Assembly (NCBI RefSeq): GCF_900129745.1
Contig: NZ_FQWS01000002.1
Coordinates: forward strand, 558,001 to 622,000
Direction: 5' to 3'
DNA: 64,000 nt
From: Winogradskyella jejuensis
Lineage (GTDB): Bacteria > Bacteroidota > Bacteroidia > Flavobacteriales > Flavobacteriaceae
Shown: piece by piece, positions 1 through 64,000 of the stretch
Numbering within the stretch: the first letter of the stretch is position 1
Layout of the letters: each line of letters opens with the position of its first letter
The notes under the pieces: model-generated
The model's input: the letters and a program-made list of their open reading frames with translations, nothing else
Told to the model about the DNA's origin: nothing
Databases searched by the model: none
Made by a program: the position numbers and the translations under genes

Positions 1-201
1 GTGCATTTAGATGGCGTTAATTTCTCAAGAGCTTGGAGCCTAAACTATATTGCTAAGGACTTACCTGAGTATTCGCATCTTAAAAACTTAGCCAATACAC
101 ATATTAATAATTCATTACCAAGTATTGTTGATGACAGTTATGAAGGCGGACACTGGTTGGGTAGTTTTGCTATTTATGCACTAAATTCAATTGAGCGTTA
201 A
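1..201 (+). CDS. C-terminal end of a DUF2891-family protein (partial)
   Basis: Only the last 66 residues lie in the window; the frame is open at the left edge, so the GTG at base 1 is not a start. The stretches HLDGVNFSRAW and GGHWLGSFAIYAL fit my memory of the C-terminal part of DUF2891 proteins, a family with no reaction that I know. The stop codon overlaps the next start by one base (TAATG), so the gene is probably co-transcribed and coupled with the transporter and the 5-oxoprolinase genes that follow. The family call rests on a short fragment and is moderately sure; the function is unknown. Confidence 0.6.
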   Translation: MHLDGVNFSRAWSLNYIAKDLPEYSHLKNLANTHINNSLPSIVDDSYEGGHWLGSFAIYALNSIER

Positions 202-1424
202 TGAAAAAGTTTTTTAAAAACATTGGTCCTGGACCATTAGTTGCTGCAGCATTTATTGGACCGGGTACAGTAACACTTTGTACTTTGGCTGGGGTAAACT
301 TTGGTTATGCTCTGCTTTGGGCAATGACACTTTCTATTTTGGCAACTGTTGTTTTACAAGAAATGTCAGCGCGTTTGGGCGTTGTAACCCAAAAAGGATT
401 GTCAGAAACGTTGCGTAATGAAATAAAAAGTCCATTACTAAAATCCATAATTATTGTTCTTATTCTATCTGCAATTGTAATTGGAAATGCTGCTTATGAA
501 GCTGGAAACATATCAGGAGGTGCATTGGGTATGGAAAAACTTTTTGGGACTGGAAAAGCTGATGTTTTTGGTCTAGAACTAAAGCTTTGGCCATTACTTA
601 TTGGAATTATAGCTTTCTTTCTTTTGTATATAGGGAATTATAAAATTATTGAACGTGTATTAGTTTTTATGGTTATTCTAATGAGTTTAGCTTTTTTGAT
701 AACAGCAATTTTGACTAAACCTAATATTCCTGAAGTATTAAAAGGTATGTTTGTGCCGCAATTCCCTCAGAAAAGTATATTAACTATTATTGGGCTAATA
801 GGAACAACTGTAGTGCCTTATAATATATTTCTACACGCTTCATTAGCAAAAACAAAGTGGAGTTATAAATCCGATTTGCAGTATGCGAGAAAAGATACAG
901 TTATAGCTGTAGTCTTAGGAGGTTTGGTATCTATGTGTATCATCATTTCGGCTTCCTCTGTGTCATTTCAAGATATAAATAATGCTTCCGATTTGGCACT
1001 GGCGTTAAAACCTTTGTTTGGGGATTATGCTACATATTTCTTGTCTATGGGTTTATTTTCTGCAGGAATAACTAGTGCTATTACAGCTCCTTTAGCAGCG
1101 GCATTTGTAGCTTCGGGATGTTTAGGCTGGGGTAGTGATTTAAAGGCGAAAAAATTTAGGATGGTTTGGATTTTTATTCTGCTATTGGGTGTTATTTTCT
1201 CGTCAGTAGGTTTTAAATCTATAGAAATTATAAAATTTGCTCAAGTCGCTAATGGTTTGCTCTTACCTGTTATTGCAGGAGTTTTACTATGGGTAATGAA
1301 TAAATCAAACATTTTAGGTAGCCACAGAAATTCTAGTCTTCAAAATGTGCTGGGGTTTGTTATTTTAGGAATTACAATTTTCTTGGGAGCAAAAACAATT
1401 TTAAGCGTATTTAATGTCATCTAA
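201..1424 (+). CDS. Nramp-like membrane transporter of the 5-oxoproline operon
   Basis: A 407-residue integral membrane protein with about eleven hydrophobic segments and the overall Nramp (divalent metal, proton-coupled) fold signature near the N-terminus. The first helix carries G20-P-G-T23 where true Nramp metal transporters have DPGN, and the helix-6 motif reads V205-P-Y-N where they have MPH. Both changes remove metal-ligand residues. The gene overlaps pxpA by 11 bases and sits in a tight operon with pxpABC. Bacillus subtilis has a comparable arrangement, with the Nramp-family gene ycsG next to ycsF and kipI/kipA. I infer that this branch imports something other than a transition metal, possibly 5-oxoproline; the substrate is unproven. 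Confidence 0.85.
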   Translation: MKKFFKNIGPGPLVAAAFIGPGTVTLCTLAGVNFGYALLWAMTLSILATVVLQEMSARLGVVTQKGLSETLRNEIKSPLLKSIIIVLILSAIVIGNAAYEAGNISGGALGMEKLFGTGKADVFGLELKLWPLLIGIIAFFLLYIGNYKIIERVLVFMVILMSLAFLITAILTKPNIPEVLKGMFVPQFPQKSILTIIGLIGTTVVPYNIFLHASLAKTKWSYKSDLQYARKDTVIAVVLGGLVSMCIIISASSVSFQDINNASDLALALKPLFGDYATYFLSMGLFSAGITSAITAPLAAAFVASGCLGWGSDLKAKKFRMVWIFILLLGVIFSSVGFKSIEIIKFAQVANGLLLPVIAGVLLWVMNKSNILGSHRNSSLQNVLGFVILGITIFLGAKTILSVFNVI

Positions 1425-2157
1425 TCTAAAAATAGATATCAATGCAGATTTAGGGGAAGGTTTAGCTAATGAAGCAGACTTGATACCTTATTTATCATCC
1501 TGTAATATTGCTTGTGGCGGTCATGCAGGAGATTTTGAGACGATGTCAACTGTTGTGAGTTTGGCTAAGCATCATAATGTAAAAATAGGTGCTCATCCAT
1601 CTTTTCCTGATAAGGCAAGTTTTGGCCGCACTGAGTTGAGTATGAATACTAAAGATTTATATGAAAGCTTGAGAGTTCAAATTCAAGACTTGCAAGATGT
1701 TTTACAGAGCCATGATTTAAAAATGAATCATATTAAACCACATGGTGCATTATATAATTTGGCAGCAAAAGATAAAAATACAGCTGAAGTTATTGTAGAT
1801 GTGTTATGTTATTTCTCCAAGGAATTAAAATTGTACGCACCATATAAATCTGTTATTTCTGAAATAGCAAAATCGAAACAAATCGATGTTGTTTTTGAGG
1901 GTTTTGCAGACCGAAATTATAATGAAGATTTGTCCTTAGTTTCGCGTCAAAATACTAAGGCATTAATCACAAAAAAAGAGCATGTTTTTGAGCATGTTTT
2001 TCAGATGATTTCTAATCAAAAAGTTAAAGCCATAAATGGAGTAGAAGTGGAGCTTTTTGTTGATACAATTTGCGTACATGGAGACACAAAAAATGCTGTA
2101 GATATTTTGCAATATTTACACACTAATTTAATCGCTAATCATATTGAAATTTCATAA
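1414..2157 (+). CDS. pxpA: 5-oxoprolinase (ATP-hydrolysing) subunit A
   Basis: A 247-residue LamB/YcsF-family protein. PxpA works with PxpB and PxpC to open 5-oxoproline (pyroglutamate) to glutamate at the cost of ATP in the cytoplasm. The family landmarks are visible: INADLGEG near the N-terminus, the SCNIACGGHAGD segment, GAHPSFPDKASFGR and HIKPHGALYN. The length matches the family. The ATG overlaps the transporter gene by 11 bases and only five bases separate it from pxpB, so the products should be made together. Damaged glutamine or glutathione-derived peptides are the usual source of the substrate. Confidence 0.93.
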   Translation: MSSNLKIDINADLGEGLANEADLIPYLSSCNIACGGHAGDFETMSTVVSLAKHHNVKIGAHPSFPDKASFGRTELSMNTKDLYESLRVQIQDLQDVLQSHDLKMNHIKPHGALYNLAAKDKNTAEVIVDVLCYFSKELKLYAPYKSVISEIAKSKQIDVVFEGFADRNYNEDLSLVSRQNTKALITKKEHVFEHVFQMISNQKVKAINGVEVELFVDTICVHGDTKNAVDILQYLHTNLIANHIEIS

Positions 2158-2162
2158 AAGAA

Positions 2163-2891
2163 TTGAAGTATAATTTAAAATATAGTCGCTTTGGAGAACG
2201 CTCTATTTTAATAGAATGGCCACAGTTTATTGACGAAAACATGCTTCAAGACATACTAAATTTCAAAAAATGTATTCAAAAATTATATATTGAACAAAAA
2301 GTTGAAATAATCAACACATATAATTCAATATTAATTAGTTGTGAATTCACTATTGAAAATATCAATGATGAGATGTTACATCTTTCAAGCCTTTATTCTG
2401 GGCTAAATATTGGTGACATACTTGAAACGCGACTTTGGGAAATTCCTGTTTGCTATAATGATGATTTTGGATTTGATTTAGAAGCCATGTCGATTGCTAA
2501 ATCACTTTCAAAAGCAGAGATTATTAAGCGTCACTCAGAACAAATATACACTGTTTTTTTTATTGGTTTTTTACCTGGCTTTTTATACTTAGGTGGCCTG
2601 GATGAATCACTACATTTTAATCGTAAATCAACACCAAATTTAGATATTAAAAAAGGTGCTGTTGGTATAGGTGGAAACCAGACGGGAATCTATCCAAAAA
2701 ACAGTCCCGGCGGATGGCATATTATTGGGCAATCACCAATCGATTTTTTTGATATAAATAGTGATAATCCTTGCTTTGCAAAAGCTGGCGATAAAGTAAA
2801 ATTTCAACCTGTTTCTAGAGCTATTTACGATGAAATTTTAAGCGAAGTTAAGAGCAATTCATTTCAACTTAAATCTAGAATTTATGATTAA
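2163..2891 (+). CDS. pxpB: 5-oxoprolinase subunit B (KipI/AHS1 family)
   Basis: A 242-residue protein of the allophanate-hydrolase subunit 1 family, which includes B. subtilis KipI. The diagnostic C-terminal half is intact: FFIGFLPGFLYLGGLD, then the GAVGIGGNQTGIYP segment and SPGGWHIIG. The start is a TTG five bases after the pxpA stop; translation from there gives MKYNLKYSRFGERSILIEW, a normal family N-terminus, and no ATG lies nearby, so TTG is chosen. It overlaps pxpC by eight bases. It acts as part of the PxpABC complex; the older annotation as a kinase inhibitor is less likely in this context. Confidence 0.9.
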   Translation: MKYNLKYSRFGERSILIEWPQFIDENMLQDILNFKKCIQKLYIEQKVEIINTYNSILISCEFTIENINDEMLHLSSLYSGLNIGDILETRLWEIPVCYNDDFGFDLEAMSIAKSLSKAEIIKRHSEQIYTVFFIGFLPGFLYLGGLDESLHFNRKSTPNLDIKKGAVGIGGNQTGIYPKNSPGGWHIIGQSPIDFFDINSDNPCFAKAGDKVKFQPVSRAIYDEILSEVKSNSFQLKSRIYD

Positions 2892-3735
2892 GGTTTTAAA
2901 ATCTGGGTTATTATCTTCAATACAAGATTTGGGTCGATTTAGTTATCGTGAGTTTGGAGTGCCTTTTAGCGGAGCAATGGATAGTTTTTCTTTCGAAATG
3001 GCGAATGCACTTTTAGGTAATACAAAAGATGATGCTGCTCTGGAAATGACTATGATTGGAGCTAAGCTTCAGTTCTTAGTGTCAACTCAGCTTGTCATTA
3101 CAGGAGCTGATATGTCACCGACTATAAATGGTAGAAAGGTATTCAATAATCAAGTTACCACTGTTGCTGAAGGTGATATTTTAAGCTTTGGTTCTTTAAA
3201 AAATGGATTAAGAACCTATCTTGGAGTCAAAGGAGGTATTAAAACAGATGTTGTGCTCGGAAGCAGAAGTTTTTATGATGGAATAACAAAAATTAATGCT
3301 ATCAGAGAGGGAGATATGTTGAGAATAGAGGCTTCTATAATAAACAATCATAGTAAACAGGGCTATTCTAAACTCAAGCCTCATGATTTTTCTTTAAACT
3401 TAATTGAAGCTTTTAAAGGCCCTGAATACGATTTACTCTCATCTGAGCAAAAAGAAAAACTGAAAATTGGAGAGTTTGAAATTTCAAACCTTTATGACCG
3501 AATGGCTTATCAATTAACTCCTAATTTAGAGAATGACTTGCCATCTATATTAACTGGCCCAGTTTTATCAGGGACGGTTCAATTAACACCATCAGGGCGA
3601 TTAATCGTCTTAATGCGTGATTGCCAAACGACTGGTGGTTACCCAAGAGTTTTACAACTTACAGAACGAGCAATTAACCTTCTTAGCCAAAAAAAGGAGC
3701 GAGATAAAGTTAGTTTTGTTTTAAGAAAGGATTAG
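2884..3735 (+). CDS. pxpC: 5-oxoprolinase subunit C (KipA/AHS2 family)
   Basis: A 283-residue protein of the allophanate-hydrolase subunit 2 / biotin-dependent carboxyltransferase-like family. It begins with the usual IKVLKSGLLSSIQDLGR and GVPFSGAMDSFSFEMAN, and the C-terminal part keeps GRLIVLMRDCQTTGGYPR. It is at the short end of the family (about 280-330 residues) but looks complete. It is the last gene of the operon, overlaps pxpB by eight bases and runs up to a convergent gene only four bases away, with no hairpin terminator between them. Confidence 0.9.
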   Translation: MIKVLKSGLLSSIQDLGRFSYREFGVPFSGAMDSFSFEMANALLGNTKDDAALEMTMIGAKLQFLVSTQLVITGADMSPTINGRKVFNNQVTTVAEGDILSFGSLKNGLRTYLGVKGGIKTDVVLGSRSFYDGITKINAIREGDMLRIEASIINNHSKQGYSKLKPHDFSLNLIEAFKGPEYDLLSSEQKEKLKIGEFEISNLYDRMAYQLTPNLENDLPSILTGPVLSGTVQLTPSGRLIVLMRDCQTTGGYPRVLQLTERAINLLSQKKERDKVSFVLRKD

Positions 3736-3739
3736 TTTT

Positions 3740-4435
3740 TTAAAGACAAGCATCCCAAACGGGGTCTTTTGGAAGCGGAGCAATAATGCTGATAGGCTCT
3801 TTTTTTACAGGATGTATAAATTCAAGCTTTCTTGCATGAAGACTAATACTTCCATCTTTATTACTGCGGTCAAAACCATACTTTAAGTCACCTTTAATAG
3901 GACTGCCAATACTCGATAATTGACTCCGTATTTGATGATGTCTTCCAGTTTCCAGATTAACTTCCAAAAGGAGATAGTTATCTAGTTGCTTTATGATTTC
4001 GTAATGTAAAATGGCTTTTTTACTGTTTTCAATTTCCTTTTTATAAGCTGTGGATTTATTGTTTTTAGGATTTTTTTTTAGCCAATTGATTAGGGTGTCT
4101 CGATTCTTTGGTGGTTGGTTTTTAACTAATGCCCAATAGGTTTTATTGGCTTTTTTCTCAGCAAACAATTTATTAAGTCTAGGTAGCGCTTTACTGGTTT
4201 TGGAAAACAGTACAATACCAGTTGTTGGTCTATCTAAGCGATGTACAACGCCTAAATAGACATTTCCGGGCTTTTTATACTTTTTTGCAATGTATTCTTT
4301 TACGACATCGCTTAAGGGTTTATCTCCAGTCTTATCACCTTGCACAATATCTCCAGCTCGTTTATTCACAACGATGATGTGGTTGTCTTCGTAGATAACC
4401 TGTAAATTGTCCTTATTTGAAATTATTTTTGACAT
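3740..4435 (-). CDS. RluA-family pseudouridine synthase
   Basis: A 231-residue RNA pseudouridine synthase of the RluA group. The catalytic motif HRLDRPTTG is present, with the nucleophilic aspartate inside it, followed by GRHHQIRSQLSSIGSPIKGD. There is no N-terminal S4 domain, so it is the short single-domain type often encoded in Bacteroidota. The target uridine in rRNA or tRNA cannot be told from the sequence. It is 19 bases downstream of the acetyltransferase gene on the same strand and converges with pxpC. Confidence 0.9.
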   Translation of the reverse strand: MSKIISNKDNLQVIYEDNHIIVVNKRAGDIVQGDKTGDKPLSDVVKEYIAKKYKKPGNVYLGVVHRLDRPTTGIVLFSKTSKALPRLNKLFAEKKANKTYWALVKNQPPKNRDTLINWLKKNPKNNKSTAYKKEIENSKKAILHYEIIKQLDNYLLLEVNLETGRHHQIRSQLSSIGSPIKGDLKYGFDRSNKDGSISLHARKLEFIHPVKKEPISIIAPLPKDPVWDACL

Positions 4436-4454
4436 GTATTCGCTTTGACAGAAG

Positions 4455-4988
4455 CTATTTTTTCAACTTTGAGTAAATGTCAAGACTTATAAATTTTCCA
4501 TTCTTTATTTCACAATCCTGCATGGTGCCTTCAAGATTAAAATCAAGTTTGGCTAATGCCTTTTTACAGTTCTTATTCTCAGTCTCTACAAATCCTTCAA
4601 TTCTGTGTAAGCCTACAGTATTAAATGCATGATTTAAAATTAATGGCATCGCTTCTGTCATATAGCCTTTTCCCCAACTATTTGGCAATAACCAAAATCC
4701 GATTTCAGCTTTTTTGTTTTCAATACTTAAATCGTTTAAACCTCCAGCGCCTAGAAAAGAACCATCAATTTTTGAGCAAACTGCCCACCAAATGCCTGTT
4801 CCATTTTTTTCAAGGCCAGAAAACCAAGTGAGTTGTTCTTTAGTGGCTTCTATAGAACCATAACTAACCCCATAATACTTTATGATATCTGGATGAGAAA
4901 GCCCTTTGAAAACATTCTCTAAATCAGAATCATGAAATTGTCTAAGTTTTAACCTTTGAGATTCTAAGATGGGAAAACTAGTTGTCAT
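4455..4988 (-). CDS. GNAT-family N-acetyltransferase (RimJ/RimL type)
   Basis: A 177-residue acetyl-CoA-dependent acetyltransferase. It opens with SQRLKLRQFHDSDLENVF, has the central IGFWLLPNSWGKGYMTEAM acetyl-CoA-binding region, and ends with the NCKKALAKLDFNLEGTMQ segment typical of RimJ/RimL-like enzymes that acetylate protein N-termini or small amines. The actual substrate is unknown. Its start codon directly abuts the panB stop, so the two genes are co-transcribed, although no metabolic link to pantothenate is evident. Confidence 0.88.
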   Translation of the reverse strand: MTTSFPILESQRLKLRQFHDSDLENVFKGLSHPDIIKYYGVSYGSIEATKEQLTWFSGLEKNGTGIWWAVCSKIDGSFLGAGGLNDLSIENKKAEIGFWLLPNSWGKGYMTEAMPLILNHAFNTVGLHRIEGFVETENKNCKKALAKLDFNLEGTMQDCEIKNGKFISLDIYSKLKK

Positions 4989-5807
4989 TTAATATTGCTC
5001 CTTCTCATTTGGGAAGTCCTCTGACTTTACATCTGTAACATATTGGCCAATAGCTGTTGTCATTTCTTCATAAAGGTTCATGTAACGACGTAAGAACCTG
5101 GGATTAAACTCATGCGTCATACCAACCATATCGTGAAGCACGAGAACTTGTCCGTCAACACCGTCACCTGCACCAATACCTATGACAGGGATAGATATAC
5201 TCTGAGCCACTTCTTTAGCTAACACAGCAGGTATTTTCTCTAAAACTATAGCAAAGCACCCCGCTTTTTCAAGCATTAAAGCATCTTCTTTAAGTTGTTG
5301 TGCTTCTTGCTCTTCTTTAGCTCTTACGGTGTAAGTCCCGAATTTGTAAATAGATTGAGGAGTTAAACCTAAATGTCCCATTACAGGAATTCCAGCATTT
5401 AGGATACGTTTAATAGATTCTTTTATTTCTTTTCCGCCTTCCAATTTTACAGCGTGTCCGCCAGACTCTTTCATAATCCTTATAGCAGAACGTAGTGCTT
5501 CTTTTGGGTCACTTTGATAGGTTCCGAAGGGTAAATCAACTACAACTAAAGAACGTTGCGCAGCTCTTATAACTGAAGACGCGTGATAAATCATTTGGTC
5601 AAGAGTTATAGGTAAGGTGGTCTCATGTCCCGCCATTACGTTACTGGCAGAATCTCCGACTAAAATAACATCGACACCAGCACCATCTACAATTTTAGCC
5701 ATTGTATAATCGTATGCAGTTAACATTGATATTTTTTCGCCTTTAGACTTCATATCTACTAAAGTCTTTACGGTAATTCTCTTATATTCTTTTTTGGCTA
5801 CTGACAT
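4989..5807 (-). CDS. panB: 3-methyl-2-oxobutanoate hydroxymethyltransferase
   Basis: A 272-residue enzyme that transfers a hydroxymethyl group from methylene-tetrahydrofolate to 2-oxoisovalerate, making ketopantoate for coenzyme A. It starts with the usual [25 protein letters not shown] region, carries [19 protein letters not shown], the metal-binding aspartates and the VKLEGG and MGHLGLTPQ motifs. Full length for the family. A short C-terminal tail after the barrel is common in flavobacterial versions. It is the first gene of a two-gene unit with the acetyltransferase, and it is divergent from the gene starting at 5921. Confidence 0.95.
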
Positions 5808-5920
5808 GCTCTATTAGTTTGTGAATTGTAAAAATAATCAGATTTGTTAAACTTTTGTTTAACTTTAAGATGAAATGCCATTTTGAAGGTACTTTGAAAT
5901 CAAATAAATCAATCTCTATA

Positions 5921-6394
5921 ATGAAAAAACAAATATTCACACTAATAACGCTTATTGTCTTTGGTGCTGGCACTGCTCAAACTTCAGAAGAAGCTCAAGT
6001 AAAACAAACCATTATTGATTTTTTTGATGCCTTTCACAAACAGGATACTGTAAAGCTAAAGTCAATGGCAAAAGGCAATATTAACATGCAATCCATTTCA
6101 GTAAACAAAGAAGGTAAAACACGTTTAGATGAAAATGATTATTATGGTTTTGTAAAAAATATTGCAGGTATACCTGATGATAAAACGTTTGAGGAGAAGC
6201 TTCTGGATTTTAAAATTAGAATTGACGGTAAAATGGCTAATGCTTGGACTGACTACGAATTCTGGTTTAATGGAAATTTTAGTCACTGCGGCGTTAACTC
6301 TTTTCAACTCGTTAAAGAAGAGGATGATTGGAAAATTATCTATTTAGTAGATACACGTAGACGTGAAGGCTGTAAAGTATTAAGTAAAGGTTAA
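5921..6394 (+). CDS. Secreted NTF2/SnoaL-like protein
   Basis: A 157-residue product. A longer frame exists upstream, but the ATG at 5921 gives a clean signal peptide (MKKQIFTLITLIVFGAGTAQ) and is chosen. The mature part has the layout of a small NTF2-like cone: an N-terminal helix with IIDFFDAFHKQDTVKLKSM, then strands with AWTDYEFWFNG and a final DWKIIYLVDTRRR. Members of this fold act as small enzymes or binding proteins; no catalytic set can be named here. It converges closely with sdaA, three bases apart. Confidence 0.75.
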   Translation: MKKQIFTLITLIVFGAGTAQTSEEAQVKQTIIDFFDAFHKQDTVKLKSMAKGNINMQSISVNKEGKTRLDENDYYGFVKNIAGIPDDKTFEEKLLDFKIRIDGKMANAWTDYEFWFNGNFSHCGVNSFQLVKEEDDWKIIYLVDTRRREGCKVLSKG

Positions 6395-6397
6395 ATC

Positions 6398-7822
6398 TTA
6401 GCAATCACTAATGTTTACCTGTACGGCAAGACCACCTTCACTAGTTTCTTTATACTTAGAGGTCATGTCTTTTGCTGTTTCCCACATGGTAGCAATTACT
6501 TTATCTAATGGGATTTTTGCATCTTTTGGGTCACCATCGAGAGCCATTTCACAAGCATTTATTGCCTTTATTGCGCCCATAGCATTGCGTTCTATGCATG
6601 GGATTTGTACCAATCCTGCAATTGGGTCACAGGTTAGTCCTAAATGATGTTCCATAGCAATTTCTGCTGCCATTAAAACTTGTTCAGGTGTACCACCCAT
6701 AAGTTCCGTTAGTGCTCCAGCAGCCATAGCAGATGATACACCAATTTCGGCTTGGCATCCACCCATTGCTGCAGAAATCGTAGCGCCTTTTTTAAATAAG
6801 CTACCTATCTCTCCAGCAACCAATAAAAACTTTTTAATATCTTCAAAATTACCGTCGTGGTTTTCAATTACGAGGTAGTACATCAATACAGCAGGAATAA
6901 CACCAGCACTTCCATTAGTTGGTGCAGTTACAACACGGCCTAAAGAGGCATTAACTTCGTTTACAGCCAAAGCAAAACAAGACACCCATTTTAAGATTTG
7001 TCTAAATTTTACTTCCGTATTTCTAATTGCTGAAATCCATTCTATAGGATTAGAATAAACCTTATCACCTTTGAGCTTTTCGTGAGTTTCAAAAGCTCGG
7101 CGTTTTACATTAAGACCTCCAGGCAGTATGCCTTGAGTATGACAACCCACATACATGCTGTCTAACATGACGTTCCAAATAGCTTTTAGTTTATCATCAA
7201 TTCTTTCTGGAGCTCTAAGCGATAATTCATTTTTAAGTACTAACTCACTTATTGATAAATTTTCTGCATGACAGTACTCAATGAGTTGTGTGGCTTTTTC
7301 AACAGGATATGGAAATAAAGAGAATCTTTCGATTTGGCGCTTGGCGCGTTTTCGTTCTTGTTGAACTATGAATCCGCCACCGATAGAGTAATAGGTGTCA
7401 GATACTTTTTTGCCATTTCTGAGTGTGGCTCTAAACGTTATTCCGTTAGGATGAAACTTTAGAAATTTTCTGTTGAATTTTATATCGCTTTCAAAACAAA
7501 AAGAAATCGGTTTTTCAGAATTTAGCTGAATTGTTTTGGTAGTTTTTACAGCTTCTATGGTCTTTGGGATTTCGTCAATAGGATAGGTGACAGAGTCAGT
7601 TCCTAGCAAACCCATGACTACGGCAACATCAGTGGCGTGACCTTTACCTGTTAATGATAAAGAACCGTAGAGGTCTACAGAAATAGAATCTACCATAGTA
7701 AATTGCTCTAAACGCTGCAATTTGTCTATCCAAGCATTTGCAGCACGCCAAGGACCTAAAGTATGCGAACTTGATGGTCCTACACCTATACTTAGCATAT
7801 CAAAAACAGAAATACTTTCCAT
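6398..7822 (-). CDS. sdaA: L-serine ammonia-lyase (iron-sulfur type, single chain)
   Basis: About 474 residues; converts L-serine to pyruvate and ammonia with a [4Fe-4S] cluster. The N-terminal beta domain has [18 protein letters not shown], and the C-terminal alpha domain has [32 protein letters not shown] and [19 protein letters not shown], with the cluster cysteines. I start it at the ATG ending at 7822 ([11 protein letters not shown]) rather than at 7858, because a TAnnTTTG box on this strand occupies 7848-7855 and would place the transcript start downstream of the longer start. Converges with the NTF2-like gene. Confidence 0.93.
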
Positions 7823-7847
7823 TTGCGAAATCAATTTAGTTTCGCAG

Positions 7848-7855
7848 CAAATATA
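7848..7855 (-). promoter_or_regulatory. -7 box of the sdaA promoter
   Basis: On the minus strand this reads TATATTTG, a perfect match to the Bacteroidota -7 consensus TAnnTTTG. It lies about 25 bases before the chosen sdaA ATG and decides between the two possible starts. No clear -33 TTTG was found. Confidence 0.6.
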
Positions 7856-7870
7856 CATTTTGTTGTAATT

Positions 7871-7900
7871 AAAAAAGCCTGAAACTGAGTTCAGGCTTTT
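7871..7900 (-). terminator. Rho-independent terminator after the collagen-stub lipoprotein gene
   Basis: An 11-base stem (AAAAGCCTGAA against TTCAGGCTTTT) with a six-base loop; on the minus strand it is followed by a T run. It ends the lipoprotein transcript just before the sdaA promoter. Confidence 0.8.
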
Positions 7901-7920
7901 AATATTTTTTTGCTTAATTT

Positions 7921-8421
7921 CTAATTTACTTCAACATAATTCATTACTGAATTTAAATCATTAAGATTTAAGTCTACACTGTTAACAAAATCCACAGGTA
8001 AGATAACAATTCTAAAGGTTTGATCTAAGGTGTCTCCGGGTAACAAAGTACTTAAATCCAGAGTTGAAGGTCCTTCAATAAATATATCCACAAAATCGAA
8101 GTTGTGTTCAAAATTATATTGAAATTCTAGACCATTGTCAGTATATACAGTATCAGGAAGTAATCTCCATATATCAAAGCCATCATTATCAACTCCTAGT
8201 AAATGATATACAAGAACCATATCAGTTTCAAATAATTCTATATCTAATGGAATTTCAATTTCTGCTCTATAATCAGGAGCAACTAGGTCAACAGTTCTTT
8301 CAAAGGATTGTCCAACAAAATTTACTCCATTTAATCCATCAAATCCCGGAGGACCTTGAGGACCTTCGCAAGCAGTAAATACTAAAGTAAAAGCAGTGAT
8401 AAGTGTAAGTATACGTTTCAT
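7921..8421 (-). CDS. Lipoprotein with a short collagen-like stub
   Basis: A 166-residue product with a lipoprotein signal: hydrophobic stretch then VFTAC, so the anchor cysteine is residue 18. Right after it come five Gly-X-Y triplets (GPQGPPGFDGLNGVN), then an acidic, beta-rich domain of about 130 residues with no motif I recognise. Collagen-like triplets here would act as a short rigid stalk. It has its own terminator and stands alone between sdaA and dnaK. Similar proteins are seen in flavobacteria, sometimes under misleading enzyme names; the function is unknown. Confidence 0.75.
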   Translation of the reverse strand: MKRILTLITAFTLVFTACEGPQGPPGFDGLNGVNFVGQSFERTVDLVAPDYRAEIEIPLDIELFETDMVLVYHLLGVDNDGFDIWRLLPDTVYTDNGLEFQYNFEHNFDFVDIFIEGPSTLDLSTLLPGDTLDQTFRIVILPVDFVNSVDLNLNDLNSVMNYVEVN

Positions 8422-8552
8422 AATGTCTATGGTTTTTCTTCTATTATATCAAATGTCATACCATAAATGAAGTCGAATATGAAATCGAAGTCGAAATTGA
8501 ATAATGCATTTTTCAAATCTCAAGTTCAGTTTCGAGTTTATATTCACAAATG

Positions 8553-8565
8553 TGACATCATGTCA
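8553..8565. promoter_or_regulatory. Palindrome in the region upstream of dnaK
   Basis: TGACAT and ATGTCA flank a single C, a perfect 6-base inverted repeat. It is about 105 bases before dnaK and 130 before the divergent lipoprotein gene, so it could be an operator for either. It does not resemble CIRCE. Confidence 0.4.
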
Positions 8566-8630
8566 TATTTTTTTCGATGGCATAATCATTGACTTATAGA
8601 AATCGAATTATTTAATGAATCACATTACAA

Positions 8631-8648
8631 TTTCTGTTTAGACAGAAA
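8631..8648 (+). promoter_or_regulatory. Small hairpin just upstream of dnaK
   Basis: TTTCTGT and ACAGAAA pair around TTAG, ending 22 bases before the dnaK ATG. It may fold in the 5' leader or serve as a protein site; too small to call a thermometer. Confidence 0.35.
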
Positions 8649-8670
8649 ATTTTAAAACTATAAACAAATT

Positions 8671-10578
8671 ATGAGTAAGATTATTGGAATTGACTTAGGA
8701 ACAACCAACTCTTGCGTTTCAGTAATGGAAGGTAACGAGCCTGTTGTAATCCCTAATGCAGAAGGTAAACGCACCACGCCTTCGGTCATTGCTTTCGTAG
8801 AAGGTGGTGAAATTAAAGTTGGTGATCCAGCAAAAAGACAAGCTGTAACAAACCCTACAAAAACCGTTTATTCTATTAAGCGTTTTATGGGTAACAAATA
8901 TTCTGAATCTAAGAATGAGGCAGAGCGTGTACCTTATACAGTTGTTAAAGGTGATAATGACACACCTCGTGTAGACATTGATGGTCGTTTATATACGCCA
9001 CAAGAGTTATCTGCAATGATTCTACAGAAAATGAAGAAAACAGCTGAGGATTATTTAGGTACAGATGTGTCTAGAGCAGTTATTACCGTACCAGCATATT
9101 TTAACGATGCACAACGTCAGGCAACTAAAGAAGCTGGAGAAATTGCTGGTCTTAAAGTAGAGCGTATTATCAATGAGCCTACAGCCGCAGCTTTAGCTTA
9201 TGGTATGGACAAAAAAGGTACTGACCAGAAAATCGTAGTATTCGATTTTGGTGGTGGTACGCATGATGTTTCTATCTTAGAATTAGGAGATGGTGTATTT
9301 GAAGTATTATCTACAGATGGTGATACACACTTAGGTGGTGATGATGTTGATGAAAGAATTATCGATTGGTTAGCTGAAGAGTTTATCAAGGATGAAGATA
9401 TGGATTTACGTAAAGACCCAATGGCTTTACAACGTCTCAAAGAAGCGGCTGAAAAAGCTAAAATTGAATTATCTTCTTCGTCTCAAACAGAAATCAACTT
9501 GCCTTACGTAACAGCAACAGCAAGCGGACCAAAACACTTGGTACGTACATTAACACGTTCTAAATTTGAGCAGTTAATTGACGACTTAATTAAAAGAACT
9601 ATCGAGCCATGTGAGTCAGCGTTAAAGGCCGCAGGTTTATCAAAATCAGATATCGATGAGATTATTTTGGTTGGTGGTTCTACACGTATCCCAGCAGTAC
9701 AAGAAGCTGTAGAGAAATTCTTCGGAAAAGCGCCAAGTAAAGGTGTAAACCCAGACGAAGTTGTATCTCTAGGTGCAGGAATCCAAGGTGGTGTATTAAC
9801 AGGTGATGTGAAAGACGTTCTTTTATTAGACGTAACACCATTATCTCTTGGTATCGAAACTATGGGGAATGTGATGACAAAGTTGATTGAAGCAAATACG
9901 ACAATCCCAACAAAGAAGTCACAAGTATTCTCAACGGCAGCGGACAATCAGCCATCGGTAGAAATTCACGTTTTACAAGGTGAACGTCCAATGGCAGCAG
10001 ATAATAAAACAATTGGTCGTTTCCACTTAGATGGTATTCCACCAGCAAAAAGAGGAACACCACAAATTGAAGTGACTTTTGATATTGATGCCAACGGTAT
10101 CATTAAAGTGTCTGCTGAAGATAAAGCAACAGGTAAGAAACAAGATATCCGTATCGAAGCATCTTCAGGATTAACAGAAGAAGAAATTGCAAAAATGAAA
10201 GCCGAAGCAGAAGCTAATGCTGAAGCAGATGCAAAAGCAAAAGAAACTGCTGAAAAATTAAATCAAGCTGATGCTATGATTTTCCAAACTGAAAGTCAGT
10301 TATCAGAGTTTGGTGATAAATTATCAGACGATAAGAAAAAGCCTATTGAAGATGCGCTTGAAGAATTAAAGAAAGCGTACGAGACTAAAGATATCGCTGT
10401 TATCGAGCCAGCTTTAGAGAAAATCAATGAAGCTTGGAAAGTGGCTAGCGAAGAAATGTACAAAGCACAAGCCGAAGCTCAAGGTGGCGCTCAACCTGGA
10501 CCAGATGCTGGTGCACAAGGTCAGCCAGCTGATGAGAGTAGCGATGTGGAGGATGTAGACTTCGAAGAAGTGAAGTAA
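8671..10578 (+). CDS. dnaK: Molecular chaperone DnaK (Hsp70)
   Basis: A full-length 635-residue Hsp70. The ATPase domain opens with [12 protein letters not shown], has [17 protein letters not shown], the phosphate-2 motif [13 protein letters not shown] and the adenosine motif [13 protein letters not shown]; the hydrophobic linker is [18 protein letters not shown]. The substrate-binding domain and helical lid follow, ending in the acidic [10 protein letters not shown] tail. The histidine in GGGTHDVS, where many Hsp70s have phenylalanine, is common in flavobacteria. No grpE or dnaJ adjoins, so it is a single-gene unit with its own terminator; no CIRCE element is visible. Confidence 0.98.
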
Positions 10579-10586
10579 GCAGAGAG

Positions 10587-10642
10587 CAATCTCGAAAAAT
10601 TCGAGATTGTGCGAATCGCTTATTCCGAACTTGTTTCGGAAT
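10587..10642 (+). repeat. Two perfect hairpins in tandem downstream of dnaK
   Basis: The first pairs CAATCTCGAA with TTCGAGATTG over an AAA loop (10587-10609); the second pairs ATTCCGAA with TTCGGAAT (10622-10642). Neither has a T run, and the true terminator lies 80 bases on. The second resembles the TTCCGAC/GTCGGAA hairpins in the two repeat copies near 13.2 and 22.5 kb. Confidence 0.6.
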
Positions 10643-10720
10643 CTTCTGAAAAAATTACAGCATTTTGATGAAGCAAAAGCAATATTAACGCATGTCGATA
10701 TTGTAATGGTAATCAAAATA

Positions 10721-10754
10721 AAAAACGCAACCGTTAATTCGGTTGCGTTTTTTT
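10721..10754 (+). terminator. Terminator of dnaK
   Basis: AACGCAACC pairs with GGTTGCGTT over an eight-base loop and is followed by a T run; the A run before it makes it potentially bidirectional. Confidence 0.85.
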
Positions 10755-10860
10755 ATGTCTAAAATTTATGTTGGGCTTTTTTATAAGTAAATCTTAACAC
10801 GATATTAATAGAAACATCTCAGCATATTCTTATCTTATAAATAACACAAAAATCAAACTC

Positions 10861-11865
10861 ATGAAAGTAAAAGCATACGCAGCAAAAGAAGCAAAAGGAG
10901 AATTACAACCATTCGAGTACGAGCTCGGTGATATCGATAAAGAACAAGTAGATATTAAAGTGGATTATTGTGGCTTATGTCATAGCGATATAAGTATGAT
11001 TAATAATGACTGGGGCATGTCTGAGTATCCCTTGGTTCCAGGGCACGAGATTGTAGGAGAAGTTATCAATGTTGGTAGCGAGGTCAAGGGTTTAAAAAAA
11101 GGAGATAAGGTAGGCATGGGATGGTACAGTGCATCTTGTATGCATTGCAATCAATGTATGGACGGAAAGCAACATTTGTGTAATACGGCAGAGGCCACAA
11201 TTGTGGGTCGTCATGGTGGATTTGCAGATGTTGTTCGTGGACATTGGTCGTGGGCAACAGTCTTACCAGAAGGCATCGATATGTCAAAAGCCGGACCTTT
11301 ATTCTGTGGTGGAATTACAGTGTTTAATCCAATAGTTTTATCAGGCGTTAAACCAACAGATAAGGTTGGTGTGATTGGTATTGGAGGCTTAGGACACATG
11401 GCTTTAAAGTTTTTAAAAGCTTGGGGATGTGAGGTTACAGCATTTACATCTAATAAGAGTAAAGAAGATGCTCTTAAAAAAATGGGAGCTCATAATGTTG
11501 TAGATTCCACAAACTCCGATGAGTTAGAACGTATCACAGGAACTTTAGATTTTATTTTAAACACAACCAATGTAAAATTAGATTGGGATGCCTATTTAAC
11601 CACATTAGCGCCACAAGGAAAATTACATACGGTTGGTGCCGTATTAGAGCCTATGGAAATACCAGCCTTTAGTATGATTTCTGGTGAAAAATCTGTTGGG
11701 GGAAGTCCGTTAGGAAGTATAGCGCTAACACGAAAAATGCTAGAATTCTGTGTGCGTCATGATATTTATCCTACGGTTGAAGAATTTAAAATGGAAGATG
11801 TTAATAAAGCAATCAAGCATCTACATGATGGGAAAGCACGTTTTAGGCTAGTTCTTAAAGCCTAA
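10861..11865 (+). CDS. Zinc-dependent NAD(P) alcohol dehydrogenase (cinnamyl/YahK type)
   Basis: A 334-residue medium-chain dehydrogenase. The catalytic zinc site is marked by CGLCHSDI and PGHEIVGEV, and the structural zinc cysteines by ASCMHCNQCMDGKQHLC. The Rossmann nucleotide-binding loop GVIGIGGLGHMALKF follows. Sequence and length place it with the cinnamyl-alcohol dehydrogenase/YahK group, which reduces a broad range of aldehydes, mostly with NADPH. It is a single gene with a hairpin terminator of its own. The physiological substrate is not deducible. Confidence 0.93.
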   Translation: MKVKAYAAKEAKGELQPFEYELGDIDKEQVDIKVDYCGLCHSDISMINNDWGMSEYPLVPGHEIVGEVINVGSEVKGLKKGDKVGMGWYSASCMHCNQCMDGKQHLCNTAEATIVGRHGGFADVVRGHWSWATVLPEGIDMSKAGPLFCGGITVFNPIVLSGVKPTDKVGVIGIGGLGHMALKFLKAWGCEVTAFTSNKSKEDALKKMGAHNVVDSTNSDELERITGTLDFILNTTNVKLDWDAYLTTLAPQGKLHTVGAVLEPMEIPAFSMISGEKSVGGSPLGSIALTRKMLEFCVRHDIYPTVEEFKMEDVNKAIKHLHDGKARFRLVLKA

Positions 11866-11886
11866 AACAGATGCTCATTAAGTCAC

Positions 11887-11915
11887 AAGCGTAATCCAAA
11901 CGATTACGCTTTTTT
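11887..11915 (+). terminator. Terminator of the alcohol dehydrogenase gene
   Basis: AAGCGTAATC pairs perfectly with GATTACGCTT over a five-base loop, followed by a T run. Confidence 0.85.
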
Positions 11916-11952
11916 CGTTTATTAGTTTTACTTTGCATTCAAACTAAAACAA

Positions 11953-13182
11953 ATGTCTTTTTCATTAAAAATAAAATCGAACTATCAGCATAAGCGCTTG
12001 GCCGTAAAATTAAATGCAAAAGGCGAACAATCTGTTGTAAAGGGTCATCCCTGGGTGTTCTCTAATAGTATTGTAAAGATTAATGAGGAAGCCAAAACCG
12101 GTGATTTAGCTATTATTTTCAGCAAGAATAAAAATAAAGTTGTTGGTATAGGTTTGTATGATGAGAAATCGCCTATCCGAATAAAAATCATTCACAATGC
12201 ACATACTAAGGCAGATGTAAATGCTGAATTTTTTCATGATAAAATTGAAAAGGCTTTTGCCTTACGAACTGAATTATTAGCAACCAATACCAATAGTTAC
12301 CGTTTACTTTTTGGAGAAAATGATGGCTTCCCAGGACTTATTGCTGATGTTTATGCTGAGGTATTGGTTGTAAAATTGTATTCAGAAATATGGTTGCCTT
12401 ATTTAGACCCTATTTTAAAAAGTTTGCAGCAAATTTCTATGGCGAAAACTGTAGTCATGCGTTTGAGTCGCAACCTCCAAAACAGCAATAATCATAACTT
12501 AAAAGATGGTGCTATTATTTATGGTGTTTTAGAAGATGAGGTTGTTCAATTTGTGGAGCATGGCATTCATTTTTCGGCAAACGTTATTAAAGGTCACAAA
12601 ACAGGTTATTTTCTAGACCACCGTGACAATAGAAGACGCGTTGGTGAGTTAAGTAAGGGGAAAACGGTTTTAGATGTTTTCTCGTATGCAGGTGGTTTTT
12701 CGGTACATGCATTAGCTAATGGTGCAGAAGAAGTCACAAGTTTAGATATCAGCAAACAGGCTTTAGATATGGCACGTGAAAACGGGAAGTTGAATGACTA
12801 CCAAGGCATTCATAAAACTATTTCTGGAGATGCTTTTGCAGAAATGAAAAAAATGATTGAAAAAGCAAAGCGCTTCGACGTCGTTGTGATTGACCCACCA
12901 AGTTTTGCCAAACAACAGTCTGAAATTGAATTAGCCAAAAAGAAATATGCCCAACTGGCAGAGTTAGGAGCGCAATTAACCGCAAAAAACGGGTTGTTAG
13001 TTTTAGCCTCTTGTTCATCTAGAATATTAGCACAATCTTTTTTTGATTTAAATCAACGTGTTTTAAGTTCGCATCCCCGTTTATTTGAAACGATTCTAAA
13101 AACCAAACACGATATAGATCATCCAGTATCTTTCCCCGAAGGTGCTTATTTAAAGTGTGGATATTATAAATTTTTGGAATAA
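11953..13182 (+). CDS. rlmI: 23S rRNA cytosine-5 methyltransferase (RlmI-like)
   Basis: A 409-residue class I SAM-dependent RNA methyltransferase. An N-terminal PUA-like domain (VVKGHPWVFSNSI) is followed by an EEHEE-type middle region and a C-terminal Rossmann domain with VLDVFSYAGGFSVHALANGA for SAM binding, VVIDPPSFAK, and LASCSSR, whose cysteine fits the catalytic position. E. coli RlmI modifies C1962 of 23S rRNA; the same target is likely but inferred. It stands alone, with repeat-rich DNA downstream. Confidence 0.88.
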   Translation: MSFSLKIKSNYQHKRLAVKLNAKGEQSVVKGHPWVFSNSIVKINEEAKTGDLAIIFSKNKNKVVGIGLYDEKSPIRIKIIHNAHTKADVNAEFFHDKIEKAFALRTELLATNTNSYRLLFGENDGFPGLIADVYAEVLVVKLYSEIWLPYLDPILKSLQQISMAKTVVMRLSRNLQNSNNHNLKDGAIIYGVLEDEVVQFVEHGIHFSANVIKGHKTGYFLDHRDNRRRVGELSKGKTVLDVFSYAGGFSVHALANGAEEVTSLDISKQALDMARENGKLNDYQGIHKTISGDAFAEMKKMIEKAKRFDVVVIDPPSFAKQQSEIELAKKKYAQLAELGAQLTAKNGLLVLASCSSRILAQSFFDLNQRVLSSHPRLFETILKTKHDIDHPVSFPEGAYLKCGYYKFLE

Positions 13183-13229
13183 TCGAAGTAGATGTTTCCA
13201 CTCACAACTCCTCCGTTCCGATTGGTTCA

Positions 13230-13431
13230 AATTCCGACATAGTCGGAAGCTATGATTTTCAGAAATAACTCGCCAATTATTATTGTTTAGATAGTAATAC
13301 AAGGATAGGAGTATAATTTTAATAAAATGAAAACTCGTTATTTAACAGGCGAGTGGTGCTTTAGCAATTTCATAATAAATAGTATTGAATTTTTGGTTCG
13401 TTTTGTTTCAAGACAAAATGAAAGTACTAAA
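13230..13431 (+). repeat. Structured intergenic repeat, copy 1
   Basis: It fills most of the 350-base gap between rlmI and the flavoprotein gene. It starts with a perfect hairpin (TTCCGAC, loop ATA, GTCGGAA; 13232-13248), then GATTTTCAGAAATA (13254-13267), then a long-range stem ACTCGCC (13268-13274) with GGCGAGT (13348-13354). It ends with the run from AATTTCATAATAAAT to the hairpin-forming TTCGTTTTGT...ACAAAATGAA. The same parts in the same order occur at 22513-22704. No reading frame is apparent; the 13183-13229 part holds nothing I recognise. Confidence 0.75.
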
Positions 13432-13476
13432 TATTTCAGACAAATTATTGTTATGCACGCATAACATTTTTTTAAT

Positions 13477-13484
13477 TATATTTG
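13477..13484 (+). promoter_or_regulatory. -7 box of the flavoprotein gene
   Basis: TATATTTG, matching TAnnTTTG. A TTG lies 26 bases upstream, which is a loose fit for the -33 element. Transcription would begin near 13490, downstream of the longest possible start at 13482 and so favouring the ATG at 13533. Confidence 0.5.
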
Positions 13485-13532
13485 GAAAAACTAAGTTTAA
13501 CTAATAGATTCCCGTTTTCACGGGAAATAAAT

Positions 13533-14480
13533 ATGCAAACAAAACTCACCCAACTGCTTAATATAAAATACCCAATAATTCAAGCACCAATGTTCTTGGT
13601 TTCTAACGTAGCTATGGTAACAGAAGCTATGAATGCAGGTATTGCAGGTTGTATTCCAGCTTTAAATTATAGAACATTAGAAGAGTTAAGAGCAGCACTA
13701 AAACAGTTAAAAGCGAATAAGCCAGAAGGCGGTTCATTTGGGTTTAATTTAATTGTAAACAAATCTAACGTAAAGTACAAAGGGCAATTAGAAGTTATTT
13801 GTGAAGAAGGTTGCGATTTCATCATTACATCATTAGGAAGCCCAGAAGAAACCATTAAACAAGCACACAAAGCTGGAATTAAAGTATTTTGTGATGTAGT
13901 AGATTTAAAATTTGCTAAAAAGGTAGAAGGTTTAGGTGCAGATGCAGCTATTGCTGTAAATAACGAAGCTGGCGGTCATCGCGGAAATATGACGCCAGAA
14001 GAGTTAACAGGATTACTAAGTAAAGAATTATCGATTCCTGTGATTTCTGCAGGCGGTGTAGGCTGTAAAGCAGATATTGATAAAATGTTGAGTTACGGCG
14101 CGGAAGGTGTTTCCGTTGGTAGCCCATTTATAGCTTCAATAGAAGCAGGAGTAACTGACGAGTACAAGCAAGCCTGTGTAGATTACGGCGCAGACGATAT
14201 TGTAATGACAGAGCGCATTTCTGGTACACCGTGTACGGTGATTAATACACCTTATGTTCAGAAAATAGGAACTAAACAAACTTGGCTAGAATCTGTTTTA
14301 AACAAAAACCGAAAGCTTAAGAAGTGGGTGAAGATGATTCGTTTTTCAATTGGTATGAAAGCCACAGAAAAAGCCGCTAAAAAAGCGACTTACAAAACGG
14401 TATGGGTAGCTGGACCTAGTATTGAGCACACTAAGGAAATACTTCCTGTTAAAGATATTGTGGCTAAATTAACTACATAA
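13533..14480 (+). CDS. Nitronate monooxygenase-like FMN oxidoreductase
   Basis: A 315-residue TIM-barrel flavoprotein of the 2-nitropropane dioxygenase/FabK-related family. It begins with TQLLNIKYPIIQAPMFLVSN and has AVNNEAGGHRG, PVISAGGVGCKADIDKMLSYGAEGVSVGSPFIAS, which form the FMN-phosphate site. The ATG at 13533 is chosen because upstream residues are not family-like and the likely promoter overlaps them. Members oxidise nitronates or serve as NAD(P)H:quinone reductases or enoyl reductases; which applies here is open. A small hairpin CCCGT/ACGGG sits about 10 bases before the start. Confidence 0.88.
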   Translation: MQTKLTQLLNIKYPIIQAPMFLVSNVAMVTEAMNAGIAGCIPALNYRTLEELRAALKQLKANKPEGGSFGFNLIVNKSNVKYKGQLEVICEEGCDFIITSLGSPEETIKQAHKAGIKVFCDVVDLKFAKKVEGLGADAAIAVNNEAGGHRGNMTPEELTGLLSKELSIPVISAGGVGCKADIDKMLSYGAEGVSVGSPFIASIEAGVTDEYKQACVDYGADDIVMTERISGTPCTVINTPYVQKIGTKQTWLESVLNKNRKLKKWVKMIRFSIGMKATEKAAKKATYKTVWVAGPSIEHTKEILPVKDIVAKLTT

Positions 14481-14499
14481 TTTACCAATGCTATATTAT

Positions 14500-14507
14500 T
14501 ATATTTG
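14500..14507 (+). promoter_or_regulatory. -7 box of the membrane AraC-type regulator gene
   Basis: TATATTTG, a match to TAnnTTTG, 21 bases before the ATG. The palindrome that follows begins two bases later. Confidence 0.5.
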
Positions 14508-14508
14508 T

Positions 14509-14528
14509 AAAGGTTTTTAAAAACCTTT
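14509..14528 (+). promoter_or_regulatory. Perfect 20-base palindrome touching a start codon
   Basis: AAAGGTTTTT followed directly by AAAAACCTTT, ending one base before the ATG at 14529. It spans the expected transcript start, so it could be an operator (perhaps autoregulatory) or a hairpin at the ribosome entry site. There is no T run after it, which argues against a terminator for the upstream gene. Confidence 0.5.
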
Positions 14529-15656
14529 ATGGAAATAAGTAAAATCTTCATCATAATTTTATTATCTCTTGGTGCTATTCAAGGGATTATTTATGGTATA
14601 ATTCTATTTAGGTCTACATCGCAAAACAAACTTGCAAACCGAATCCTATCCATAATTTTATTTATTCTCTCTTATAGGTTAATTGTGCAAGTCATGCGAT
14701 TATTTGGTATTGGGTATTATGATGCTTGGTATTATGCCATGATAGATATAAGTTGGATTCATGGCGCATTATTGTATTTCTACACAAAGGCGCATTTATA
14801 CTCTAAATTTAAATTTAAGACAAAGGATTTATGGCATTTTATTCCTGTAGCACTGCAAATCATATTTAGCATTTTTGTAAGACTACAAAATTTATATTGG
14901 GACGGTACTAAAGAGAGTCTATCTTGGTTGGGTTATTATGGCTATGTGGTTTGGATGAATAACCCCACAATCTATATCGTTGCCAGTATTCTCATTATTA
15001 TTTACACATACAAAGCACTTCAGCTTTTAAAATCTGGAAGAGAAAAATCATTAATTCAAGATAAGAGACAGTCTTGGATACGGCGTATTATTCGTTCTTT
15101 CTTAATTTATTTTTCTTTTGTTTTAATTGTGCTTTTAGCAGATTTAATAGCCTTTAGCGCTGCAAACGAAGACTCATATTTTTATTTCATACGTTTTTAT
15201 TACTATCCGTTTTTTATTGGTTTAGCCGTATTAACGTATTGGATTGGACTCGAAGGATTCGCAAGACGGAATGAAAAAGAAGAAGCTAAGAAAAATCCAA
15301 TTTCAAAAGAAGATTTTGACAAGCTAAAACGTATTTCAGAACAAGTAGAAGAGGTGATGAGAAATCAAAAACTCTACAAAGACCCAGAACTGTCATTAAA
15401 CAGTTTGGGAAAAACTTTAGATATAAAACCTTATCTCATTTCCAGAAGTGTTAGTGAAGTTTTTGATGTTAGATTCAATGACTATATAAATAAATACCGA
15501 GTTAATGAAGTTCAAGAGCTGCTTAAGGACGAAGAAAATTTTAAATACACATTACTAAGTTTGGCTTTGGAAGCAGGCTTTAATTCTAAATCCTCTTTTA
15601 ACCGCGCCATAAAAAAACACTTAGGGATTTTACCGAGCGACTTAAAATCCAATTGA
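14529..15656 (+). CDS. Membrane-anchored AraC-family regulator
   Basis: A 375-residue protein with about seven hydrophobic helices in the first 240 residues and a C-terminal AraC-type DNA-binding domain of about 100 residues (LGKTLDIKPYLISRSVSEV, then FNDYINKYRVNEVQELL and ALEAGFNSKSSFNRAIKKHLGILPSD). Such proteins in Bacteroidota are thought to sense a membrane or periplasmic signal and act directly on DNA. No obvious target beyond its own palindromic upstream region and the downstream secreted proteins. The signal is unknown. Confidence 0.85.
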   Translation: MEISKIFIIILLSLGAIQGIIYGIILFRSTSQNKLANRILSIILFILSYRLIVQVMRLFGIGYYDAWYYAMIDISWIHGALLYFYTKAHLYSKFKFKTKDLWHFIPVALQIIFSIFVRLQNLYWDGTKESLSWLGYYGYVVWMNNPTIYIVASILIIIYTYKALQLLKSGREKSLIQDKRQSWIRRIIRSFLIYFSFVLIVLLADLIAFSAANEDSYFYFIRFYYYPFFIGLAVLTYWIGLEGFARRNEKEEAKKNPISKEDFDKLKRISEQVEEVMRNQKLYKDPELSLNSLGKTLDIKPYLISRSVSEVFDVRFNDYINKYRVNEVQELLKDEENFKYTLLSLALEAGFNSKSSFNRAIKKHLGILPSDLKSN

Positions 15657-15741
15657 GTTCCATTTTTAAAATTGACCCTAATAATTCATAAAAACTGTGT
15701 TTCAAATTGCAAATTGAAACGATATGCATTAGTGAATACTA

Positions 15742-15749
15742 TAGGTTTG
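15742..15749 (+). promoter_or_regulatory. -7 box of the 15772 gene
   Basis: TAGGTTTG fits TAnnTTTG and lies 22 bases before the ATG. It suggests transcription independent of the regulator gene upstream. Confidence 0.45.
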
Positions 15750-15771
15750 CTCAAAACTTAAATATTATATA

Positions 15772-16164
15772 ATGAAAAGATTTCAATTATTTTTCTGTGC
15801 AGCCGTGCTATCTTTTACAACTTCTATTCACTCACAATCTAAAGATTTAGACTTAAACGTTTTAAAAGGTACTTGGAAACTTGACATGAGTCCGCAAGAC
15901 AAAACAGATAACAACTTTGCTACGATGAAAATTACCAAAATTGACAATAGCACATTTAAAGGTGAGTTCTATCGCGAAGGTGTACGAATTAGAGAAGGTC
16001 GTATCAATACGCAACTAGGTATTATTTATGGCACTTTAATTTCTGGTGATAATTCTGGAGAGTATAATACCACTTTTTATTACAAAAATGGAGCACTACA
16101 TGGTACAACACATTCAGTACACAAGGATTTTTTAGCTGTATGGATTGGAACTAAAATGAATTAA
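15772..16164 (+). CDS. Small secreted beta-rich protein of unknown function
   Basis: A 130-residue product with a signal peptide (MKRFQLFFCAAVLSFTTSIHSQ) and a short mature domain of alternating strands: LKGTWKLDMSP, MKITKIDNSTFKGEFY, GVRIREGRIN, YNTTFYYKNGALHGTTHS, LAVWIGTKM. The opening GTWKL and the strand pattern recall lipocalin-like or other small beta-barrel binding proteins, but no motif fixes the family. It lies three bases upstream of the alpha/beta hydrolase lipoprotein gene, so the two exported proteins are probably made from one message. Confidence 0.7.
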   Translation: MKRFQLFFCAAVLSFTTSIHSQSKDLDLNVLKGTWKLDMSPQDKTDNNFATMKITKIDNSTFKGEFYREGVRIREGRINTQLGIIYGTLISGDNSGEYNTTFYYKNGALHGTTHSVHKDFLAVWIGTKMN

Positions 16165-16167
16165 AAA

Positions 16168-17643
16168 ATGATGAAGTACTTAATTAGACTATTATTGTTA
16201 ATCACATTGGTTACGTCTTGTAAAGAGGACAACAACAAGTTTCAGCCAACTTTTATCATTTCTTCAGAAACTACCCATAAAATTCCCGAAAATCAAGATT
16301 TTACTTTCGGATATCTAGAAGTATTAGAAGACAAAAGTAAACCTGAGGGCACAAAATTAAAGCTTCCAGTATATATTTTTAAAAGCCGAAATTCTAACCC
16401 TAGTAAAGACCCAATAATTTATACAGTTGGTGGTCCAGGTTCTTCAACTATGCGTTCTGCACAGTATATGAATTCTTATATGTATTTAGATGATAGAGAC
16501 TTCATTTTATTTGAACAAAGAGGAACACAATATGCGCAACCACATTTAGACTGCCCCGAATGGTCAGAAGCCGTATATAAATCCAATTTACCAAGTTTTG
16601 ATTCTGCTGGGTCAGACAAATTATTTGAAAACGCTGCTAAGCAATGCAAAAAAAGGCTAGAAGAAAAAGGGATTAACCTCAGTACTTACAATACTAATGC
16701 TATTGCAGCTGATATTGTTGATTTAAAAAATGCATTAAACATAGATACTTACAATTTATTATCGCTTTCTTATAGCACTAAAATTGCTCAGGTTTTAATT
16801 AGAGATTATCCCGAAGGTATTAGAAGTGTCGTTATGGACTCTCCATTACCGTTAGAAGTTAATTACGATGAAGAGAGTATAACCAACTTAATGAATGCTT
16901 TAGATACTCTATTTTCTGACTGTCAAACCGACATCGATTGTAGGAAGTCATATCCAAACTTGAAGCATAGATTTTTGAGTTATCTCAAAGAAAAAACTGA
17001 GAACCCTTTAATCGTATCTGTCGCTAATCCCAATACAAAAAAAGAAGAGACTTTTTATCTAACTGGGGCAGATCTAGTTGCAGTTTTTGAAAATGCTTCA
17101 GTTACTAATATTCCTTATGAGATTAATAAGCTTTTAAACAGCGATTTAAGTTCTTTAAAATATCAATTAGCACAACTATTTAATAATAAAGGGTTTGGAG
17201 CAGGACAAGGTATGCGTTTATCAGTCTGGTGTGCTGAGGAAGAGCCATTTAATTCTGAATCTAATATTAAATATGAAGTAAATAAATATAAAGAATTAAA
17301 AGGCCTAAGTTCATCTGTTTTTAGCAAATCTGTATGTGATATATGGGGTGTTAAAAAGGCAAAAGATATCGAGAATGAACCAGTTAAGAGTACCATACCA
17401 GTTCTATTAATTAACGGGGATTATGATAGTGAAACTCCACCGAGATGGGCAAAAAGTATGACTAATAATCTTAGCAATAGTCAACATTTCGTTTTTAAAG
17501 GTTGGCGACATGGACCAACAACAAATTGGAGTAACCAATGCGCTATGGAACTTGCGAATAGTTTTTTTAATAACCCCAATAAAATTGCTGAAGTGGATTG
17601 TTACAAGAAAATCAAAACTCCAAAATTTAAACTAGCGGAATAA
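16168..17643 (+). CDS. Alpha/beta-hydrolase lipoprotein (tripeptidyl-aminopeptidase-like, S33 type)
   Basis: A 491-residue exported hydrolase. The signal ends in LVTSC, so it is a lipoprotein anchored through a cysteine near residue 18. The fold is clear: oxyanion segment VGGPGSSTMRS, FILFEQRGTQYAQP, nucleophile elbow S199-L-S201-Y-S203, acid in NGDYDSETPP (D418) and base in WRHGP (H448). The family elbow is normally G-x-S-x-G; both glycines are serine here, although the triad is intact. Related enzymes cleave N-terminal peptides or prolyl esters. Three bases after the small secreted protein gene. Confidence 0.85.
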   Translation: MMKYLIRLLLLITLVTSCKEDNNKFQPTFIISSETTHKIPENQDFTFGYLEVLEDKSKPEGTKLKLPVYIFKSRNSNPSKDPIIYTVGGPGSSTMRSAQYMNSYMYLDDRDFILFEQRGTQYAQPHLDCPEWSEAVYKSNLPSFDSAGSDKLFENAAKQCKKRLEEKGINLSTYNTNAIAADIVDLKNALNIDTYNLLSLSYSTKIAQVLIRDYPEGIRSVVMDSPLPLEVNYDEESITNLMNALDTLFSDCQTDIDCRKSYPNLKHRFLSYLKEKTENPLIVSVANPNTKKEETFYLTGADLVAVFENASVTNIPYEINKLLNSDLSSLKYQLAQLFNNKGFGAGQGMRLSVWCAEEEPFNSESNIKYEVNKYKELKGLSSSVFSKSVCDIWGVKKAKDIENEPVKSTIPVLLINGDYDSETPPRWAKSMTNNLSNSQHFVFKGWRHGPTTNWSNQCAMELANSFFNNPNKIAEVDCYKKIKTPKFKLAE

Positions 17644-17728
17644 TTATATCAGAGCAGATTTGAATATTTGGTTAAAAATGTAACTTAGTCTAGATTTTAT
17701 GAACTAATACTAAAATTAGACTTGCTTA

Positions 17729-19216
17729 GTGAAAAAATATCTGCCAATCATTTTTAGCCTTGCCGCTGTAAAATTTATCATACAATGTATTGGTAATCGT
17801 AATTATGGTTTTCATCGTGATGAATTATTACATCTTTCTGTCAGCGAGCATATGGAATGGGGTTTTATGGAGTTCCCACCATTTGTAGCTTTTATCGGTA
17901 AGTTGTCATATTTGTTTTTCGATTATTCACTTTGGGGTGTACGCTTATTTCCAACTTTAGCTGGCGTTGCTATTTTAGTTTTGTGTTGCTTAATAGCTAA
18001 AGAACTTGGCGCAAAGTCTAAAGGTATTTTCTTAGCTGGAATATGTGTTTTGGCATTTATACCATTTTATCGCAATCACACCTTATTTCAACCTGTAGCT
18101 TTCGACCAACTCTTTTGGACGCTTGGGTTCTACTTTTTGGTAAAATACATCAACACCAAAAACAAAGAGTATTTGCTTTTATTGGGTTTAACCTTGGGCT
18201 TAGGACTATTAAATAAATACACCGTCTTGGTTTGGGCCTTTGGTTTGTTTGTAGGCTTGTTCTTTTACAATAAAGGCAGACTCTTCAGAAACAAATGGCT
18301 TTATATTTCAGGATTATTGGGCTTACTCGTCTTTTTGCCTAATATAATCTGGCAATTTCAGAATGATTTGCCACTATTAAAACATCTTCAATCTTTAAAT
18401 GAGAAGCAACTCGACGGCAGTAGTTCTATGGATTTTTTAGTCGAGCAGTTCGATGTGCCTTTTACATTTATAATTAGTGTTATTGGTCTAGGCGCTTTGC
18501 TATTTGTAAAACGCTTTAAAGATTATCGAGCTATTGGGGTCGCTGTTTTAATAACTTTTGTAACCTTATGGATTTTAAAATCTAAAGCCTATTATGCATT
18601 TTCCATTTATCCAATACTTTTTGCAGCAGGAGCAGCTCAAATAGAACACTTATTATCTGAAAAATCAGCATTTGTTTATGCCATAGCAGCTTTTGTGTTT
18701 TTACCGGTGATTTACTTTATCCCAGAAGCCACGCCGTTATTACCTGTAGAAACTTATGTAAACTATATGGGACTAGAAGAAAAAGATGGACGTTACGAAT
18801 TAACTGGCGACTATGCAGATATGTTTGGTTGGGAAGAACAAGTAAAACTTGTGGATAGCGTTTACAAATCCTTATCGCCAAGAGAGCAACAAAACTGTGT
18901 CTTATGGGCTGAAAATTATGGCGAAGCTGGTGCGCTTAAAATTTTAGGAAAACAATATAATCTATCAAACCTAATTAGCAGACATGGTAGTTTTTGGCTT
19001 TGGGGTTATGATGACAAAGACGCTGAGGTTTGGATAAGTTTAGGAAATGAAACCTCTTCTGTAAACTCAGTTTTTGAAGACGTACAACTTGTAAAGATGA
19101 TTACTCATAAATACGCGATTAGCGAGGAAAACAACATCCCGTTATACATCTGCCGGAAACCTAAAGTTGATATCCCAAAATGGTGGGCAGATTACAAAGA
19201 CCATGTTTTTGATTAG
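17729..19216 (+). CDS. Glycosyltransferase family 39 membrane protein
   Basis: A 495-residue polytopic membrane protein starting at a GTG (MKKYLPIIFSLAAVKFIIQ). The N-terminal motif NYGFHRDELLHLSVSEHMEWG and the following EFPPFVAFIGKLSYLFF are typical of the ArnT/PMT-like GT39 group, which transfers sugars from lipid-phosphate donors on the outer side of the inner membrane. About ten helices are followed by a C-terminal soluble part of some 150 residues. Acceptor unknown; no glycan cluster surrounds it. Confidence 0.85.
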   Translation: MKKYLPIIFSLAAVKFIIQCIGNRNYGFHRDELLHLSVSEHMEWGFMEFPPFVAFIGKLSYLFFDYSLWGVRLFPTLAGVAILVLCCLIAKELGAKSKGIFLAGICVLAFIPFYRNHTLFQPVAFDQLFWTLGFYFLVKYINTKNKEYLLLLGLTLGLGLLNKYTVLVWAFGLFVGLFFYNKGRLFRNKWLYISGLLGLLVFLPNIIWQFQNDLPLLKHLQSLNEKQLDGSSSMDFLVEQFDVPFTFIISVIGLGALLFVKRFKDYRAIGVAVLITFVTLWILKSKAYYAFSIYPILFAAGAAQIEHLLSEKSAFVYAIAAFVFLPVIYFIPEATPLLPVETYVNYMGLEEKDGRYELTGDYADMFGWEEQVKLVDSVYKSLSPREQQNCVLWAENYGEAGALKILGKQYNLSNLISRHGSFWLWGYDDKDAEVWISLGNETSSVNSVFEDVQLVKMITHKYAISEENNIPLYICRKPKVDIPKWWADYKDHVFD

Positions 19217-19374
19217 TGTGCGTTATTGTTGATAACTGTTTATAAGTCATGACTTTTGCTTATTGATATTTAGAATGCAAAAATCTAGCTTCGCTTATCA
19301 ATCGATATATATCATTATTAACGATTCATGTCTCAACATTGTAGCCGATTGAATATCAAGACTTAAAAAGTATA

Positions 19375-19390
19375 TTCTACATTTGTAGAA
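19375..19390. promoter_or_regulatory. BlaI/MecI-like operator, distal copy
   Basis: TTCTACA and TGTAGAA flank TT, a perfect 7-base dyad with the TACA/TGTA core of BlaI-family sites. It contains the TTTG (19382-19385) that can serve as the -33 element of the promoter whose -7 box lies in the next palindrome. Confidence 0.6.
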
Positions 19391-19402
19391 GTTAAATAAA
19401 AC

Positions 19403-19418
19403 CTCTACATTTGTAGAG
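19403..19418. promoter_or_regulatory. BlaI/MecI-like operator, proximal copy, with embedded -7 box
   Basis: CTCTACA and TGTAGAG flank TT, again a perfect dyad, 28 bases centre to centre from the first. TACATTTG (19406-19413) inside it is a full TAnnTTTG -7 box, 20 bases after the TTTG in the distal copy and 22 bases before the ATG. A bound repressor would cover both promoter elements. No blaI-like gene is in the window. Confidence 0.65.
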
Positions 19419-19435
19419 TTAAAATATCACTATAA

Positions 19436-20341
19436 ATGAAAAAAGTCATACTTCTATTTATTATTCTGCTTGGATTAACTTCTTGTAAAGAAAATATAGA
19501 AAAACAAACAGCATCTGATGACACATCAAATACTATTGAAAATTCTGCAGAAATGACAGAAAAGCAAAAGGATTTGAAAAAGAACGCGATACCAATTGAG
19601 AGCTTATCAAAGTTAAGCAACAAGATATATGATGAAATTGCAAATTTTGAAATATTAATGATTGGCGAAATGCACGGAACAAATGAACCTGCTCAATTTG
19701 CTTATGGGTTATGTGAACTAATTACTGAACATGAAGACAATGTGATAATGGCTATGGAAATTCGTTCTTCACTTATGAATAACTTGTCAGACGATATATC
19801 AATTTCCGAGTTAAAAGAATTGGATTTCTTTCGCAGAAAGAATTTTGATGGTAGAAATGGTGTAGCATGGCTTGATTTAGTACATAAGAGCATTAAAAAT
19901 GAAAGAATCATTTTAAAATTTATTGATAATTCTTACCCGTCTTCTCCCAGAGATTCGTCCATGTACAGGGAAATACGCAACATCCATATTAAATATCCAA
20001 ACACCAAAATAGTTACTCTAACAGGAAATGTACATAATTCTTTTACACCCCTTTTTGACAAAGAAAGAATTGGAGGTTACTTGTTAAAAGACTCTCTTAA
20101 TTTTAATTCTAAAAAAATCATGTCCATTAATCATGTATTTAGTGAAGGCAGCATGTTAAATAATGACGGTACAGGTTTAAAAATTCGCACTATTGAAAGA
20201 GAGGATAATATCTATAATACTACCTTATCCCATGATATGTTTTTATATAAGAAATTTCCTGAAGAGCAAAATGAATATACACATATCCTATATACTGATA
20301 AAGTAACGGCCTCAGGAATAATTGAAAAAGATGATTGGTAA
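19436..20341 (+). CDS. ChaN/EreA-like lipoprotein
   Basis: A 301-residue lipoprotein (signal ends LGLTSC; anchor cysteine 17) with a 30-residue polar linker before the domain. The domain has MIGEMHGTNEPAQFAYGL, IMAMEIRSS, and IVTLTGNVHNSF, the ordered Glu/His motifs of the ChaN-EreA-TIKI type superfamily, whose members include haem/iron-associated lipoproteins and erythromycin esterases. I cannot decide among these. Two BlaI-like operators stand directly upstream, so its expression is probably inducible by whatever releases that repressor. Confidence 0.65.
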   Translation: MKKVILLFIILLGLTSCKENIEKQTASDDTSNTIENSAEMTEKQKDLKKNAIPIESLSKLSNKIYDEIANFEILMIGEMHGTNEPAQFAYGLCELITEHEDNVIMAMEIRSSLMNNLSDDISISELKELDFFRRKNFDGRNGVAWLDLVHKSIKNERIILKFIDNSYPSSPRDSSMYREIRNIHIKYPNTKIVTLTGNVHNSFTPLFDKERIGGYLLKDSLNFNSKKIMSINHVFSEGSMLNNDGTGLKIRTIEREDNIYNTTLSHDMFLYKKFPEEQNEYTHILYTDKVTASGIIEKDDW

Positions 20342-20450
20342 TGATAATATATCTCTCTTTTACAGAAAAATGGACTTGGCAAAACTAACTCAAGAACATA
20401 GAATTACAAACAGAAAATCCAATAAATCGAATAAAATTACTGGCTACTAC

Positions 20451-20640
20451 AACGTGTATAATTAATGTCTTGTTGACGCGCCTACTTACGAAAATTTGCT
20501 TACGCACAGTTCGTACTCCGTGTTCTTGTCTAGCGGATTTTTGCTACGCACAGTTCACTTCGTTCGTGTCTATTCGGTTTTTATTTGCAAAATTAGGTGC
20601 TTAAACACGGCACTATTCATACACAAACACGATAAGCGCA
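20451..20640. repeat. Imperfect cruciform-like intergenic element
   Basis: Part of a 373-base gap without a gene (20342-20714). Nested arms face each other: GTGTAT (20454-20459) with ATACAC (20619-20624), GCGCCTA (20478-20484) with TAGGTGC (20594-20600), and AAATTTGC near 20492 with GCAAAATT near 20587. Inside are two direct copies of ACGCACAGTTC (20502-20512 and 20536-20546, 34 bases apart). The core is richer in G and C than the flanks. No frame or promoter is evident; I see nothing further in 20342-20450 and 20641-20714. Confidence 0.6.
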
Positions 20641-20714
20641 AAAGAAATTCCCAAGATTAAAATTATTATATAAAGTCTTAACTTAGCGTTGAATTTATCT
20701 TCAAATAAAAATCA

Positions 20715-22094
20715 ATGAAAAAGACATTATTACTACTACTTACTTTTGCTTTATTTCAAACACTTATTGCTCAAGACAAACGCCCTGAGCTTTTAGATAG
20801 CTTGTTTACCGCGTTACATGCCAAAAAGCAATTTAACGGTAATGTTTTAGTCGCTGATAAGGGTGAAGTTATTTTCAAAAAAAGTTATGGTATTGCTAAT
20901 GAAGAAACTCAGCAAAAAATTAATAACGAGACCATTTTTGAGTTGGCATCTGTTTCAAAGCAATTCACAGCCATGGGAATTGTAACGCTTCAAAAAGCGG
21001 GGAAATTGGATTATGATGATAAAATTTCCAAATACATTCCTGAGTTAGATTTTTACGGTGATGTTACCATAAGGCATTTACTAAACCATACAGGTGGTTT
21101 ACCAGATTATATGGGTTTGTTTGAAAAAAAATGGGACAAATCTAAGTTTGCTACTAACCAAGATATCATCAATATTTTTGCAACACAGAAACCAAAGGCA
21201 AATTTTAAACCTAACCGTAAGTTTGAGTATAGCAATACCGGTTACGCGTTGTTGGCTTCTATTATTGAAAAAGTATCTGGTAAGTCTTTTTCAGAGCATT
21301 TAGCGTCTACCATATTTAAGCCTTTAAGCATGAACAATACATTTGTTTACAGAAGTCGTTATGAGTCAAGAGATATCGACAATATTGCTTTGGGCTATAT
21401 CGCAGATAATAGTGGAAATAAAGTGCGCCCTGAGCATTTTGGTAATCAAATTCCGTTTTACTATCTCGATGGTATTGTTGGAGATGGTATGGTGAATTCT
21501 ACGCTAGACGATTTATTAAAATGGGATAGAGCTTTGTATACTGACCAATTGGTTAATGCAGATGATAAAGCGGTAATCTTTAGTGAAGCAGAAACCAAAG
21601 ACGGAAAAGGTTCGGGTTACGGTTTTGGTTGGGGTGTTGGTGCATCAGAGAAATATGGAAGAATAGCTAACCACTCAGGGTCATGGGCAGGAAATCTTAC
21701 GTTTATAGAACGTCAATTGGATAATGACAAAACCTTTATCATTCTTCAGAATAACGATACGGGTTTAAACGTTTTACCTAGCAAAGAAGTACGTAAAATT
21801 CTTAATGATGAGTCTCTTGAGATTAAGAAAACTATTAAGCTTACAGCAGAAAAACTAAAGAAATACACGGGTATTTTTTCAAACGAAAACTTTCCTATTA
21901 AAATTGAATTCTTCGTAAAAGACGGTGTCTTAATGGGTCAAGGCGATGGTCAAGGTGCATTTCCTTTAGATAACTATGCTAATCATACCTTTAAGTTCGA
22001 CCCTGCGCAAATTTCCTTGGTTTTTAATTTGGAAGATGATACTATTGACTTCACTCAAGGCGGACAGAGTTTTATGTTTAAAAAGGAAAAGTAA
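20715..22094 (+). CDS. Secreted serine hydrolase (class C beta-lactamase/DD-peptidase fold)
   Basis: A 459-residue protein with a signal peptide (ends TLIAQ). The penicillin-binding fold motifs are present: S79-V-S-K82 in FELASVSKQFTAM, Y172-S-N in EYSNTGYALLASIIEK, and NHSGSWAG as the third motif. A C-terminal domain of about 100 residues after position 360 (KKYTGIFSNENFPIKIEFF) is the usual lipocalin-like add-on of this group. Most such proteins in Bacteroidota are esterases or peptidases rather than lactamases; the substrate is not known. Confidence 0.88.
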   Translation: MKKTLLLLLTFALFQTLIAQDKRPELLDSLFTALHAKKQFNGNVLVADKGEVIFKKSYGIANEETQQKINNETIFELASVSKQFTAMGIVTLQKAGKLDYDDKISKYIPELDFYGDVTIRHLLNHTGGLPDYMGLFEKKWDKSKFATNQDIINIFATQKPKANFKPNRKFEYSNTGYALLASIIEKVSGKSFSEHLASTIFKPLSMNNTFVYRSRYESRDIDNIALGYIADNSGNKVRPEHFGNQIPFYYLDGIVGDGMVNSTLDDLLKWDRALYTDQLVNADDKAVIFSEAETKDGKGSGYGFGWGVGASEKYGRIANHSGSWAGNLTFIERQLDNDKTFIILQNNDTGLNVLPSKEVRKILNDESLEIKKTIKLTAEKLKKYTGIFSNENFPIKIEFFVKDGVLMGQGDGQGAFPLDNYANHTFKFDPAQISLVFNLEDDTIDFTQGGQSFMFKKEK

Positions 22095-22172
22095 AATCTA
22101 AAGTCTTTATTTGTAACAAATTAAAGTTTCTAGCGTCTTATAAGTATACACAACAATTAAAAAACAAAAGCT

Positions 22173-22493
22173 ATGATTCATATTCCAGCATTATTATTAG
22201 GAACTGCAATAGGCACAGGTATTGGTATGTTAATCGCTCCAGAAAAAGGAAGCGATACGCGAGCTAAATTAAAAAAGGAAGGTAAAGACGTTAAAGAGCA
22301 AATCGTTTCAGATTTTAAAGAAGTAAAAGAAGATGTTTCCAAAGCCGCAGCTTCAGGTAAAGAAAAGCTAAGCGAAGAAATCGAAGATTTAAAAGTTAAA
22401 GCAAGCCAAAAAGCAGAAAAAGCTATTACGTTTTTAGAAAAGCAATTAGCCATTCTTAAAGAAAAAAATAAAACGCTTCAGCAAACAAGCTAA
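22173..22493 (+). CDS. YtxH-domain small membrane protein
   Basis: A 106-residue protein with one N-terminal glycine-rich membrane segment (LLLGTAIGTGIGMLIAPEKGSDTRAKLKKEG), the hallmark of YtxH proteins, followed by a long amphipathic, charged helix likely to form a coiled coil. YtxH genes are often general-stress responsive; the molecular role is not established. It is followed by the second copy of the structured repeat. Confidence 0.85.
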   Translation: MIHIPALLLGTAIGTGIGMLIAPEKGSDTRAKLKKEGKDVKEQIVSDFKEVKEDVSKAAASGKEKLSEEIEDLKVKASQKAEKAITFLEKQLAILKEKNKTLQQTS

Positions 22494-22512
22494 TCCGGCA
22501 ACAGTAAGTTAG

Positions 22513-22704
22513 AATTCCGACACAGTCGGAAACAACGATTTTCAGAAATAGTGAGCTCTAAATTTTGTTAAGTAAAATCTTCAAGGATTGAAAGATAAAT
22601 ACGATTTAGAGCTTTTCTTTTTTTAATTATCGGCGAACGTTACGCAGTAATTTCATAATAAATCGTTTTGAATTTTTGGTTCGTTTTGTTTCAAGACAAA
22701 ATGA
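22513..22704 (+). repeat. Structured intergenic repeat, copy 2
   Basis: Same order of parts as at 13230-13431: hairpin TTCCGAC, loop ACA, GTCGGAA (22515-22531); GATTTTCAGAAATA (22537-22550); a long-range stem AGCTCTAAAT (22554-22563) with ATTTAGAGCT (22604-22613); and the conserved tail from AATTTCATAATAAAT to TTCGTTTTGT...ACAAAATGAA. The long-range stem uses different bases from copy 1, and the hairpin loop differs, while pairing is kept. Confidence 0.75.
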
Positions 22705-22712
22705 ACATAACT

Positions 22713-23291
22713 TTAAAAGTCTATATTCTTAGATAAAACTTCTTTTATAGTTGGCCATTCTTCTTTTAAAATTCCATAACAACACGTACTTCGTCTAAAA
22801 CCATCTTTCATTACTGTATCTTTTCTTAAGATACCTTCAAGCTTAGCACCTAGTTTTTCTACTGCACGACGTGATTTCTGATTTCGCTCATCAATCCTAA
22901 ATTCTACTTTTTCAAATTCTAAAGTTTCAAAAGCGTATTGCAGCATCAAAAACTTTATATTCTTATTTAAACCTGTACCTTGAAATTTATGTCCAATCCA
23001 TGTCCAACCAATATGTAAGACTTTATTTTTCCAATTAATCAATCCAAATCGTGTAGAACCTGCGTAGGCTTGTTTTTCTTTATCATAAATAATAAATGGA
23101 ATAATGCTCTTATGGTAATACCCATCAACGGCTACCTGCACATAATCGCGTAATTTATCTGGTGTAGATATATCGGAAGGCGAGTAGTGGATGAGGTCTT
23201 TTTCCTGAGCTATTGTCTGTAATTGCTTGAAATTACTTAAATCGATTAAGCTTAGTTTTACACGATTGTTTTCTAATGTTGGTGCTTTCAT
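22713..23291 (-). CDS. GNAT-family N-acetyltransferase
   Basis: A 192-residue acetyltransferase related to the RimJ/RimL group. Visible are LENNRVKLSLIDLSNF at the start, the acetyl-CoA-binding core IGWTWIGHKFQGTGLNKNIK, and VEFRIDERNQKSRRAVEKLGAKLEG. Substrate unknown. Its ATG overlaps the stop of the upstream hydrolase gene by four bases (ATGA), so the two are translationally coupled. Confidence 0.87.
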   Translation of the reverse strand: MKAPTLENNRVKLSLIDLSNFKQLQTIAQEKDLIHYSPSDISTPDKLRDYVQVAVDGYYHKSIIPFIIYDKEKQAYAGSTRFGLINWKNKVLHIGWTWIGHKFQGTGLNKNIKFLMLQYAFETLEFEKVEFRIDERNQKSRRAVEKLGAKLEGILRKDTVMKDGFRRSTCCYGILKEEWPTIKEVLSKNIDF

Positions 23292-23938
23292 ACCAAGGCA
23301 TTTATATAATCTACATTAACAACATGTTTTCCATCAAAAGGTAAAACTTCCAACCGGTCACCAAATAATTTTATAGCACGTTTGTGTTCAATTTCAATTC
23401 GGGCTTCGTCTAAATATTCGTCCTCAGTACCGTAAATGAGTTTCACTTTGCAAGATTTATTTAGATATTCAAAATCTTTAGAAGTTAACTCTTTAGGTAT
23501 ACCACCAGAATGTAACACCAATTGCGATGGTTGTAATTGGCGTTTAGTAGCGTAGCGTGTAGCAATGCTAACACCTTGAGAATACCCTAATATGATGAGG
23601 TTTTTATCAGTCGGGATATCTTCAGCAACTAAAACAGCATCTAAATAATTTAGGATATTTTGCATTTCAACTTCCGTATTGTCACGTGTGAGCCAATTAG
23701 CTCCAACATGCATTTTTGGTTGAATGTAGTACTTACTTGGCGCTTGAGGTGCTACAAGATAATTCTCATCTCGATTTAAGCCTTTAAAATATTTAAGAAA
23801 ATACTGGCTTAGATAGCCCATACCATGAAAAACTAACCAGACATTTTTTGTGTTGTTAGACATTGTATTTAACGTAGCATAAGAGTTGCTAGTTGTGTAT
23901 GTGATTTCTTTCTCTTCCAAATTCGTTTTTCCTTGCAC
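23288..23938 (-). CDS. Small alpha/beta hydrolase (carboxylesterase-like)
   Basis: A 216-residue hydrolase with the elbow GYSQGVSIATRYA, WLVFHGMGYLSQYFLKYF as oxyanion region, an acid in YGTEDEYLDEARIE and the base in FDGKHVVN. The frame can start at a GTG (23938) or at an ATG ending at 23863; the upstream residues KEITYTTSNSYATLN look like a genuine first strand, so the longer form is given. It is divergent from the menI-menF-menD group, and menH is otherwise missing from this region, so a role in menaquinone synthesis is conceivable but unproven. Confidence 0.8.
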   Translation of the reverse strand: MQGKTNLEEKEITYTTSNSYATLNTMSNNTKNVWLVFHGMGYLSQYFLKYFKGLNRDENYLVAPQAPSKYYIQPKMHVGANWLTRDNTEVEMQNILNYLDAVLVAEDIPTDKNLIILGYSQGVSIATRYATKRQLQPSQLVLHSGGIPKELTSKDFEYLNKSCKVKLIYGTEDEYLDEARIEIEHKRAIKLFGDRLEVLPFDGKHVVNVDYINALV

Positions 23939-23944
23939 TTTCAG

Positions 23945-23952
23945 TATTTTTG
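23945..23952 (+). promoter_or_regulatory. -7 box of the menI-menF-menD group
   Basis: TATTTTTG fits TAnnTTTG; it lies 28 bases before the ATG at 23981 and within the extreme 5' flank of the divergent hydrolase gene. It supports the shorter start of the thioesterase. Confidence 0.5.
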
Positions 23953-23980
23953 CATTCCGACATTAAAAGTAGGCATTACT

Positions 23981-24406
23981 ATGCAAATATCTAAAGACGA
24001 ATTGCTCAAAAAGGCCAACGCAGCAAGCAAAAATACGCTGATGGAAACCTTAGAGATTGAAATTGTAGATTTTACTGAAGAGACGTTGACGGCACGTATG
24101 CCCGTAACACCTAAAGTACATCAGCCAGATGGCGTGTTACATGGTGGTGCTACTGCAGCTTTAGCAGAAAGTGTTGGCAGTTTTGCGTCTCATATTTTTA
24201 TAAATACTGAAGAGTTTTTTGTACGTGGATTGGAGATTACAGCAAACCATATAAAGAGTGTAACAAAAGGTTATATTTACGCAAAAGCGTCATTTCTACA
24301 CCGTGGACGTACAACGCAACTTATAGATATCCGCGTGACTGATGAAGACGATAACTTGGTGTCTATTTGCCGTTTATCAACCATTACGTTGCCTAAAAAG
24401 AAGTAG
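23981..24406 (+). CDS. menI: Hotdog-fold thioesterase, probable DHNA-CoA hydrolase
   Basis: About 141 residues from the ATG at 23981 (MQISKDELLKKANAAS); an upstream frame extension lies over the promoter and is dropped. The core motif GVLHGGATAALAESVGSFAS is that of the YdiI/PaaI-type hotdog thioesterases, with the catalytic glutamate in ALAES. Its stop abuts the menF ATG, and menD follows. The context makes hydrolysis of 1,4-dihydroxy-2-naphthoyl-CoA the likely reaction, though a broader acyl-CoA range is possible. Confidence 0.8.
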   Translation: MQISKDELLKKANAASKNTLMETLEIEIVDFTEETLTARMPVTPKVHQPDGVLHGGATAALAESVGSFASHIFINTEEFFVRGLEITANHIKSVTKGYIYAKASFLHRGRTTQLIDIRVTDEDDNLVSICRLSTITLPKKK

Positions 24407-25522
24407 ATGAGCGAGTCAGCTTTTTTTGAACGCTTAGAGCAACAATACGACGCTCAATTACCTTTTGTAGTTTACAGTCGGCCTATAAACTCCATTATAA
24501 AATGTTGGTTACAAAAAGACGATGCCTTAAATAAAACCAATACGTTTGAAGAAAGCGGCTTTGTGTTTTCACCTTTCGATTTAAATAATCCTGCGATAGT
24601 TTTACCGCAGAACGAATGTGAACATCATGTTTTAGAGATAGAAAATCTTCAACTAGAAACCGTTAAGAATGAAGACTTCGAATCTAATACGTCTGGAAAG
24701 CAAACACATATTGAATTAGTAGAAAAAGGCCTTACCGCCATTAAATCTGGTCAACTTGATAAAGTTGTGCTGTCTCGGTGTGAAGAACGGTTGGTCTCAG
24801 AGCATCCAATAACACTCTTTAAACGATTATTTAATACCTACAAGAATGCAATGGTCTATTGCTGGTACCATCCAAAAGTGGGTTTATGGTTAGGCGCAAC
24901 ACCAGAATTGTTGTTTAAGGTCGAAGGTCAACAATTAACCACCATCTCTTTAGCAGGTACTCAACCCTATAATGCAGACGAAACAGCTTCTTGGACAGAG
25001 AAAGAGTTAAAAGAACAGCAAATAGTCACGGATTACTTAGCAGAACAAATTGCACCATATACGGATAATACGAATATCTCCGAGGTAGAAACTATTAGAG
25101 CTGGAAATTTATGGCATCTTAAAACGCGTCTGATAAGCCGAATATCTACCGAGACAAAACTTAAATCGATAATACAAGCATTGCATCCCACACCAGCAGT
25201 TTGCGGTTTCCCTAAAAAGAAGGCCATGCAATTTATTCTAGATAACGAAAACTATAATCGCGAATTTTATACGGGTTTTCTTGGCGAATTAAACCTTCAG
25301 TTTTCTAAAACACGAAACACAAACAGAAGAAATGTAGAAAACAATGCGTATAGCGTTGTAAAAAAACAATCTAATTTTTATGTGAATCTGCGTTGCGTAC
25401 AGATTATAGGAGACAAAGCAAAGATTTATGTTGGTGGTGGTATAACTAAAGGCTCCGATGCAAATAACGAGTGGAAAGAAACGCAGAATAAGGCAAAAAC
25501 AATGGGCTATATCTTAACATAA
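24407..25522 (+). CDS. menF: Isochorismate synthase
   Basis: A 371-residue chorismate-binding enzyme that turns chorismate into isochorismate, the entry to menaquinone. Conserved pieces are KVVLSRCEERLV, WLGATPELLFKVEGQQLTTISLAGTQ, then LHPTPAVCGFPKKKAMQFI and the closing YVGGGITKGSDANNEWKETQNKAKTM, with magnesium-binding glutamates. The start directly abuts the menI stop. The N-terminal region is short, as in other Bacteroidota versions. The gene order with menD makes menF the right name rather than a siderophore gene. Confidence 0.92.
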   Translation: MSESAFFERLEQQYDAQLPFVVYSRPINSIIKCWLQKDDALNKTNTFEESGFVFSPFDLNNPAIVLPQNECEHHVLEIENLQLETVKNEDFESNTSGKQTHIELVEKGLTAIKSGQLDKVVLSRCEERLVSEHPITLFKRLFNTYKNAMVYCWYHPKVGLWLGATPELLFKVEGQQLTTISLAGTQPYNADETASWTEKELKEQQIVTDYLAEQIAPYTDNTNISEVETIRAGNLWHLKTRLISRISTETKLKSIIQALHPTPAVCGFPKKKAMQFILDNENYNREFYTGFLGELNLQFSKTRNTNRRNVENNAYSVVKKQSNFYVNLRCVQIIGDKAKIYVGGGITKGSDANNEWKETQNKAKTMGYILT

Positions 25523-25564
25523 GTTAATTGCCGACTTATGTTTTATAATCCTCGTCGCACTTCG

Positions 25565-25572
25565 TATTTTTG
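25565..25572 (+). promoter_or_regulatory. -7 box before menD
   Basis: TATTTTTG fits TAnnTTTG and ends seven bases before the menD ATG, suggesting an extra promoter within the men group and a very short leader. No clear -33 element. Confidence 0.4.
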
Positions 25573-25579
25573 TACTTAG

Positions 25580-27340
25580 ATGAACTACTCCAAAATTCCA
25601 TTAGCTCAAACGGTTGTTACTTTATGCAAAACGCATGATATCAAACACATCATTATATCTCCTGGGAGTCGCAATGCACCGCTTACAATTGGGTTTACTC
25701 ATGACGATTTTTTTACGTGTTATAGCATAGTGGATGAACGTTGCGCCGCTTTTTTTGCTATGGGTATAGCACAGCAACTGCAACAGCCAACAGCTGTAGT
25801 TTGCACATCTGGGAGCGCGTTGTTAAATTATTATCCGGCGGTTTCAGAAGCCTATTACAGCAGAATTCCTTTGGTAGTTATTTCAGCTGACCGTCCAAAG
25901 CATTTAGTAGATATCGGCGACGGACAAACCATCAAGCAGAAAAATGTTTATGGAGAGCATGTATTTTATAATGCCAACTTAAAATTAGATTTAAGAGAAG
26001 AAGCACAACAACCCCAAAAAGAAGATGTTCCACTGTTTAAAAATCTTGAGAACAAGGTCGAGAAGCTGTTGGGGCTTCAGAATGGTATTCAGGCGCAAAA
26101 CGAGACGGAAATACATAACGCATTAAATGCAGCCGTTTTAAATTCGGGTCCAGTACACATCAATGCACCTTTTGATGAGCCTTTGTATGAAAGAGTGGAA
26201 AGCTTAACAATTAGCCCTAAACCTTTCAAACTTCCAGATTTAGAAGAACATATTAATGAAGATATTATTTCTGAATGTTCTGAAGTTTGGTCTAAAGCCA
26301 AGCGAAAGCTAATTCTTGTTGGTGTTTTACCTCCAAACTCTATAGATAAAAAATGGTTAGATGAATTAGCTAAAGATGATGGTGTAATTATCTTAACAGA
26401 GACGACTTCAAATCTTCACCATAACGATATATTTTCAGGAATTGATAAACTTATCACAGCTTTTGATACAGAAGACTTAGAAAAGTTTCAACCTGAAATC
26501 TTACTAACATTAGGTGGATTAATTGTTTCAAAACGTATAAAACGTTATTTAAGAGAATACAAGCCTCAAACACATTGGCATGTCGATTTGTATCATGCAA
26601 ATGATACCTTTTTTGTTTTAGATAAGCATATCAAGTTATTACCAAACACTTTTTTTGAAGGGTTATTAAGTGAACCATTGCAAATCAGTAAAAATGATTT
26701 CAAGCCTTATTTCTTAAAGTTACGAGAGCGTCGACGCGAGTTACATGATACCTATTTAGAGGTTATTCCGTTTTCAGATTTTACAGTTTTTGATAAGGTT
26801 TTAAAGTCCATTCCATCAGGTAATCAATTACAAGTCGGTAACAGTTCTGCGATACGTTATACGCAATTGTTTCAGCTTAGAGAAGATATAACCGTATTTT
26901 GTAATCGAGGTACAAGTGGTATAGATGGTAGCACTAGTACTGCTGTTGGAGCAGCAGTAGCTTCAGAAAAACCAGTGACATTTATAACAGGTGATTTAAG
27001 TTTTTTCTACGATAGTAACGCGTTGTGGAATAACTACATTCCTAACAATTTTAGAATCATTGTTTTAAATAATTCTGGTGGTGGTATTTTCCGAATTTTA
27101 CCTGGACACAAAAACACGGATAACTTCGATACGTATTTCGAGACTAAGCATAATTTAAATGCTTCAGACTTATGCAATATGTATGGTTTTGAATATACAT
27201 CTGCAACTGATATTCAATCTTTAGCCTCGGCTTTAGAGTCGTTTTATTTAGCTTCAAATAGCCCTAAATTGTTAGAAGTTTTTACACCTTCAGAATTAAA
27301 CGATTCTATTTTACTAGATTATTTTAAATATATAAAGTAG
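25580..27340 (+). CDS. menD: SEPHCHC synthase (thiamine-diphosphate enzyme)
   Basis: A 586-residue enzyme joining 2-oxoglutarate and isochorismate to give 2-succinyl-5-enolpyruvyl-6-hydroxy-3-cyclohexene-1-carboxylate. The N-terminal domain has IISPGSRNAPLTIGF, DERCAAFFAMGIAQ and VVCTSGSALLNYYPAVSEAY; the C-terminal ThDP site has NRGTSGIDGSTSTAVGAA and TGDLSFFYDSNALWNN, with the metal-binding aspartate, then IVLNNSGGGIFRILPG. Full length. Separated from menF by 57 bases with a possible promoter of its own. Confidence 0.96.
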   Translation: MNYSKIPLAQTVVTLCKTHDIKHIIISPGSRNAPLTIGFTHDDFFTCYSIVDERCAAFFAMGIAQQLQQPTAVVCTSGSALLNYYPAVSEAYYSRIPLVVISADRPKHLVDIGDGQTIKQKNVYGEHVFYNANLKLDLREEAQQPQKEDVPLFKNLENKVEKLLGLQNGIQAQNETEIHNALNAAVLNSGPVHINAPFDEPLYERVESLTISPKPFKLPDLEEHINEDIISECSEVWSKAKRKLILVGVLPPNSIDKKWLDELAKDDGVIILTETTSNLHHNDIFSGIDKLITAFDTEDLEKFQPEILLTLGGLIVSKRIKRYLREYKPQTHWHVDLYHANDTFFVLDKHIKLLPNTFFEGLLSEPLQISKNDFKPYFLKLRERRRELHDTYLEVIPFSDFTVFDKVLKSIPSGNQLQVGNSSAIRYTQLFQLREDITVFCNRGTSGIDGSTSTAVGAAVASEKPVTFITGDLSFFYDSNALWNNYIPNNFRIIVLNNSGGGIFRILPGHKNTDNFDTYFETKHNLNASDLCNMYGFEYTSATDIQSLASALESFYLASNSPKLLEVFTPSELNDSILLDYFKYIK

Positions 27341-27434
27341 TAAAATTCTGAACTATTTTTGTAAGCCCTTGATTTTGAACATCAAATTTTCTTATCTTTA
27401 GGGTATATACGTATTAACTTAAAACTTTTATAAA

Positions 27435-27773
27435 ATGAGCAAAAGAGACGACCTAATCGCAAAATATGCCGCAGACCTTAAAGATAAGTGTGGTATGAAT
27501 CCTGATATGGATTTATTAACAAAAGTAACTGTTGGCTTAGGACCTTCTATTTACAATGCAGATGCAGCAACGGTTTCTGGTTCTGATGATAAAGAATTAG
27601 CTACTGTAAAAAATAATTTTTTAATCAAAAAATTAGGTTTGAAGGATAGCTCGGATTTAGATAAAGCTATAGATAGTGTAATAGATACTTATGGTCGCTC
27701 AAACAGAAATAAGTATAGAGCTGTTATTTACTACATGTTAGTAAAACACTTTAAGAAAGAGTCTGTATACTAG
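27435..27773 (+). CDS. DUF2853 family protein
   Basis: A 112-residue cytoplasmic protein matching my memory of DUF2853 over its whole length (KRDDLIAKYAADLKDKCGMNPDMDLLTKVTVGLGPSIYN at the start, NKYRAVIYYMLVKHFKKES at the end). It should be all-helical. No role is known to me. It is a single gene with its own hairpin terminator. Confidence 0.85.
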   Translation: MSKRDDLIAKYAADLKDKCGMNPDMDLLTKVTVGLGPSIYNADAATVSGSDDKELATVKNNFLIKKLGLKDSSDLDKAIDSVIDTYGRSNRNKYRAVIYYMLVKHFKKESVY

Positions 27774-27790
27774 AATAAGACATTTTTTAG

Positions 27791-27830
27791 AAAAAGCGTT
27801 AGTGTTTAATAATACTAACGCTTTTTCTTT
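27791..27830 (+). terminator. Terminator of the DUF2853 gene
   Basis: AAAAAGCGTTAGT pairs with ACTAACGCTTTTT over a ten-base loop; 13-base stem and T-rich 3' side. Confidence 0.85.
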
Positions 27831-27897
27831 GTATTAGATTTATTTCAACATCTAATAATATTTATGCGGAATTAAACTTAGGACTTCTAACTTTATT

Positions 27898-27905
27898 TAC
27901 CTTTG
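27898..27905 (+). promoter_or_regulatory. -7 box of cvfB, four bases before the start codon
   Basis: TACCTTTG fits TAnnTTTG. Only CGAC separates it from the ATG at 27910, so transcription should begin at or next to the start codon (leaderless message). Confidence 0.55.
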
Positions 27906-27909
27906 CGAC

Positions 27910-28740
27910 ATGATACATTTAGGCAAATACAATACACTTACAATTTTAAGAGATACAGAACCAGGTTTGTTTCTGGGTGATGATGAAGAGAACGAAATTT
28001 TATTGCCCAATCGCTATGTACCAGAAACTTTTGAAATTGGCGATAAAATTGATGTATTTGTTTATTTAGATAATGAAGAACGTCCAGTTGCTATTACCGA
28101 TAAGCCATATATTAAGAGAGACGAATTTGCGCTATTGCGTTGTAACCAAGTAACTAAGTTTGGTGCTTTCTTAGATTGGGGATTGGTTAAAGAATTGTTT
28201 TGTCCTTTTAAGGAACAGGCTTTTAAAATGAAAGCAGGTGGTTGGTATTTGGTGCATTGTTATTTAGATGAGGAGTCTGGTCGATTAGTTGCTTCTAGTA
28301 AGACCAATCGTTTTTTAGATAATAAGGAATTGACCGTAGAATTATATGAAGAGGTAGATATTATTGTATCTCATCCATCAGATATTGGAATGAATGTTAT
28401 TGTGAATAATTGTCACCTTGGCCTAGTCTTCAAAGATGAAATCTTCAAAGACATAAGCGTCGGTGACAGGTTAAAGGGCATCGTTAAAAAAATTAGACCA
28501 GGAAATAAACTTGATATTTCCTTAAGCCAAATCGGGTATCGTAATATCGAGCCCAACGCAAAATTTATTCTGACAGAATTGGGGGATAATGGGGGATTTC
28601 TGCCATTAAATGATAAATCTGCTCCTGATGATATAAAAGATGTACTTCAAATGAGTAAAAAGAGTTTTAAGAAAGCTATTGGTTCTCTATATAAATCACG
28701 TCAGATAGAGATTAAAGACGATGGTATTTATCTTAAATAG
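27910..28740 (+). CDS. cvfB: CvfB-type S1-domain RNA-binding protein
   Basis: A 276-residue protein with several S1-like oligonucleotide-binding domains and a C-terminal winged helix, the CvfB layout. Landmarks are GDKIDVFVYLDNEERPVAITDKPY, FGAFLDWGLVKELFCPFKEQ, VSVGDRLKGIVKKIRPGNKLDISL and the final KSFKKAIGSLYKSRQIEI. Staphylococcal CvfB affects virulence gene expression through RNA; in this organism the role is unknown. It converges with the STAS-like gene and overlaps it by eight bases. Confidence 0.88.
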   Translation: MIHLGKYNTLTILRDTEPGLFLGDDEENEILLPNRYVPETFEIGDKIDVFVYLDNEERPVAITDKPYIKRDEFALLRCNQVTKFGAFLDWGLVKELFCPFKEQAFKMKAGGWYLVHCYLDEESGRLVASSKTNRFLDNKELTVELYEEVDIIVSHPSDIGMNVIVNNCHLGLVFKDEIFKDISVGDRLKGIVKKIRPGNKLDISLSQIGYRNIEPNAKFILTELGDNGGFLPLNDKSAPDDIKDVLQMSKKSFKKAIGSLYKSRQIEIKDDGIYLK

Positions 28741-29155
28741 CTTTCTTTGGACTAACTTCTAATGTACTTTCTACCCAATTAATAGCATCTTCAATAGTTT
28801 TAAATATTTGTCTGTTGAATGTAAAAAATTGATTTTCAACCTCGAATATACCTCTGCCAAACAAGGTGTTACAGACAACAGCATAAGCTTTTAGATACGG
28901 AAAGCTTTCATTAAAGCGTTTAGCATCATTCAGGTCTATAGAATACGAGTTTGTTCTATTTGCAATAAAACCATAAGGCTTTTCATTGTAAAAATTGTTA
29001 ATCAACTTCGTTGCTTCTTGAAAATTATCAAAAGTAATGTGCACTCCTTCATCAAACTCACTCACAACAAATGATTTAAAAAAATATAATTTACCAAGTT
29101 TAATTTCTTGATAATCAATCAATTCGGGGCAATTTTCAAATTCAATTATAGACAT
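28733..29155 (-). CDS. STAS/SpoIIAA-like protein
   Basis: About 140 residues when started at the ATG ending at 29155 (MSIIEFENCPEL), which is preferred because the upstream extension overlaps a promoter-like palindrome. The pattern of strands and helices, with VHITFDNFQEATKLINNFYNEKPYGFIANR and AYAVVCNTLFGRGIFEVENQFF, ending in FKTIEDAINWVES, recalls the flavobacterial STAS/SEC14-like small proteins. No partner gene is evident. Function unknown; the fold assignment is a fair guess. Confidence 0.6.
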   Translation of the reverse strand: MSIIEFENCPELIDYQEIKLGKLYFFKSFVVSEFDEGVHITFDNFQEATKLINNFYNEKPYGFIANRTNSYSIDLNDAKRFNESFPYLKAYAVVCNTLFGRGIFEVENQFFTFNRQIFKTIEDAINWVESTLEVSPKKAI

Positions 29156-29470
29156 CCTCTTCACTTTTGGGACTGCAAAATTACTATGCAAGCATAGTAA
29201 TTAAATACTGTTTTTTCACTTTAACCTTTTTAAGTGTTTTTTATAAATAAAAGAAGCCAAAAATTGAACAGATTGACATAGCTTGAATAAAATTTTTGAG
29301 AATAATGCAATTGATTGATAATTAAGTTATTGTAATTAAATTAATTACAACGTTTTCGTATGTTAATAACTATTTTTCTGTTTCTTTTTTTGCCTAAAAA
29401 CAGATTTGCATAAATAAAACCAAAGAAAGAATTTATCCTTATTTTTGTTTGCCAAAATTATAAGACACAT
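29156..29470. promoter_or_regulatory. Divergent regulatory gap with a perfect operator-like palindrome
   Basis: A 315-base gap between two divergent genes. ATTACTATGC and GCATAGTAAT flank AA (29180-29201), a perfect 10-base dyad. On the minus strand TAATTTTG (29176-29183), a TAnnTTTG box for the STAS-like gene, overlaps it. A second AT-rich dyad, TTGTAATT/AATTACAA, lies at 29330-29350. The plus-strand box TATTTTTG at 29440-29447, 23 bases before the start, can serve menB. Confidence 0.5.
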
Positions 29471-30310
29471 ATGGAAGATATAAAATGGGTAACAGCAAAG
29501 GAGTATGAAGATATTACCTATAAAAAATGTGATGGAGTTGCCAGAATAGCTTTTAATAGGCCAGACGTACGAAATGCATTTAGACCAAAAACTACATCAG
29601 AACTTTATGATGCATTTTATGATGCTAATGAAGATGTTGATATTGGAGTGGTGCTTTTAAGTGCAGAAGGACCATCTACAAAAGATGGTATCTGGAGTTT
29701 TTGTTCTGGTGGAGACCAAAAAGCAAGAGGACACCAAGGATATGTTGGTGACGATGGTTATCATAGACTAAACATACTTGAAGTACAGCGTCTTATACGT
29801 TTTATGCCTAAAGCTGTTATAGCTGTTGTGCCTGGTTGGGCAGTTGGTGGAGGACATAGTTTACATGTGGTTTGTGACTTAACCTTGGCGAGTAAAGAAC
29901 ATGCAATCTTTAAGCAGACGGATGCAGATGTCACGAGTTTTGATGGAGGTTACGGTTCCGCGTATTTGGCAAAGATGGTTGGTCAGAAAAAAGCGCGCGA
30001 AATCTTCTTTTTAGGCAGAAACTACTCAGCCCAAGATGCTTATAACATGGGTATGGTAAATGCAGTGATTCCTCATGAAAAACTTGAAGAAACAGCATAC
30101 GAATGGGCTCAAGAGATTTTAGCCAAATCACCAACTTCTATCAAAATGCTCAAATTTGCAATGAATCTTACAGACGACGGTATGGTAGGTCAGCAAGTTT
30201 TTGCTGGTGAGGCTACGCGTTTAGCTTACATGACGGACGAAGCAAAAGAAGGAAGAGATGCTTTTTTAGAAAAGCGAAAGCCTAATTTCCCTAAAAAATG
30301 GATTCCTTAG
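29471..30310 (+). CDS. menB: 1,4-dihydroxy-2-naphthoyl-CoA synthase
   Basis: A 279-residue crotonase-fold enzyme that closes the second ring of the naphthoquinone from o-succinylbenzoyl-CoA. Typical parts are ITYKKCDGVARIAFNRPDVRNAFRP, WSFCSGGDQKARGHQGYVG, VPGWAVGGGHSLHVVCDLTLAS and TDADVTSFDGGYGSAYLA, ending FLEKRKPNFPKKWIP. Full length. Ten bases before menA, on the same strand, so co-transcribed. Confidence 0.97.
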   Translation: MEDIKWVTAKEYEDITYKKCDGVARIAFNRPDVRNAFRPKTTSELYDAFYDANEDVDIGVVLLSAEGPSTKDGIWSFCSGGDQKARGHQGYVGDDGYHRLNILEVQRLIRFMPKAVIAVVPGWAVGGGHSLHVVCDLTLASKEHAIFKQTDADVTSFDGGYGSAYLAKMVGQKKAREIFFLGRNYSAQDAYNMGMVNAVIPHEKLEETAYEWAQEILAKSPTSIKMLKFAMNLTDDGMVGQQVFAGEATRLAYMTDEAKEGRDAFLEKRKPNFPKKWIP

Positions 30311-30320
30311 TCTATAGTTT

Positions 30321-31226
30321 ATGAAAAAACTAAAACCATGGCTATCGGCAATGCGTCTACGAACCTTGCCATTATCAATATCAGGCATTATTATTGGTAC
30401 GTGTCTTGCTGCTTATAATGGAAGGTTTAATGTATGGGTTTTTATTTTAGCGACTCTAACAACTATAAGTCTTCAGATTTTATCAAATCTAGCAAATGAT
30501 TATGGAGATGGTGTTAGAGGAACAGATAATGATGATAGAGTAGGCCCACAACGCGCCATACAAAGTGGAGAAATATCGCCAGAGCAAATGTTCGAGGCAA
30601 TAAAAATGAACATTTTAGTGGTTATAGCATTGACAATATCCCTAGTCTATTTTGCTTTTGGTCATCAATACTTTTTACATGCATTACTCATTATTTTTTT
30701 AGGTGGCCTATCAGTTTTTGCTGCAATTAACTACACCATGGGAGACTCTCCCTACGGTTATCGTGCTTTAGGAGACATATTTGTATTTATCTTTTTCGGT
30801 TTCGTAAGTGTGTTAGGTACTTATTTATTAAATATTAAAGATATAGACCATATTGTTTTTCTTCCTGCAACAGCACTTGGATTGTTAAGCGTAGCTGTTC
30901 TTAATTTAAATAACATGAGAGACCGCGAGGAAGATGCTAAAGTGAATAAAATTACAGTAGCTGTAAAATTAGGAAACCAAGGCGCTAAAAATTACCACTA
31001 TTTTTTAATTATTGGTGCTATGATTACTTCCTCTATTTTTAGCATCCTCTATTATGTAGAACCTTACAACTTTCTTTTTTTTTTGAGCTTCATTCCTTTG
31101 ATATTTCACTTAAGGAAAATACAAAAGGCTGAAACACCTAGTGATTTTGATGGCCAGTTAAAAGTTTTAGCATTAACTACTTTTTTATTTTCGGTGCTCT
31201 TGGGAGTAGGTTATCTTCTTCATTAA
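30321..31226 (+). CDS. menA: 1,4-dihydroxy-2-naphthoate polyprenyltransferase
   Basis: A 301-residue UbiA-type membrane prenyltransferase with about nine helices that attaches the isoprenoid tail to DHNA, giving demethylmenaquinone. It has WLSAMRLRTLPLSISGIIIG, the first aspartate-rich motif NLANDYGDGVRGTDNDDRVGP and the second around LNLNNMRDREEDAKVNKIT. Length matches the family. Ten bases after menB. Confidence 0.96.
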   Translation: MKKLKPWLSAMRLRTLPLSISGIIIGTCLAAYNGRFNVWVFILATLTTISLQILSNLANDYGDGVRGTDNDDRVGPQRAIQSGEISPEQMFEAIKMNILVVIALTISLVYFAFGHQYFLHALLIIFLGGLSVFAAINYTMGDSPYGYRALGDIFVFIFFGFVSVLGTYLLNIKDIDHIVFLPATALGLLSVAVLNLNNMRDREEDAKVNKITVAVKLGNQGAKNYHYFLIIGAMITSSIFSILYYVEPYNFLFFLSFIPLIFHLRKIQKAETPSDFDGQLKVLALTTFLFSVLLGVGYLLH

Positions 31227-31298
31227 TTTTAAACCGTTTAGCAAAGTTAAATTTTAGTTAAACGAAATAATTATGTCTAAAAATGAAAGTATTACTAT

Positions 31299-31306
31299 TA
31301 AATTTG
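31299..31306 (+). promoter_or_regulatory. -7 box of the DUF2490 gene
   Basis: TAAATTTG fits TAnnTTTG and stands 18 bases before the ATG at 31325, after menA. Confidence 0.45.
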
Positions 31307-31324
31307 CAATCAAAATAATTAACA

Positions 31325-32011
31325 ATGAAAAAAATACTTTTAGCATTATTGCTTTTATATCAATTTTCGGGATTTAGCCAGGTGGATGAATCACAAACAG
31401 GAGCTTGGTATATGTACTTTTACAATCACCAATTTAAAAATAGTCAGTTTGGTATTCAGGGTGATTTCCAATATCGTGATTGGCAAGGCCTAGGCGATAT
31501 GGAACAACTTCTACTTCGCTCTGGTTTCACCTATACACCAAAAGATTCTGGTGTAATGTTTACACTGGGTTATGCAAATATAACCACAGGTGAGTTTGGA
31601 GACAGTGATGAGACTGTAAACGAGAATCGTATTTATCAAGAAGCACTAATACCTCAAAAACTAGGAAATAGGTTTTATCTAACACATCGTTTTAGGTATG
31701 AACAACGCTTTAATGAGGGACAAGATTTTAGAACACGATATAGATATAATTTATTTTTAAACGTACCGGTAAACAAAAAGGACTTAAGTCCAAAAGCTCT
31801 CTATGTTGCACTTTACAACGAATTGTTTATCAACGGACAGGAAGATATTGGAGATGGGAAAACTGTGGAGCTATTTGACAGAAACCGTACTTATTTGGGT
31901 ATGGGTTATGTATTGAATTCAAAAATAAGATTTCAATTGGGTTGGATGAATCAAAAAACAACCGCATGGGGTAAAGGACAGTTACAATTTAGTATGCATC
32001 ATAATTTTTAA
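31325..32011 (+). CDS. DUF2490 outer-membrane-type protein
   Basis: A 228-residue protein with a signal peptide (ends GFSQ) and repeated amphipathic strands such as FGIQGDFQYRDWQ, LLLRSGFTYTP and KIRFQLGWMNQKT, ending in a terminal phenylalanine (MHHNF), which suits an outer-membrane beta barrel. The pattern matches DUF2490. No function is known. It lies 30 bases before the carbonic anhydrase gene, so the two may be co-expressed. Confidence 0.85.
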   Translation: MKKILLALLLLYQFSGFSQVDESQTGAWYMYFYNHQFKNSQFGIQGDFQYRDWQGLGDMEQLLLRSGFTYTPKDSGVMFTLGYANITTGEFGDSDETVNENRIYQEALIPQKLGNRFYLTHRFRYEQRFNEGQDFRTRYRYNLFLNVPVNKKDLSPKALYVALYNELFINGQEDIGDGKTVELFDRNRTYLGMGYVLNSKIRFQLGWMNQKTTAWGKGQLQFSMHHNF

Positions 32012-32041
32012 TAGAAATTAATTTTAAAACCAAAATTCAAA

Positions 32042-32815
32042 ATGAGAAAACTTTTAAATTCATTGTTTATCGTAATATTAGCTGTTGGTTATGTTTCGTG
32101 TAAAGAAGTTTCGGTAGAAACAAAAAACGCCAATAATACAGTCGAAAGTAAAACAGATACAATTATTGAACAAATTCCAATAGAAAGTGTTCTAACTGCA
32201 GAAGAGCAAGCAGACATGACACCTGATGAAATTATTGGACGTCTAAAAAAAGGAAATGAAAACTTTATGCGTAATAATCTTACAAGAAGAGACCATTCTG
32301 CGCAACGTGTAGATGCCATGCTTGGGCAATACCCAAAAGCCATTGTACTGTCTTGTGTAGATAGTAGAGTACCCGTGGAAGATGTTTTTGACTTAGGAAT
32401 TGGTGATATTTTTGTTGCTCGTGTAGCTGGAAATATTGAAAATCCAGACATAGTTGGTTCTATGGAGTTTGCCACAGCAGTAGCTGGGTCTAAATTAGTA
32501 ATAGTCATGGGGCATACTTCTTGTGGTGCAGTAAAACATGCTATAGATAATACGGATGCAGCGTCTATGGAGATGTATGCGCTTCAGAATTTATTAGATG
32601 AAATTCAACCTTCTATAATTGCAACAGAAAAAAATGGGGAGGTTTCTTCAAAAAACGTAGAGTATACAAATAGTGTGATTACTCAAAATGCAAAAGTTAC
32701 AGTAGAGGATATTCGTAAGCAATCACCTCAAATGGCTAAGCTTGAAAAAGAAGGAAAGATTAAAATTGTACCAGCTGTATATGATATGGCCACAGGTAAA
32801 GTGAAATTTATGTAA
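32042..32815 (+). CDS. Beta-class carbonic anhydrase, exported lipoprotein
   Basis: A 257-residue enzyme with a lipoprotein signal ending VGYVSC (anchor cysteine 20) and a polar linker of about 30 residues. The active site of beta carbonic anhydrases is complete: zinc ligands C105, H158 and C161, and the D107-R109 pair (SCVDSRVPVEDVFD; GHTSCGAVKH). It should interconvert CO2 and bicarbonate in the periplasm. It is flanked by a DUF2490 barrel and, 12 bases on, an MscS-like channel, which suggests a shared transcript. Confidence 0.9.
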   Translation: MRKLLNSLFIVILAVGYVSCKEVSVETKNANNTVESKTDTIIEQIPIESVLTAEEQADMTPDEIIGRLKKGNENFMRNNLTRRDHSAQRVDAMLGQYPKAIVLSCVDSRVPVEDVFDLGIGDIFVARVAGNIENPDIVGSMEFATAVAGSKLVIVMGHTSCGAVKHAIDNTDAASMEMYALQNLLDEIQPSIIATEKNGEVSSKNVEYTNSVITQNAKVTVEDIRKQSPQMAKLEKEGKIKIVPAVYDMATGKVKFM

Positions 32816-32827
32816 TTAATTCATTAA

Positions 32828-33331
32828 ATGGAATTATACTATGTGAAAATCATAGAAACACTCTTCGTAATTACATTATATGTGTTATTGCGACGAGTTG
32901 TTTTTAATGTCGTGTCAAAGAGACTATTAAGTAAACTAATCCATAATTCTAGAGGATTAGTAATACGAAAAGTATTAAACCTCTTGTTATTAGTTGTTTG
33001 CTCCATGTTTATTTTTGTAATATGGGGTGTTAAACAGTCTGACTTACTTGTTTTTTTAGGATCTATATTAGCAGTAGTTGGAGTTGCTTTCTTTGCGCAA
33101 TGGTCTTTGCTGTCTAATATTACGTCTAGTATTATCATATTTTTTAATCACCCAGTAAAACTAAACGATTCAATCGTTATTTTGGAAGGAAAGGATTATG
33201 TACTAGAAGGACAAGTGATTAATATTGGATTATTCTTTGTGACATTAAGAACTAAAGACTCTGGTGAGATTACATTACCCAACAATATTTTTATTCAGAA
33301 AAGCATAAAAAATATTACAGAAGAAGTTTAG
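32828..33331 (+). CDS. Small MscS-like mechanosensitive channel protein
   Basis: A 167-residue protein with three membrane helices and a short beta domain. The third helix (FLGSILAVVGVAFFAQWSLLSNITSSIIIFF) and the following HPVKLNDSIVILEG match the pore and beta-domain entry of the MscS family. It lacks the large C-terminal cage domain of E. coli MscS. It follows the carbonic anhydrase by 12 bases and ends at a hairpin terminator. Confidence 0.85.
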   Translation: MELYYVKIIETLFVITLYVLLRRVVFNVVSKRLLSKLIHNSRGLVIRKVLNLLLLVVCSMFIFVIWGVKQSDLLVFLGSILAVVGVAFFAQWSLLSNITSSIIIFFNHPVKLNDSIVILEGKDYVLEGQVINIGLFFVTLRTKDSGEITLPNNIFIQKSIKNITEEV

Positions 33332-33362
33332 AAGGTTTAATTATGGTAGTTTAAAATAGATT

Positions 33363-33395
33363 AATATGGTGCTTTACTAGGCACCATATTTTTTT
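33363..33395 (+). terminator. Terminator after the MscS-like gene
   Basis: AATATGGTGC pairs with GCACCATATT over an eight-base loop, followed by a T run; it lies between convergent genes. Confidence 0.8.
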
Positions 33396-33408
33396 CTAAA
33401 TATTCAAC

Positions 33409-34200
33409 TTACCTCACTTTACTTTTAGTTACTACTTTGTGCAATAGTTTAGGAAAGAAACGTTTTAAGAACACACCTGTAGTCTCTTTTCTTCCTATGT
33501 AAGCTTCAAATTTTTCTTTGGAGATGGCTTTGAGCATTCGCTTTGCAAATTCATCTACTGGTAAGCCATTTTCAGTAGCTTCATCAAGTTGATTAAGTTG
33601 AGAGCCATCACCAGTCAGCGCATTGTGAGATACATCTGTATTCACAAAACCTGGACATATTAAGGTGACTTTTATATTGTCTTTTTCGTGTTCCATACGT
33701 AACACATCAAAAAAGCCATGAAGCGCATGTTTAGCTCCACAGTACCCAGAACGGAATGGCGAACCAAATTTCCCCATTAAGCTGGTTACAGTAACATAGT
33801 GTCCTGATTTATTGCTAATAAAGTGTGGTAATAGTGCTTTAGATAAGGCCACTGTTCCTAAATAATCAACTTCCATTAGCTTTTTATCAACAGAAATATC
33901 AGTATCTACAATTAAAGACCGTTGGCTTATACCACCATTATTGACAAGGATGTCTACTTTTCCGAAAAATGAAACTGCTTTCTCAGCAATAGGTTTCATA
34001 AGGCTGTAGTCTGCCAAATCAAAAGGTAGAATAGAAATAGCCTCAGTGTTATTACATTCAGACTTCACTTTATTTAATTCTGTTTCTCGTCTAGCGGAAA
34101 GGATGAGTTTGCAATTTTGTTTAGAAAATTCTAGAGCTAAAGCTTTACCAATCCCGCTAGAAGCACCAGTTATCCAAATCACTTTATCATTAAAATCCAT
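33409..34200 (-). CDS. Short-chain dehydrogenase/reductase
   Basis: About 263 residues from the ATG ending at 34200 (MDFNDKVIWITGASSGIGKALALEF); a longer frame adds a non-family N-terminus and is not used. The nucleotide-binding TGASSGIG, the NNGG motif, the catalytic serine in VTSLMG and the Y-C-G-A-K pair are all present, and the C-terminal half fits the DHRS7-like group. The likely cofactor is NADPH (basic residues after the second strand: SARRE); substrate unknown. Divergent from menC. Confidence 0.9.
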   Translation of the reverse strand: MDFNDKVIWITGASSGIGKALALEFSKQNCKLILSARRETELNKVKSECNNTEAISILPFDLADYSLMKPIAEKAVSFFGKVDILVNNGGISQRSLIVDTDISVDKKLMEVDYLGTVALSKALLPHFISNKSGHYVTVTSLMGKFGSPFRSGYCGAKHALHGFFDVLRMEHEKDNIKVTLICPGFVNTDVSHNALTGDGSQLNQLDEATENGLPVDEFAKRMLKAISKEKFEAYIGRKETTGVFLKRFFPKLLHKVVTKSKVR

Positions 34201-34280
34201 AAAACGTAATTTATGTTTTAAAAGTAGAAAATCTAAGCTAATTGCCATGTTGATGTTTCAAAAAAAGATAATTATTTAAG

Positions 34281-34288
34281 TATCTTTG
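34281..34288 (+). promoter_or_regulatory. -7 box of menC
   Basis: TATCTTTG fits TAnnTTTG and ends eight bases before the menC ATG, predicting a transcript start only a few bases before the start codon. Confidence 0.5.
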
Positions 34289-34296
34289 ATGCACTT

Positions 34297-35340
34297 ATGA
34301 TTAAGGCAACTTACCAACAATATATTTTAAATTTTAAACGGCCTAGTGGGACTTCTAGAGGTACAATGACCACTAAAGAAACCTGGTTTATTCGCCTAGA
34401 AAAAGACGGTAAAGTTGGAATTGGCGAATGTGGTATTTTAAGAGGACTTTCTATCGACGATAGACCAGATTATGAAAATCAACTAAAATGGGCTTGCGAA
34501 AATATTAATTTAGGTTTAGAAAAATTGCTTAATCATCTTGTTGAAATGCCAAGCATCCAATTCGGATTAGAAATGGCATTCAAATCTTTAGATTCGGCTA
34601 ATTTGTTTAAATTATTTCCTTCAAACTTTACAAAAGGAAAAGACAGTATACATATTAATGGTTTGGTTTGGATGGGAGATGAAGCTTTTATGCGTCAGCA
34701 AATTATTGAGAAAATTGAATCTGGTTTTAAATGTATTAAGCTAAAAATTGGAGCTATTGATTTTCAAACTGAATTAGATATTTTAAAATCCATTCGGAAA
34801 GAATTTTCAATATCTGATATAGAATTGCGAGTGGATGCCAATGGCGCTTTTCGCCCTAAAGAAGCTTTAGAAAAGTTAAATCGTCTTTCAGAATACCACT
34901 TGCATTCCATAGAACAGCCTATAAAGCCTAAACAATTTGAGCAAATGGCTAAGCTTTGTGAGACTTCTCCAATAGATATTGCTTTAGATGAAGAGTTGAT
35001 AGGTGTTTTTTTTGAGAGCGAAAAGGAAGAACTTATTTCTATTATAAAACCCCAATATATCATTTTAAAACCTAGTTTGGTAGGCGGTTTTCAGGGCAGT
35101 CAAGAATGGATAGATATTGCGGAAAAGCATACTATAAAATGGTGGGTTACTAGTGCGCTTGAGAGTAATATAGGCTTAAACGCTATTGCTCAATGGACAT
35201 ATACGCTTCAGAATAGTTTACCACAAGGTTTGGGAACGGGAGGTTTATTTACTAATAATTTCCATTCGCCATTAATTGTAAAAAATGGTACTTTGCAATA
35301 CGATATAAAAACAAATTGGGAACTTAATATTTTAAAATGA
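34297..35340 (+). CDS. menC: o-Succinylbenzoate synthase
   Basis: A 347-residue enolase-superfamily enzyme that dehydrates SHCHC to o-succinylbenzoate. The barrel has CIKLKIGAIDFQTELDIL with the catalytic K-x-K, LRVDANGAF and EQPIKP with metal ligands, LDEELIG and, near the end, WWVTSALESNIGLNAIAQW. The start codon lies just after a -7 box. Its stop overlaps the CPBP gene by four bases (ATGA), and menE follows that, so menC, the protease and menE form one unit. Confidence 0.92.
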   Translation: MIKATYQQYILNFKRPSGTSRGTMTTKETWFIRLEKDGKVGIGECGILRGLSIDDRPDYENQLKWACENINLGLEKLLNHLVEMPSIQFGLEMAFKSLDSANLFKLFPSNFTKGKDSIHINGLVWMGDEAFMRQQIIEKIESGFKCIKLKIGAIDFQTELDILKSIRKEFSISDIELRVDANGAFRPKEALEKLNRLSEYHLHSIEQPIKPKQFEQMAKLCETSPIDIALDEELIGVFFESEKEELISIIKPQYIILKPSLVGGFQGSQEWIDIAEKHTIKWWVTSALESNIGLNAIAQWTYTLQNSLPQGLGTGGLFTNNFHSPLIVKNGTLQYDIKTNWELNILK

Positions 35341-36272
35341 ATTATATACAACAAGCTTATAAAGGAAAACTTGAGACCTGGATGGTGATACTCACAACGG
35401 TATTAGTTTCAGGATTATTCGTCATCAATTTTATCTTTTATCTATTTTCCTCACCAGAGGATTTAGACATGGCTTATGAGATGATGAAAAGTTGGGACTC
35501 TAATCTTATGTTGATTTTAAACTTAGGTATTTTCGTACCGTTACTCTTACTGTTATTTGCTCTTGTAAAATATGTACATCAACGAAGTGTTTTGTCTCTA
35601 ACGACATCAAGGTCTAAGGTAGATTTTAAACGTGTTTTTTTCTCATTTTTTTTAGTCGTTGGTTTTACAATAGCAACATTTGCGATAGGTTATTACTACG
35701 ATTCTTCAGATATCGTTTACCAATTTAACCCGGGAAGATTTGCCATTCTGTTTTTGATATGTGTTGTTCTGTTTCCTTTTCAGATTGGTTTAGAAGAATA
35801 TCTATTTAGAGGTTATTTGATGCAGCATATAGGTGTTATTGTTAAGAATAAATGGTTTCCATTGATTTTAACTTCAGTACTCTTTGGTATTATGCACAGT
35901 GCAAATCCTGAAGTTGCCGAAATCGGATATTTTAAAATGATGATATTTTATGTAGGTACTGGTTTACTTCTTGGAATTATGACATTGATGGACGAAGGTT
36001 TAGAGCTTGCTTTAGGATTTCATTTAGGAAATAATCTTCTAGCGGCTTTACTGATTACTTCAGATTGGTCTGCATTACAAACGGATGCGATGTTTAAAAA
36101 TACTGCTGAGCAGGGTATAAGTTCCATTACAGAAATTTTAGCACCTGTTATCATCGTTTATCCAATAATGCTTTTAATTCTCTCTAAAAAGTATGGATGG
36201 ACCAACTGGAAAGAACGCTTGTTTGGTAAAGTAATACCTCCACCAAAAGAAGATTATAAAGTACTAGACTAA
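35337..36272 (+). CDS. CPBP-family intramembrane metalloprotease
   Basis: A 311-residue polytopic protein with the CPBP/Abi signature: EEYLFRGYLMQH (the E-E-x-x-x-R motif), HSANPEVAEIG and the later FHLGNNLLAA, supplying the glutamates and histidines of the active site. Such enzymes cleave proteins in the membrane or act in processing of prenylated or bacteriocin peptides. It lies between menC and menE, overlapping the first by four bases and the second by one, a placement that hints at co-expression with quinone synthesis without showing a functional link. Confidence 0.88.
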   Translation: MNYIQQAYKGKLETWMVILTTVLVSGLFVINFIFYLFSSPEDLDMAYEMMKSWDSNLMLILNLGIFVPLLLLLFALVKYVHQRSVLSLTTSRSKVDFKRVFFSFFLVVGFTIATFAIGYYYDSSDIVYQFNPGRFAILFLICVVLFPFQIGLEEYLFRGYLMQHIGVIVKNKWFPLILTSVLFGIMHSANPEVAEIGYFKMMIFYVGTGLLLGIMTLMDEGLELALGFHLGNNLLAALLITSDWSALQTDAMFKNTAEQGISSITEILAPVIIVYPIMLLILSKKYGWTNWKERLFGKVIPPPKEDYKVLD

Positions 36273-37354
36273 TGACGCCAAGTTTTAATAAAATTCATAA
36301 CCGATTTAAGTTCAACGGACATCATTTTAGTCATGAAGAACTTAAAGAAGTCGCTTACAGTCTTATAAAAGAAGGGCAGCCTTTTAGCCAAACTATGGGA
36401 GATTTTCTAACGGATTGGTTAAATAATGATGACTTTTTATTCGTTAATACCTCTGGTTCAACAGGACAGCCAAAACGCATAAAACTTCAGAAGCAAGCCA
36501 TGGTAAATTCGGCTATAGCTACAGGTGATTTTTTTGGTTTGAAACCAGGAGATACTGCAATGAATTGCTTACCTAGTCACTATATAGCTGGTAAAATGAT
36601 GTTGGTTCGTGCCATGATTTTAGGTTTAGAAATCGATTGTGTTGAGCCAAGTACGCATCCCATTTTCGATTACGAGAAGCCATACGATTTCTGTGCAATG
36701 ATTCCGCTTCAATTAAAGCATACTATAAATTATACTCAGAATGTAAAGACGATTATTATTGGTGGGTCAAAAATTACACAACCACTAGTAGAGAAAATCA
36801 AAGTAAGTACCTCACTATTCTACGAGACTTACGGTATGACAGAGACTGTAACACACGTTGCTTTAAAGCGGTTAGAGTCTAAAGCGCATAAAGGTGAATC
36901 TGTTTTTACCGCACTTCCTGAGGTGACTTTTAAACAAGATGAGAGACAATGCTTAGTAATTAATGCGCCAAATTTAGTTGAAGACGCATTGGTTACTAAT
37001 GATGTTGTTGATTTGAAATCTGAAACAAGCTTTATTTGGCTTGGGCGCTATGATAACGTTATTAATTCTGGAGGTGTTAAATTATTTCCAGAACAAATAG
37101 AAGATAAATTACAAGAAGTCATAGATGAACGTTTTATTGTAGCCTCTGAAGCTCATGATAGCCTTGGCGAAAAATTAATACTTATCATAGAAAATCCTCG
37201 AGACTCAATAGATAGTTTCAAAACACGTTTAAAGCATCTTAAAGGGCTTGCTAAGTTTGAAGTTCCTAAAGACATCTACACTATAGATAGGTTTATTGAG
37301 ACAGCAAGTGGTAAAGTTCAGCGTAAAAAAACCATTAATTCTGTTTTAGGCTAG
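36272..37354 (+). CDS. menE: o-Succinylbenzoate-CoA ligase
   Basis: A 360-residue acyl-CoA synthetase, short for the ANL superfamily but typical of MenE in Bacteroidota. The AMP-binding loop NTSGSTGQPKRIKL, the YETYGMTETVTHVALK segment, WLGRYDNVINSGGVKLFPEQIE hinge and the final SGKVQRKKT lysine are in place. It activates o-succinylbenzoate for MenB. Overlaps the CPBP gene by one base. Confidence 0.93.
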   Translation: MTPSFNKIHNRFKFNGHHFSHEELKEVAYSLIKEGQPFSQTMGDFLTDWLNNDDFLFVNTSGSTGQPKRIKLQKQAMVNSAIATGDFFGLKPGDTAMNCLPSHYIAGKMMLVRAMILGLEIDCVEPSTHPIFDYEKPYDFCAMIPLQLKHTINYTQNVKTIIIGGSKITQPLVEKIKVSTSLFYETYGMTETVTHVALKRLESKAHKGESVFTALPEVTFKQDERQCLVINAPNLVEDALVTNDVVDLKSETSFIWLGRYDNVINSGGVKLFPEQIEDKLQEVIDERFIVASEAHDSLGEKLILIIENPRDSIDSFKTRLKHLKGLAKFEVPKDIYTIDRFIETASGKVQRKKTINSVLG

Positions 37355-37445
37355 TTCACTCACCAAAGTATAAGCTTCACTCATTCTGCATTTTATAACC
37401 AAGGTATTGCATTTAGTTTTATGCAAACTTTAAAATGTAGAACCC

Positions 37446-38051
37446 ATGAAAAAGCTAATCCAACTAGTTGTATTACTGTTAGTAACAGCACAACTGCAAA
37501 GCCAAGAACGAAGAATTGAAACCGAATCCGTAACTCTAGACAACCTTTTTACGTTTATCGTAGACCATTTTGAAGAAGATGGTAATCCACAGAACGTCAC
37601 CTTTTTATTAAAGACACATAAAGGTGATTTTTCAGAAGAAGACAAATTTATTTTAAAGCAAACCTTCAAACTGCTTTCAAAACGTCTTACAGAAGACGAT
37701 TACATTAGTATTGCCACTTATAACCATTATAGCGGCATTGCACTTTCTAAAACTCCAGCTACTCAGCTAAAGAAGATGCTTTATGCAATTGAGCATCCAA
37801 AAGAAAGTATCGAAGCATTTGCCAAAGATGGTATTGAGTTTGCTTACAAGTATGCCAATATAAATTTTGAAGAAGATTATGACAATAAAGTTATAATGAT
37901 TCGTCTTCCTGAGCGAAAATCTACAGCAAATAACCTAGTGAATCCTGTAGCTGCAACTACTGCAACCACAAAACAAAAAGGTAATGGCACTGCAATAGTA
38001 CTATCTGCATTGGCGCTTTTACCAGAAATCATTCAAGTTATTAAAAATTAA
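37446..38051 (+). CDS. Secreted degenerate von Willebrand A-like protein
   Basis: A 201-residue product with a signal peptide (ends TAQLQSQ). The middle follows the order of a vWA domain as in YfbK-type proteins: NVTFLLKTHKGDFSEEDKF where a functional domain has D-x-S-x-S, then FKLLSKRLTEDDYISIATYN, then LKKMLYAIEHPKESIEAFAKDGIEFAYKYANINF, then NKVIMIRLPE where the metal-binding TDG would be. All metal-site residues appear lost. The C-terminus has a hydrophobic stretch (IVLSALALLPEIIQVI). It lies 20 bases upstream of the VIT-vWA-plug protein gene and probably works with it. The fold comparison is by eye. Confidence 0.65.
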   Translation: MKKLIQLVVLLLVTAQLQSQERRIETESVTLDNLFTFIVDHFEEDGNPQNVTFLLKTHKGDFSEEDKFILKQTFKLLSKRLTEDDYISIATYNHYSGIALSKTPATQLKKMLYAIEHPKESIEAFAKDGIEFAYKYANINFEEDYDNKVIMIRLPERKSTANNLVNPVAATTATTKQKGNGTAIVLSALALLPEIIQVIKN

Positions 38052-38071
38052 ACCTTCTAAAACATCTTATT

Positions 38072-41000
38072 ATGAAAAATTTAATACAATTCTTTGTGAT
38101 GTTTATATTTATTAGTAATGCTTATTCTCAAACATCTCCACAATTAAAAATAAATGGTGATAAACAACTAAAATTAAGCATGCTAAAAGTTACAGCTGAC
38201 ATCTCTAATCAATATGCTAAAGTAACTTATGATATGACTTTCTATAATGGAAAGAATAGAATATTAGAAGGGGAATTGGCTTTTCCTTTAGGTCAAGGCC
38301 AAACAGTATCTCATTTATCAATGGATTTAAATGGTATTTTAAGAGATGCAGTTGTTGTAGAAAAAGAGCTTGGACGTGTAGCTTATGAGAACACTATTAA
38401 GCAGCGAATTGACCCCGTCTTATTGGAAAAGACAAAAGGAAATAATTATAAAGTTAGAGTATACCCAATTCCAGCAAAAGGATACAAAAGAATAGTAATC
38501 AGTTATGAGCAAAATCTTTCAGTTCTGGATAATAATTATTTATTTGAAATTCCTTTTGATTTTAAGAATAGATTGGATGATTTTGAGTTAGAAATAATTC
38601 AAAATTCAAAAGAAATAATGCCGATAGTTGATGGTTTATTTCAAAATAATTTAAAATTTAAGAGAAATTCTAAAAATGTAATAGCTCAATTTAAAGCAAA
38701 AGATTTCAGTGCTAATAATAGTCTCAAGATTAAATTCCCTACAAATTCTAATGTTAGTTTAATTGTAGAAGATGACCACTTTTTTTTGAACAAGAATATA
38801 CAAGCTAAGTCAAGATTGAAGGAGAATCCAGAATCAATTGTATTGCTATGGGATGCATCTTATTCTATGCAGTACAAGAATTTAGAAAAAGAACTTGAAT
38901 TATTAGATTTATATTTTTCAGAGTTTGAAAATGTAAAAGTAGAATTGATAGCCTTCAGTAATTCAGTTCTTCAAGTAGAAAAGATGATTATTAAAGATGG
39001 TAATTGGAGTTATTTAAGAAATAAGCTAGAGAATGTCGATTATGATGGTGGTACATCTTATCAAAAATTACCTATTTCAAATGTTGATGAAGTTATCCTA
39101 GTTTCTGATGGGATGCATAATTTGGGTAATTTAAATCCTAAGAACTTTAAAAGATTTTATGCAATTAATTCTGTAAAATCTGCTAATCATGAATTGCTGG
39201 AAGCTTATAGTAATAAGTTTGGAGGTAATTATATTAATCTAAATAGAGATACAGTCATTTTAAGTTTAGAGAAACTTAGAAATGAATCATTACAATTTCT
39301 AGGAATAAAAAGTAACAACAGGATTTTTGAAGTTTATCCAAAAAATAATGAGGTTGTGAATGGTAATTTTTCCTTAGGAGGGAAGCATTTTAATGCTAAT
39401 AAAGTTGAATTATTATTTGGTTATAAAGATGAAGTAGTCAAAACCATAAAAATTGATATGCAAACTGGCGTAAAATCCAATTTGGCAAAACGACTTTGGG
39501 CTAAGCAAAAACTAAAATATTTAGAAAAGTCAGCCAAAGAAAATAAAGAAAAAATTATTGGACATAGTAAGGACAATCATTTAATATCTCAATATACTTC
39601 AATGATTGTTTTAGATAGAATTTCAGATTATGTGCGTTATAAAATTGAACCACCTATAGAGCTAATGGATGATTATAAAAGGCTTTTATCTAATAGTAAA
39701 CGACAAGAAGTGTCAAGAGCCAAAATTATTGAAAGAAGACTAGAAAGTTTAAAAGAAGATTATGAAGATTTAATTGAATGGTATACTAAAGATTTTAACT
39801 TAAAGCCAAAAATTAAAGTTAAACCCGAAATAAAGCCTACAATTTCTAATGTACCAACTTCTACGAATTTAGTAAATCAGTCTACTGCATCAGTTTCTAG
39901 AGAATTTGATTCATTACAACCTACTATTTCTGGAATAATAACTGCTTCAAGTGATGGACTACCATTACCAGGAGTAAATGTTTATATAAAAGGTTCAACA
40001 CGTGGGACTCAGACAGATTTTGATGGAAAATATACTATTAATGCAGAGCGAGGGGAAACATTGGTGTTCTCATTTGTCAGTATGCAAACCGAAGAAATAG
40101 TTTTAAATAATCAACAAAATGTTGATTTGGTTATGAAAGATAACACATCTTCTTTGGATGAAGTAGTCATAACAGGTTACGCAACAACTACAAGGGCAAA
40201 GTCTTCTGTTTCATCAGTAAGAATTTCAAGTGAACAAATTGAGAATAGACCAAATGCAAGCTTCGTTCAAACTTTGTCGGGTCAAGTTCCAGGTCTTAAT
40301 ATTACCACTGCGTCGGGAAATCCAGGTGGTAATAGCATAGTGCAAATAAGAGGCGTATCTTCAATTAATGGAAACACGAACCCGCTATTTGTGGTAGATG
40401 GTGTTCTCATATCTGAAAATGAATTTAGAAATCTTAACCCAAAAGATATTGCAGAAGTCTCTGTTCTTAAAGATGCTGGTGCTACAGCCATTTATGGTAA
40501 TAGAGGTGCTAATGGGGTTATTGTAATTAAAACAATGGAAGGATTAGAGAATAGAAGTGAACTAATCAAAGAGTTAGATTCAAAAATTGAAGAGCATACT
40601 ACATTGCAGTCATGGAAAAAAAATGCGTCATATTTAGCATTGTTAAATGAGCAAGTAGATATAGACAAAGCCTATAAGCTGTATTTAGAACTAAGAGAGA
40701 AATATCATAACACACCATCTTTCTTCTTAGATGTAGCAGAATTTTTTGAGTCTAGAAATAATTATAGATATGCTTTAAGAGTGGTGTCTAACCTTATAGA
40801 AATAGAAATTGATAATCATGAACTAATTAGAGCTTTAGCATACAAGTTAGAGCAATACAAGGAATACGATTTAGTAGTTCATGTTTATGAAGAAGTCCTT
40901 AATTTGAGACCCGAAGAGCCTCAATCGGTTAGAGATTTAGCATTGGCATATATAGAAATTGGAGAAGATGAAAAAGCATATAAATTATTAAATAAAATTG

Positions 41001-41500
41001 TAGAAGGTGATTTATTAGAAAAAGATGAAGCAAGCAATTACTATGGTATAGAACAAATTGCATATATAGAGTTGAGTAACCTTGTATCTAATAGTAAAAA
41101 GCTTAAAAAATATAAAAAAGACTTTATTGATGTAGAAGTAGATATTAGAGTAGTTATTGATTGGAATCATGCCAACACAGATTTAGATCTGCATATAAAG
41201 AATCCCGCAGGAGAGGATTTATATTATGGAAAAACAACTTCAAGATTTGGGGGTATTATCTCTGATGATATGACTGAGGGCTACGGTCCGGAGACATTTA
41301 AAATAAAGAATGCACAGAAAGGAAATTATAAAATCAGTGTCAAATATTTTTCAAGTAGTGTTCAGAAAATAATAGGGCCTACAAGTTTGAAAGTTACAGT
41401 CTTCAGAAATTTTGGAAAGTCTAATCAAACAAAAGAAATAAAAGTTTTAAGATTAACAGATGAAGAAGGCATTATAAAAGCTGATACATTAGTTATATAA
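38072..41500 (+). CDS. Exported multidomain VIT-vWA-TonB plug-TPR-DUF2135 protein
   Basis: A 1142-residue protein with a signal peptide (ends NAYSQ). Parts in order: a VIT domain (about 25-155; LEGELAFPLGQGQTVSHLSM and VYPIPAKGYKRIVISYEQ); a vWA domain (about 255-400) with a full metal site, D261-A-S-Y-S265, T328 and D346; a carboxypeptidase-like regulatory domain (about 617-695; ISGIITASSDGLPLPGVNVYIKG); a SusC-type plug (about 697-822) with EVVITGY, PLFVVDGVLI and ATAIYGNRGANGVIVIKT but no beta barrel; TPR-like helices (about 858-1010); and a YfaP/DUF2135-like domain (about 1020-1120; VVIDWNHANTDLDLHIKNPAGE). The plug without a barrel is the odd part. Likely periplasmic or outer-membrane-associated; function unknown. 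Confidence 0.88.
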   Translation: MKNLIQFFVMFIFISNAYSQTSPQLKINGDKQLKLSMLKVTADISNQYAKVTYDMTFYNGKNRILEGELAFPLGQGQTVSHLSMDLNGILRDAVVVEKELGRVAYENTIKQRIDPVLLEKTKGNNYKVRVYPIPAKGYKRIVISYEQNLSVLDNNYLFEIPFDFKNRLDDFELEIIQNSKEIMPIVDGLFQNNLKFKRNSKNVIAQFKAKDFSANNSLKIKFPTNSNVSLIVEDDHFFLNKNIQAKSRLKENPESIVLLWDASYSMQYKNLEKELELLDLYFSEFENVKVELIAFSNSVLQVEKMIIKDGNWSYLRNKLENVDYDGGTSYQKLPISNVDEVILVSDGMHNLGNLNPKNFKRFYAINSVKSANHELLEAYSNKFGGNYINLNRDTVILSLEKLRNESLQFLGIKSNNRIFEVYPKNNEVVNGNFSLGGKHFNANKVELLFGYKDEVVKTIKIDMQTGVKSNLAKRLWAKQKLKYLEKSAKENKEKIIGHSKDNHLISQYTSMIVLDRISDYVRYKIEPPIELMDDYKRLLSNSKRQEVSRAKIIERRLESLKEDYEDLIEWYTKDFNLKPKIKVKPEIKPTISNVPTSTNLVNQSTASVSREFDSLQPTISGIITASSDGLPLPGVNVYIKGSTRGTQTDFDGKYTINAERGETLVFSFVSMQTEEIVLNNQQNVDLVMKDNTSSLDEVVITGYATTTRAKSSVSSVRISSEQIENRPNASFVQTLSGQVPGLNITTASGNPGGNSIVQIRGVSSINGNTNPLFVVDGVLISENEFRNLNPKDIAEVSVLKDAGATAIYGNRGANGVIVIKTMEGLENRSELIKELDSKIEEHTTLQSWKKNASYLALLNEQVDIDKAYKLYLELREKYHNTPSFFLDVAEFFESRNNYRYALRVVSNLIEIEIDNHELIRALAYKLEQYKEYDLVVHVYEEVLNLRPEEPQSVRDLALAYIEIGEDEKAYKLLNKIVEGDLLEKDEASNYYGIEQIAYIELSNLVSNSKKLKKYKKDFIDVEVDIRVVIDWNHANTDLDLHIKNPAGEDLYYGKTTSRFGGIISDDMTEGYGPETFKIKNAQKGNYKISVKYFSSSVQKIIGPTSLKVTVFRNFGKSNQTKEIKVLRLTDEEGIIKADTLVI

Positions 41501-41505
41501 AAAAC

Positions 41506-41535
41506 AAAACCCCGATGATGTTCATCGGGGTTTTT
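41506..41535. terminator. Bidirectional terminator between the VIT-vWA gene and the OmpA gene
   Basis: AAAACCCCGATGA pairs perfectly with TCATCGGGGTTTT over a three-base loop; A and T runs on either side serve both converging genes. Confidence 0.9.
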
Positions 41536-41554
41536 AATATTTTAAAATTAATGC

Positions 41555-42412
41555 TTAGTTACCAGCAGAAAGATTTTTCATTTCTTCTTCTATCATATCG
41601 TAAAACTCATCAATTTTTGGTAATACAATAATACGGGTACGTCTGTTTTTTGCTCTATTTTCAGCAGTATCATTTTCAACTAGTGGCACATAAGAACTAC
41701 GTCCAGCTGCGATTAATTGTTGAGGATTAACATCTAAACTCTCTAAAACTCTTACCACTGACGTCGCACGTTTTACACTTAAATCCCAGTTGTCTAATAA
41801 CGGAGGTTTGTTGTATGGTACATTATCTGTATGCGACTCTACCATAGCTTCAAAATTAGGCTTGCTATTAATTACTTTAGCTACTTTTCCTAATACTTCT
41901 TTTGCACGAGTCGTTACGTTATAACTACCACTCTTAAATAATAACTTATCAGCAATAGAAATAAACACAACACCTTTCTCAACGTTAACCTCGATGTCTG
42001 GGTCGTTGATACCAACTTCTTTCTTTAAGCTAGTTACAATAGCTAGTGTAACGCTATCTTTTCTATTCAAAGCATCTTGTAGACGTGTAATTTTTAAATC
42101 ACGTTCTTTTAAAGATTCTAAAGACTTTTCAAGGTTTTCTGCACCTTTACTTGTTAATTCTGTTAAGTCTTGAGAGCTTTTTATTAAAGCTTCGTTGCTA
42201 CGACGCATATCTGCTAACTGCTCTTTAAGGCCTTCTAAGCGTGCATTTGCAGCAGCTTGGTCAGACAAACAAGCGTTAAGTTTTACTGTAGCTGTATTTA
42301 ATAAGTCTTGGGTTTCTTTTTGTTTTTCCTGTAATGCTAAATAATCTTTTTTAGATACACATGCTGTAAGAATCAGCAAAGCACCTAAACTCAAAAGAAT
42401 TGATTTTCTCAT
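41555..42412 (-). CDS. OmpA-family peptidoglycan-binding lipoprotein
   Basis: A 285-residue lipoprotein (signal ends LILTAC, anchor cysteine 18). A long helical coiled-coil region (about 25-130) leads to a C-terminal OmpA domain with LLFKSGSYNVTTRAKEVLGK, VESHTDNVPY, WDLSVKRATSVVRVL and GRSSYVPLVENDTAENRAKNRRTRI, the peptidoglycan-contacting set. It should link the outer membrane to the cell wall. The coiled-coil plus OmpA layout is common in Bacteroidota. Monocistronic, with TAGTTTTG on the minus strand at 42446-42453 as -7 box. Confidence 0.92.
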   Translation of the reverse strand: MRKSILLSLGALLILTACVSKKDYLALQEKQKETQDLLNTATVKLNACLSDQAAANARLEGLKEQLADMRRSNEALIKSSQDLTELTSKGAENLEKSLESLKERDLKITRLQDALNRKDSVTLAIVTSLKKEVGINDPDIEVNVEKGVVFISIADKLLFKSGSYNVTTRAKEVLGKVAKVINSKPNFEAMVESHTDNVPYNKPPLLDNWDLSVKRATSVVRVLESLDVNPQQLIAAGRSSYVPLVENDTAENRAKNRRTRIIVLPKIDEFYDMIEEEMKNLSAGN

Positions 42413-42445
42413 AGTGAATTAATAATTTATTGTTTTAAATCAATA

Positions 42446-42453
42446 CAAAACTA
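42446..42453 (-). promoter_or_regulatory. -7 box of the OmpA lipoprotein gene
   Basis: Reads TAGTTTTG on the minus strand, fitting TAnnTTTG, 33 bases before the ATG. Confidence 0.45.
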
Positions 42454-42502
42454 TAGAAAAGAAAGGCGCTGACGTAACTGATTAACAAAAACTTTAACAG
42501 AT

Positions 42503-43504
42503 TTATAAACAGTCAAATTTTTGTTTCTTTTTAATGAAATAATCCCACACAATTGAAGTGCGGTTATAATAGCCAGGTTTCTTTTTTAAAGTCCTACGCT
42601 GCTTTAGTAATTTTGGTAACGATGCATAGAAACTTCCATGGGCTTTTAGAACTGAAAAGAAGAATGAAGGCTGACCTTTTAGTAAAAACCGAATCCCAGC
42701 GATACCATCTAAAATCATTCTTATTAAAACACGGCTAAGTACATTTCTATCTGTGTTTTTTACCAAAGTAAAAAGGCTGTTTCTAAAGTTTAAGTACGTC
42801 TTTCGCGGATTTGTATTTTGAAGCGTAGCACCACCAACATGATAAACCGTAGAGGCTCCTACATATTTACTTGAGTAATTGTTATTAAAGGCACGCCAAC
42901 ATAAGTCTATCTCTTCCATATGGGCAAAATAAGATTCGTCAAAGCCATTCAAAGTTTTAAAAACCTCATTTTTAATAAAGAAACAAGCGCCGGAAGCCCA
43001 TAATATATCTGAGGTTTCGTTGTATTGCCCCTTGTCTTCTTCAATAGTGTCAAAAATACGGCCACGGCAATACGGGTAACTGTACTTATCTATAAAACCG
43101 CCTGCTGCACCAGCATATTCAAAATGTGATTTCTTTTTATAGTCTAAGATTTTTGGTTGAATAATGGCAACATTATCAGTGTTGTATTTTTCAACAACAG
43201 GAAGTAACCAGTCTTTAGTGACTTCAATATCGCTATTTAAAAGACAAAGAATAGGCGCATCAACTTGCTTTAAGGCATCATTGTAACCTTTGGCATAGCC
43301 ACCGTTCTCTGTATTCTGAATGATTTTTACTTCTGGAAAATTTTTAGTCACAAAAGAAACAGAATCATCTGTTGAGGCATTATCGGCAACATAGATTTTG
43401 GCTTCAGCAGAATATAGTATTACTAAAGGTAGAAACTGCTCTAAAAGGGCTTTTCCATTCCAGTTGAGTATAACTACGGCGATATCTTTACTACTGTAAT
43501 TCAT
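42503..43504 (-). CDS. Glycosyltransferase family 2
   Basis: A 333-residue GT-A-fold transferase with AVVILNWNGKALLEQFLP, VADNASTDDSVSFV, ENGGYAKGYNDALK and the metal-binding LLNSDIEVTKDWL; FDESYFAHMEEIDLCWRAF marks the catalytic-base region, and HVGGATLQ follows. It resembles rhamnosyl-transferase-like GT2 enzymes of surface polysaccharides. Acceptor unknown. The start overlaps the preceding nuclease-like gene by one base (TAATG). Confidence 0.93.
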   Translation of the reverse strand: MNYSSKDIAVVILNWNGKALLEQFLPLVILYSAEAKIYVADNASTDDSVSFVTKNFPEVKIIQNTENGGYAKGYNDALKQVDAPILCLLNSDIEVTKDWLLPVVEKYNTDNVAIIQPKILDYKKKSHFEYAGAAGGFIDKYSYPYCRGRIFDTIEEDKGQYNETSDILWASGACFFIKNEVFKTLNGFDESYFAHMEEIDLCWRAFNNNYSSKYVGASTVYHVGGATLQNTNPRKTYLNFRNSLFTLVKNTDRNVLSRVLIRMILDGIAGIRFLLKGQPSFFFSVLKAHGSFYASLPKLLKQRRTLKKKPGYYNRTSIVWDYFIKKKQKFDCL

Positions 43505-43947
43505 TAATTGTAATCCGGAATTTCTTTTAGAAAATCATAGTGTTGCGCTTCAACGTCCATCTGACAATAATAATGATTTATTCCGTTGGTTACCATCAAA
43601 TAAGTAGCATTTAGCGTCATGTTATAACGTGCTATTTGGTCAAAAGTATCTTGATTGATTTTAATTTTTGGTGCTTTACATTCCACAATCAAAAAAATAG
43701 AACCATCTGGATTGAATACCACAATATCATAACGTTTTTTTAAGCCATTGACAGTGAGTTCTTTTTCGACATTAATTAATGATTTAGGATATTTCTTTTC
43801 AGAAATCAGATAATGCACACAATGTTGACGTACCCATTCTTCGGGTTGTAAAACCACAAATTTTTTGCGAATAATATCAAAAATAGAAACTTTATTTTCT
43901 GTACTTTTGAAACGGTAGTCGAACTTTGGAAAATTAAGGTCTTGCAC
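43504..43947 (-). CDS. Lone HsdR N-terminal-like (PD-(D/E)XK nuclease fold) protein
   Basis: About 147 residues from the GTG ending at 43947 (MQDLNFPKFDYRFKS); a longer frame reaches into the holA promoter and is not family-like. The conserved KFVVLQPEEWVRQHCVHYL is followed by KRYDIVVFNPDGSIFLIVECKAP, which contains the D...E-x-K residues of the PD-(D/E)XK nuclease core seen at the N-terminus of type I restriction HsdR subunits. No hsdM, hsdS or helicase part is present. Bacteroidota often carry such a gene beside holA, so a housekeeping DNA role is as likely as defence. Confidence 0.85.
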   Translation of the reverse strand: MQDLNFPKFDYRFKSTENKVSIFDIIRKKFVVLQPEEWVRQHCVHYLISEKKYPKSLINVEKELTVNGLKKRYDIVVFNPDGSIFLIVECKAPKIKINQDTFDQIARYNMTLNATYLMVTNGINHYYCQMDVEAQHYDFLKEIPDYN

Positions 43948-44036
43948 TACACAAAGGTAATTTTCAATCCCCAAATAGCAAATCTCAAATCCATTCTTTT
44001 TGGAATTAAGTTTTTGAAATTTGAAACTTTTATTAG

Positions 44037-45041
44037 TTGGAAGAAGCAAAGCAAATAGTCACAGACATTCAGCAAGGTAACATTAAGCCTATCTATTTTT
44101 TGATGGGAGAGGAAGCCTATTATATTGATAAGGTTTCTGAATACATTGAAAATAATATTCTCGACGAAGCTGAAAAAGGCTTTAACCAAATGGTGCTGTA
44201 TGGTCGTGATGTTGCTATAGATGATATTGTGAGTAATGCCAAGCGTTATCCAATGATGGCAGAACGCCAAGTTGTTATTGTAAAAGAGGCACAAGACTTA
44301 AGCCGTACTATTGAAAAGTTAGTAGATTATGTAAATAATCCACAACCTACTACTGTTTTAGTAGTTAATTACAAGTACAAAAAAATTGACAAGCGTAAAG
44401 GCTTATACAAAGCTTTAAAGAAGTCGGGTGTAGTTTTAGAAAGTAAAAAACTTTATGATAATCAAGTCCCAGACTGGATTCGTCGCGTACTTTCAGGGCA
44501 AGGCTATCAGATTACACCAAAAGCGGCGCAAATGCTTGTAGAGTTTCTAGGCACTGACTTATCTAAAATTGAAAACGAACTCAATAAACTAAAAATAGTA
44601 TTGCCACAGGGCGCTCAAATTACACCAGAAGCTATTGAAGAAAACATAGGCATTAGTAAAGACTTCAATAATTTTGAATTGCGCAAAGCCGTTGGAGAGC
44701 GTAATATGGGTAAAGCGTTTAGGATTGTAAAGTATTTTGGAGACAACCCAAAAGACAACCCAATGGTAGTAACGGTATCATTACTATTCAATTTCTTTTC
44801 GCAATTATTGCAATACCACGGATTGAATGATAAATCTCCTCGAAGTGTAGCTTCTGCATTAAAAATCAACCCTTATTTTGTAAATGAATATACGAGTGCC
44901 GCTCGTAATTTTCCCATGAAAAACGTAAGTAAAGCAGTGGCTTTATTGCGTGATTTTGATGTAAAAGGTAAAGGTGTTGGTGCTAACGCCACACCTCAAG
45001 GCGATTTATTGAAGGAGCTTTTAGTAAAGATTTTTGGGTAG
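44037..45041 (+). CDS. holA: DNA polymerase III delta subunit (clamp loader)
   Basis: A 334-residue protein with the HolA pattern: GNIKPIYFLMGEEAYYIDKVSEYIE at the start, PMMAERQVVIVKEAQDL, then VEFLGTDLSKIENELNKL and the C-terminal collar helices. It opens the beta clamp in the clamp-loader complex. The start is TTG; translation from it gives MEEAKQIVTDIQQGNIKPIYF, which matches the expected N-terminus, and no ATG lies upstream. Divergent from the HsdR-N-like gene with a short gap. Confidence 0.92.
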   Translation: MEEAKQIVTDIQQGNIKPIYFLMGEEAYYIDKVSEYIENNILDEAEKGFNQMVLYGRDVAIDDIVSNAKRYPMMAERQVVIVKEAQDLSRTIEKLVDYVNNPQPTTVLVVNYKYKKIDKRKGLYKALKKSGVVLESKKLYDNQVPDWIRRVLSGQGYQITPKAAQMLVEFLGTDLSKIENELNKLKIVLPQGAQITPEAIEENIGISKDFNNFELRKAVGERNMGKAFRIVKYFGDNPKDNPMVVTVSLLFNFFSQLLQYHGLNDKSPRSVASALKINPYFVNEYTSAARNFPMKNVSKAVALLRDFDVKGKGVGANATPQGDLLKELLVKIFG

Positions 45042-45061
45042 TTAGTTCAAATTGTAGTTTT

Positions 45062-45146
45062 GTCATGTCGAACGCATGTGAGACATCACATTAGGACCTA
45101 AGAATTATAAAATGATGATGTGATTTCTCGCATAGCTCGAAATGAC
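45062..45146. repeat. REP-like inverted repeat
   Basis: Two imperfect 30-base arms face each other between holA and the DUF6048 gene: GTCATGTCGAACGCATGTGA at the left, and on the other strand of the right end GTCATTTCGAGCTATGCGAG. Both arms continue into GACATCACAT or AAATCACAT. Similar GTCATTTCGAGC elements recur in flavobacterial intergenic DNA. As RNA it would form a long hairpin and may also end both converging transcripts. Confidence 0.75.
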
Positions 45147-45153
45147 TTTATCT

Positions 45154-45921
45154 TTAATTGTTTTCTTCAGTTTCTTCCTCTGCATCATCCTCATCCCTTT
45201 TTATAACCTTGTCTTTCTTGTAAATAGGAATTAAATACGAAATATTATACCCAAATCCTGCGCCAACAATACCACTGTCGTATGTACGATTAAAACCTGG
45301 GATATAGAGATTTTCAAAATTATCTGGACTAGTTTCCGAAACCAAGAACTTTAATTGAAGGTTGAGCCCCATAAAAAGGTTATTCAATACTTCAGCTTTA
45401 ATACCTAAAATAATTTCTCCCCAAATGGCAGATAATCCGTCAAACTCTTCAGGATTAGTTACTTCAAATTGCTGTCCAAAATATTGATTATTTACATCGT
45501 ATATAGTGTAACTATTCAGTGTTTGACTAAAAGAACTTACACCAACTCTAAAACCAGAATATATCATGTTTTCCATATCTAGCCAGTTGCGATATAGGTT
45601 ATAGTCTACACCAGCTTTAAAATAACTTCCTTTTGCTGTGGAATTTAAAAAATCATTTGATAAGGTTCGCTGTTCATTTCCTAACTCACCAGCAATATAT
45701 AAACGCTGAGTTAAACGATAATCACCATTAATTTCAAAGCCTTGATAATCGTCGTCAATAGCACTTCGTACCAATTTTGAAATATCAGCACCCAAACGTA
45801 ATCCATATTTTTGCTGGATTGCTGTAGTGTCTGTAGCTGTTTCTGTGTCTTCGGTTTGAGCTAAAACTGAAGAAGAACAAACCAATAAAACGATTAAACT
45901 CTTAATGAAATATCTGTACAT
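45154..45921 (-). CDS. DUF6048 family outer-membrane-type protein
   Basis: About 255 residues from the ATG ending at 45921 (MYRYFIKSLIVLLVCSSSVLAQ, a clean signal peptide); the frame could open seven codons earlier. The mature part has repeated amphipathic strands (YGLRLGADISKLV, GFEINGDYRLTQRLYIAGELG, GIVGAGFGYNISYLIPIY), suggesting a beta barrel, and an acidic tail. The family is known to me only as DUF6048, usually next to DUF6452, as here, where it overlaps that gene by 20 bases. Function unknown. Confidence 0.8.
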   Translation of the reverse strand: MYRYFIKSLIVLLVCSSSVLAQTEDTETATDTTAIQQKYGLRLGADISKLVRSAIDDDYQGFEINGDYRLTQRLYIAGELGNEQRTLSNDFLNSTAKGSYFKAGVDYNLYRNWLDMENMIYSGFRVGVSSFSQTLNSYTIYDVNNQYFGQQFEVTNPEEFDGLSAIWGEIILGIKAEVLNNLFMGLNLQLKFLVSETSPDNFENLYIPGFNRTYDSGIVGAGFGYNISYLIPIYKKDKVIKRDEDDAEEETEENN

Positions 45922-46489
45922 GGGTGGTGTCTTCGTTTTCAACAGTTATTTGTAAATCCGTGGTGTTAGCAAATCTTGTATTTTGAATCCAATTATCACC
46001 ATCATCTATAATGTCAATTTCAATATTTTTAAAAATACTTTTGAAACCACAAGCTCTCGAAATATATATAAACTCAGTTTCATAAGTAATCTCAATAACA
46101 TCTATATTAGAATTGGTAGAATTATCTTCATCTAATCTTAGATTGGTGTCTTTTTCAAAAAAATAACGCGTTATTGTAGTTTCACCCTCATCATCAATTT
46201 TTAAAGGAAGACCAGCAGAATTAGAGTTTCTATTAAATATTCTTTCTTGCTCAAAGGGTTCGACTAAAATAGCACCTGATGAGTTTTCATTATCTGGTAT
46301 TGTAATATTTGCATCATCCGCATAAATGGTAAGTCGTGTTACTGTTTTTGAAACTTCAGTATCTACAGCATCAAAAAATTCAATTAATAATCTTGGTGTT
46401 GTCGGCGTACCATCTGCACAGATGTCATCGCGCTCGCAGCTGAATAAAATTAAACTGATTAAAAGAAATAGGTAAGCGTATTTTTTCAT
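45902..46489 (-). CDS. DUF6452 family lipoprotein
   Basis: A 195-residue lipoprotein with a signal ending LILFSC (anchor cysteine 18). The next residues include ERDDICADGTPTTPRLLIEFFD, which fits the DUF6452 pattern, and ISRACGFKSIFKN later; the extra cysteines could form a disulfide. It starts one base into the rlmD stop region and overlaps the DUF6048 gene, giving a three-gene unit rlmD-DUF6452-DUF6048. No function is known; an outer-membrane pair is my inference. Confidence 0.8.
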   Translation of the reverse strand: MKKYAYLFLLISLILFSCERDDICADGTPTTPRLLIEFFDAVDTEVSKTVTRLTIYADDANITIPDNENSSGAILVEPFEQERIFNRNSNSAGLPLKIDDEGETTITRYFFEKDTNLRLDEDNSTNSNIDVIEITYETEFIYISRACGFKSIFKNIEIDIIDDGDNWIQNTRFANTTDLQITVENEDTTHVQIFH

Positions 46490-47943
46490 TAGGCTTTTTC
46501 AAATAAAAATACAGTCTCAATATGGGCTGTATGTGGAAACTGGTCTACTAAACTAAACTTTTTTATAGTATAACCGGCTTGCATTAATTGCTCCGTATCT
46601 CTCGCTTGCGTAGCAGGATTACAAGATACATAAACCAAACGGTCTGCATTGAGGTTTATTATTTTTTTAAGGGTTTTTGGAGCAATGCCAGCACGAGCAG
46701 GATCAAGAATTATAGTCTTTATTTTATTATTATATTCTGGGTGTTCGTTTAAGAATTTACCAACATCTGCGGCGTAGAATTTTAAACCTTCGATACCGTT
46801 ACGTTTGGCATTTTCCATGGCGTCTTCGATGGCTGAAGCTACAATATCTACACCAACAATCTTTGTATTATTACTACGTGATGCTAAGATTTGCCCTATA
46901 GTTCCTGTTCCACAGAATAAATCCATAACCACAGAGTCATCAATGGCTGATTTATCGTCCAGAGCATAATCTATAACCTTAGAATACAGCTTTTCGGCCG
47001 ACTTAGGATTGGTTTGAAAAAAGCTTTTCATACTAATTTCAAAATTTAAACCCAGAAGCTCTTCAACGATTTTATTTTCGCCATAAACAAGATTAATGCT
47101 TCCTGTTGTAGCGATGGTTCGGTCTCCAATTTCGTCATTTATAGTATGTAATAAACCAGCAACGCGGTCTCCAAAAAGTTCTACTAAATACTGAGCAAAA
47201 GCATCTAAATCAAACTTTGGTAAGTCGTAAGACGTGGTTACTAAATTGAAAAGTAATCGATTAGTTTTATATGATTTTCTAACTACAAAATACCTAAAGA
47301 AGCCTTCCTTTTTTGGTGCATGCCAAGGTGCTAAGCCAGTATTTTGGCAATACGCTCTAATGAGTTTAAGATTATCTTCAACCTGCTTGTCAAAAAGGCC
47401 AGAATCGTTATTAAGATTATCACCACACCACCATGTACCACGTTTTTTAAAGCCTAAAGTAAACTCATCCACATCAGTCTTTAATTCGTGATTGTAACCA
47501 ATAGCTGAGAAACCATATTCCATTTTATTACGGTAATGGAAGGTGTTAGGTGAGGTTACAAATTCATCAAACTTATCTTCTATATCAGCAACTTTACCTA
47601 TACGCTTAAAAAGCTCTAGCGTACTTTGCTTTTTATAGGTGTGTTGTTTTTCTATGGGCAGCTTTATATAAGGTGCGCCTGGAATGTCTTGGTAAGGTAG
47701 TTCTACTTCATCTTCAGAGTTTTTTAAAACCTCAAACAACTTACACTCAGCATAAGTCTTACTCGATTTCTTTACTTGGGCTTTTACCAACTGCCCTGGT
47801 AACGTATTGGGTACAAAAACCACAAATTCGCCATGCTCATTGCGTATGCGTCCAATACCTTTTCCGCCAAAGGCATAATCTTCAATCAATAGTTCAAGGA
47901 CTTGTCCGCGCTTTACAAATTTGTTTCGTTCTCTTCGAGGCAT
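46489..47943 (-). CDS. rlmD: 23S rRNA (uracil-1939-C5)-methyltransferase
   Basis: A 484-residue RumA/RlmD-type enzyme. An N-terminal TRAM domain (QVLELLIEDYAFGGKGIGR) is followed by a middle region and a SAM-binding domain with VMDLFCGTGTIGQILAS, IILDPARAGIAPK and VYVSCNPATQARD, which includes the catalytic cysteine. Length agrees with the family. A -7 box lies 18 bases upstream. It is the first gene of the unit with DUF6452 and DUF6048. Confidence 0.93.
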   Translation of the reverse strand: MPRRERNKFVKRGQVLELLIEDYAFGGKGIGRIRNEHGEFVVFVPNTLPGQLVKAQVKKSSKTYAECKLFEVLKNSEDEVELPYQDIPGAPYIKLPIEKQHTYKKQSTLELFKRIGKVADIEDKFDEFVTSPNTFHYRNKMEYGFSAIGYNHELKTDVDEFTLGFKKRGTWWCGDNLNNDSGLFDKQVEDNLKLIRAYCQNTGLAPWHAPKKEGFFRYFVVRKSYKTNRLLFNLVTTSYDLPKFDLDAFAQYLVELFGDRVAGLLHTINDEIGDRTIATTGSINLVYGENKIVEELLGLNFEISMKSFFQTNPKSAEKLYSKVIDYALDDKSAIDDSVVMDLFCGTGTIGQILASRSNNTKIVGVDIVASAIEDAMENAKRNGIEGLKFYAADVGKFLNEHPEYNNKIKTIILDPARAGIAPKTLKKIINLNADRLVYVSCNPATQARDTEQLMQAGYTIKKFSLVDQFPHTAHIETVFLFEKA

Positions 47944-47961
47944 GTTCTAAAAATTAGATTG

Positions 47962-47969
47962 CAAAGATA
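47962..47969 (-). promoter_or_regulatory. -7 box of the rlmD unit
   Basis: Reads TATCTTTG on the minus strand, fitting TAnnTTTG, 18 bases before the ATG. Confidence 0.5.
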
Positions 47970-48093
47970 GTGGCATTTTAGAATTATCAATCTATAATTT
48001 TATTTTCCATTTTAAGGTATCTTTAATCTTTTAGTCATAATAAATGAACCTTTTTAAAACTTATCCGTCTTTAAGAGTAGAAGCTTAAGCTAG

Positions 48094-48642
48094 ATGACAA
48101 ACCAACCAATCCATAACGATGCTTATTTAGTTAAGAAACTGCAATTAGGAGATAAGAGTGCGTTGACTGTTTTGGTGAGGAAATGGCACAAACTATTTTG
48201 CGAAAAGTCGTTTTGGTTAGTAAAGGATAAGCAGGTTGCAAAAGATATTGCTCAGGAAAGTTGGGTGATTATTATAGATAAAATTGATACGCTACAAAAA
48301 CCTGAGCGCTTTAAATTTTGGGCATACAGAATAGTGGTTAATAAATCTATGGATTATTTAAGGTCATCCACAAATAATAAAACAACGAGCTATTCTCAAA
48401 ATATAATAGATGAAGTTGATGATAATTCTGAAAGAGAGCAACAAAAAAAAAGATTATTAGTGGCTATAAAGAGTTTACCGCAGCAACAGAAGATTGTAAT
48501 TCAACTTTTCTATACCCAGAGCTATAGTTTAAAACAAATTAGTGAGATTCTTGACATTTCTGTAGGAACAGTAAAATCTAGATTATTTCATGCAAGGGAG
48601 AAATTAAAAACAATTTTAAAAACTAATAGATATGAAAACTAA
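48094..48642 (+). CDS. ECF-type RNA polymerase sigma factor
   Basis: A 182-residue sigma-70 family protein with region 2 (SALTVLVRKWHKLFCEKSFWL, KDIAQESWVIIIDKID, KFWAYRIVVNKSMDYLR) and region 4 (LPQQQKIVIQLFYTQSYSLKQISEILDISVGTVKSRLFHAREKLK). There is no region 3 or 1.1, so it is an extracytoplasmic-function type. It overlaps the next gene, a small membrane protein, by 11 bases, and that protein is the likely anti-sigma partner. The regulon is not known. Confidence 0.93.
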   Translation: MTNQPIHNDAYLVKKLQLGDKSALTVLVRKWHKLFCEKSFWLVKDKQVAKDIAQESWVIIIDKIDTLQKPERFKFWAYRIVVNKSMDYLRSSTNNKTTSYSQNIIDEVDDNSEREQQKKRLLVAIKSLPQQQKIVIQLFYTQSYSLKQISEILDISVGTVKSRLFHAREKLKTILKTNRYEN

Positions 48643-49018
48643 TACGAATGAAATAGACGAGTTAATTAAAGAAACACTAACAGAAGAGGAAGCTAAATTT
48701 TACGATTCACTTGATGAACAAAATCTTTGGCAAATGATAACCAGCTTGTATAGAGGAAAAAATTCATGGATGGTTGTTGTAATGAATGCATTTAATGTCA
48801 TTGCTTTGGTATTGGCTATTTATTGCCTTATTCAAACATTTGACGTAGAGAAAACGAACGACCTCATACTCTGGATAGCTGGATTCTTTTTCTGCTTTAT
48901 GTTGATGAGCATGTTTAAAATATATGCTTGGATGCAAATTCATAAAAATGCTTTAACTAGAGAAATAAAACGATTAGAACTACAAGTTTCTTCACTTTCT
49001 AACAAAATTTCGGAATAG
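48632..49018 (+). CDS. DUF6768-type membrane partner of the sigma factor
   Basis: A 128-residue protein with two central membrane helices (VVVMNAFNVIALVLAIYCLI and LILWIAGFFFCFMLMSMF), a cytoplasmic N-terminus with EIDELIKETLTEEEAKFYDSL, and a short C-terminal coiled coil (EIKRLELQVSSLSNKISE). The pattern matches DUF6768, which I know only from such sigma-factor pairs. The overlap with the sigma gene supports an anti-sigma role, by inference; no zinc-finger anti-sigma motif is present. Confidence 0.75.
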   Translation: MKTNTNEIDELIKETLTEEEAKFYDSLDEQNLWQMITSLYRGKNSWMVVVMNAFNVIALVLAIYCLIQTFDVEKTNDLILWIAGFFFCFMLMSMFKIYAWMQIHKNALTREIKRLELQVSSLSNKISE

Positions 49019-49155
49019 TGTTTTTAAGCGAAAAGAATATTTAGTAATTTGCAAGCTCTAGGGATGATTTCTTTCCCACGCTGAATTTTCGACACTTTTC
49101 GGAAGGATAAAGGTAGACAAGGAATGGTTATTTACTAATTTAAAACAAATTAAAA

Positions 49156-50436
49156 ATGGCTGTTTTAGACCACATTTCATCGCAAGAAGCGATGGCACTA
49201 GAAAATAAGTATGGAGCACAAAATTATCATCCATTACCCGTAGTATTATCTAAAGGCGAAGGTGTTTATGTTTGGGACGTAGAAGGAAAAAAGTATTATG
49301 ATTTTTTATCGGCCTACTCCTCATTGAATCAAGGACACTGTCACCCTAAAATTGTTAATGCAATGAACGAGCAGGCTCAGAGATTGACACTTACCTCTCG
49401 TGCATTTTACAATGATATGCTTGGGCGTTATGAGAAATATGCCACGGAATATTTTAGGTTCGATAAAATGTTACCTATGAATTCTGGTGCAGAAGCTGTA
49501 GAAACTGCATTAAAGTTGTGTAGAAAGTGGGCCTATGAGGTGAAAGGAATTGATTTAAATAAAGCCGAAATTGTTGTCTGTAAAAATAATTTTCACGGTA
49601 GAACGACTACTATTATTTCATTTTCTAACGACCCGGTAGCTCGTAAAAACTTTGGACCTTATACAGATGGATTTATAAAGGTCGAGTACGACAATTTGCA
49701 AGAGTTAGAAGATGTTTTAAGTACAAATCCTAATATCGCTGGTTTTATGGTTGAACCTATACAAGGCGAAGCCGGTGTTTATGTGCCAAGTGAGAATTAT
49801 TTAAGAGAAGCCAAAGCATTGTGCGAGAAATATAATGTCTTATTTATTGCCGACGAAGTACAAACAGGCATCGCCCGTACAGGAAGATTATTGGCAACTT
49901 GTGGTAACTGTTCGTGTGAAAACAAAGATTGTTCTGGTACGCCTGATGTAAAACCAGATGTTTTAGTTTTAGGTAAAGCCTTAAGTGGCGGATTATATCC
50001 TGTTTCCGCAGTAATGGCAAATAACGAAATAATGAATGTCATACAACCAGGAAATCACGGTAGTACATTTGGAGGAAATCCTATTGCTGCTGCTGTTGCT
50101 ATAGCTGCTTTAGAAGTGGTGAAGGATGAAAAACTGGCAGAAAATGCGGACTATTTAGGTAAACTTTTTAGAGCCGAAATGAATAAATATATTAAAGACA
50201 GTACTATTGTTAATTTGGTTAGAGGAAGAGGACTGCTTAATGCTATTTTAATTAATGATGATGAAGATAGTGATACGGCTTGGAACATTTGTTTACGACT
50301 AAGAGATAATGGTTTGTTAGCAAAACCTACACATGGAAACATTATCCGTTTTGCACCACCATTAGTAATGACTGAAGAGCAGTTACTCGATTGTGTTTCA
50401 ATAATAACGAAGACGTTAAAAGAGTTTGAAGTTTAA
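49156..50436 (+). CDS. rocD: Ornithine aminotransferase
   Basis: A 426-residue class III PLP aminotransferase that converts ornithine and 2-oxoglutarate to glutamate semialdehyde and glutamate. It has [69 protein letters not shown] and the PLP lysine in [18 protein letters not shown]. Most of the chain matches bacterial and eukaryotic OAT; an unusual cysteine-containing loop ([17 protein letters not shown]) precedes the lysine. The 137-base leader before it has a GGGA/TCCC hairpin of unknown meaning. Confidence 0.93.
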
Positions 50437-50457
50437 TAATGCCTCAATAATTAGATA

Positions 50458-50491
50458 TAAAAAAGCCTTTTCATTTGAAAAGGCTTTTTTA
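50458..50491 (+). terminator. Terminator of rocD
   Basis: AAAAGCCTTTTC pairs perfectly with GAAAAGGCTTTT over ATTT, then a T run; shared with the converging small membrane protein gene. Confidence 0.88.
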
Positions 50492-50511
50492 TATAGTAGT
50501 ATTCAAAGAAA

Positions 50512-50850
50512 TTATTGCCCTTGCGCTTTTTGCATTTCTTCAACCATTTTCTGTACAGTTTCCATGTAGGCATCCCAACCACCCATTTGCTGAATGGAAT
50601 AAAGGGACCAAAGCAAATACAATACATTTATAATTAAAATTACCAATGCTACGATTTTAGCAGTCTTCATGGCTTTAGCTGAATCTAAATCAAAAGCTTC
50701 AGGATTATCTTTTACTTTATTAAGCTGTGTGTGTGCAATAAAATAAGCAGCACCTGCTAAAATAAATCCAAGTCCACCGAAGCAGCAACATAGTAGACCT
50801 ACAATTGCTAATACATAAACCAAGACAGGATTCAATTTTTCTTTTTCCAT
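50512..50850 (-). CDS. CCC-motif small membrane protein
   Basis: A 112-residue protein with two membrane helices, the first carrying the cysteine triplet in VGLLCCCFGGLGFILAG that names the group, and a charged loop (KVKDNPEAFDLDSAKAM) before the second. The C-terminal tail is helical and acidic. The function is unknown. It follows the DUF2752 gene by 11 bases on the same strand, and the two are commonly neighbours in flavobacteria. Confidence 0.85.
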   Translation of the reverse strand: MEKEKLNPVLVYVLAIVGLLCCCFGGLGFILAGAAYFIAHTQLNKVKDNPEAFDLDSAKAMKTAKIVALVILIINVLYLLWSLYSIQQMGGWDAYMETVQKMVEEMQKAQGQ

Positions 50851-50861
50851 TTTGTTTTCTT

Positions 50862-51161
50862 TTAGTTGATAAAGGTTTTAATAATAAAGCTTACCATAAT
50901 TGTAGCTACGGTAACAATAGCCAAAATAGTAATTATTTTATTGAAATATTTTATTTTTTTGAAAATGTTAATCCCTATTACAGCAAATAGACTTAGCAGC
51001 GGATAGATAGTAGGATACATGTAAAACGCTGCTAAAAATTCGCCTTGAAGAATTAGATTTAAAGAACGTTGCAAACCACAACCCATACAGTCAAAGCCAA
51101 ATAGACTTTTGTTAAGGCAAGGCAGCATATAATCTTCAAGCTGTATAAGAAGTAACTTCAT
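50862..51161 (-). CDS. DUF2752 small membrane protein
   Basis: A 99-residue protein with CLNKSLFGFDCMGCGLQRSL near the start, the C-x-x-C-G-x-x-R signature of DUF2752, followed by two membrane helices. The paired cysteines could bind metal, but this is unproven. Its promoter box ends four bases before the ATG (51166-51173), so the message is probably leaderless. It leads a two-gene unit with the CCC-motif protein. Confidence 0.87.
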   Translation of the reverse strand: MKLLLIQLEDYMLPCLNKSLFGFDCMGCGLQRSLNLILQGEFLAAFYMYPTIYPLLSLFAVIGINIFKKIKYFNKIITILAIVTVATIMVSFIIKTFIN

Positions 51162-51165
51162 GTTT

Positions 51166-51173
51166 CAAATATA
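51166..51173 (-). promoter_or_regulatory. -7 box of the DUF2752 gene, four bases before the start codon
   Basis: On the minus strand reads TATATTTG, then AAAC, then the ATG. Confidence 0.6.
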
Positions 51174-51191
51174 AATGTTTTAAGAATAGAT

Positions 51192-51199
51192 TATTTTTG
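51192..51199 (+). promoter_or_regulatory. -7 box of the 51204 gene, four bases before the start codon
   Basis: TATTTTTG, then TTCT, then the ATG. Together with the opposite-strand box at 51166-51173 it fills the 42-base gap between two divergent starts. Confidence 0.6.
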
Positions 51200-51203
51200 T
51201 TCT

Positions 51204-51461
51204 ATGAATTTATCCAAACTAATAAATATTATTTGCATTATTCTTGGAGGTGTTATAGCCATATATGCCCAGGCCGAAGCACAACAAAACACCTATATTT
51301 TAATTGGCGGAATTGTACTCTTAATGTTTGGAATTTATCGCATATCTCGAAATGTGCCTAGTAAGTTCGATAAAGCCGAAGAAGAATCATTTGTCAAAAC
51401 CGAAAGAGACACTTCGACTTCTTTAAGTGACCAAATTTCAAAAGACAAAAAAGTGGAATAA
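51204..51461 (+). CDS. Small two-helix membrane protein
   Basis: An 85-residue protein with two hydrophobic helices (IINIICIILGGVIAIYAQ and TYILIGGIVLLMFGIYRIS) and a charged C-terminal tail. I do not recognise the family beyond its resemblance to other small flavobacterial membrane proteins. Its last base is the first base of the Smr gene start (TAATG), so the two are coupled. Confidence 0.75.
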   Translation: MNLSKLINIICIILGGVIAIYAQAEAQQNTYILIGGIVLLMFGIYRISRNVPSKFDKAEEESFVKTERDTSTSLSDQISKDKKVE

Positions 51462-52015
51462 TGAAGAAAGGAGACAAAGTTGAAACTATTGACGATGCCA
51501 TTAGAGGTACTGTCACCAAAGTTGATGGTGATACCGTATTTGTTGAAGGTGAAGATGGTTTTGAATTTGAATTTTCTAAAAACGAACTGATAAAACTCAA
51601 CCCAGAAGAGTCCATTAATTTAGGTTCGTTTTCTTATCAATCTATTTCAGAGATAGCTAAAGAAAAAGAAGGGGTTCCAAAGCGAAAGATTTCAACAGGA
51701 AAACCAAAAAAACGCCACAGACCTACATTTGTTGTGGATTTGCATATTCATCAACTCACGGACTCAACCAAGGGCATGACAAATTTTGATATGCTTAATT
51801 TACAATTAGATACTGCCCGAGGTCAACTAGAATTTGCTATACGAGAGCGCATGCCTAAAATGGTATTCATTCATGGTGTGGGTGAAGGCGTACTTAAGCA
51901 GGAATTACATACGGTTTTAAGACGATACAATAACGTAACCTTTTACGATGCCGATTATAGAGAATTTGGTTTGGGAGCAACCGAGGTTAAGATATTTCAG
52001 AATGTAGCGCTTTAA
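51461..52015 (+). CDS. Smr-domain protein
   Basis: A 184-residue protein. The N-terminus (KKGDKVETIDDAIRGTVTKVDGDTVFVEGEDGFEFEF) forms a small barrel-like module as in DUF2027 proteins; the C-terminus is an Smr domain with DLHIHQLTDSTKGMTNFDML, the conserved MVFIHGVGEGVLK loop and YDADYREFGLGATEVKI. Smr domains nick or bind nucleic acids; there is no MutS part. Coupled to the small membrane protein gene upstream, and overlapping the converging gene by four bases. Confidence 0.88.
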   Translation: MKKGDKVETIDDAIRGTVTKVDGDTVFVEGEDGFEFEFSKNELIKLNPEESINLGSFSYQSISEIAKEKEGVPKRKISTGKPKKRHRPTFVVDLHIHQLTDSTKGMTNFDMLNLQLDTARGQLEFAIRERMPKMVFIHGVGEGVLKQELHTVLRRYNNVTFYDADYREFGLGATEVKIFQNVAL

Positions 52016-52962
52016 TCTTCAAATTCTTCTATTACTGTAACGGTATTGATAAGCGTTCCGAAGTCTATAAGATCTCCGCTTAATATTTCAAGATTGTAAT
52101 CTCTAATGAAAATTCGAGAGGTAATGGTTCTAGTATATTCATTGGTCGGTAATTTTCCTGGAGAACCATAATCGATATTTTCAATACTGTTTAGATAATG
52201 TGGTGTCAACATCTCATTAACATCGTTTGCTAAATCATCACGAGGATTAAAATTTTGGTCCTGATCTTCGTTTATAGTTAATACACCATCTTCATCATCA
52301 TCCGTGTCTAAATAATCAGGTGTGCCATCTCCATCTGTATCCAAAGGATTAGTTGTAGGGTTATCATCGGCATCTACATTTACTGTATCAATTTCAAACT
52401 GTGTGAGTACATTATCATCATCATCGTCTTGATCAAGATAATCTGGTATAGTATCCCCATCGGTATCTACAGCATTTGGGAAATCGCCATTTTCATCAGC
52501 ATCTCCACGACCTTCAAATTCTGATGGAATACCATCGCCATCATCATCTATCACAGTCACGGTAACTTCAACAGTACCTCCTGTAGCTTCATAATTTTCT
52601 TGGATGATTAAATCCGAAGGTACAACCGCATCACATAACTCTTGATTAGTAGCTGTATCTACTATGTCTCTATTGTAAGTGCGATACAAAAATCTATTAG
52701 TACTGTTATTTATCGTGATAGTTTGCGGTGTGTCGGTTGGAGTTGGGTTAAAAAACGGAACAACATCATTTACACCTCTTGGTATAATAAGCGAAAGAGA
52801 TTCGGATGGGTCATTTCTTAAATCGTATATAATAAACGACTCCGTATTATTATCGCAGAGGCTCAGTGTTTGGTCAAAATTTAAATCTATTGTAATGATA
52901 TCTCCATCATCACAACTTGTTACTAATAATAAAGCGAATACAACCACTAAAATATAACGCAT
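52012..52962 (-). CDS. Lipoprotein with aspartate-rich calcium-type repeats
   Basis: About 316 residues from the ATG ending at 52962 (MRYILVVVFALLLVTSC; anchor cysteine 17). The long upstream frame is rejected because the lipoprotein signal begins here and a -7 box lies just before. After a domain of some 140 residues come thrombospondin type 3-like repeats: DDDGDGIPSEFEGRGDADENG, DTDGDTIPDYLDQDDDDD, DTDGDGTPDYLDTDDDEDG. These bind calcium. No FKBP domain, with which such repeats often occur here, is visible. Surface-exposed; function unknown. Confidence 0.8.
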   Translation of the reverse strand: MRYILVVVFALLLVTSCDDGDIITIDLNFDQTLSLCDNNTESFIIYDLRNDPSESLSLIIPRGVNDVVPFFNPTPTDTPQTITINNSTNRFLYRTYNRDIVDTATNQELCDAVVPSDLIIQENYEATGGTVEVTVTVIDDDGDGIPSEFEGRGDADENGDFPNAVDTDGDTIPDYLDQDDDDDNVLTQFEIDTVNVDADDNPTTNPLDTDGDGTPDYLDTDDDEDGVLTINEDQDQNFNPRDDLANDVNEMLTPHYLNSIENIDYGSPGKLPTNEYTRTITSRIFIRDYNLEILSGDLIDFGTLINTVTVIEEFED

Positions 52963-52980
52963 GTTCTCTTGAGTTTTCAA

Positions 52981-52988
52981 CAAAAATA
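52981..52988 (-). promoter_or_regulatory. -7 box of the calcium-repeat lipoprotein gene
   Basis: Reads TATTTTTG on the minus strand, 18 bases before the ATG, and supports the shorter start. Confidence 0.5.
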
Positions 52989-53037
52989 ATCCATTTGTCA
53001 AATTATAACGTGGCATTGATAAAATAATTTTATGCCT

Positions 53038-53045
53038 TATTTTTG
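53038..53045 (+). promoter_or_regulatory. -7 box of the cysteine desulfurase gene, four bases before the start codon
   Basis: TATTTTTG, then TGGC, then the ATG at 53050. The longer start at 53032 would lie inside or before this box, so it is discarded. Confidence 0.6.
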
Positions 53046-53049
53046 TGGC

Positions 53050-54195
53050 ATGAAAAATATTTACCTTGATAGCGCAGCTACTACGCAATTACGACCAGAA
53101 GTGATTGAAAAAATGGCTGAAGTATTACAAAATAATTATGGTAATGCTTCATCTACCCACAGTTTTGGGCGTTCTGCAAAATCTATAATGGAACAATGTC
53201 GAAAGAATATTGCAGCATATTTTAATGTGGCAGCTAGCGAGATTGTATTTACTTCTGGAGGTACAGAGGCAGATAATCTAGCGCTACGAAGCGCAGTTAG
53301 AGATTTAGGTGTTACTGAAATTATTACCTCTAAGATTGAACATCATGCCGTTTTACATACCGTTGAGCAGCTTAAAAATGAATATAATATCAAGGTATCT
53401 TATGTTCAGCTTGATGAAAAAGGAACAGTAGATTACACACATCTAGAAGGTTTACTGCAAACGGAAGGTAAAAAGCTGGTCAGTTTAATGCATATTAACA
53501 ACGAGATAGGGAATATTCTTGACCTTAAACGTGTCGCTGATTTATGTAAAGCGAATGATGCATTATTTCAAACAGATACTGTACAATCTGTTGGACATTA
53601 TCATATTGATTTACAAGACATACAGGTCGACTTTTTAGCCGCTAGCGCCCATAAATTTCATGGACCTAAAGGTGGCGGTTTTTGTTTTGTAAGAAAGGAA
53701 TCTGGGTTAAAACCTTTGATTTTTGGAGGAGAGCAGGAGCGTGGCTACAGGGCTGGTACAGAATGCTTACATAATATTGTGGGTATGGACGAAGCTTTGC
53801 GGTTATCTTACCTTAATCTCGAAGAAGAACGTAAATCTATAAAAGCATTGAAGCAGTATTTTATTGATAGTTTAAATGCTAAATTGCCAGGATGTCATTT
53901 TAACGGCTATTCATCAGATTTAGAAAAGAGCACGTACACTCTAGTCAATGTTTGCTTACCATTGCCACCAGAAAAGGCAGTAATGTTGCAATTTCAACTA
54001 GATTTAAAAGGAATAGCTTGCTCAAAAGGTAGTGCTTGCCAAAGCGGTAGCTCTATGCAATCACATGTATTAACTCAAGTTTTACCAGAAGATTTATTGC
54101 AACGTCCATCTGTACGTTTTTCGTTTAGTAAGTATAATACTCAAGAAGAAATTGATTATGTCGTGGATACGCTTTGTGAATTTGCTAAAAGCTAA
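53050..54195 (+). CDS. Cysteine desulfurase (IscS/NifS family)
   Basis: A 381-residue class V aminotransferase that takes sulfur from cysteine. It begins IYLDSAATTQLRPEVIEKM; the PLP lysine is K202 in ASAHKFHGPKGGGF, and the persulfide cysteine is C330 in SKGSACQSGS. The ATG at 53050 is chosen over 53032 for the promoter reason. It is not next to iscU or suf genes, so it may supply sulfur for tRNA modification or for general use. It overlaps the converging gene by four bases. Confidence 0.92.
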   Translation: MKNIYLDSAATTQLRPEVIEKMAEVLQNNYGNASSTHSFGRSAKSIMEQCRKNIAAYFNVAASEIVFTSGGTEADNLALRSAVRDLGVTEIITSKIEHHAVLHTVEQLKNEYNIKVSYVQLDEKGTVDYTHLEGLLQTEGKKLVSLMHINNEIGNILDLKRVADLCKANDALFQTDTVQSVGHYHIDLQDIQVDFLAASAHKFHGPKGGGFCFVRKESGLKPLIFGGEQERGYRAGTECLHNIVGMDEALRLSYLNLEEERKSIKALKQYFIDSLNAKLPGCHFNGYSSDLEKSTYTLVNVCLPLPPEKAVMLQFQLDLKGIACSKGSACQSGSSMQSHVLTQVLPEDLLQRPSVRFSFSKYNTQEEIDYVVDTLCEFAKS

Positions 54196-54824
54196 ATCTC
54201 ACTAAATTTTTCCAGAGTTTTTACTACGGTATAGTCTCCATATTCACCGAATATAGCAATGTAGTTTTTTGTTTCATTATTAATAATTACAAAACTAGAG
54301 CAAGGATAATGGTATTTGAAAAATAATTTTTCAACAATTCTATTTTTATCAAGTTGCCATAAAACTCTACCATTTTTGAATTTAATAGTAGTGTCTTTTT
54401 TATGAATCCAATAGTTATTAAAACTATAATTTTTTTTCAGTTTTTTTAAATATTTCTTTTCGTACCTATTGCCGTAAAATTTTCCTCCATTGCACCTATC
54501 TCTTCCTGGATGATATTGAATGATGGTATAATTAGACTTCGGTTTTGTATTAGAATTATTTAAAAATGCATTTAATTTTTTAAAATCTGTTTCTGTGAGT
54601 CTACCATAATTTTTTCTACGAAAAAAAGTGTTAATATAGCATGTGTCATTTTCAAATACTAATGGCCAAACACTACTTTTCTCTTTGCGTTCTTTTCGAA
54701 TGTTTATATAAAGTTCTTTTGAAATAGGTAATCCATTTATATCATAAAAATAGACTGGCTTATCTTGCGAATAAGTTGAGCAACAAATGCAAAGCAATAT
54801 AAAAGAAATAATATCTATTCTCAT
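54192..54824 (-). CDS. Secreted protein of unknown function
   Basis: A 210-residue product with a signal peptide (ends CCSTYSQ) and a basic mature domain rich in Lys, Asn and Tyr. Visible are DINGLPISKELYINIRKERK at the start and CSSFVIINNETKNYIAIFGEYGDYTVVKTLEKF at the end. I recognise no family motif. It follows the TonB-dependent receptor gene by six bases on the same strand, so it may be exported and expressed with it. AT-rich even for this window. Confidence 0.7.
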   Translation of the reverse strand: MRIDIISFILLCICCSTYSQDKPVYFYDINGLPISKELYINIRKERKEKSSVWPLVFENDTCYINTFFRRKNYGRLTETDFKKLNAFLNNSNTKPKSNYTIIQYHPGRDRCNGGKFYGNRYEKKYLKKLKKNYSFNNYWIHKKDTTIKFKNGRVLWQLDKNRIVEKLFFKYHYPCSSFVIINNETKNYIAIFGEYGDYTVVKTLEKFSEI

Positions 54825-54830
54825 TTTATA

Positions 54831-57299
54831 TTATAATCTCGCCGACAATCTTAAATTAAAAACACGTGGCGTTAAAAAATTAGGAATAGCAAACTGACGT
54901 TGGCTATTAACATCACGTACCCAAGTATTGGTAATCGCGTTTTGGTTATTAAACATGTTGTAGATTTCAAAACCAAGAGATAGGCTTCTAAACGACTTTT
55001 TCCATTTGGAGCTATAGGTCTTTTCAGAATTTACAATTTCGTAAGACATTCCTAAATCCGCACGTCTATAATCACGCAGCCTAAACTGAAAATCATAAGG
55101 GTCTGCATAACTTGGAGAGCCACCAGGTAAACCTGTATTGTAAACAAGGTTGAGATACATTTTTAAGTCAGGCATATTTGGTACATAATCCTGAAATAAA
55201 ACACCAAATTTTAAACGCTGGTCGGTAGGTCGTGAAATATACCCACGGTCGTTAATGTTTTCTTCGGTTTTTAGGTAACCAAAACTAAACCAAGACTCTG
55301 TTCCAGGGACAAACTCTCCATTTAAACGCATATCTAATCCGTACGCGTAGGCTTTTGCGTTGTTGTTTGCACGGTATCGTATTCTTACGTTTTCTAACGT
55401 GTAAGGATTCACATCAGATAAACCTTTATAATAAGCCTCAGTAACTAGCTTAAATGGTCTATCCCACATTTTAAAACTGTACTCATTACCCAATACAATA
55501 TGAAAAGATTTCTGTGCTTTTACATTAGGCTGTACAACTCCGGAGGAATCTCTTAATTCTCTATAAAAAGGAGGTTGATAGTACAAACCACCAGCAACTC
55601 TAAAGAGCATGTCTTTGTCCCAGTTGGGTTTTATAGCAAATTGTGCTCGAGGACTAAACACCGTTTGAGAGTTACTTTCAATACCTTCGCCATTAACGGA
55701 CCAATTATGTGCTCTTACACCAATATTGTAGTATGCGTCATGCTCACCAATTTTGGTGTTTTTTTTGTATTGCACAAAAGCTTGGAGCCTATTTATTTGT
55801 ACTTCGTTAAAAGCTCTAATATTCTGAAATGCCGTTAAAGGTCCATTAAAAGGTACATCTGGTTGAAAGTTTGGTTGCATTACTGATGGTGGACGGATTG
55901 AAAACCCTGCTGAGTCAATAACTTCGGATTCTACCAATCGGTCACGGATATCCTCACGAGTATACTTTACAGACCATTCAATATTACTATCTTCATTAAT
56001 GTTGTAATCACCGCGATGTTCTAAGTTGAAAATCAACGCATCTAAATCGTTACGCGCTCTTGTTAGCTGAGAACCAATACCTTCGCTAAATTCAACTTCA
56101 CCTAAATTCTCATCTCCAATATTAGTATTTACTTCGCCTAAACGGTATTGCGCAAAAATATCGAAGTACTCTTGTTCCGTAGCATGATATGCAGAACCAA
56201 TAAGTTTTAATGTAGTTTTATCATTCAGAAAGTAATTGGCTTTAAAAGCCCCGAAATATGTTTGGTATTCGGTTTGTTCTTGCCCTTCGTAGAAAACCAA
56301 TAAGGCTACAGGCTCATCTACGGTGCCAAAATTGGTCTGTCTATTTTCTGGTTCAAAATTGTATTGGTTTAAAGAGATGTTTCCTAAAAAATTCAGATGA
56401 AATTTATCCGTAAAACGATAAGTTAAATAAGTTTGAACATCTGCAAATACAGGTTCTACATTTCCGTTCGTTTCAAGGCTATTAAGTACCAAGCTATTAT
56501 CGCGATATCTTACGCCAGAGATACTAGAAAACTTACCATTTTCGGATGCTGTTTCTACAGCAACACTCCCGCCTAAAAGACTTAAATCTGCACTTACACC
56601 AAACTTTGAAGGCTTTTTATAGGTGATGTCAAGCACAGAGGACAGCTTATCTCCATATCGTGCTTGGAATCCTCCAGCAGAAAAATCTACATTAGAAACT
56701 AAGTCTGTATTCACAAAACTTAAACCTTCTTGATTACCAGAACGGATAAGAAAAGGACGATATACTTCAATCTCGTTGACATATACCAAATTTTCGTCAA
56801 AGTTTCCACCACGAACTGAATACTGTGTACTTAATTCGTTAGATATATTAACACCGGGTAGTGTCTTTAAAATATTTTCTACGCCAGGTTGTGCTCCTTT
56901 TATAGTTCTAATCACTCTTGGTGATATCGTAGTGACGCCAGTTCTGCTTTGACTTGTGTTTTTATTAATTACAACTTCAGCGATTTGCTCTACATTAACC
57001 TTTAGAACAGTATTATATTCAATTTCGCTACCATTTTTAAGATTAAATTTTTGCTCTACACGTTTATGAGATACATGTGTAAATACGACTAAAACGTCTT
57101 GGTCAGAGGGTATTCTAAGCTCATAAAACCCATTTTTGTTAGTTGTAGCGCCTTCTCCTGTATTAGCTTTAATATTTACATTTTCGATAGGTTGATTATT
57201 CTCATCTAAAATAATACCTCTTATAACGGCAGATTGTGCAAATGCGGTTATGGTAAGTAGAAAAAATAATGCAGTTAGTAAGGGTTTAGCGTTTTTCAA
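54831..57299 (-). CDS. TonB-dependent outer-membrane receptor
   Basis: An 822-residue receptor with a signal peptide (ends AFAQ), a carboxypeptidase-like regulatory domain (about 22-110; AVIRGIILDENNQPIENVNIKA), a plug (about 115-225; PGVENILKTLPGVNISNELST, VRGGNFDENLVYVNEIEVYRP) and a large C-terminal barrel ending RVFNLRLSARL. It is not of the SusC type (no SusD neighbour), and the ligand is unknown. It is placed between the M23 peptidase gene (11 bases upstream) and an unknown secreted protein. Confidence 0.93.
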   Translation of the reverse strand: MKNAKPLLTALFFLLTITAFAQSAVIRGIILDENNQPIENVNIKANTGEGATTNKNGFYELRIPSDQDVLVVFTHVSHKRVEQKFNLKNGSEIEYNTVLKVNVEQIAEVVINKNTSQSRTGVTTISPRVIRTIKGAQPGVENILKTLPGVNISNELSTQYSVRGGNFDENLVYVNEIEVYRPFLIRSGNQEGLSFVNTDLVSNVDFSAGGFQARYGDKLSSVLDITYKKPSKFGVSADLSLLGGSVAVETASENGKFSSISGVRYRDNSLVLNSLETNGNVEPVFADVQTYLTYRFTDKFHLNFLGNISLNQYNFEPENRQTNFGTVDEPVALLVFYEGQEQTEYQTYFGAFKANYFLNDKTTLKLIGSAYHATEQEYFDIFAQYRLGEVNTNIGDENLGEVEFSEGIGSQLTRARNDLDALIFNLEHRGDYNINEDSNIEWSVKYTREDIRDRLVESEVIDSAGFSIRPPSVMQPNFQPDVPFNGPLTAFQNIRAFNEVQINRLQAFVQYKKNTKIGEHDAYYNIGVRAHNWSVNGEGIESNSQTVFSPRAQFAIKPNWDKDMLFRVAGGLYYQPPFYRELRDSSGVVQPNVKAQKSFHIVLGNEYSFKMWDRPFKLVTEAYYKGLSDVNPYTLENVRIRYRANNNAKAYAYGLDMRLNGEFVPGTESWFSFGYLKTEENINDRGYISRPTDQRLKFGVLFQDYVPNMPDLKMYLNLVYNTGLPGGSPSYADPYDFQFRLRDYRRADLGMSYEIVNSEKTYSSKWKKSFRSLSLGFEIYNMFNNQNAITNTWVRDVNSQRQFAIPNFLTPRVFNLRLSARL

Positions 57300-57310
57300 G
57301 AAGTTGAGTT

Positions 57311-58999
57311 TTATTTTCTATAAAATGTTGCTTCAAATGTAGAACTATTTCCAACATTATCAGTTACAATAATTTTTAAATTGTTTTTAGTATCTGTAAT
57401 GACATTGTCATTAAAATCGTGAGTTAAGGTGTTGGTTTTGTAGTCGTATTCCATCAAAATCCATTTACCGTTGACAGTTGCTCTATATTTCGAAATTCCT
57501 GATAAATCATCGGTGATTTTCACCTTAAGATAGCGGTATTTGCTTAGCCATTTTTTATTGGTGAAGTTTATAGGCTTTATGGTTGGAGCTACAGTATCTG
57601 ACGCTAAAGTATAAATACCCAATGTTTTGCTTCTAGCAGTTAGGGTATCTCCCTTTCTTCTGGTGCTAACATAGCTTGGTTTTTTATAGTAACCGTAGAG
57701 TCGAGCAATAAAGAGTTTACTTTTGTCTACATCTTTGTATTGACTGATGTCGTAATTTACCACAAAATTTTTCTGAAGCGGAATGATATCTTCATGCAAA
57801 TGAATGGTGTCAGAGCTCACCCTAAAGTCCATTAAAACATCTTCATAAACAGTATTTGGATAAAAAGTGACGCCTGCTAAGTGGTCTTTTAAAACTGTAG
57901 TCTCTTTTTGTTTTACAAGATGCCTTTCAGGAGATAAAACTTCTTGGGGAGTTTCAGGTTTTTTCAATTGTCCTTTAATGGGAATAATTAATTTTGTGGT
58001 ATTACCTTTAAAATCTTTTATTTCAGCTTTATAGATAGATGAAGTACTGTCTTCAATCTTTACATAACCTTGGTCAACAACATTCTTAAACATGCTTAGC
58101 GGATTATTTTCCTCAACAAAGAGCTTCTGACTTCGCGTTTTTTTGGTTTTCCACAACTCAAAATCTATAAAACGATTGAGATGTTTAGTCTCGCTAAAGC
58201 TGAAACGTTTAAAATCCATTTCAAAGACTTGATTACCGTTAAAGTATGACGAAATATTACTCACGCCATTATTATTTGGAGCTAAATCTTGTTTGTCGTA
58301 ACTCACAACACCAAAACCAATATTTCCGTATGCTGAAATCTTCTCAACATTGTAATCGCCATTATCTTTTGGAATTAAACGAAGCGGAGTCCTTTTGTTT
58401 TTTCCGTTTATGAAAGAATTTTCATCTTTTGGATACGCATAAACTGCTGATATGTATGGCTTTTTACTGTCTTTAATATCAATACCAAACAACATAGGAT
58501 TTATTGGGCGCTCTGCGTTGTCTCGTATTTCAAAATGTAAATGTGGGCCACCTGAACCGCCCGTGTTTCCAGAAAAAGCAACAACTTCGTCAGTATCTAC
58601 CAATAATTCAGTTTTGTTAGGAAACATTTCTACCTCATAGCTTTCTTTCTCATATTGGCAATTTTTAATGTAAGCTTCAATTTTTGGAGAAAATTTTTTA
58701 AGGTGTCCATAAACGGTAGTATAGCCATTTGGATGTGTGATATAAAGTGCTTTACCGTATCCGTAATGCGAAACTTTTATTCTACTCACATAACCCATGG
58801 CAGCCGTATAAACTTTTAATCCTGTTTTGCGTTGCGTCTTAATATCTAAGCCAGAATGAAAGTGATTAGAACGTAACTCTGCAAAAGTACCAGAGAGCAC
58901 AAGAGTAATATCCAAAGGATTTCTAAAATAGTCTTGAGGATATTCTGATTGCGAATACAAACTACTTGTAAGTAGAAAAAAGAGAAGAATTTTTTTCAT
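57311..58999 (-). CDS. M23-family metallopeptidase
   Basis: A 562-residue exported protein (signal ends LTSSLYSQ). The LytM/M23 domain is near the N-terminus, with H48-S-G-L-D52 and later GPHLHFEIR as zinc and catalytic residues, and TVYGHLKKFSP between. About 350 residues of beta-rich domain follow. Such enzymes cut peptidoglycan cross-links or peptides. The peptidase-first arrangement with a long C-terminal part is typical in Bacteroidota. It leads the unit with the receptor. Confidence 0.9.
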   Translation of the reverse strand: MKKILLFFLLTSSLYSQSEYPQDYFRNPLDITLVLSGTFAELRSNHFHSGLDIKTQRKTGLKVYTAAMGYVSRIKVSHYGYGKALYITHPNGYTTVYGHLKKFSPKIEAYIKNCQYEKESYEVEMFPNKTELLVDTDEVVAFSGNTGGSGGPHLHFEIRDNAERPINPMLFGIDIKDSKKPYISAVYAYPKDENSFINGKNKRTPLRLIPKDNGDYNVEKISAYGNIGFGVVSYDKQDLAPNNNGVSNISSYFNGNQVFEMDFKRFSFSETKHLNRFIDFELWKTKKTRSQKLFVEENNPLSMFKNVVDQGYVKIEDSTSSIYKAEIKDFKGNTTKLIIPIKGQLKKPETPQEVLSPERHLVKQKETTVLKDHLAGVTFYPNTVYEDVLMDFRVSSDTIHLHEDIIPLQKNFVVNYDISQYKDVDKSKLFIARLYGYYKKPSYVSTRRKGDTLTARSKTLGIYTLASDTVAPTIKPINFTNKKWLSKYRYLKVKITDDLSGISKYRATVNGKWILMEYDYKTNTLTHDFNDNVITDTKNNLKIIVTDNVGNSSTFEATFYRK

Positions 59000-59122
59000 T
59001 TAGGAATCTATTGTAGCTAAAATATAATTTTGAAAGCGATTTGCAAATGCAAAATCAGTAATAATTTTCTTAACGGATTAATCTCATTGATGTTATCTAA
59101 ATCAAAAATAATTGTAAAACAA

Positions 59123-59153
59123 TTGGGTTTTTAAAAATCGTATGTTAACTTTG
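59123..59153 (+). promoter_or_regulatory. Promoter of the coiled-coil protein-zapA unit
   Basis: TTG (59123-59125), 20 bases, then TAACTTTG (59146-59153): the best -33/-7 pair seen in the window apart from the BlaI-like site. The ATG is 23 bases further on. Confidence 0.6.
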
Positions 59154-59176
59154 TTACATAGTGTTGTATTGCTTAA

Positions 59177-59467
59177 ATGAGTAAAATAGAAGACATTGTT
59201 GATACGTTAGAAAACCGAATTTCAAAGGTTTTGCACAAGCAAGAAGTGCTTAAACAAACAAATGCAAAACTAACAGAACAACTCGAAACTTATCAAAAAC
59301 AAATTCTTGATTACCAAGAGCAAGTGAGCGAATGGTCTGATAGATATGAGACACTCAAAACTGCAAATGCAATGCTTGGTAGTGACGAAAATAAACGAGA
59401 AACAAAGCTCAAAATAAATTCACTTATTCGAGATATAGACCATTGTATAGCACAACTGTCTGAATAG
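59177..59467 (+). CDS. Small coiled-coil protein upstream of zapA
   Basis: A 96-residue, almost entirely helical protein with heptad-like spacing (LEDIVDTLENRISKVLHKQE region, then KQTNAKLTEQLETYQKQILDYQEQ) and a C-terminal segment LKINSLIRDIDHCIAQLSE. Similar small proteins precede zapA in many flavobacteria and are sometimes mislabelled as tRNA synthetase parts. A role in division with ZapA is my inference from the ten-base spacing and shared promoter. Confidence 0.8.
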   Translation: MSKIEDIVDTLENRISKVLHKQEVLKQTNAKLTEQLETYQKQILDYQEQVSEWSDRYETLKTANAMLGSDENKRETKLKINSLIRDIDHCIAQLSE

Positions 59468-59482
59468 TGATAAATAGTGTGG

Positions 59483-59770
59483 ATGTCAGAACAGCTTAAA
59501 ATAAAAATTTCGATAGCTAATAGGGTATATCCATTAACCATAAATCCGAGCCAAGAAGAAGGTTTGCGTAAAGCCGCAAAGAAGATAGAGGCAATGATTG
59601 GGCAATTTGAGCAGAATTACTCTGTTAGAGATAAGCAAGATGTATTGGCCATGTGCGCTTTGCAATTTGCAGCTCAAGTAGAGCAAAAAACAATAGATAA
59701 GGAATATGTAAATGAAGAAGTTCAAGAAAAGCTAGAAGCCTTAAATGAACTTTTGCAAACACATATTTAA
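59483..59770 (+). CDS. zapA: Cell-division protein ZapA
   Basis: A 95-residue protein from the ATG at 59483 (MSEQLKIKISIANRVYPLTI); a GTG two codons earlier is less likely. ZapA binds FtsZ and bundles its filaments. The N-terminal strands with IANRVYPLTINPSQEEGLRKAAKKIEAMI and the long C-terminal helix (VLAMCALQFAAQVEQKT) match the family. The 6S-like RNA gene follows, as ssrS follows zapA in E. coli. Confidence 0.93.
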   Translation: MSEQLKIKISIANRVYPLTINPSQEEGLRKAAKKIEAMIGQFEQNYSVRDKQDVLAMCALQFAAQVEQKTIDKEYVNEEVQEKLEALNELLQTHI

Positions 59771-59803
59771 CTCGTACGTTCTTTAAAATACAAAAAGGTT
59801 ACT

Positions 59804-59985
59804 GCCTACATTAGTTATATTTTTTGATAAACTCAACGTTAATTCTTTAAAAAGGGTGAGTTGAAGTTGTAAAACCGTGCTGCTGTTTCTTTATAGATTC
59901 TGGGCAGATTTTTGAGCAGCTTGTTAGCCCTAAACTTGTTTTTAAGGAGTTTATACAGAATCCAAAACTGATGTAGGCTTTTTTT
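59804..59985 (+). ncRNA. ssrS: 6S RNA (6S-Flavo type)
   Basis: A 180-base stretch without a frame that folds as one long rod. GCCTACATTAGT at the start pairs with ACTGATGTAGGC at the end (11 pairs and one G-U), followed directly by a T run as terminator. Inside, GATTCTG (59896-59902) pairs with CAGAATC (59956-59962), leaving a large open centre as 6S RNA needs. Its place between zapA and rny supports the call. 6S RNA imitates an open promoter and holds RNA polymerase. The family-model score cannot be run here. Confidence 0.75.
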
Positions 59986-60013
59986 ATAGATATACATCAA
60001 CTAAACTAAACAT

Positions 60014-61591
60014 ATGGATACTAACACAATTATATATATAGCGATTGCCGCTGTTCTAGGATTGATAATAGGTTTTGTTATCGCTAAATCCTTAGAAAAA
60101 GGCAAGGCTTCAAAATTAATTTCTGAAGCAGAGATAGAGTCTAAGTCAATTTTAAAACAAGCAAAATCTGATGCAGAGGCTCTTAAGAAAGATAAGATTC
60201 TTCAAGCTAAAGAGAAATTTATTGAGTTAAAAGCTGAGCATGAAAAAGTCATTTTATCTCGCGATAAGAAAATGGCTGAAGCGGAAAAACGTATAAGAGA
60301 TAAAGAATCTCAAATCTCAAACGAATTATCAAAAACAAAAAAATCTAATCAATCTTTAGAGGATAAAATAAAAGATTACGACTTCAGACTAGAGTTTGTA
60401 GAGAAGAAAAAAGAAGAACTCGAAAAGGCGCACAAAAGCCAAATCAAGCAACTAGAGGTAATTTCTGGTTTATCTGCAGATGAAGCTAAGGAGCAACTTG
60501 TTGAATCGCTTAAAGAAGAAGCTAAGACAGATGCTATGGCATTTGTTCAAGACAGAGTAGAGGAAGCTAAATTAACAGCACAACAAGAAGCTAAGAAAAT
60601 TATTATCAATACTATTCAGCGTATTGGTACAGAGGAAGCTGTTGATAACTGTGTGTCAGTATTCAATATAGAATCAGATGATGTTAAAGGTCGAATTATA
60701 GGTAGAGAAGGTCGTAATATACGTGCTATCGAGGCTGCTACTGGTGTAGAAATTATTGTTGATGATACACCCGAAGCTATCATACTCTCTTGTTTTGATT
60801 CTGTTCGTCGTGAAATAGCTCGACTGTCGCTACACAAATTAGTTACAGATGGTCGTATTCACCCAGCTCGTATTGAAGAAGTAGTAAAGAAAACTCAAAA
60901 GCAGATTGAGCAAGAAATTATAGAGGTAGGTAAACGCACCGTAATCGATTTAGGTATTCACGGGTTACATCCAGAATTAATAAAGATGGTGGGTCGTATG
61001 AAGTACCGTTCGTCTTACGGACAAAACTTATTACAACACTCACGTGAAGTAGCTAAGCTTTGTGGTGTTATGGCAGCAGAATTAGGACTTAATCCTAAAC
61101 TAGCTAAGCGTGCAGGATTACTTCACGATATAGGTAAGGTGCCAGATGCAGAAGCAGATGTAGAAACACCTCACGCTATTTTGGGTATGAAATGGGCAGA
61201 AAAGCATGGTGAAAAGCCAGAAGTTTGTAACGCTATTGGCGCTCACCACGACGAGATAGAGATGACGACGTTATTGTCACCAATTATTCAAGTTTGTGAT
61301 GCAATTTCTGGAGCGCGCCCTGGAGCGAGACGTCAAGTATTAGATTCTTACATACAACGTCTTAAAGATTTAGAAGCAGTTGCTTTTGGTTTTAGTGGCG
61401 TCAAAAAAGCATACGCTATTCAAGCAGGTAGAGAATTACGTGTTATCGTAGAAAGCGAGAAAGTGAGCGATGACAGAGCTGCAAGTTTATCTTTTGAGAT
61501 TTCTCAGAAAATCCAAACCGACATGACTTATCCTGGTCAGGTAAAAGTTACTGTAATAAGAGAAACTCGAGCGGTTAACATAGCTAAATAG
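60014..61591 (+). CDS. rny: Ribonuclease Y
   Basis: A 525-residue membrane-anchored endoribonuclease. One N-terminal helix ([19 protein letters not shown]), a coiled coil of about 150 residues, a KH domain ([26 protein letters not shown]) and an HD domain with H371-D372 in [20 protein letters not shown]. Full length for the family. It sits just after the 6S-like RNA and ends at a hairpin. RNase Y begins decay of many messages in bacteria that lack RNase E. Confidence 0.96.
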
Positions 61592-61612
61592 GTTCTTTCT
61601 TAAACTATATTG

Positions 61613-61638
61613 AAAAGGCACTCCTAATGAGCGCCTTT
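61613..61638 (+). terminator. Terminator of rny
   Basis: AAAAGGC-A-CTC pairs with GAG-C-GCCTTTT with one mismatch, then a T run; it also faces the converging xerD gene. Confidence 0.8.
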
Positions 61639-61640
61639 TT

Positions 61641-62552
61641 TTATTTTCTCGGATGAAATGTATTGATAACTTTGTTTAGCTGAGATTTATCTATGTGGGT
61701 ATAAATCTCTGTTGTTGTTATGCTTTCGTGTCCTAGCATCATTTGTATAGCACGGAGGTCCGCACCATTTTCTAATAGATGTGTAGCAAAAGAGTGTCTA
61801 AATGTATGCGGAGAAACCGTTTTCTTAAGCCCAACCTTTTCTACAAGTTTTTTTATAATTGTAAAAATCATAGCCCTTGTGAGCTGATTTCCTTTATAGT
61901 TTAAGAATAAAATATCTTTAGCTTCAGATGCAACATCTATTTGTTTTCTGATATCTAGCCAGATTTTAATAAGCTTCTGCGTGCTTTTCCCGATTGGAAC
62001 AAAACGCTCTTTGTTCCCTTTTCCAGTTACTTTTATAAATCCCTCTTGAAAAAATAAATCCGAAATTTTAAGATGAGTTAATTCGCTTACTCGAAGCCCA
62101 CAGCTGTAAAGACTTTCTATAATGGCCTTGTTACGATGACCAAGATTAACACCTCTAAACTGATAATTAAGGTCTATAGCAGCTATAATTTGGTCTATAT
62201 CTTCAATAGATAGTGTATCTGGGAGTTTTAGTCCTAAACGTGGTGATTCTATTTGGTCGACAGGATTGGTTTCTCTATAATTTTCAAAAACTAAGTAATC
62301 AAAGAAGTTCCGAAGTCCAGATATTATACGCGCTTGGGTCCTTGCGCTCAAATCTTTAGATATAGTATATATAAATTGTTGAATAGTACCTTGACTAATA
62401 TCTATTGGAGAAACTATATGATTGTAATTGTCATTTAAGTAAGATATGAGTCGTTTTATATCGTAGTTATAGTTGTTAATAGTATTGTCAGACAGCCCTC
62501 TTTCTAATCTTAGAAAGTGTTCAAAATCAGTGATTAAAGAGCTCCATTTCAT
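61641..62552 (-). CDS. xerD: Tyrosine recombinase XerD
   Basis: A 303-residue site-specific recombinase. The N-terminal SAM-like DNA-binding part (ITDFEHFLRLERGLSDNTINNY) leads to a catalytic domain with R154, K178, H249, R252, H275 and Y284 (CGLRVSELTHL, SPHTFRHSFATHLLENGADL, MMLGHESITTTEIYTHI). The set is complete. Length and place suit the chromosomal XerD that resolves dimers rather than a mobile-element integrase; no element borders are seen nearby. Confidence 0.93.
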   Translation of the reverse strand: MKWSSLITDFEHFLRLERGLSDNTINNYNYDIKRLISYLNDNYNHIVSPIDISQGTIQQFIYTISKDLSARTQARIISGLRNFFDYLVFENYRETNPVDQIESPRLGLKLPDTLSIEDIDQIIAAIDLNYQFRGVNLGHRNKAIIESLYSCGLRVSELTHLKISDLFFQEGFIKVTGKGNKERFVPIGKSTQKLIKIWLDIRKQIDVASEAKDILFLNYKGNQLTRAMIFTIIKKLVEKVGLKKTVSPHTFRHSFATHLLENGADLRAIQMMLGHESITTTEIYTHIDKSQLNKVINTFHPRK

Positions 62553-62768
62553 CGTTTATCTGTATAAATATATCGGTAAAAGTAGGTAAATTGTTTAGTT
62601 TAATTGGGATAATTTAAAACATTTGTTAATATCTAAAAAATTAAAGTATTGATTATCAGTATTTTAAGTTTGTTTGTTTATAAAAATGTTAATAAACCTA
62701 AAAAAGTCATTAAGAATTAGAAAAAAAAGTGTTTAGTTTGCACTATCAATTTTAAAACTTTTAACATT

Positions 62769-63290
62769 ATGAAAAAATTATTATTTGCTGCTTTAGCAGT
62801 ATTCGCGTTTAGTTTTTCTAACGCACAAGATGAAGGTGGTTCAGCTACATCACAAGGTACTTGGTTAATTGAAGCTAATACTGGTAACGCTATGGTTGGT
62901 AGTACAGCCTTTACCTTTACTTCTCAAGATGGTGAATCAGTTTACAACTTAGGTTTAGATGGAGGTTATTTTATTTCTGATGATTTAGCTGTTAGAGTAG
63001 GTTTAGGATTTGGTGGAGATAGTGCTGCTGATACCAATATATTCTCTTACAGATTAGGTGCTAAGTATTATTTAGGAGGAGAATTCCCTATTGGAGTTGA
63101 TTTAACTGGTGCGTCAATTAAAGATGCTCAAGAAAATCCATTATGGTTAGGTTTACAGGGTGGTTATGCTTGGTTTATAACTGATCACATTGCTATTGAG
63201 CCAGGATTACGTTACAACTTATCTTTAAACGAAGATTTTACTGATGAAGGTGTATTCCAATTCAATATTGGTTTCACATTATTCTTATAA
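62769..63290 (+). CDS. Small outer-membrane beta-barrel protein
   Basis: A 173-residue protein with a signal peptide (ends SFSNAQ) and about eight amphipathic strands: TWLIEANTGNAMVG, VYNLGLDGGYFIS, LAVRVGLGFGG, YRLGAKYYLGG, WLGLQGGYAWFI, IEPGLRYNLSL, ending FNIGFTLFL with the barrel-terminal aromatic residue. OmpW/OprF-like in size; function structural or unknown. Strong start context and a strong terminator suggest high expression. Confidence 0.85.
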   Translation: MKKLLFAALAVFAFSFSNAQDEGGSATSQGTWLIEANTGNAMVGSTAFTFTSQDGESVYNLGLDGGYFISDDLAVRVGLGFGGDSAADTNIFSYRLGAKYYLGGEFPIGVDLTGASIKDAQENPLWLGLQGGYAWFITDHIAIEPGLRYNLSLNEDFTDEGVFQFNIGFTLFL

Positions 63291-63308
63291 GAAATTGTAA
63301 ATAAAAAT

Positions 63309-63341
63309 AAAAAGCCGAAGCATTTGCTTCGGCTTTTTTTT
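63309..63341 (+). terminator. Terminator of the beta-barrel gene
   Basis: AAAGCCGAAGC pairs perfectly with GCTTCGGCTTT over ATTT, followed by a long T run. Confidence 0.9.
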
Positions 63342-63399
63342 ATGCTCATTTCTTAAAATCATATGATAATTATCATGTTTGCTTTATTAAGAAAATTAT

Positions 63400-63407
63400 T
63401 ACATTTG
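63400..63407 (+). promoter_or_regulatory. -7 box of the PorT-like gene
   Basis: TACATTTG fits TAnnTTTG; TTTG at 63378-63381, 18 bases upstream, can be the -33 element. The ATG is 36 bases downstream. Confidence 0.5.
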
Positions 63408-63442
63408 GCGATATTAATTAAATTTAAATCAAATCAATTTTT

Positions 63443-64000
63443 ATGAAAAATGTTTTTTTAGTCGGATTGTTATTATCTGTTTCACTCGTTATGGGTCAAT
63501 CTGACAAAGGTGATTTTACTTTAGCACCACAAGTAGGACTTAATCTCTCTAATTATTCAAGTTCCGAGAATCTTAGTAACAAAATTAGAGTAGCATTTAA
63601 TGCTGGTGTAATAGGCGAGTACTATTTTAGTAATAGATGGAGTTTACGCACGGGTTTGGTCTACGACTCAAAGGGAACAAGAATAGAAGAGGCTGGTGAA
63701 GAATTTATCGATAAATTAAATTATATATCTCTACCGTTACATGCCAACTGGCATTTCGGAAGCGGAAGAAATTGGTTTTTAAATTTTGGACCAACACTAA
63801 ACTTTTTGTCAAGTGCAAAGGCTGATATACCAGAAGGAGAAATAGATATTAAGGACACCACTAATTCTTTTGATATTGGTCTTGGTTTAGGTATTGGCTA
63901 TAAATTCAATTTAGATGAAAACACAGAGTTTTTCCTACAATATCAAGGTTATAATGGGTTTGTCAATGTTACGGACGATCTTCCTATTGATTTAAAAAAT
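63443..64000 (+). CDS. PorT-family outer-membrane beta-barrel protein (partial)
   Basis: The first 186 residues of a protein cut by the window end. A signal peptide (MKNVFLVGLLLSVSLVMGQ) is followed by DFTLAPQVGLNLSNYSSSENL, GVIGEYYFSNRWSLRTGLVYDSKG, LNYISLPLHANWHFGSGRNWFLNFGP and SFDIGLGLGIGYKF, the strand pattern of PorT/OMP_b-brl_2 barrels common in Bacteroidota. PorT itself helps type IX secretion, but most family members are uncharacterised. It follows the previous barrel gene with a terminator and a promoter between them. Confidence 0.8.
   Translation, partial: MKNVFLVGLLLSVSLVMGQSDKGDFTLAPQVGLNLSNYSSSENLSNKIRVAFNAGVIGEYYFSNRWSLRTGLVYDSKGTRIEEAGEEFIDKLNYISLPLHANWHFGSGRNWFLNFGPTLNFLSSAKADIPEGEIDIKDTTNSFDIGLGLGIGYKFNLDENTEFFLQYQGYNGFVNVTDDLPIDLKN

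Follow-up and report, generated by a model that had tools for sequence, protein, structure and literature searches.

Domain organization of the locus

In the window analyzed here (the whole 64,000-nucleotide stretch of Winogradskyella jejuensis DNA), a single unbroken ORF of the ORF list occupies positions 38072–41500 of the forward strand and encodes a protein of 1142 amino acids, whose parts were delineated with Pfam and homologues. Its order is a signal-like start, a VIT domain, a vWA domain with a MIDAS, a CarbopepD_reg domain (CPD), the TonB box LDEVVI, a SusC plug, TPR-like helices and DUF2135, all on the same strand. The segment at residues 1–20 (38072–38131) was judged by eye, not by a predictor, to resemble a signal peptide, and no 19-residue stretch of the protein had a mean hydropathy of 1.6 or more, as a transmembrane helix would. 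The protein is most likely periplasmic.

In the Pfam search called for by an earlier, sequence-only reading of this DNA, VIT, CarbopepD_reg_2, Plug and DUF2135 scored over their cut-offs and the vWA models under theirs (VWA_2, 21.9 versus 27). The VIT domain (residues 37–145; 38180–38506; PF08487, 74 bits, cut-off 26.5) resembles inter-alpha-inhibitor heavy chain 1 (6fpy/6fpz) in structure matches with the model. The vWA domain (residues 248–405; 38813–39286) carries the MIDAS residues D261-x-S263-x-S265, T328 and D346; across 37 homologues, D261, S263, S265 and D346 are invariant and T328 nearly so. Among the matches listed, this region of the AlphaFold2 model resembles solved vWA domains with Z scores of 12.8–15.4, mostly over about 150 residues. 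By Pfam VIT, MIDAS residues and fold, the protein has the VIT domain followed by a MIDAS-bearing vWA domain that marks VIT-vWA proteins, and the intact metal site read from the sequence was borne out.

The CPD, equivalent to the SusC N-terminal extension (residues 619–700; 39926–40171; PF13715, CarbopepD_reg_2, 73 bits, cut-off 32.2), superimposes on the crystal structure of a SusC extension (9hfj) with a Z score of 14.4 and an rmsd of 1.6 over 80 residues. It is followed by LDEVVITGY (residues 695–703; 40154–40180), which we take to be the TonB box of SusC/RagA receptors; it matches the homologue motif, aligns with the box of a SusC-type gene in the same genome and lies in a disordered stretch (pLDDT below 50 at residues 694–718). 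The plug (residues 711–816; 40202–40519; PF07715, 63.1 bits, cut-off 23.9) resembles RagA/SusC chains in structure matches, and its first half is poorly modeled, with 10-residue blocks from 701 to 770 scoring 22–53. The segment of 697–822 originally assigned to the plug proved correct at its end to within a few residues and at its start takes in the linker with the TonB box. The TPR-like region (residues 853–1017; 40628–41122) is recognized from model helices, its TPR Pfam match being below cut-off, and is conserved across homologue alignment A2. The C-terminal beta domain (residues 1023–1141; 41138–41494) is seen as model strands and includes the DUF2135 match (PF09906, residues 1081–1128, 39.5 bits, cut-off 22), so that the TPR-like and DUF2135-like end was also identified correctly at the outset.

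Upstream on the same strand lie menC-like, CPBP (Rce1-like) and menE-like genes (34297–37354; Pfam/NCBIfam) and, directly before the gene, a 201-aa ORF with no Pfam match (37446–38051). Downstream is an OmpA-family gene (41555–42412) whose MotB-type NCBIfam matches, among those listed, are all below cut-offs. In 23 loci, that of W. jejuensis included, homologues of menE and CPBP precede the gene on its own strand; 21 of these loci have menC there as well, and all 23 encode plug-type proteins. The 201-aa ORF has a homologue in the same place in locus L093 (68%) and weaker ones in L140 (38%, 112 bp upstream) and L079 (33%, elsewhere). The nine neighboring ORFs scanned at 33409–45041 (a scan that left out the ORF at 43504–44049) include no SusC gene and none named as tolQ- or tolR-like; no SusD partner gene is adjacent.

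A SusC-type plug without a barrel

The NCBIfam model for SusC/RagA receptors, TIGR04056, covers the protein only with model positions 2–247 out of 981. TIGR04057, the SusC signature, scores above its cut-off (51.1 versus 46.2). After the plug, AlphaFold2 and Pfam place helices at residues 829–1017 and then the beta domain of about 120 residues that runs to the chain end; by TIGR04056 coverage, Pfam and the AlphaFold2 model, no outer-membrane beta-barrel follows. An absent Pfam barrel match is by itself a weak test, since L036, a SusC-type frame of this genome, likewise lacked one at E 1e-4 over the part scanned. From CPD through box to plug, the protein shares 71% identity over 211 aa with one of the genome's own SusC-type genes. 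All 37 aligned plug-type homologues have the CPD, and 27 of them have the Pfam plug. The protein is thus a VIT-vWA protein bearing a barrel-less SusC-type plug, as the sequence-only reading had proposed.

A frameshift joining two genes, named in that reading as what would overturn it, was looked for and is contradicted by the many further genomes in which one uninterrupted frame has the same domain order, which rules out an assembly chimera or chance as well. The architecture and the barrel-less plug of the earlier interpretation therefore stand, and the protein is not a one-off chimera.

One variable slot in a stable frame

We surveyed other genomes for the domain frame, as had been suggested. 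Of the genomes sampled, 39 of 397 in the family and 35 of 395 in the phylum had the VIT-vWA part; from the 35, G519, G423 and G430 were left out, and G673 (L201) gave no C-terminal match. Proteins were kept when one frame contained both a C-terminal match and a long match to the VIT-vWA part; L077, L080, L096, L097, L139, L169 and L201 are examples of loci dropped for missing the pair, and L073, L104, L140, L150 and L172 of partial frames among those kept. Removal of identical copies reduced 131 proteins to 120, a set biased to the query in that it was drawn partly from the 80 top-ranking members among 460 confirmed relatives.

These 120 homologues agree in their outer domains and differ in a single slot: 64 have a plug, 21 a TonB box without a recognizable plug (including L073, moved by hand from none to box), 15 a TonB C-terminal domain (TonB_C) and 20 none of these. 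In several homologues, the plug has lost its first helix or the greater part of its length. On the gene tree, the slot changes state at least 21 times. The first structure alignment took in 37 of the 47 listed plug or box sequences, and the second 13 of 14 TonB_C loci plus 11 others. As judged from these comparisons, the protein belongs to a widespread flavobacterial family with a stable VIT-vWA-TPR-DUF2135 frame, in which the plug is a variable insert, often partly deleted. The whole plug fold is therefore probably not the essential part.

Origin of the plugs and selection on them

A single clade of VIT-protein plugs among SusC-type plugs is rejected (AU p 1.7e-6), so the plugs were probably taken up more than once from SusC-type genes. 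The tree behind this result used the 66 of 120 homologues that gave a plug stretch by blastp, without the divergent V_L193, V_L188 and V_L161 (the AU tests also without V_L062), and 44 receptor rows for which a barrel is not shown in each case: 24 stay open for about 490–505 residues past the plug, with no VIT, TPR-DUF2135 or TonB_C match, and the other 20 are short stretches from frames of 971–1112 aa. The plug of the W. jejuensis protein groups with the SusC-type gene of its own genome. The tree also hints at plug replacement within the four Winogradskyella loci, but a single clade of their four plugs was not rejected (AU p 0.24), and support extends only to the wider claim about VIT-protein plugs as a whole.

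Plug dN/dS was well below 1 in all three pairs computed. Between the W. jejuensis protein and L093 it was 0.125, at a dS of 1.54 that is near saturation; in the L094–L095 pair, the plug was more relaxed (0.285) than the vWA domain (0.133). Matches to the CPD-plug stretch number 3 to 45 per genome in each of the 23 genomes searched.

Retention of the TonB box

A strict TonB-box motif was found in 61 of the 64 plug types, in 18 of the 41 eroded proteins (without a recognizable plug or TonB_C) and in 1 of the 15 TonB_C types; the motif was picked after the sequences had been seen and misses divergent boxes, and the proteins are related, so these counts are not independent. Against the 18 seen in the eroded proteins, shuffling gave a mean of 0.31. 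The density was 18 in 7,676 slot residues versus 10 in 370,478 residues of neighbor proteins. Everything else counted in the 41 was rarer than the box: other plug motifs occurred in 10, 8, 5 and 4, and a CPD motif in 12. In the box class, the CPD is present in 13 of 21 and the Pfam plug in none, and the box is retained in eroded slots even where the CPD has been lost.

In paralogues of about 550 aa with the order CPD-plug-TPR, the strict motif was found in none of 10 rows (9 distinct; L124 repeats L068). Most of the six inspected by eye had a degenerate box-like stretch, and this was not counted as loss of the box.

A TonB C-terminal domain in the plug slot

In the 15 TonB_C types, identified with a local HMM, the TonB C-terminal domain fills the place of the plug, nearly to the exclusion of the box. 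The assignment is based on that HMM and on PF03544, which matched 12 of the 15 at E ≤ 0.001. These proteins carry a PxFPGC...C module resembling that of 4 of 7 TonB_C loci examined in the W. jejuensis genome. The model of one TonB_C-type protein, L164, shows a disordered linker and a confident fold; a solved-structure search with its TonB_C part gave no match at E 0.01, and the best 50 listed matches of a fold search with the whole model included no TonB domain. The TonB_C proteins form one clade on the gene tree, so the swap amounts to about one event and not to a recurrent choice.

We also asked whether plug-type and TonB_C-type paralogues must occur together. Of the 15 TonB_C genomes, whose completeness is mostly unstated, 6 have another full-length VIT-vWA match (E < 1e-150); by contig position, five of these copies are the plug or box loci L121, L104, L153, L108 and L163, and the sixth, in G682, carries no class label. 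Since no second match was found in the remaining 9, the two slot types are not obligate partners.

Discussion

In relatives, the corresponding position holds either the box or its TonB counterpart, which points to a protein coupled to the TonB energy machinery. Our preferred explanation, which we judge about as likely as not, is that this exported, adhesion-type and probably periplasmic VIT-vWA protein docks on the TonB system. We infer TonB binding, force and a partner held by the vWA domain, in the following way. The vWA domain would bind a partner at its metal site, and the flexible TonB box between CPD and plug would serve as a handle for the TonB C-terminal domain. TonB-ExbBD would then retain the protein or tug on it in the way it acts on a receptor, with no pore being opened. 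The plug may have been the carrier of the box from SusC-type genes, often replaced and readily eroding. In the sister clade, the TonB C-terminal domain on its flexible linker would attach the protein to the opposite partner of that contact, the TonB boxes of receptors.

Docking on TonB was among the uses first imagined for the free plug, and it now has indirect sequence support. The box is kept in nearly all plug types and, as the most-kept motif after plug erosion, far more often in eroded proteins than shuffling predicts; in 15 of the 120 homologues, TonB_C fills that slot, rarely together with a box. The low dN/dS of the plug in the pair with L093 points the same way, as does the recurrence of a barrel-less CPD-TonB box-plug on vWA proteins of the YfbK type, and inner-membrane-tethered vWA proteins have been proposed as force transducers driven by the proton motive force (PMC12204202). 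Against docking count the neighbors, which are menaquinone and OmpA-family genes and not ton or sus genes. As 20 homologues have no box, plug or TonB_C, the frame can do its work, whatever that is, without docking. The more relaxed L094–L095 plug and the low-confidence half of the modeled plug also count against it, and repeated uptake would renew the box passively.

The slot might instead be neutral, a vWA-TPR linker that tolerates common CPD-plug and TonB_C modules recombined from SusC and TonB genes and then decaying, with a functionless box. Plug and CPD modules abound in the genomes searched (3 to 45 matches in each of 23), so their uptake may be neutral, and the plural origins and partial deletions of the plugs, the at least 21 changes of state and the 20 empty slots fit such a history. 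Pure decay, however, predicts that the box erodes like the rest, whereas it is kept in 61 of 64 plug types and is the best-kept motif counted, also without the CPD; plug dN/dS well below 1 in three pairs is likewise unexpected, and the insertion of both partners of a single contact would have to be put down to chance. We consider neutrality rather unlikely. Alternatively, the free plug might bind SusC barrels or the machinery that builds them, perhaps acting as a placeholder or chaperone while SusC receptors are being made; this would agree with its grouping with a same-genome SusC-type gene and with its low dN/dS against L093. Yet a barrel could hardly accommodate those homologues whose plug has lost its first helix or its greater part, no plug is present in the TonB_C types, and the nine ORFs scanned nearby hold no SusC gene, which makes a receptor mimic or assembly factor improbable. 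A protein that titrates TonB, or reports its occupancy without using force, would draw on the same box and TonB_C evidence as docking and require no load-bearing partner; these data do not separate the two. It would leave the conserved VIT-vWA and TPR-DUF2135 frame unexplained, and we give it little chance.

The protein shares the CPD extension, TonB box and plug of SusC/RagA receptors (TIGR04056; RagA 6sml/6sli, SusC 8aa4) but differs from them in having no beta-barrel and no adjacent SusD, its plug being inserted in a VIT-vWA protein. The order and fold of VIT and vWA are those of inter-alpha-trypsin-inhibitor heavy chains (6fpy; Foldseek E 6e-23; Z 15.9–16.1 over about 470 residues, rmsd 6.8–7.0, identity 14%), whereas this protein is bacterial and carries TonB-system modules. 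Likeness to the marine sortase target family TIGR03788 is limited to VIT similarity, at 43.9 bits against a cut-off of 551.65. The exported-looking YfbK-type vWA proteins at L068:12753–14915, L081:9681–12005 and L083:9902–12211 share the barrel-less CPD-TonB box-plug, with the box present in all three examined; their vWA domain belongs to another family, their plug is N-terminal and they have no VIT domain. The L068 protein adjoins a VIT gene, and those of L081 and L083 adjoin a shorter CPD-plug-TPR relative.

With the inner-membrane-tethered transducers, whose transmembrane helix binds the motor, the protein shares an extracytoplasmic vWA domain and a proposed link to a motor driven by the proton motive force (PMC12204202). 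Here, the hydropathy scan revealed no transmembrane helix, and contact with the motor would be made by the TonB box or TonB_C. Of the features described there (an N-terminal transmembrane helix with an SHLS motor motif, a disordered linker before vWA), neither is seen: the only SHLS found by eye lies within the VIT domain, and VIT, not a disordered linker, precedes vWA. PorE, a CpoB-TolB-CP-Pal fusion for which force from a TolA- or TonB-like protein has been suggested, likewise has a CP/CPD domain on a non-transporter; its set of folds differs, and the part of that source available mentions neither plug nor TonB box for it (PMC12204202). Among the publications listed in searches of an open-licence library, none dealt with a protein of the VIT-plug or vWA-TonB-box kind.

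In textbook accounts, TonB is the motor for import across the outer membrane. Possibly, although we hold this more tentatively than docking itself, Bacteroidota have a class of endogenous non-transporter TonB clients, exported vWA proteins of the VIT and YfbK types that bear a box, whether or not parts of a plug survive, or TonB_C in its place, and in which TonB-ExbBD drives or positions a vWA machine at the envelope and opens no pore. The finding offers a small, directly testable contact and warns annotators that a plug match in Bacteroidota need not mean a receptor. It joins two leads, vWA proteins as proposed force transducers and CPD-plug modules on non-receptors; if the reading is true, the TonB motor would also power or position something other than a transporter.

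Architecture of the window protein

The protein is encoded by a single open frame of 1142 aa (38072-41500, + strand), in which VIT, CarbopepD_reg_2 (CPD), Plug and DUF2135 each scored above the Pfam cut-off; the vWA and TPR matches both fell under it. A SusC model aligned over only its first quarter, leaving no barrel, and the C-terminal end consists of TPR-like helices and DUF2135. The sequence-only reading, which had described a plug without a barrel joined to VIT, vWA, TPR and DUF2135, was thus borne out. A simple hydropathy rule found no transmembrane stretch.

In the AlphaFold2 model, built from 37 aligned sequences (mean pLDDT 77.4, pTM 0.60), the VIT-vWA pair matches that of inter-alpha-inhibitor heavy chain 1 (6fpy/6fpz) and the CPD domain resembles the SusC N-terminal extension in structure 9hfj; TPR-like helices are also modelled, as is a beta domain at the C terminus. 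Residues 694-718, with the TonB box, are disordered, and the plug is of low confidence in its first half and medium in its second. As also proposed earlier, the vWA metal site is intact: D261, S263, S265 and D346 do not vary among 37 homologues, and T328 hardly does. The VIT-vWA/plug architecture is real, far beyond chance and no artefact.

The variable slot among homologues

Searches with a VIT-vWA alignment gave a match in 39 of the 397 family genomes examined, at E<=1e-60, and in 35 of 395 at phylum level, at E<=1e-30. Relatives were found in Winogradskyella (the nearest), Lacinutrix, Aquimarina, Kordia, Tenacibaculum, Maribacter and others. Within the window organism's own genus, the sole match in one genome (G157, E<=1e-30) is of the TonB C-terminal domain (TonB_C) type, and another (G736) gave no match at E<=1e-60. 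VIT homologues are broken over at least two frames in some genomes (loci L077, L096, L097 and L139).

We pooled from several searches 120 distinct proteins, each with both ends inside one frame; the set leans towards the query, one source list being the best 80 of 460 relatives. The slot between their vWA and TPR parts holds a plug in 64 (local HMM score >=15 bits), a TonB box without recognisable plug in 21 (one of them, L073, relabelled by hand), TonB_C in 15 and neither in 20. By Pfam, aligned plug-type proteins matched CPD in 37/37 and Plug in 27/37, the box class CPD in 13/21 and Plug in 0/21, and the TonB_C type PF03544 in 12/15. Some slot plugs lack the first helix, and other slots retain just short plug fragments. 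A gene tree built from the parts outside the slot required at least 21 changes of slot state. All TonB_C proteins fell within a single starred clade; of its 21 rows, six lack the domain. In other families of the phylum, short slot stretches of L191, L195 and L200 resemble by eye the RG...VLVDG core seen in plugs of other receptors; no Pfam plug was matched in the two scanned, L191 and L195. The slot of L188:3222-6881 (-) has two TonB-box-like motifs and a CPD-plug module.

In the TonB_C-type protein of L164, the model shows a disordered linker (555-633) followed by an alpha/beta domain (647-743), with confidence of 74-89 in 10-residue blocks over 641-740. The TonB_C inserts carry a PxFPGC...C module, both cysteines of which are invariant in 15/15 proteins, resembling pattern matches at four of the seven TonB_C loci examined in the window genome (L202, L203, L206 and L208). 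Mean hydropathy reached 1.6 or more only in the first ~40 residues of the 15 proteins, if anywhere, which by this rule is signal-peptide-like. A second full-length VIT-vWA match is present in 6 of the 15 genomes having this type. At L209 (G000:C4:736277-736486, window genome), L203 and L206, two consecutive TonB-like genes adjoin a 714-aa frame, which has a weak TonB_C match (25.2 and 20.6 bits in two scans; cut-off 24.6).

Origin of the plug

Window residues 619-829 share 71% identity over 211 aa with a 1025-aa gene of the same genome (L210:6880-9957), labelled SusC-type from its CPD, plug, length and likeness; a 505-aa lipoprotein-like gene follows at the SusD position, so placed by position and not by family. 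The two CPD-plug regions have 65% nucleotide identity with synonymous sites close to saturation, indicating that the window copy is not recent. In a tree of 63 VIT-protein and 44 receptor-type plugs, a starred set holds the window, L093 and four receptor-type rows including L210:6880-9957. The VIT plugs need at least eight changes, five forced by starred branches, and a single clade for them was rejected (AU p 1.7e-6; 62 vs 44 rows). One clade for the plugs of four Winogradskyella loci was not rejected (AU p 0.24).

Neighbourhood and other barrel-less proteins

The window gene is preceded on its own strand by menC-, CPBP- and menE-like genes (34297-37354). Homologues of menE and CPBP precede the VIT gene in 23 loci, and of menC also in 21, all plug type in the flanks examined; many plug-type VIT genes share this conserved site downstream of menaquinone genes. 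A convergent OmpA-family gene is next in the window, L093, L094 and L095. Between menE and the VIT gene is a 201-aa ORF (37446-38051, +) without Pfam match, also present in L093 and absent from this position in L094 and L095.

A CPD-plug-TPR protein of ~550 aa lies close to the VIT gene in, for example, L068/L124, L119, L120, L132, L140 and L147; DUF2135 matched by Pfam in that of L132 and not of L120. At L068:12753-14915, L081:9681-12005 and L083:9902-12211 (all -), vWA proteins of the YfbK type carry a CPD-TonB box-plug at the N terminus and lack a barrel. In L068 this type and the 550-aa type are both near the VIT gene; in L081 and L083 they are paired, and the stretch examined has no VIT gene. 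There are also vWA-CPD-TPR paralogues without VIT (L085, L086, L088, L089 and L092, ~710-730 aa; L087, L090 and L091, ~1000 aa), some in tandem; both that were scanned (L085, L087) matched the Pfam plug.

Among 20 further plug frames of the window genome, 15 had a Pfam barrel in the stretch examined. No barrel was matched there in L034, L036, L048 or L050 with E set at 1e-4; for L036, a SusC-type frame, this probably reflects a limit of the models. Two M56 (BlaR1-type) peptidases of this genome show no barrel: the remaining plug frame, L051:856-3129 (-; G000:C9 near 191328-191525), whose plug match is by eye two repeats of the plug second half and which lacks the strict TonB box, and L207:1-2163 (+; G000:C4 near 1479540-1480178), which has two TonB_C domains.

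Retention of the TonB box and a possible role

The strict box motif, [LIMVF][DENSQ]E[VI][VI][VIL], defined once the sequences had been seen, was present in 61/64 plug, 18/41 eroded and 1/15 TonB_C slots, against shuffle means of 0.97, 0.31 and 0.36; these counts come from related proteins and are hence not independent events. In L071 and L073, the box is located after plug remains. The main rival reading is a neutral slot, filled by whatever modules are abundant. The chief argument against it is that the box survives in slots that have lost the plug and in some cases the CPD too: in the 41 eroded slots, the other plug motifs persist in 10, 8, 5 and 4 and a CPD motif in 12. The box occurs 18 times in the 7,676 residues of these slots, versus 10 in 370,478 residues of 1164 neighbour proteins; the VIT-vWA and C-terminal parts of eroded-slot proteins have 2 in 28,981.

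TonB contacts receptors by pairing its C-terminal domain with their TonB box, and the TonB_C-type proteins, if working, would grip these boxes. PMC12204202 proposes that vWA proteins tethered to the inner membrane transduce PMF-driven force and, citing others, notes that the CP domain contributes to receptor-TonB contact. Based on this pairing and these proposals, we infer that TonB may hold or pull the window protein by its box, while the vWA domain would grip a partner; we consider this docking mechanism a hypothesis about as likely to be right as wrong. The window protein is a variant uniting VIT-vWA proteins and the TonB system, richer than the sequence-only reading had it.
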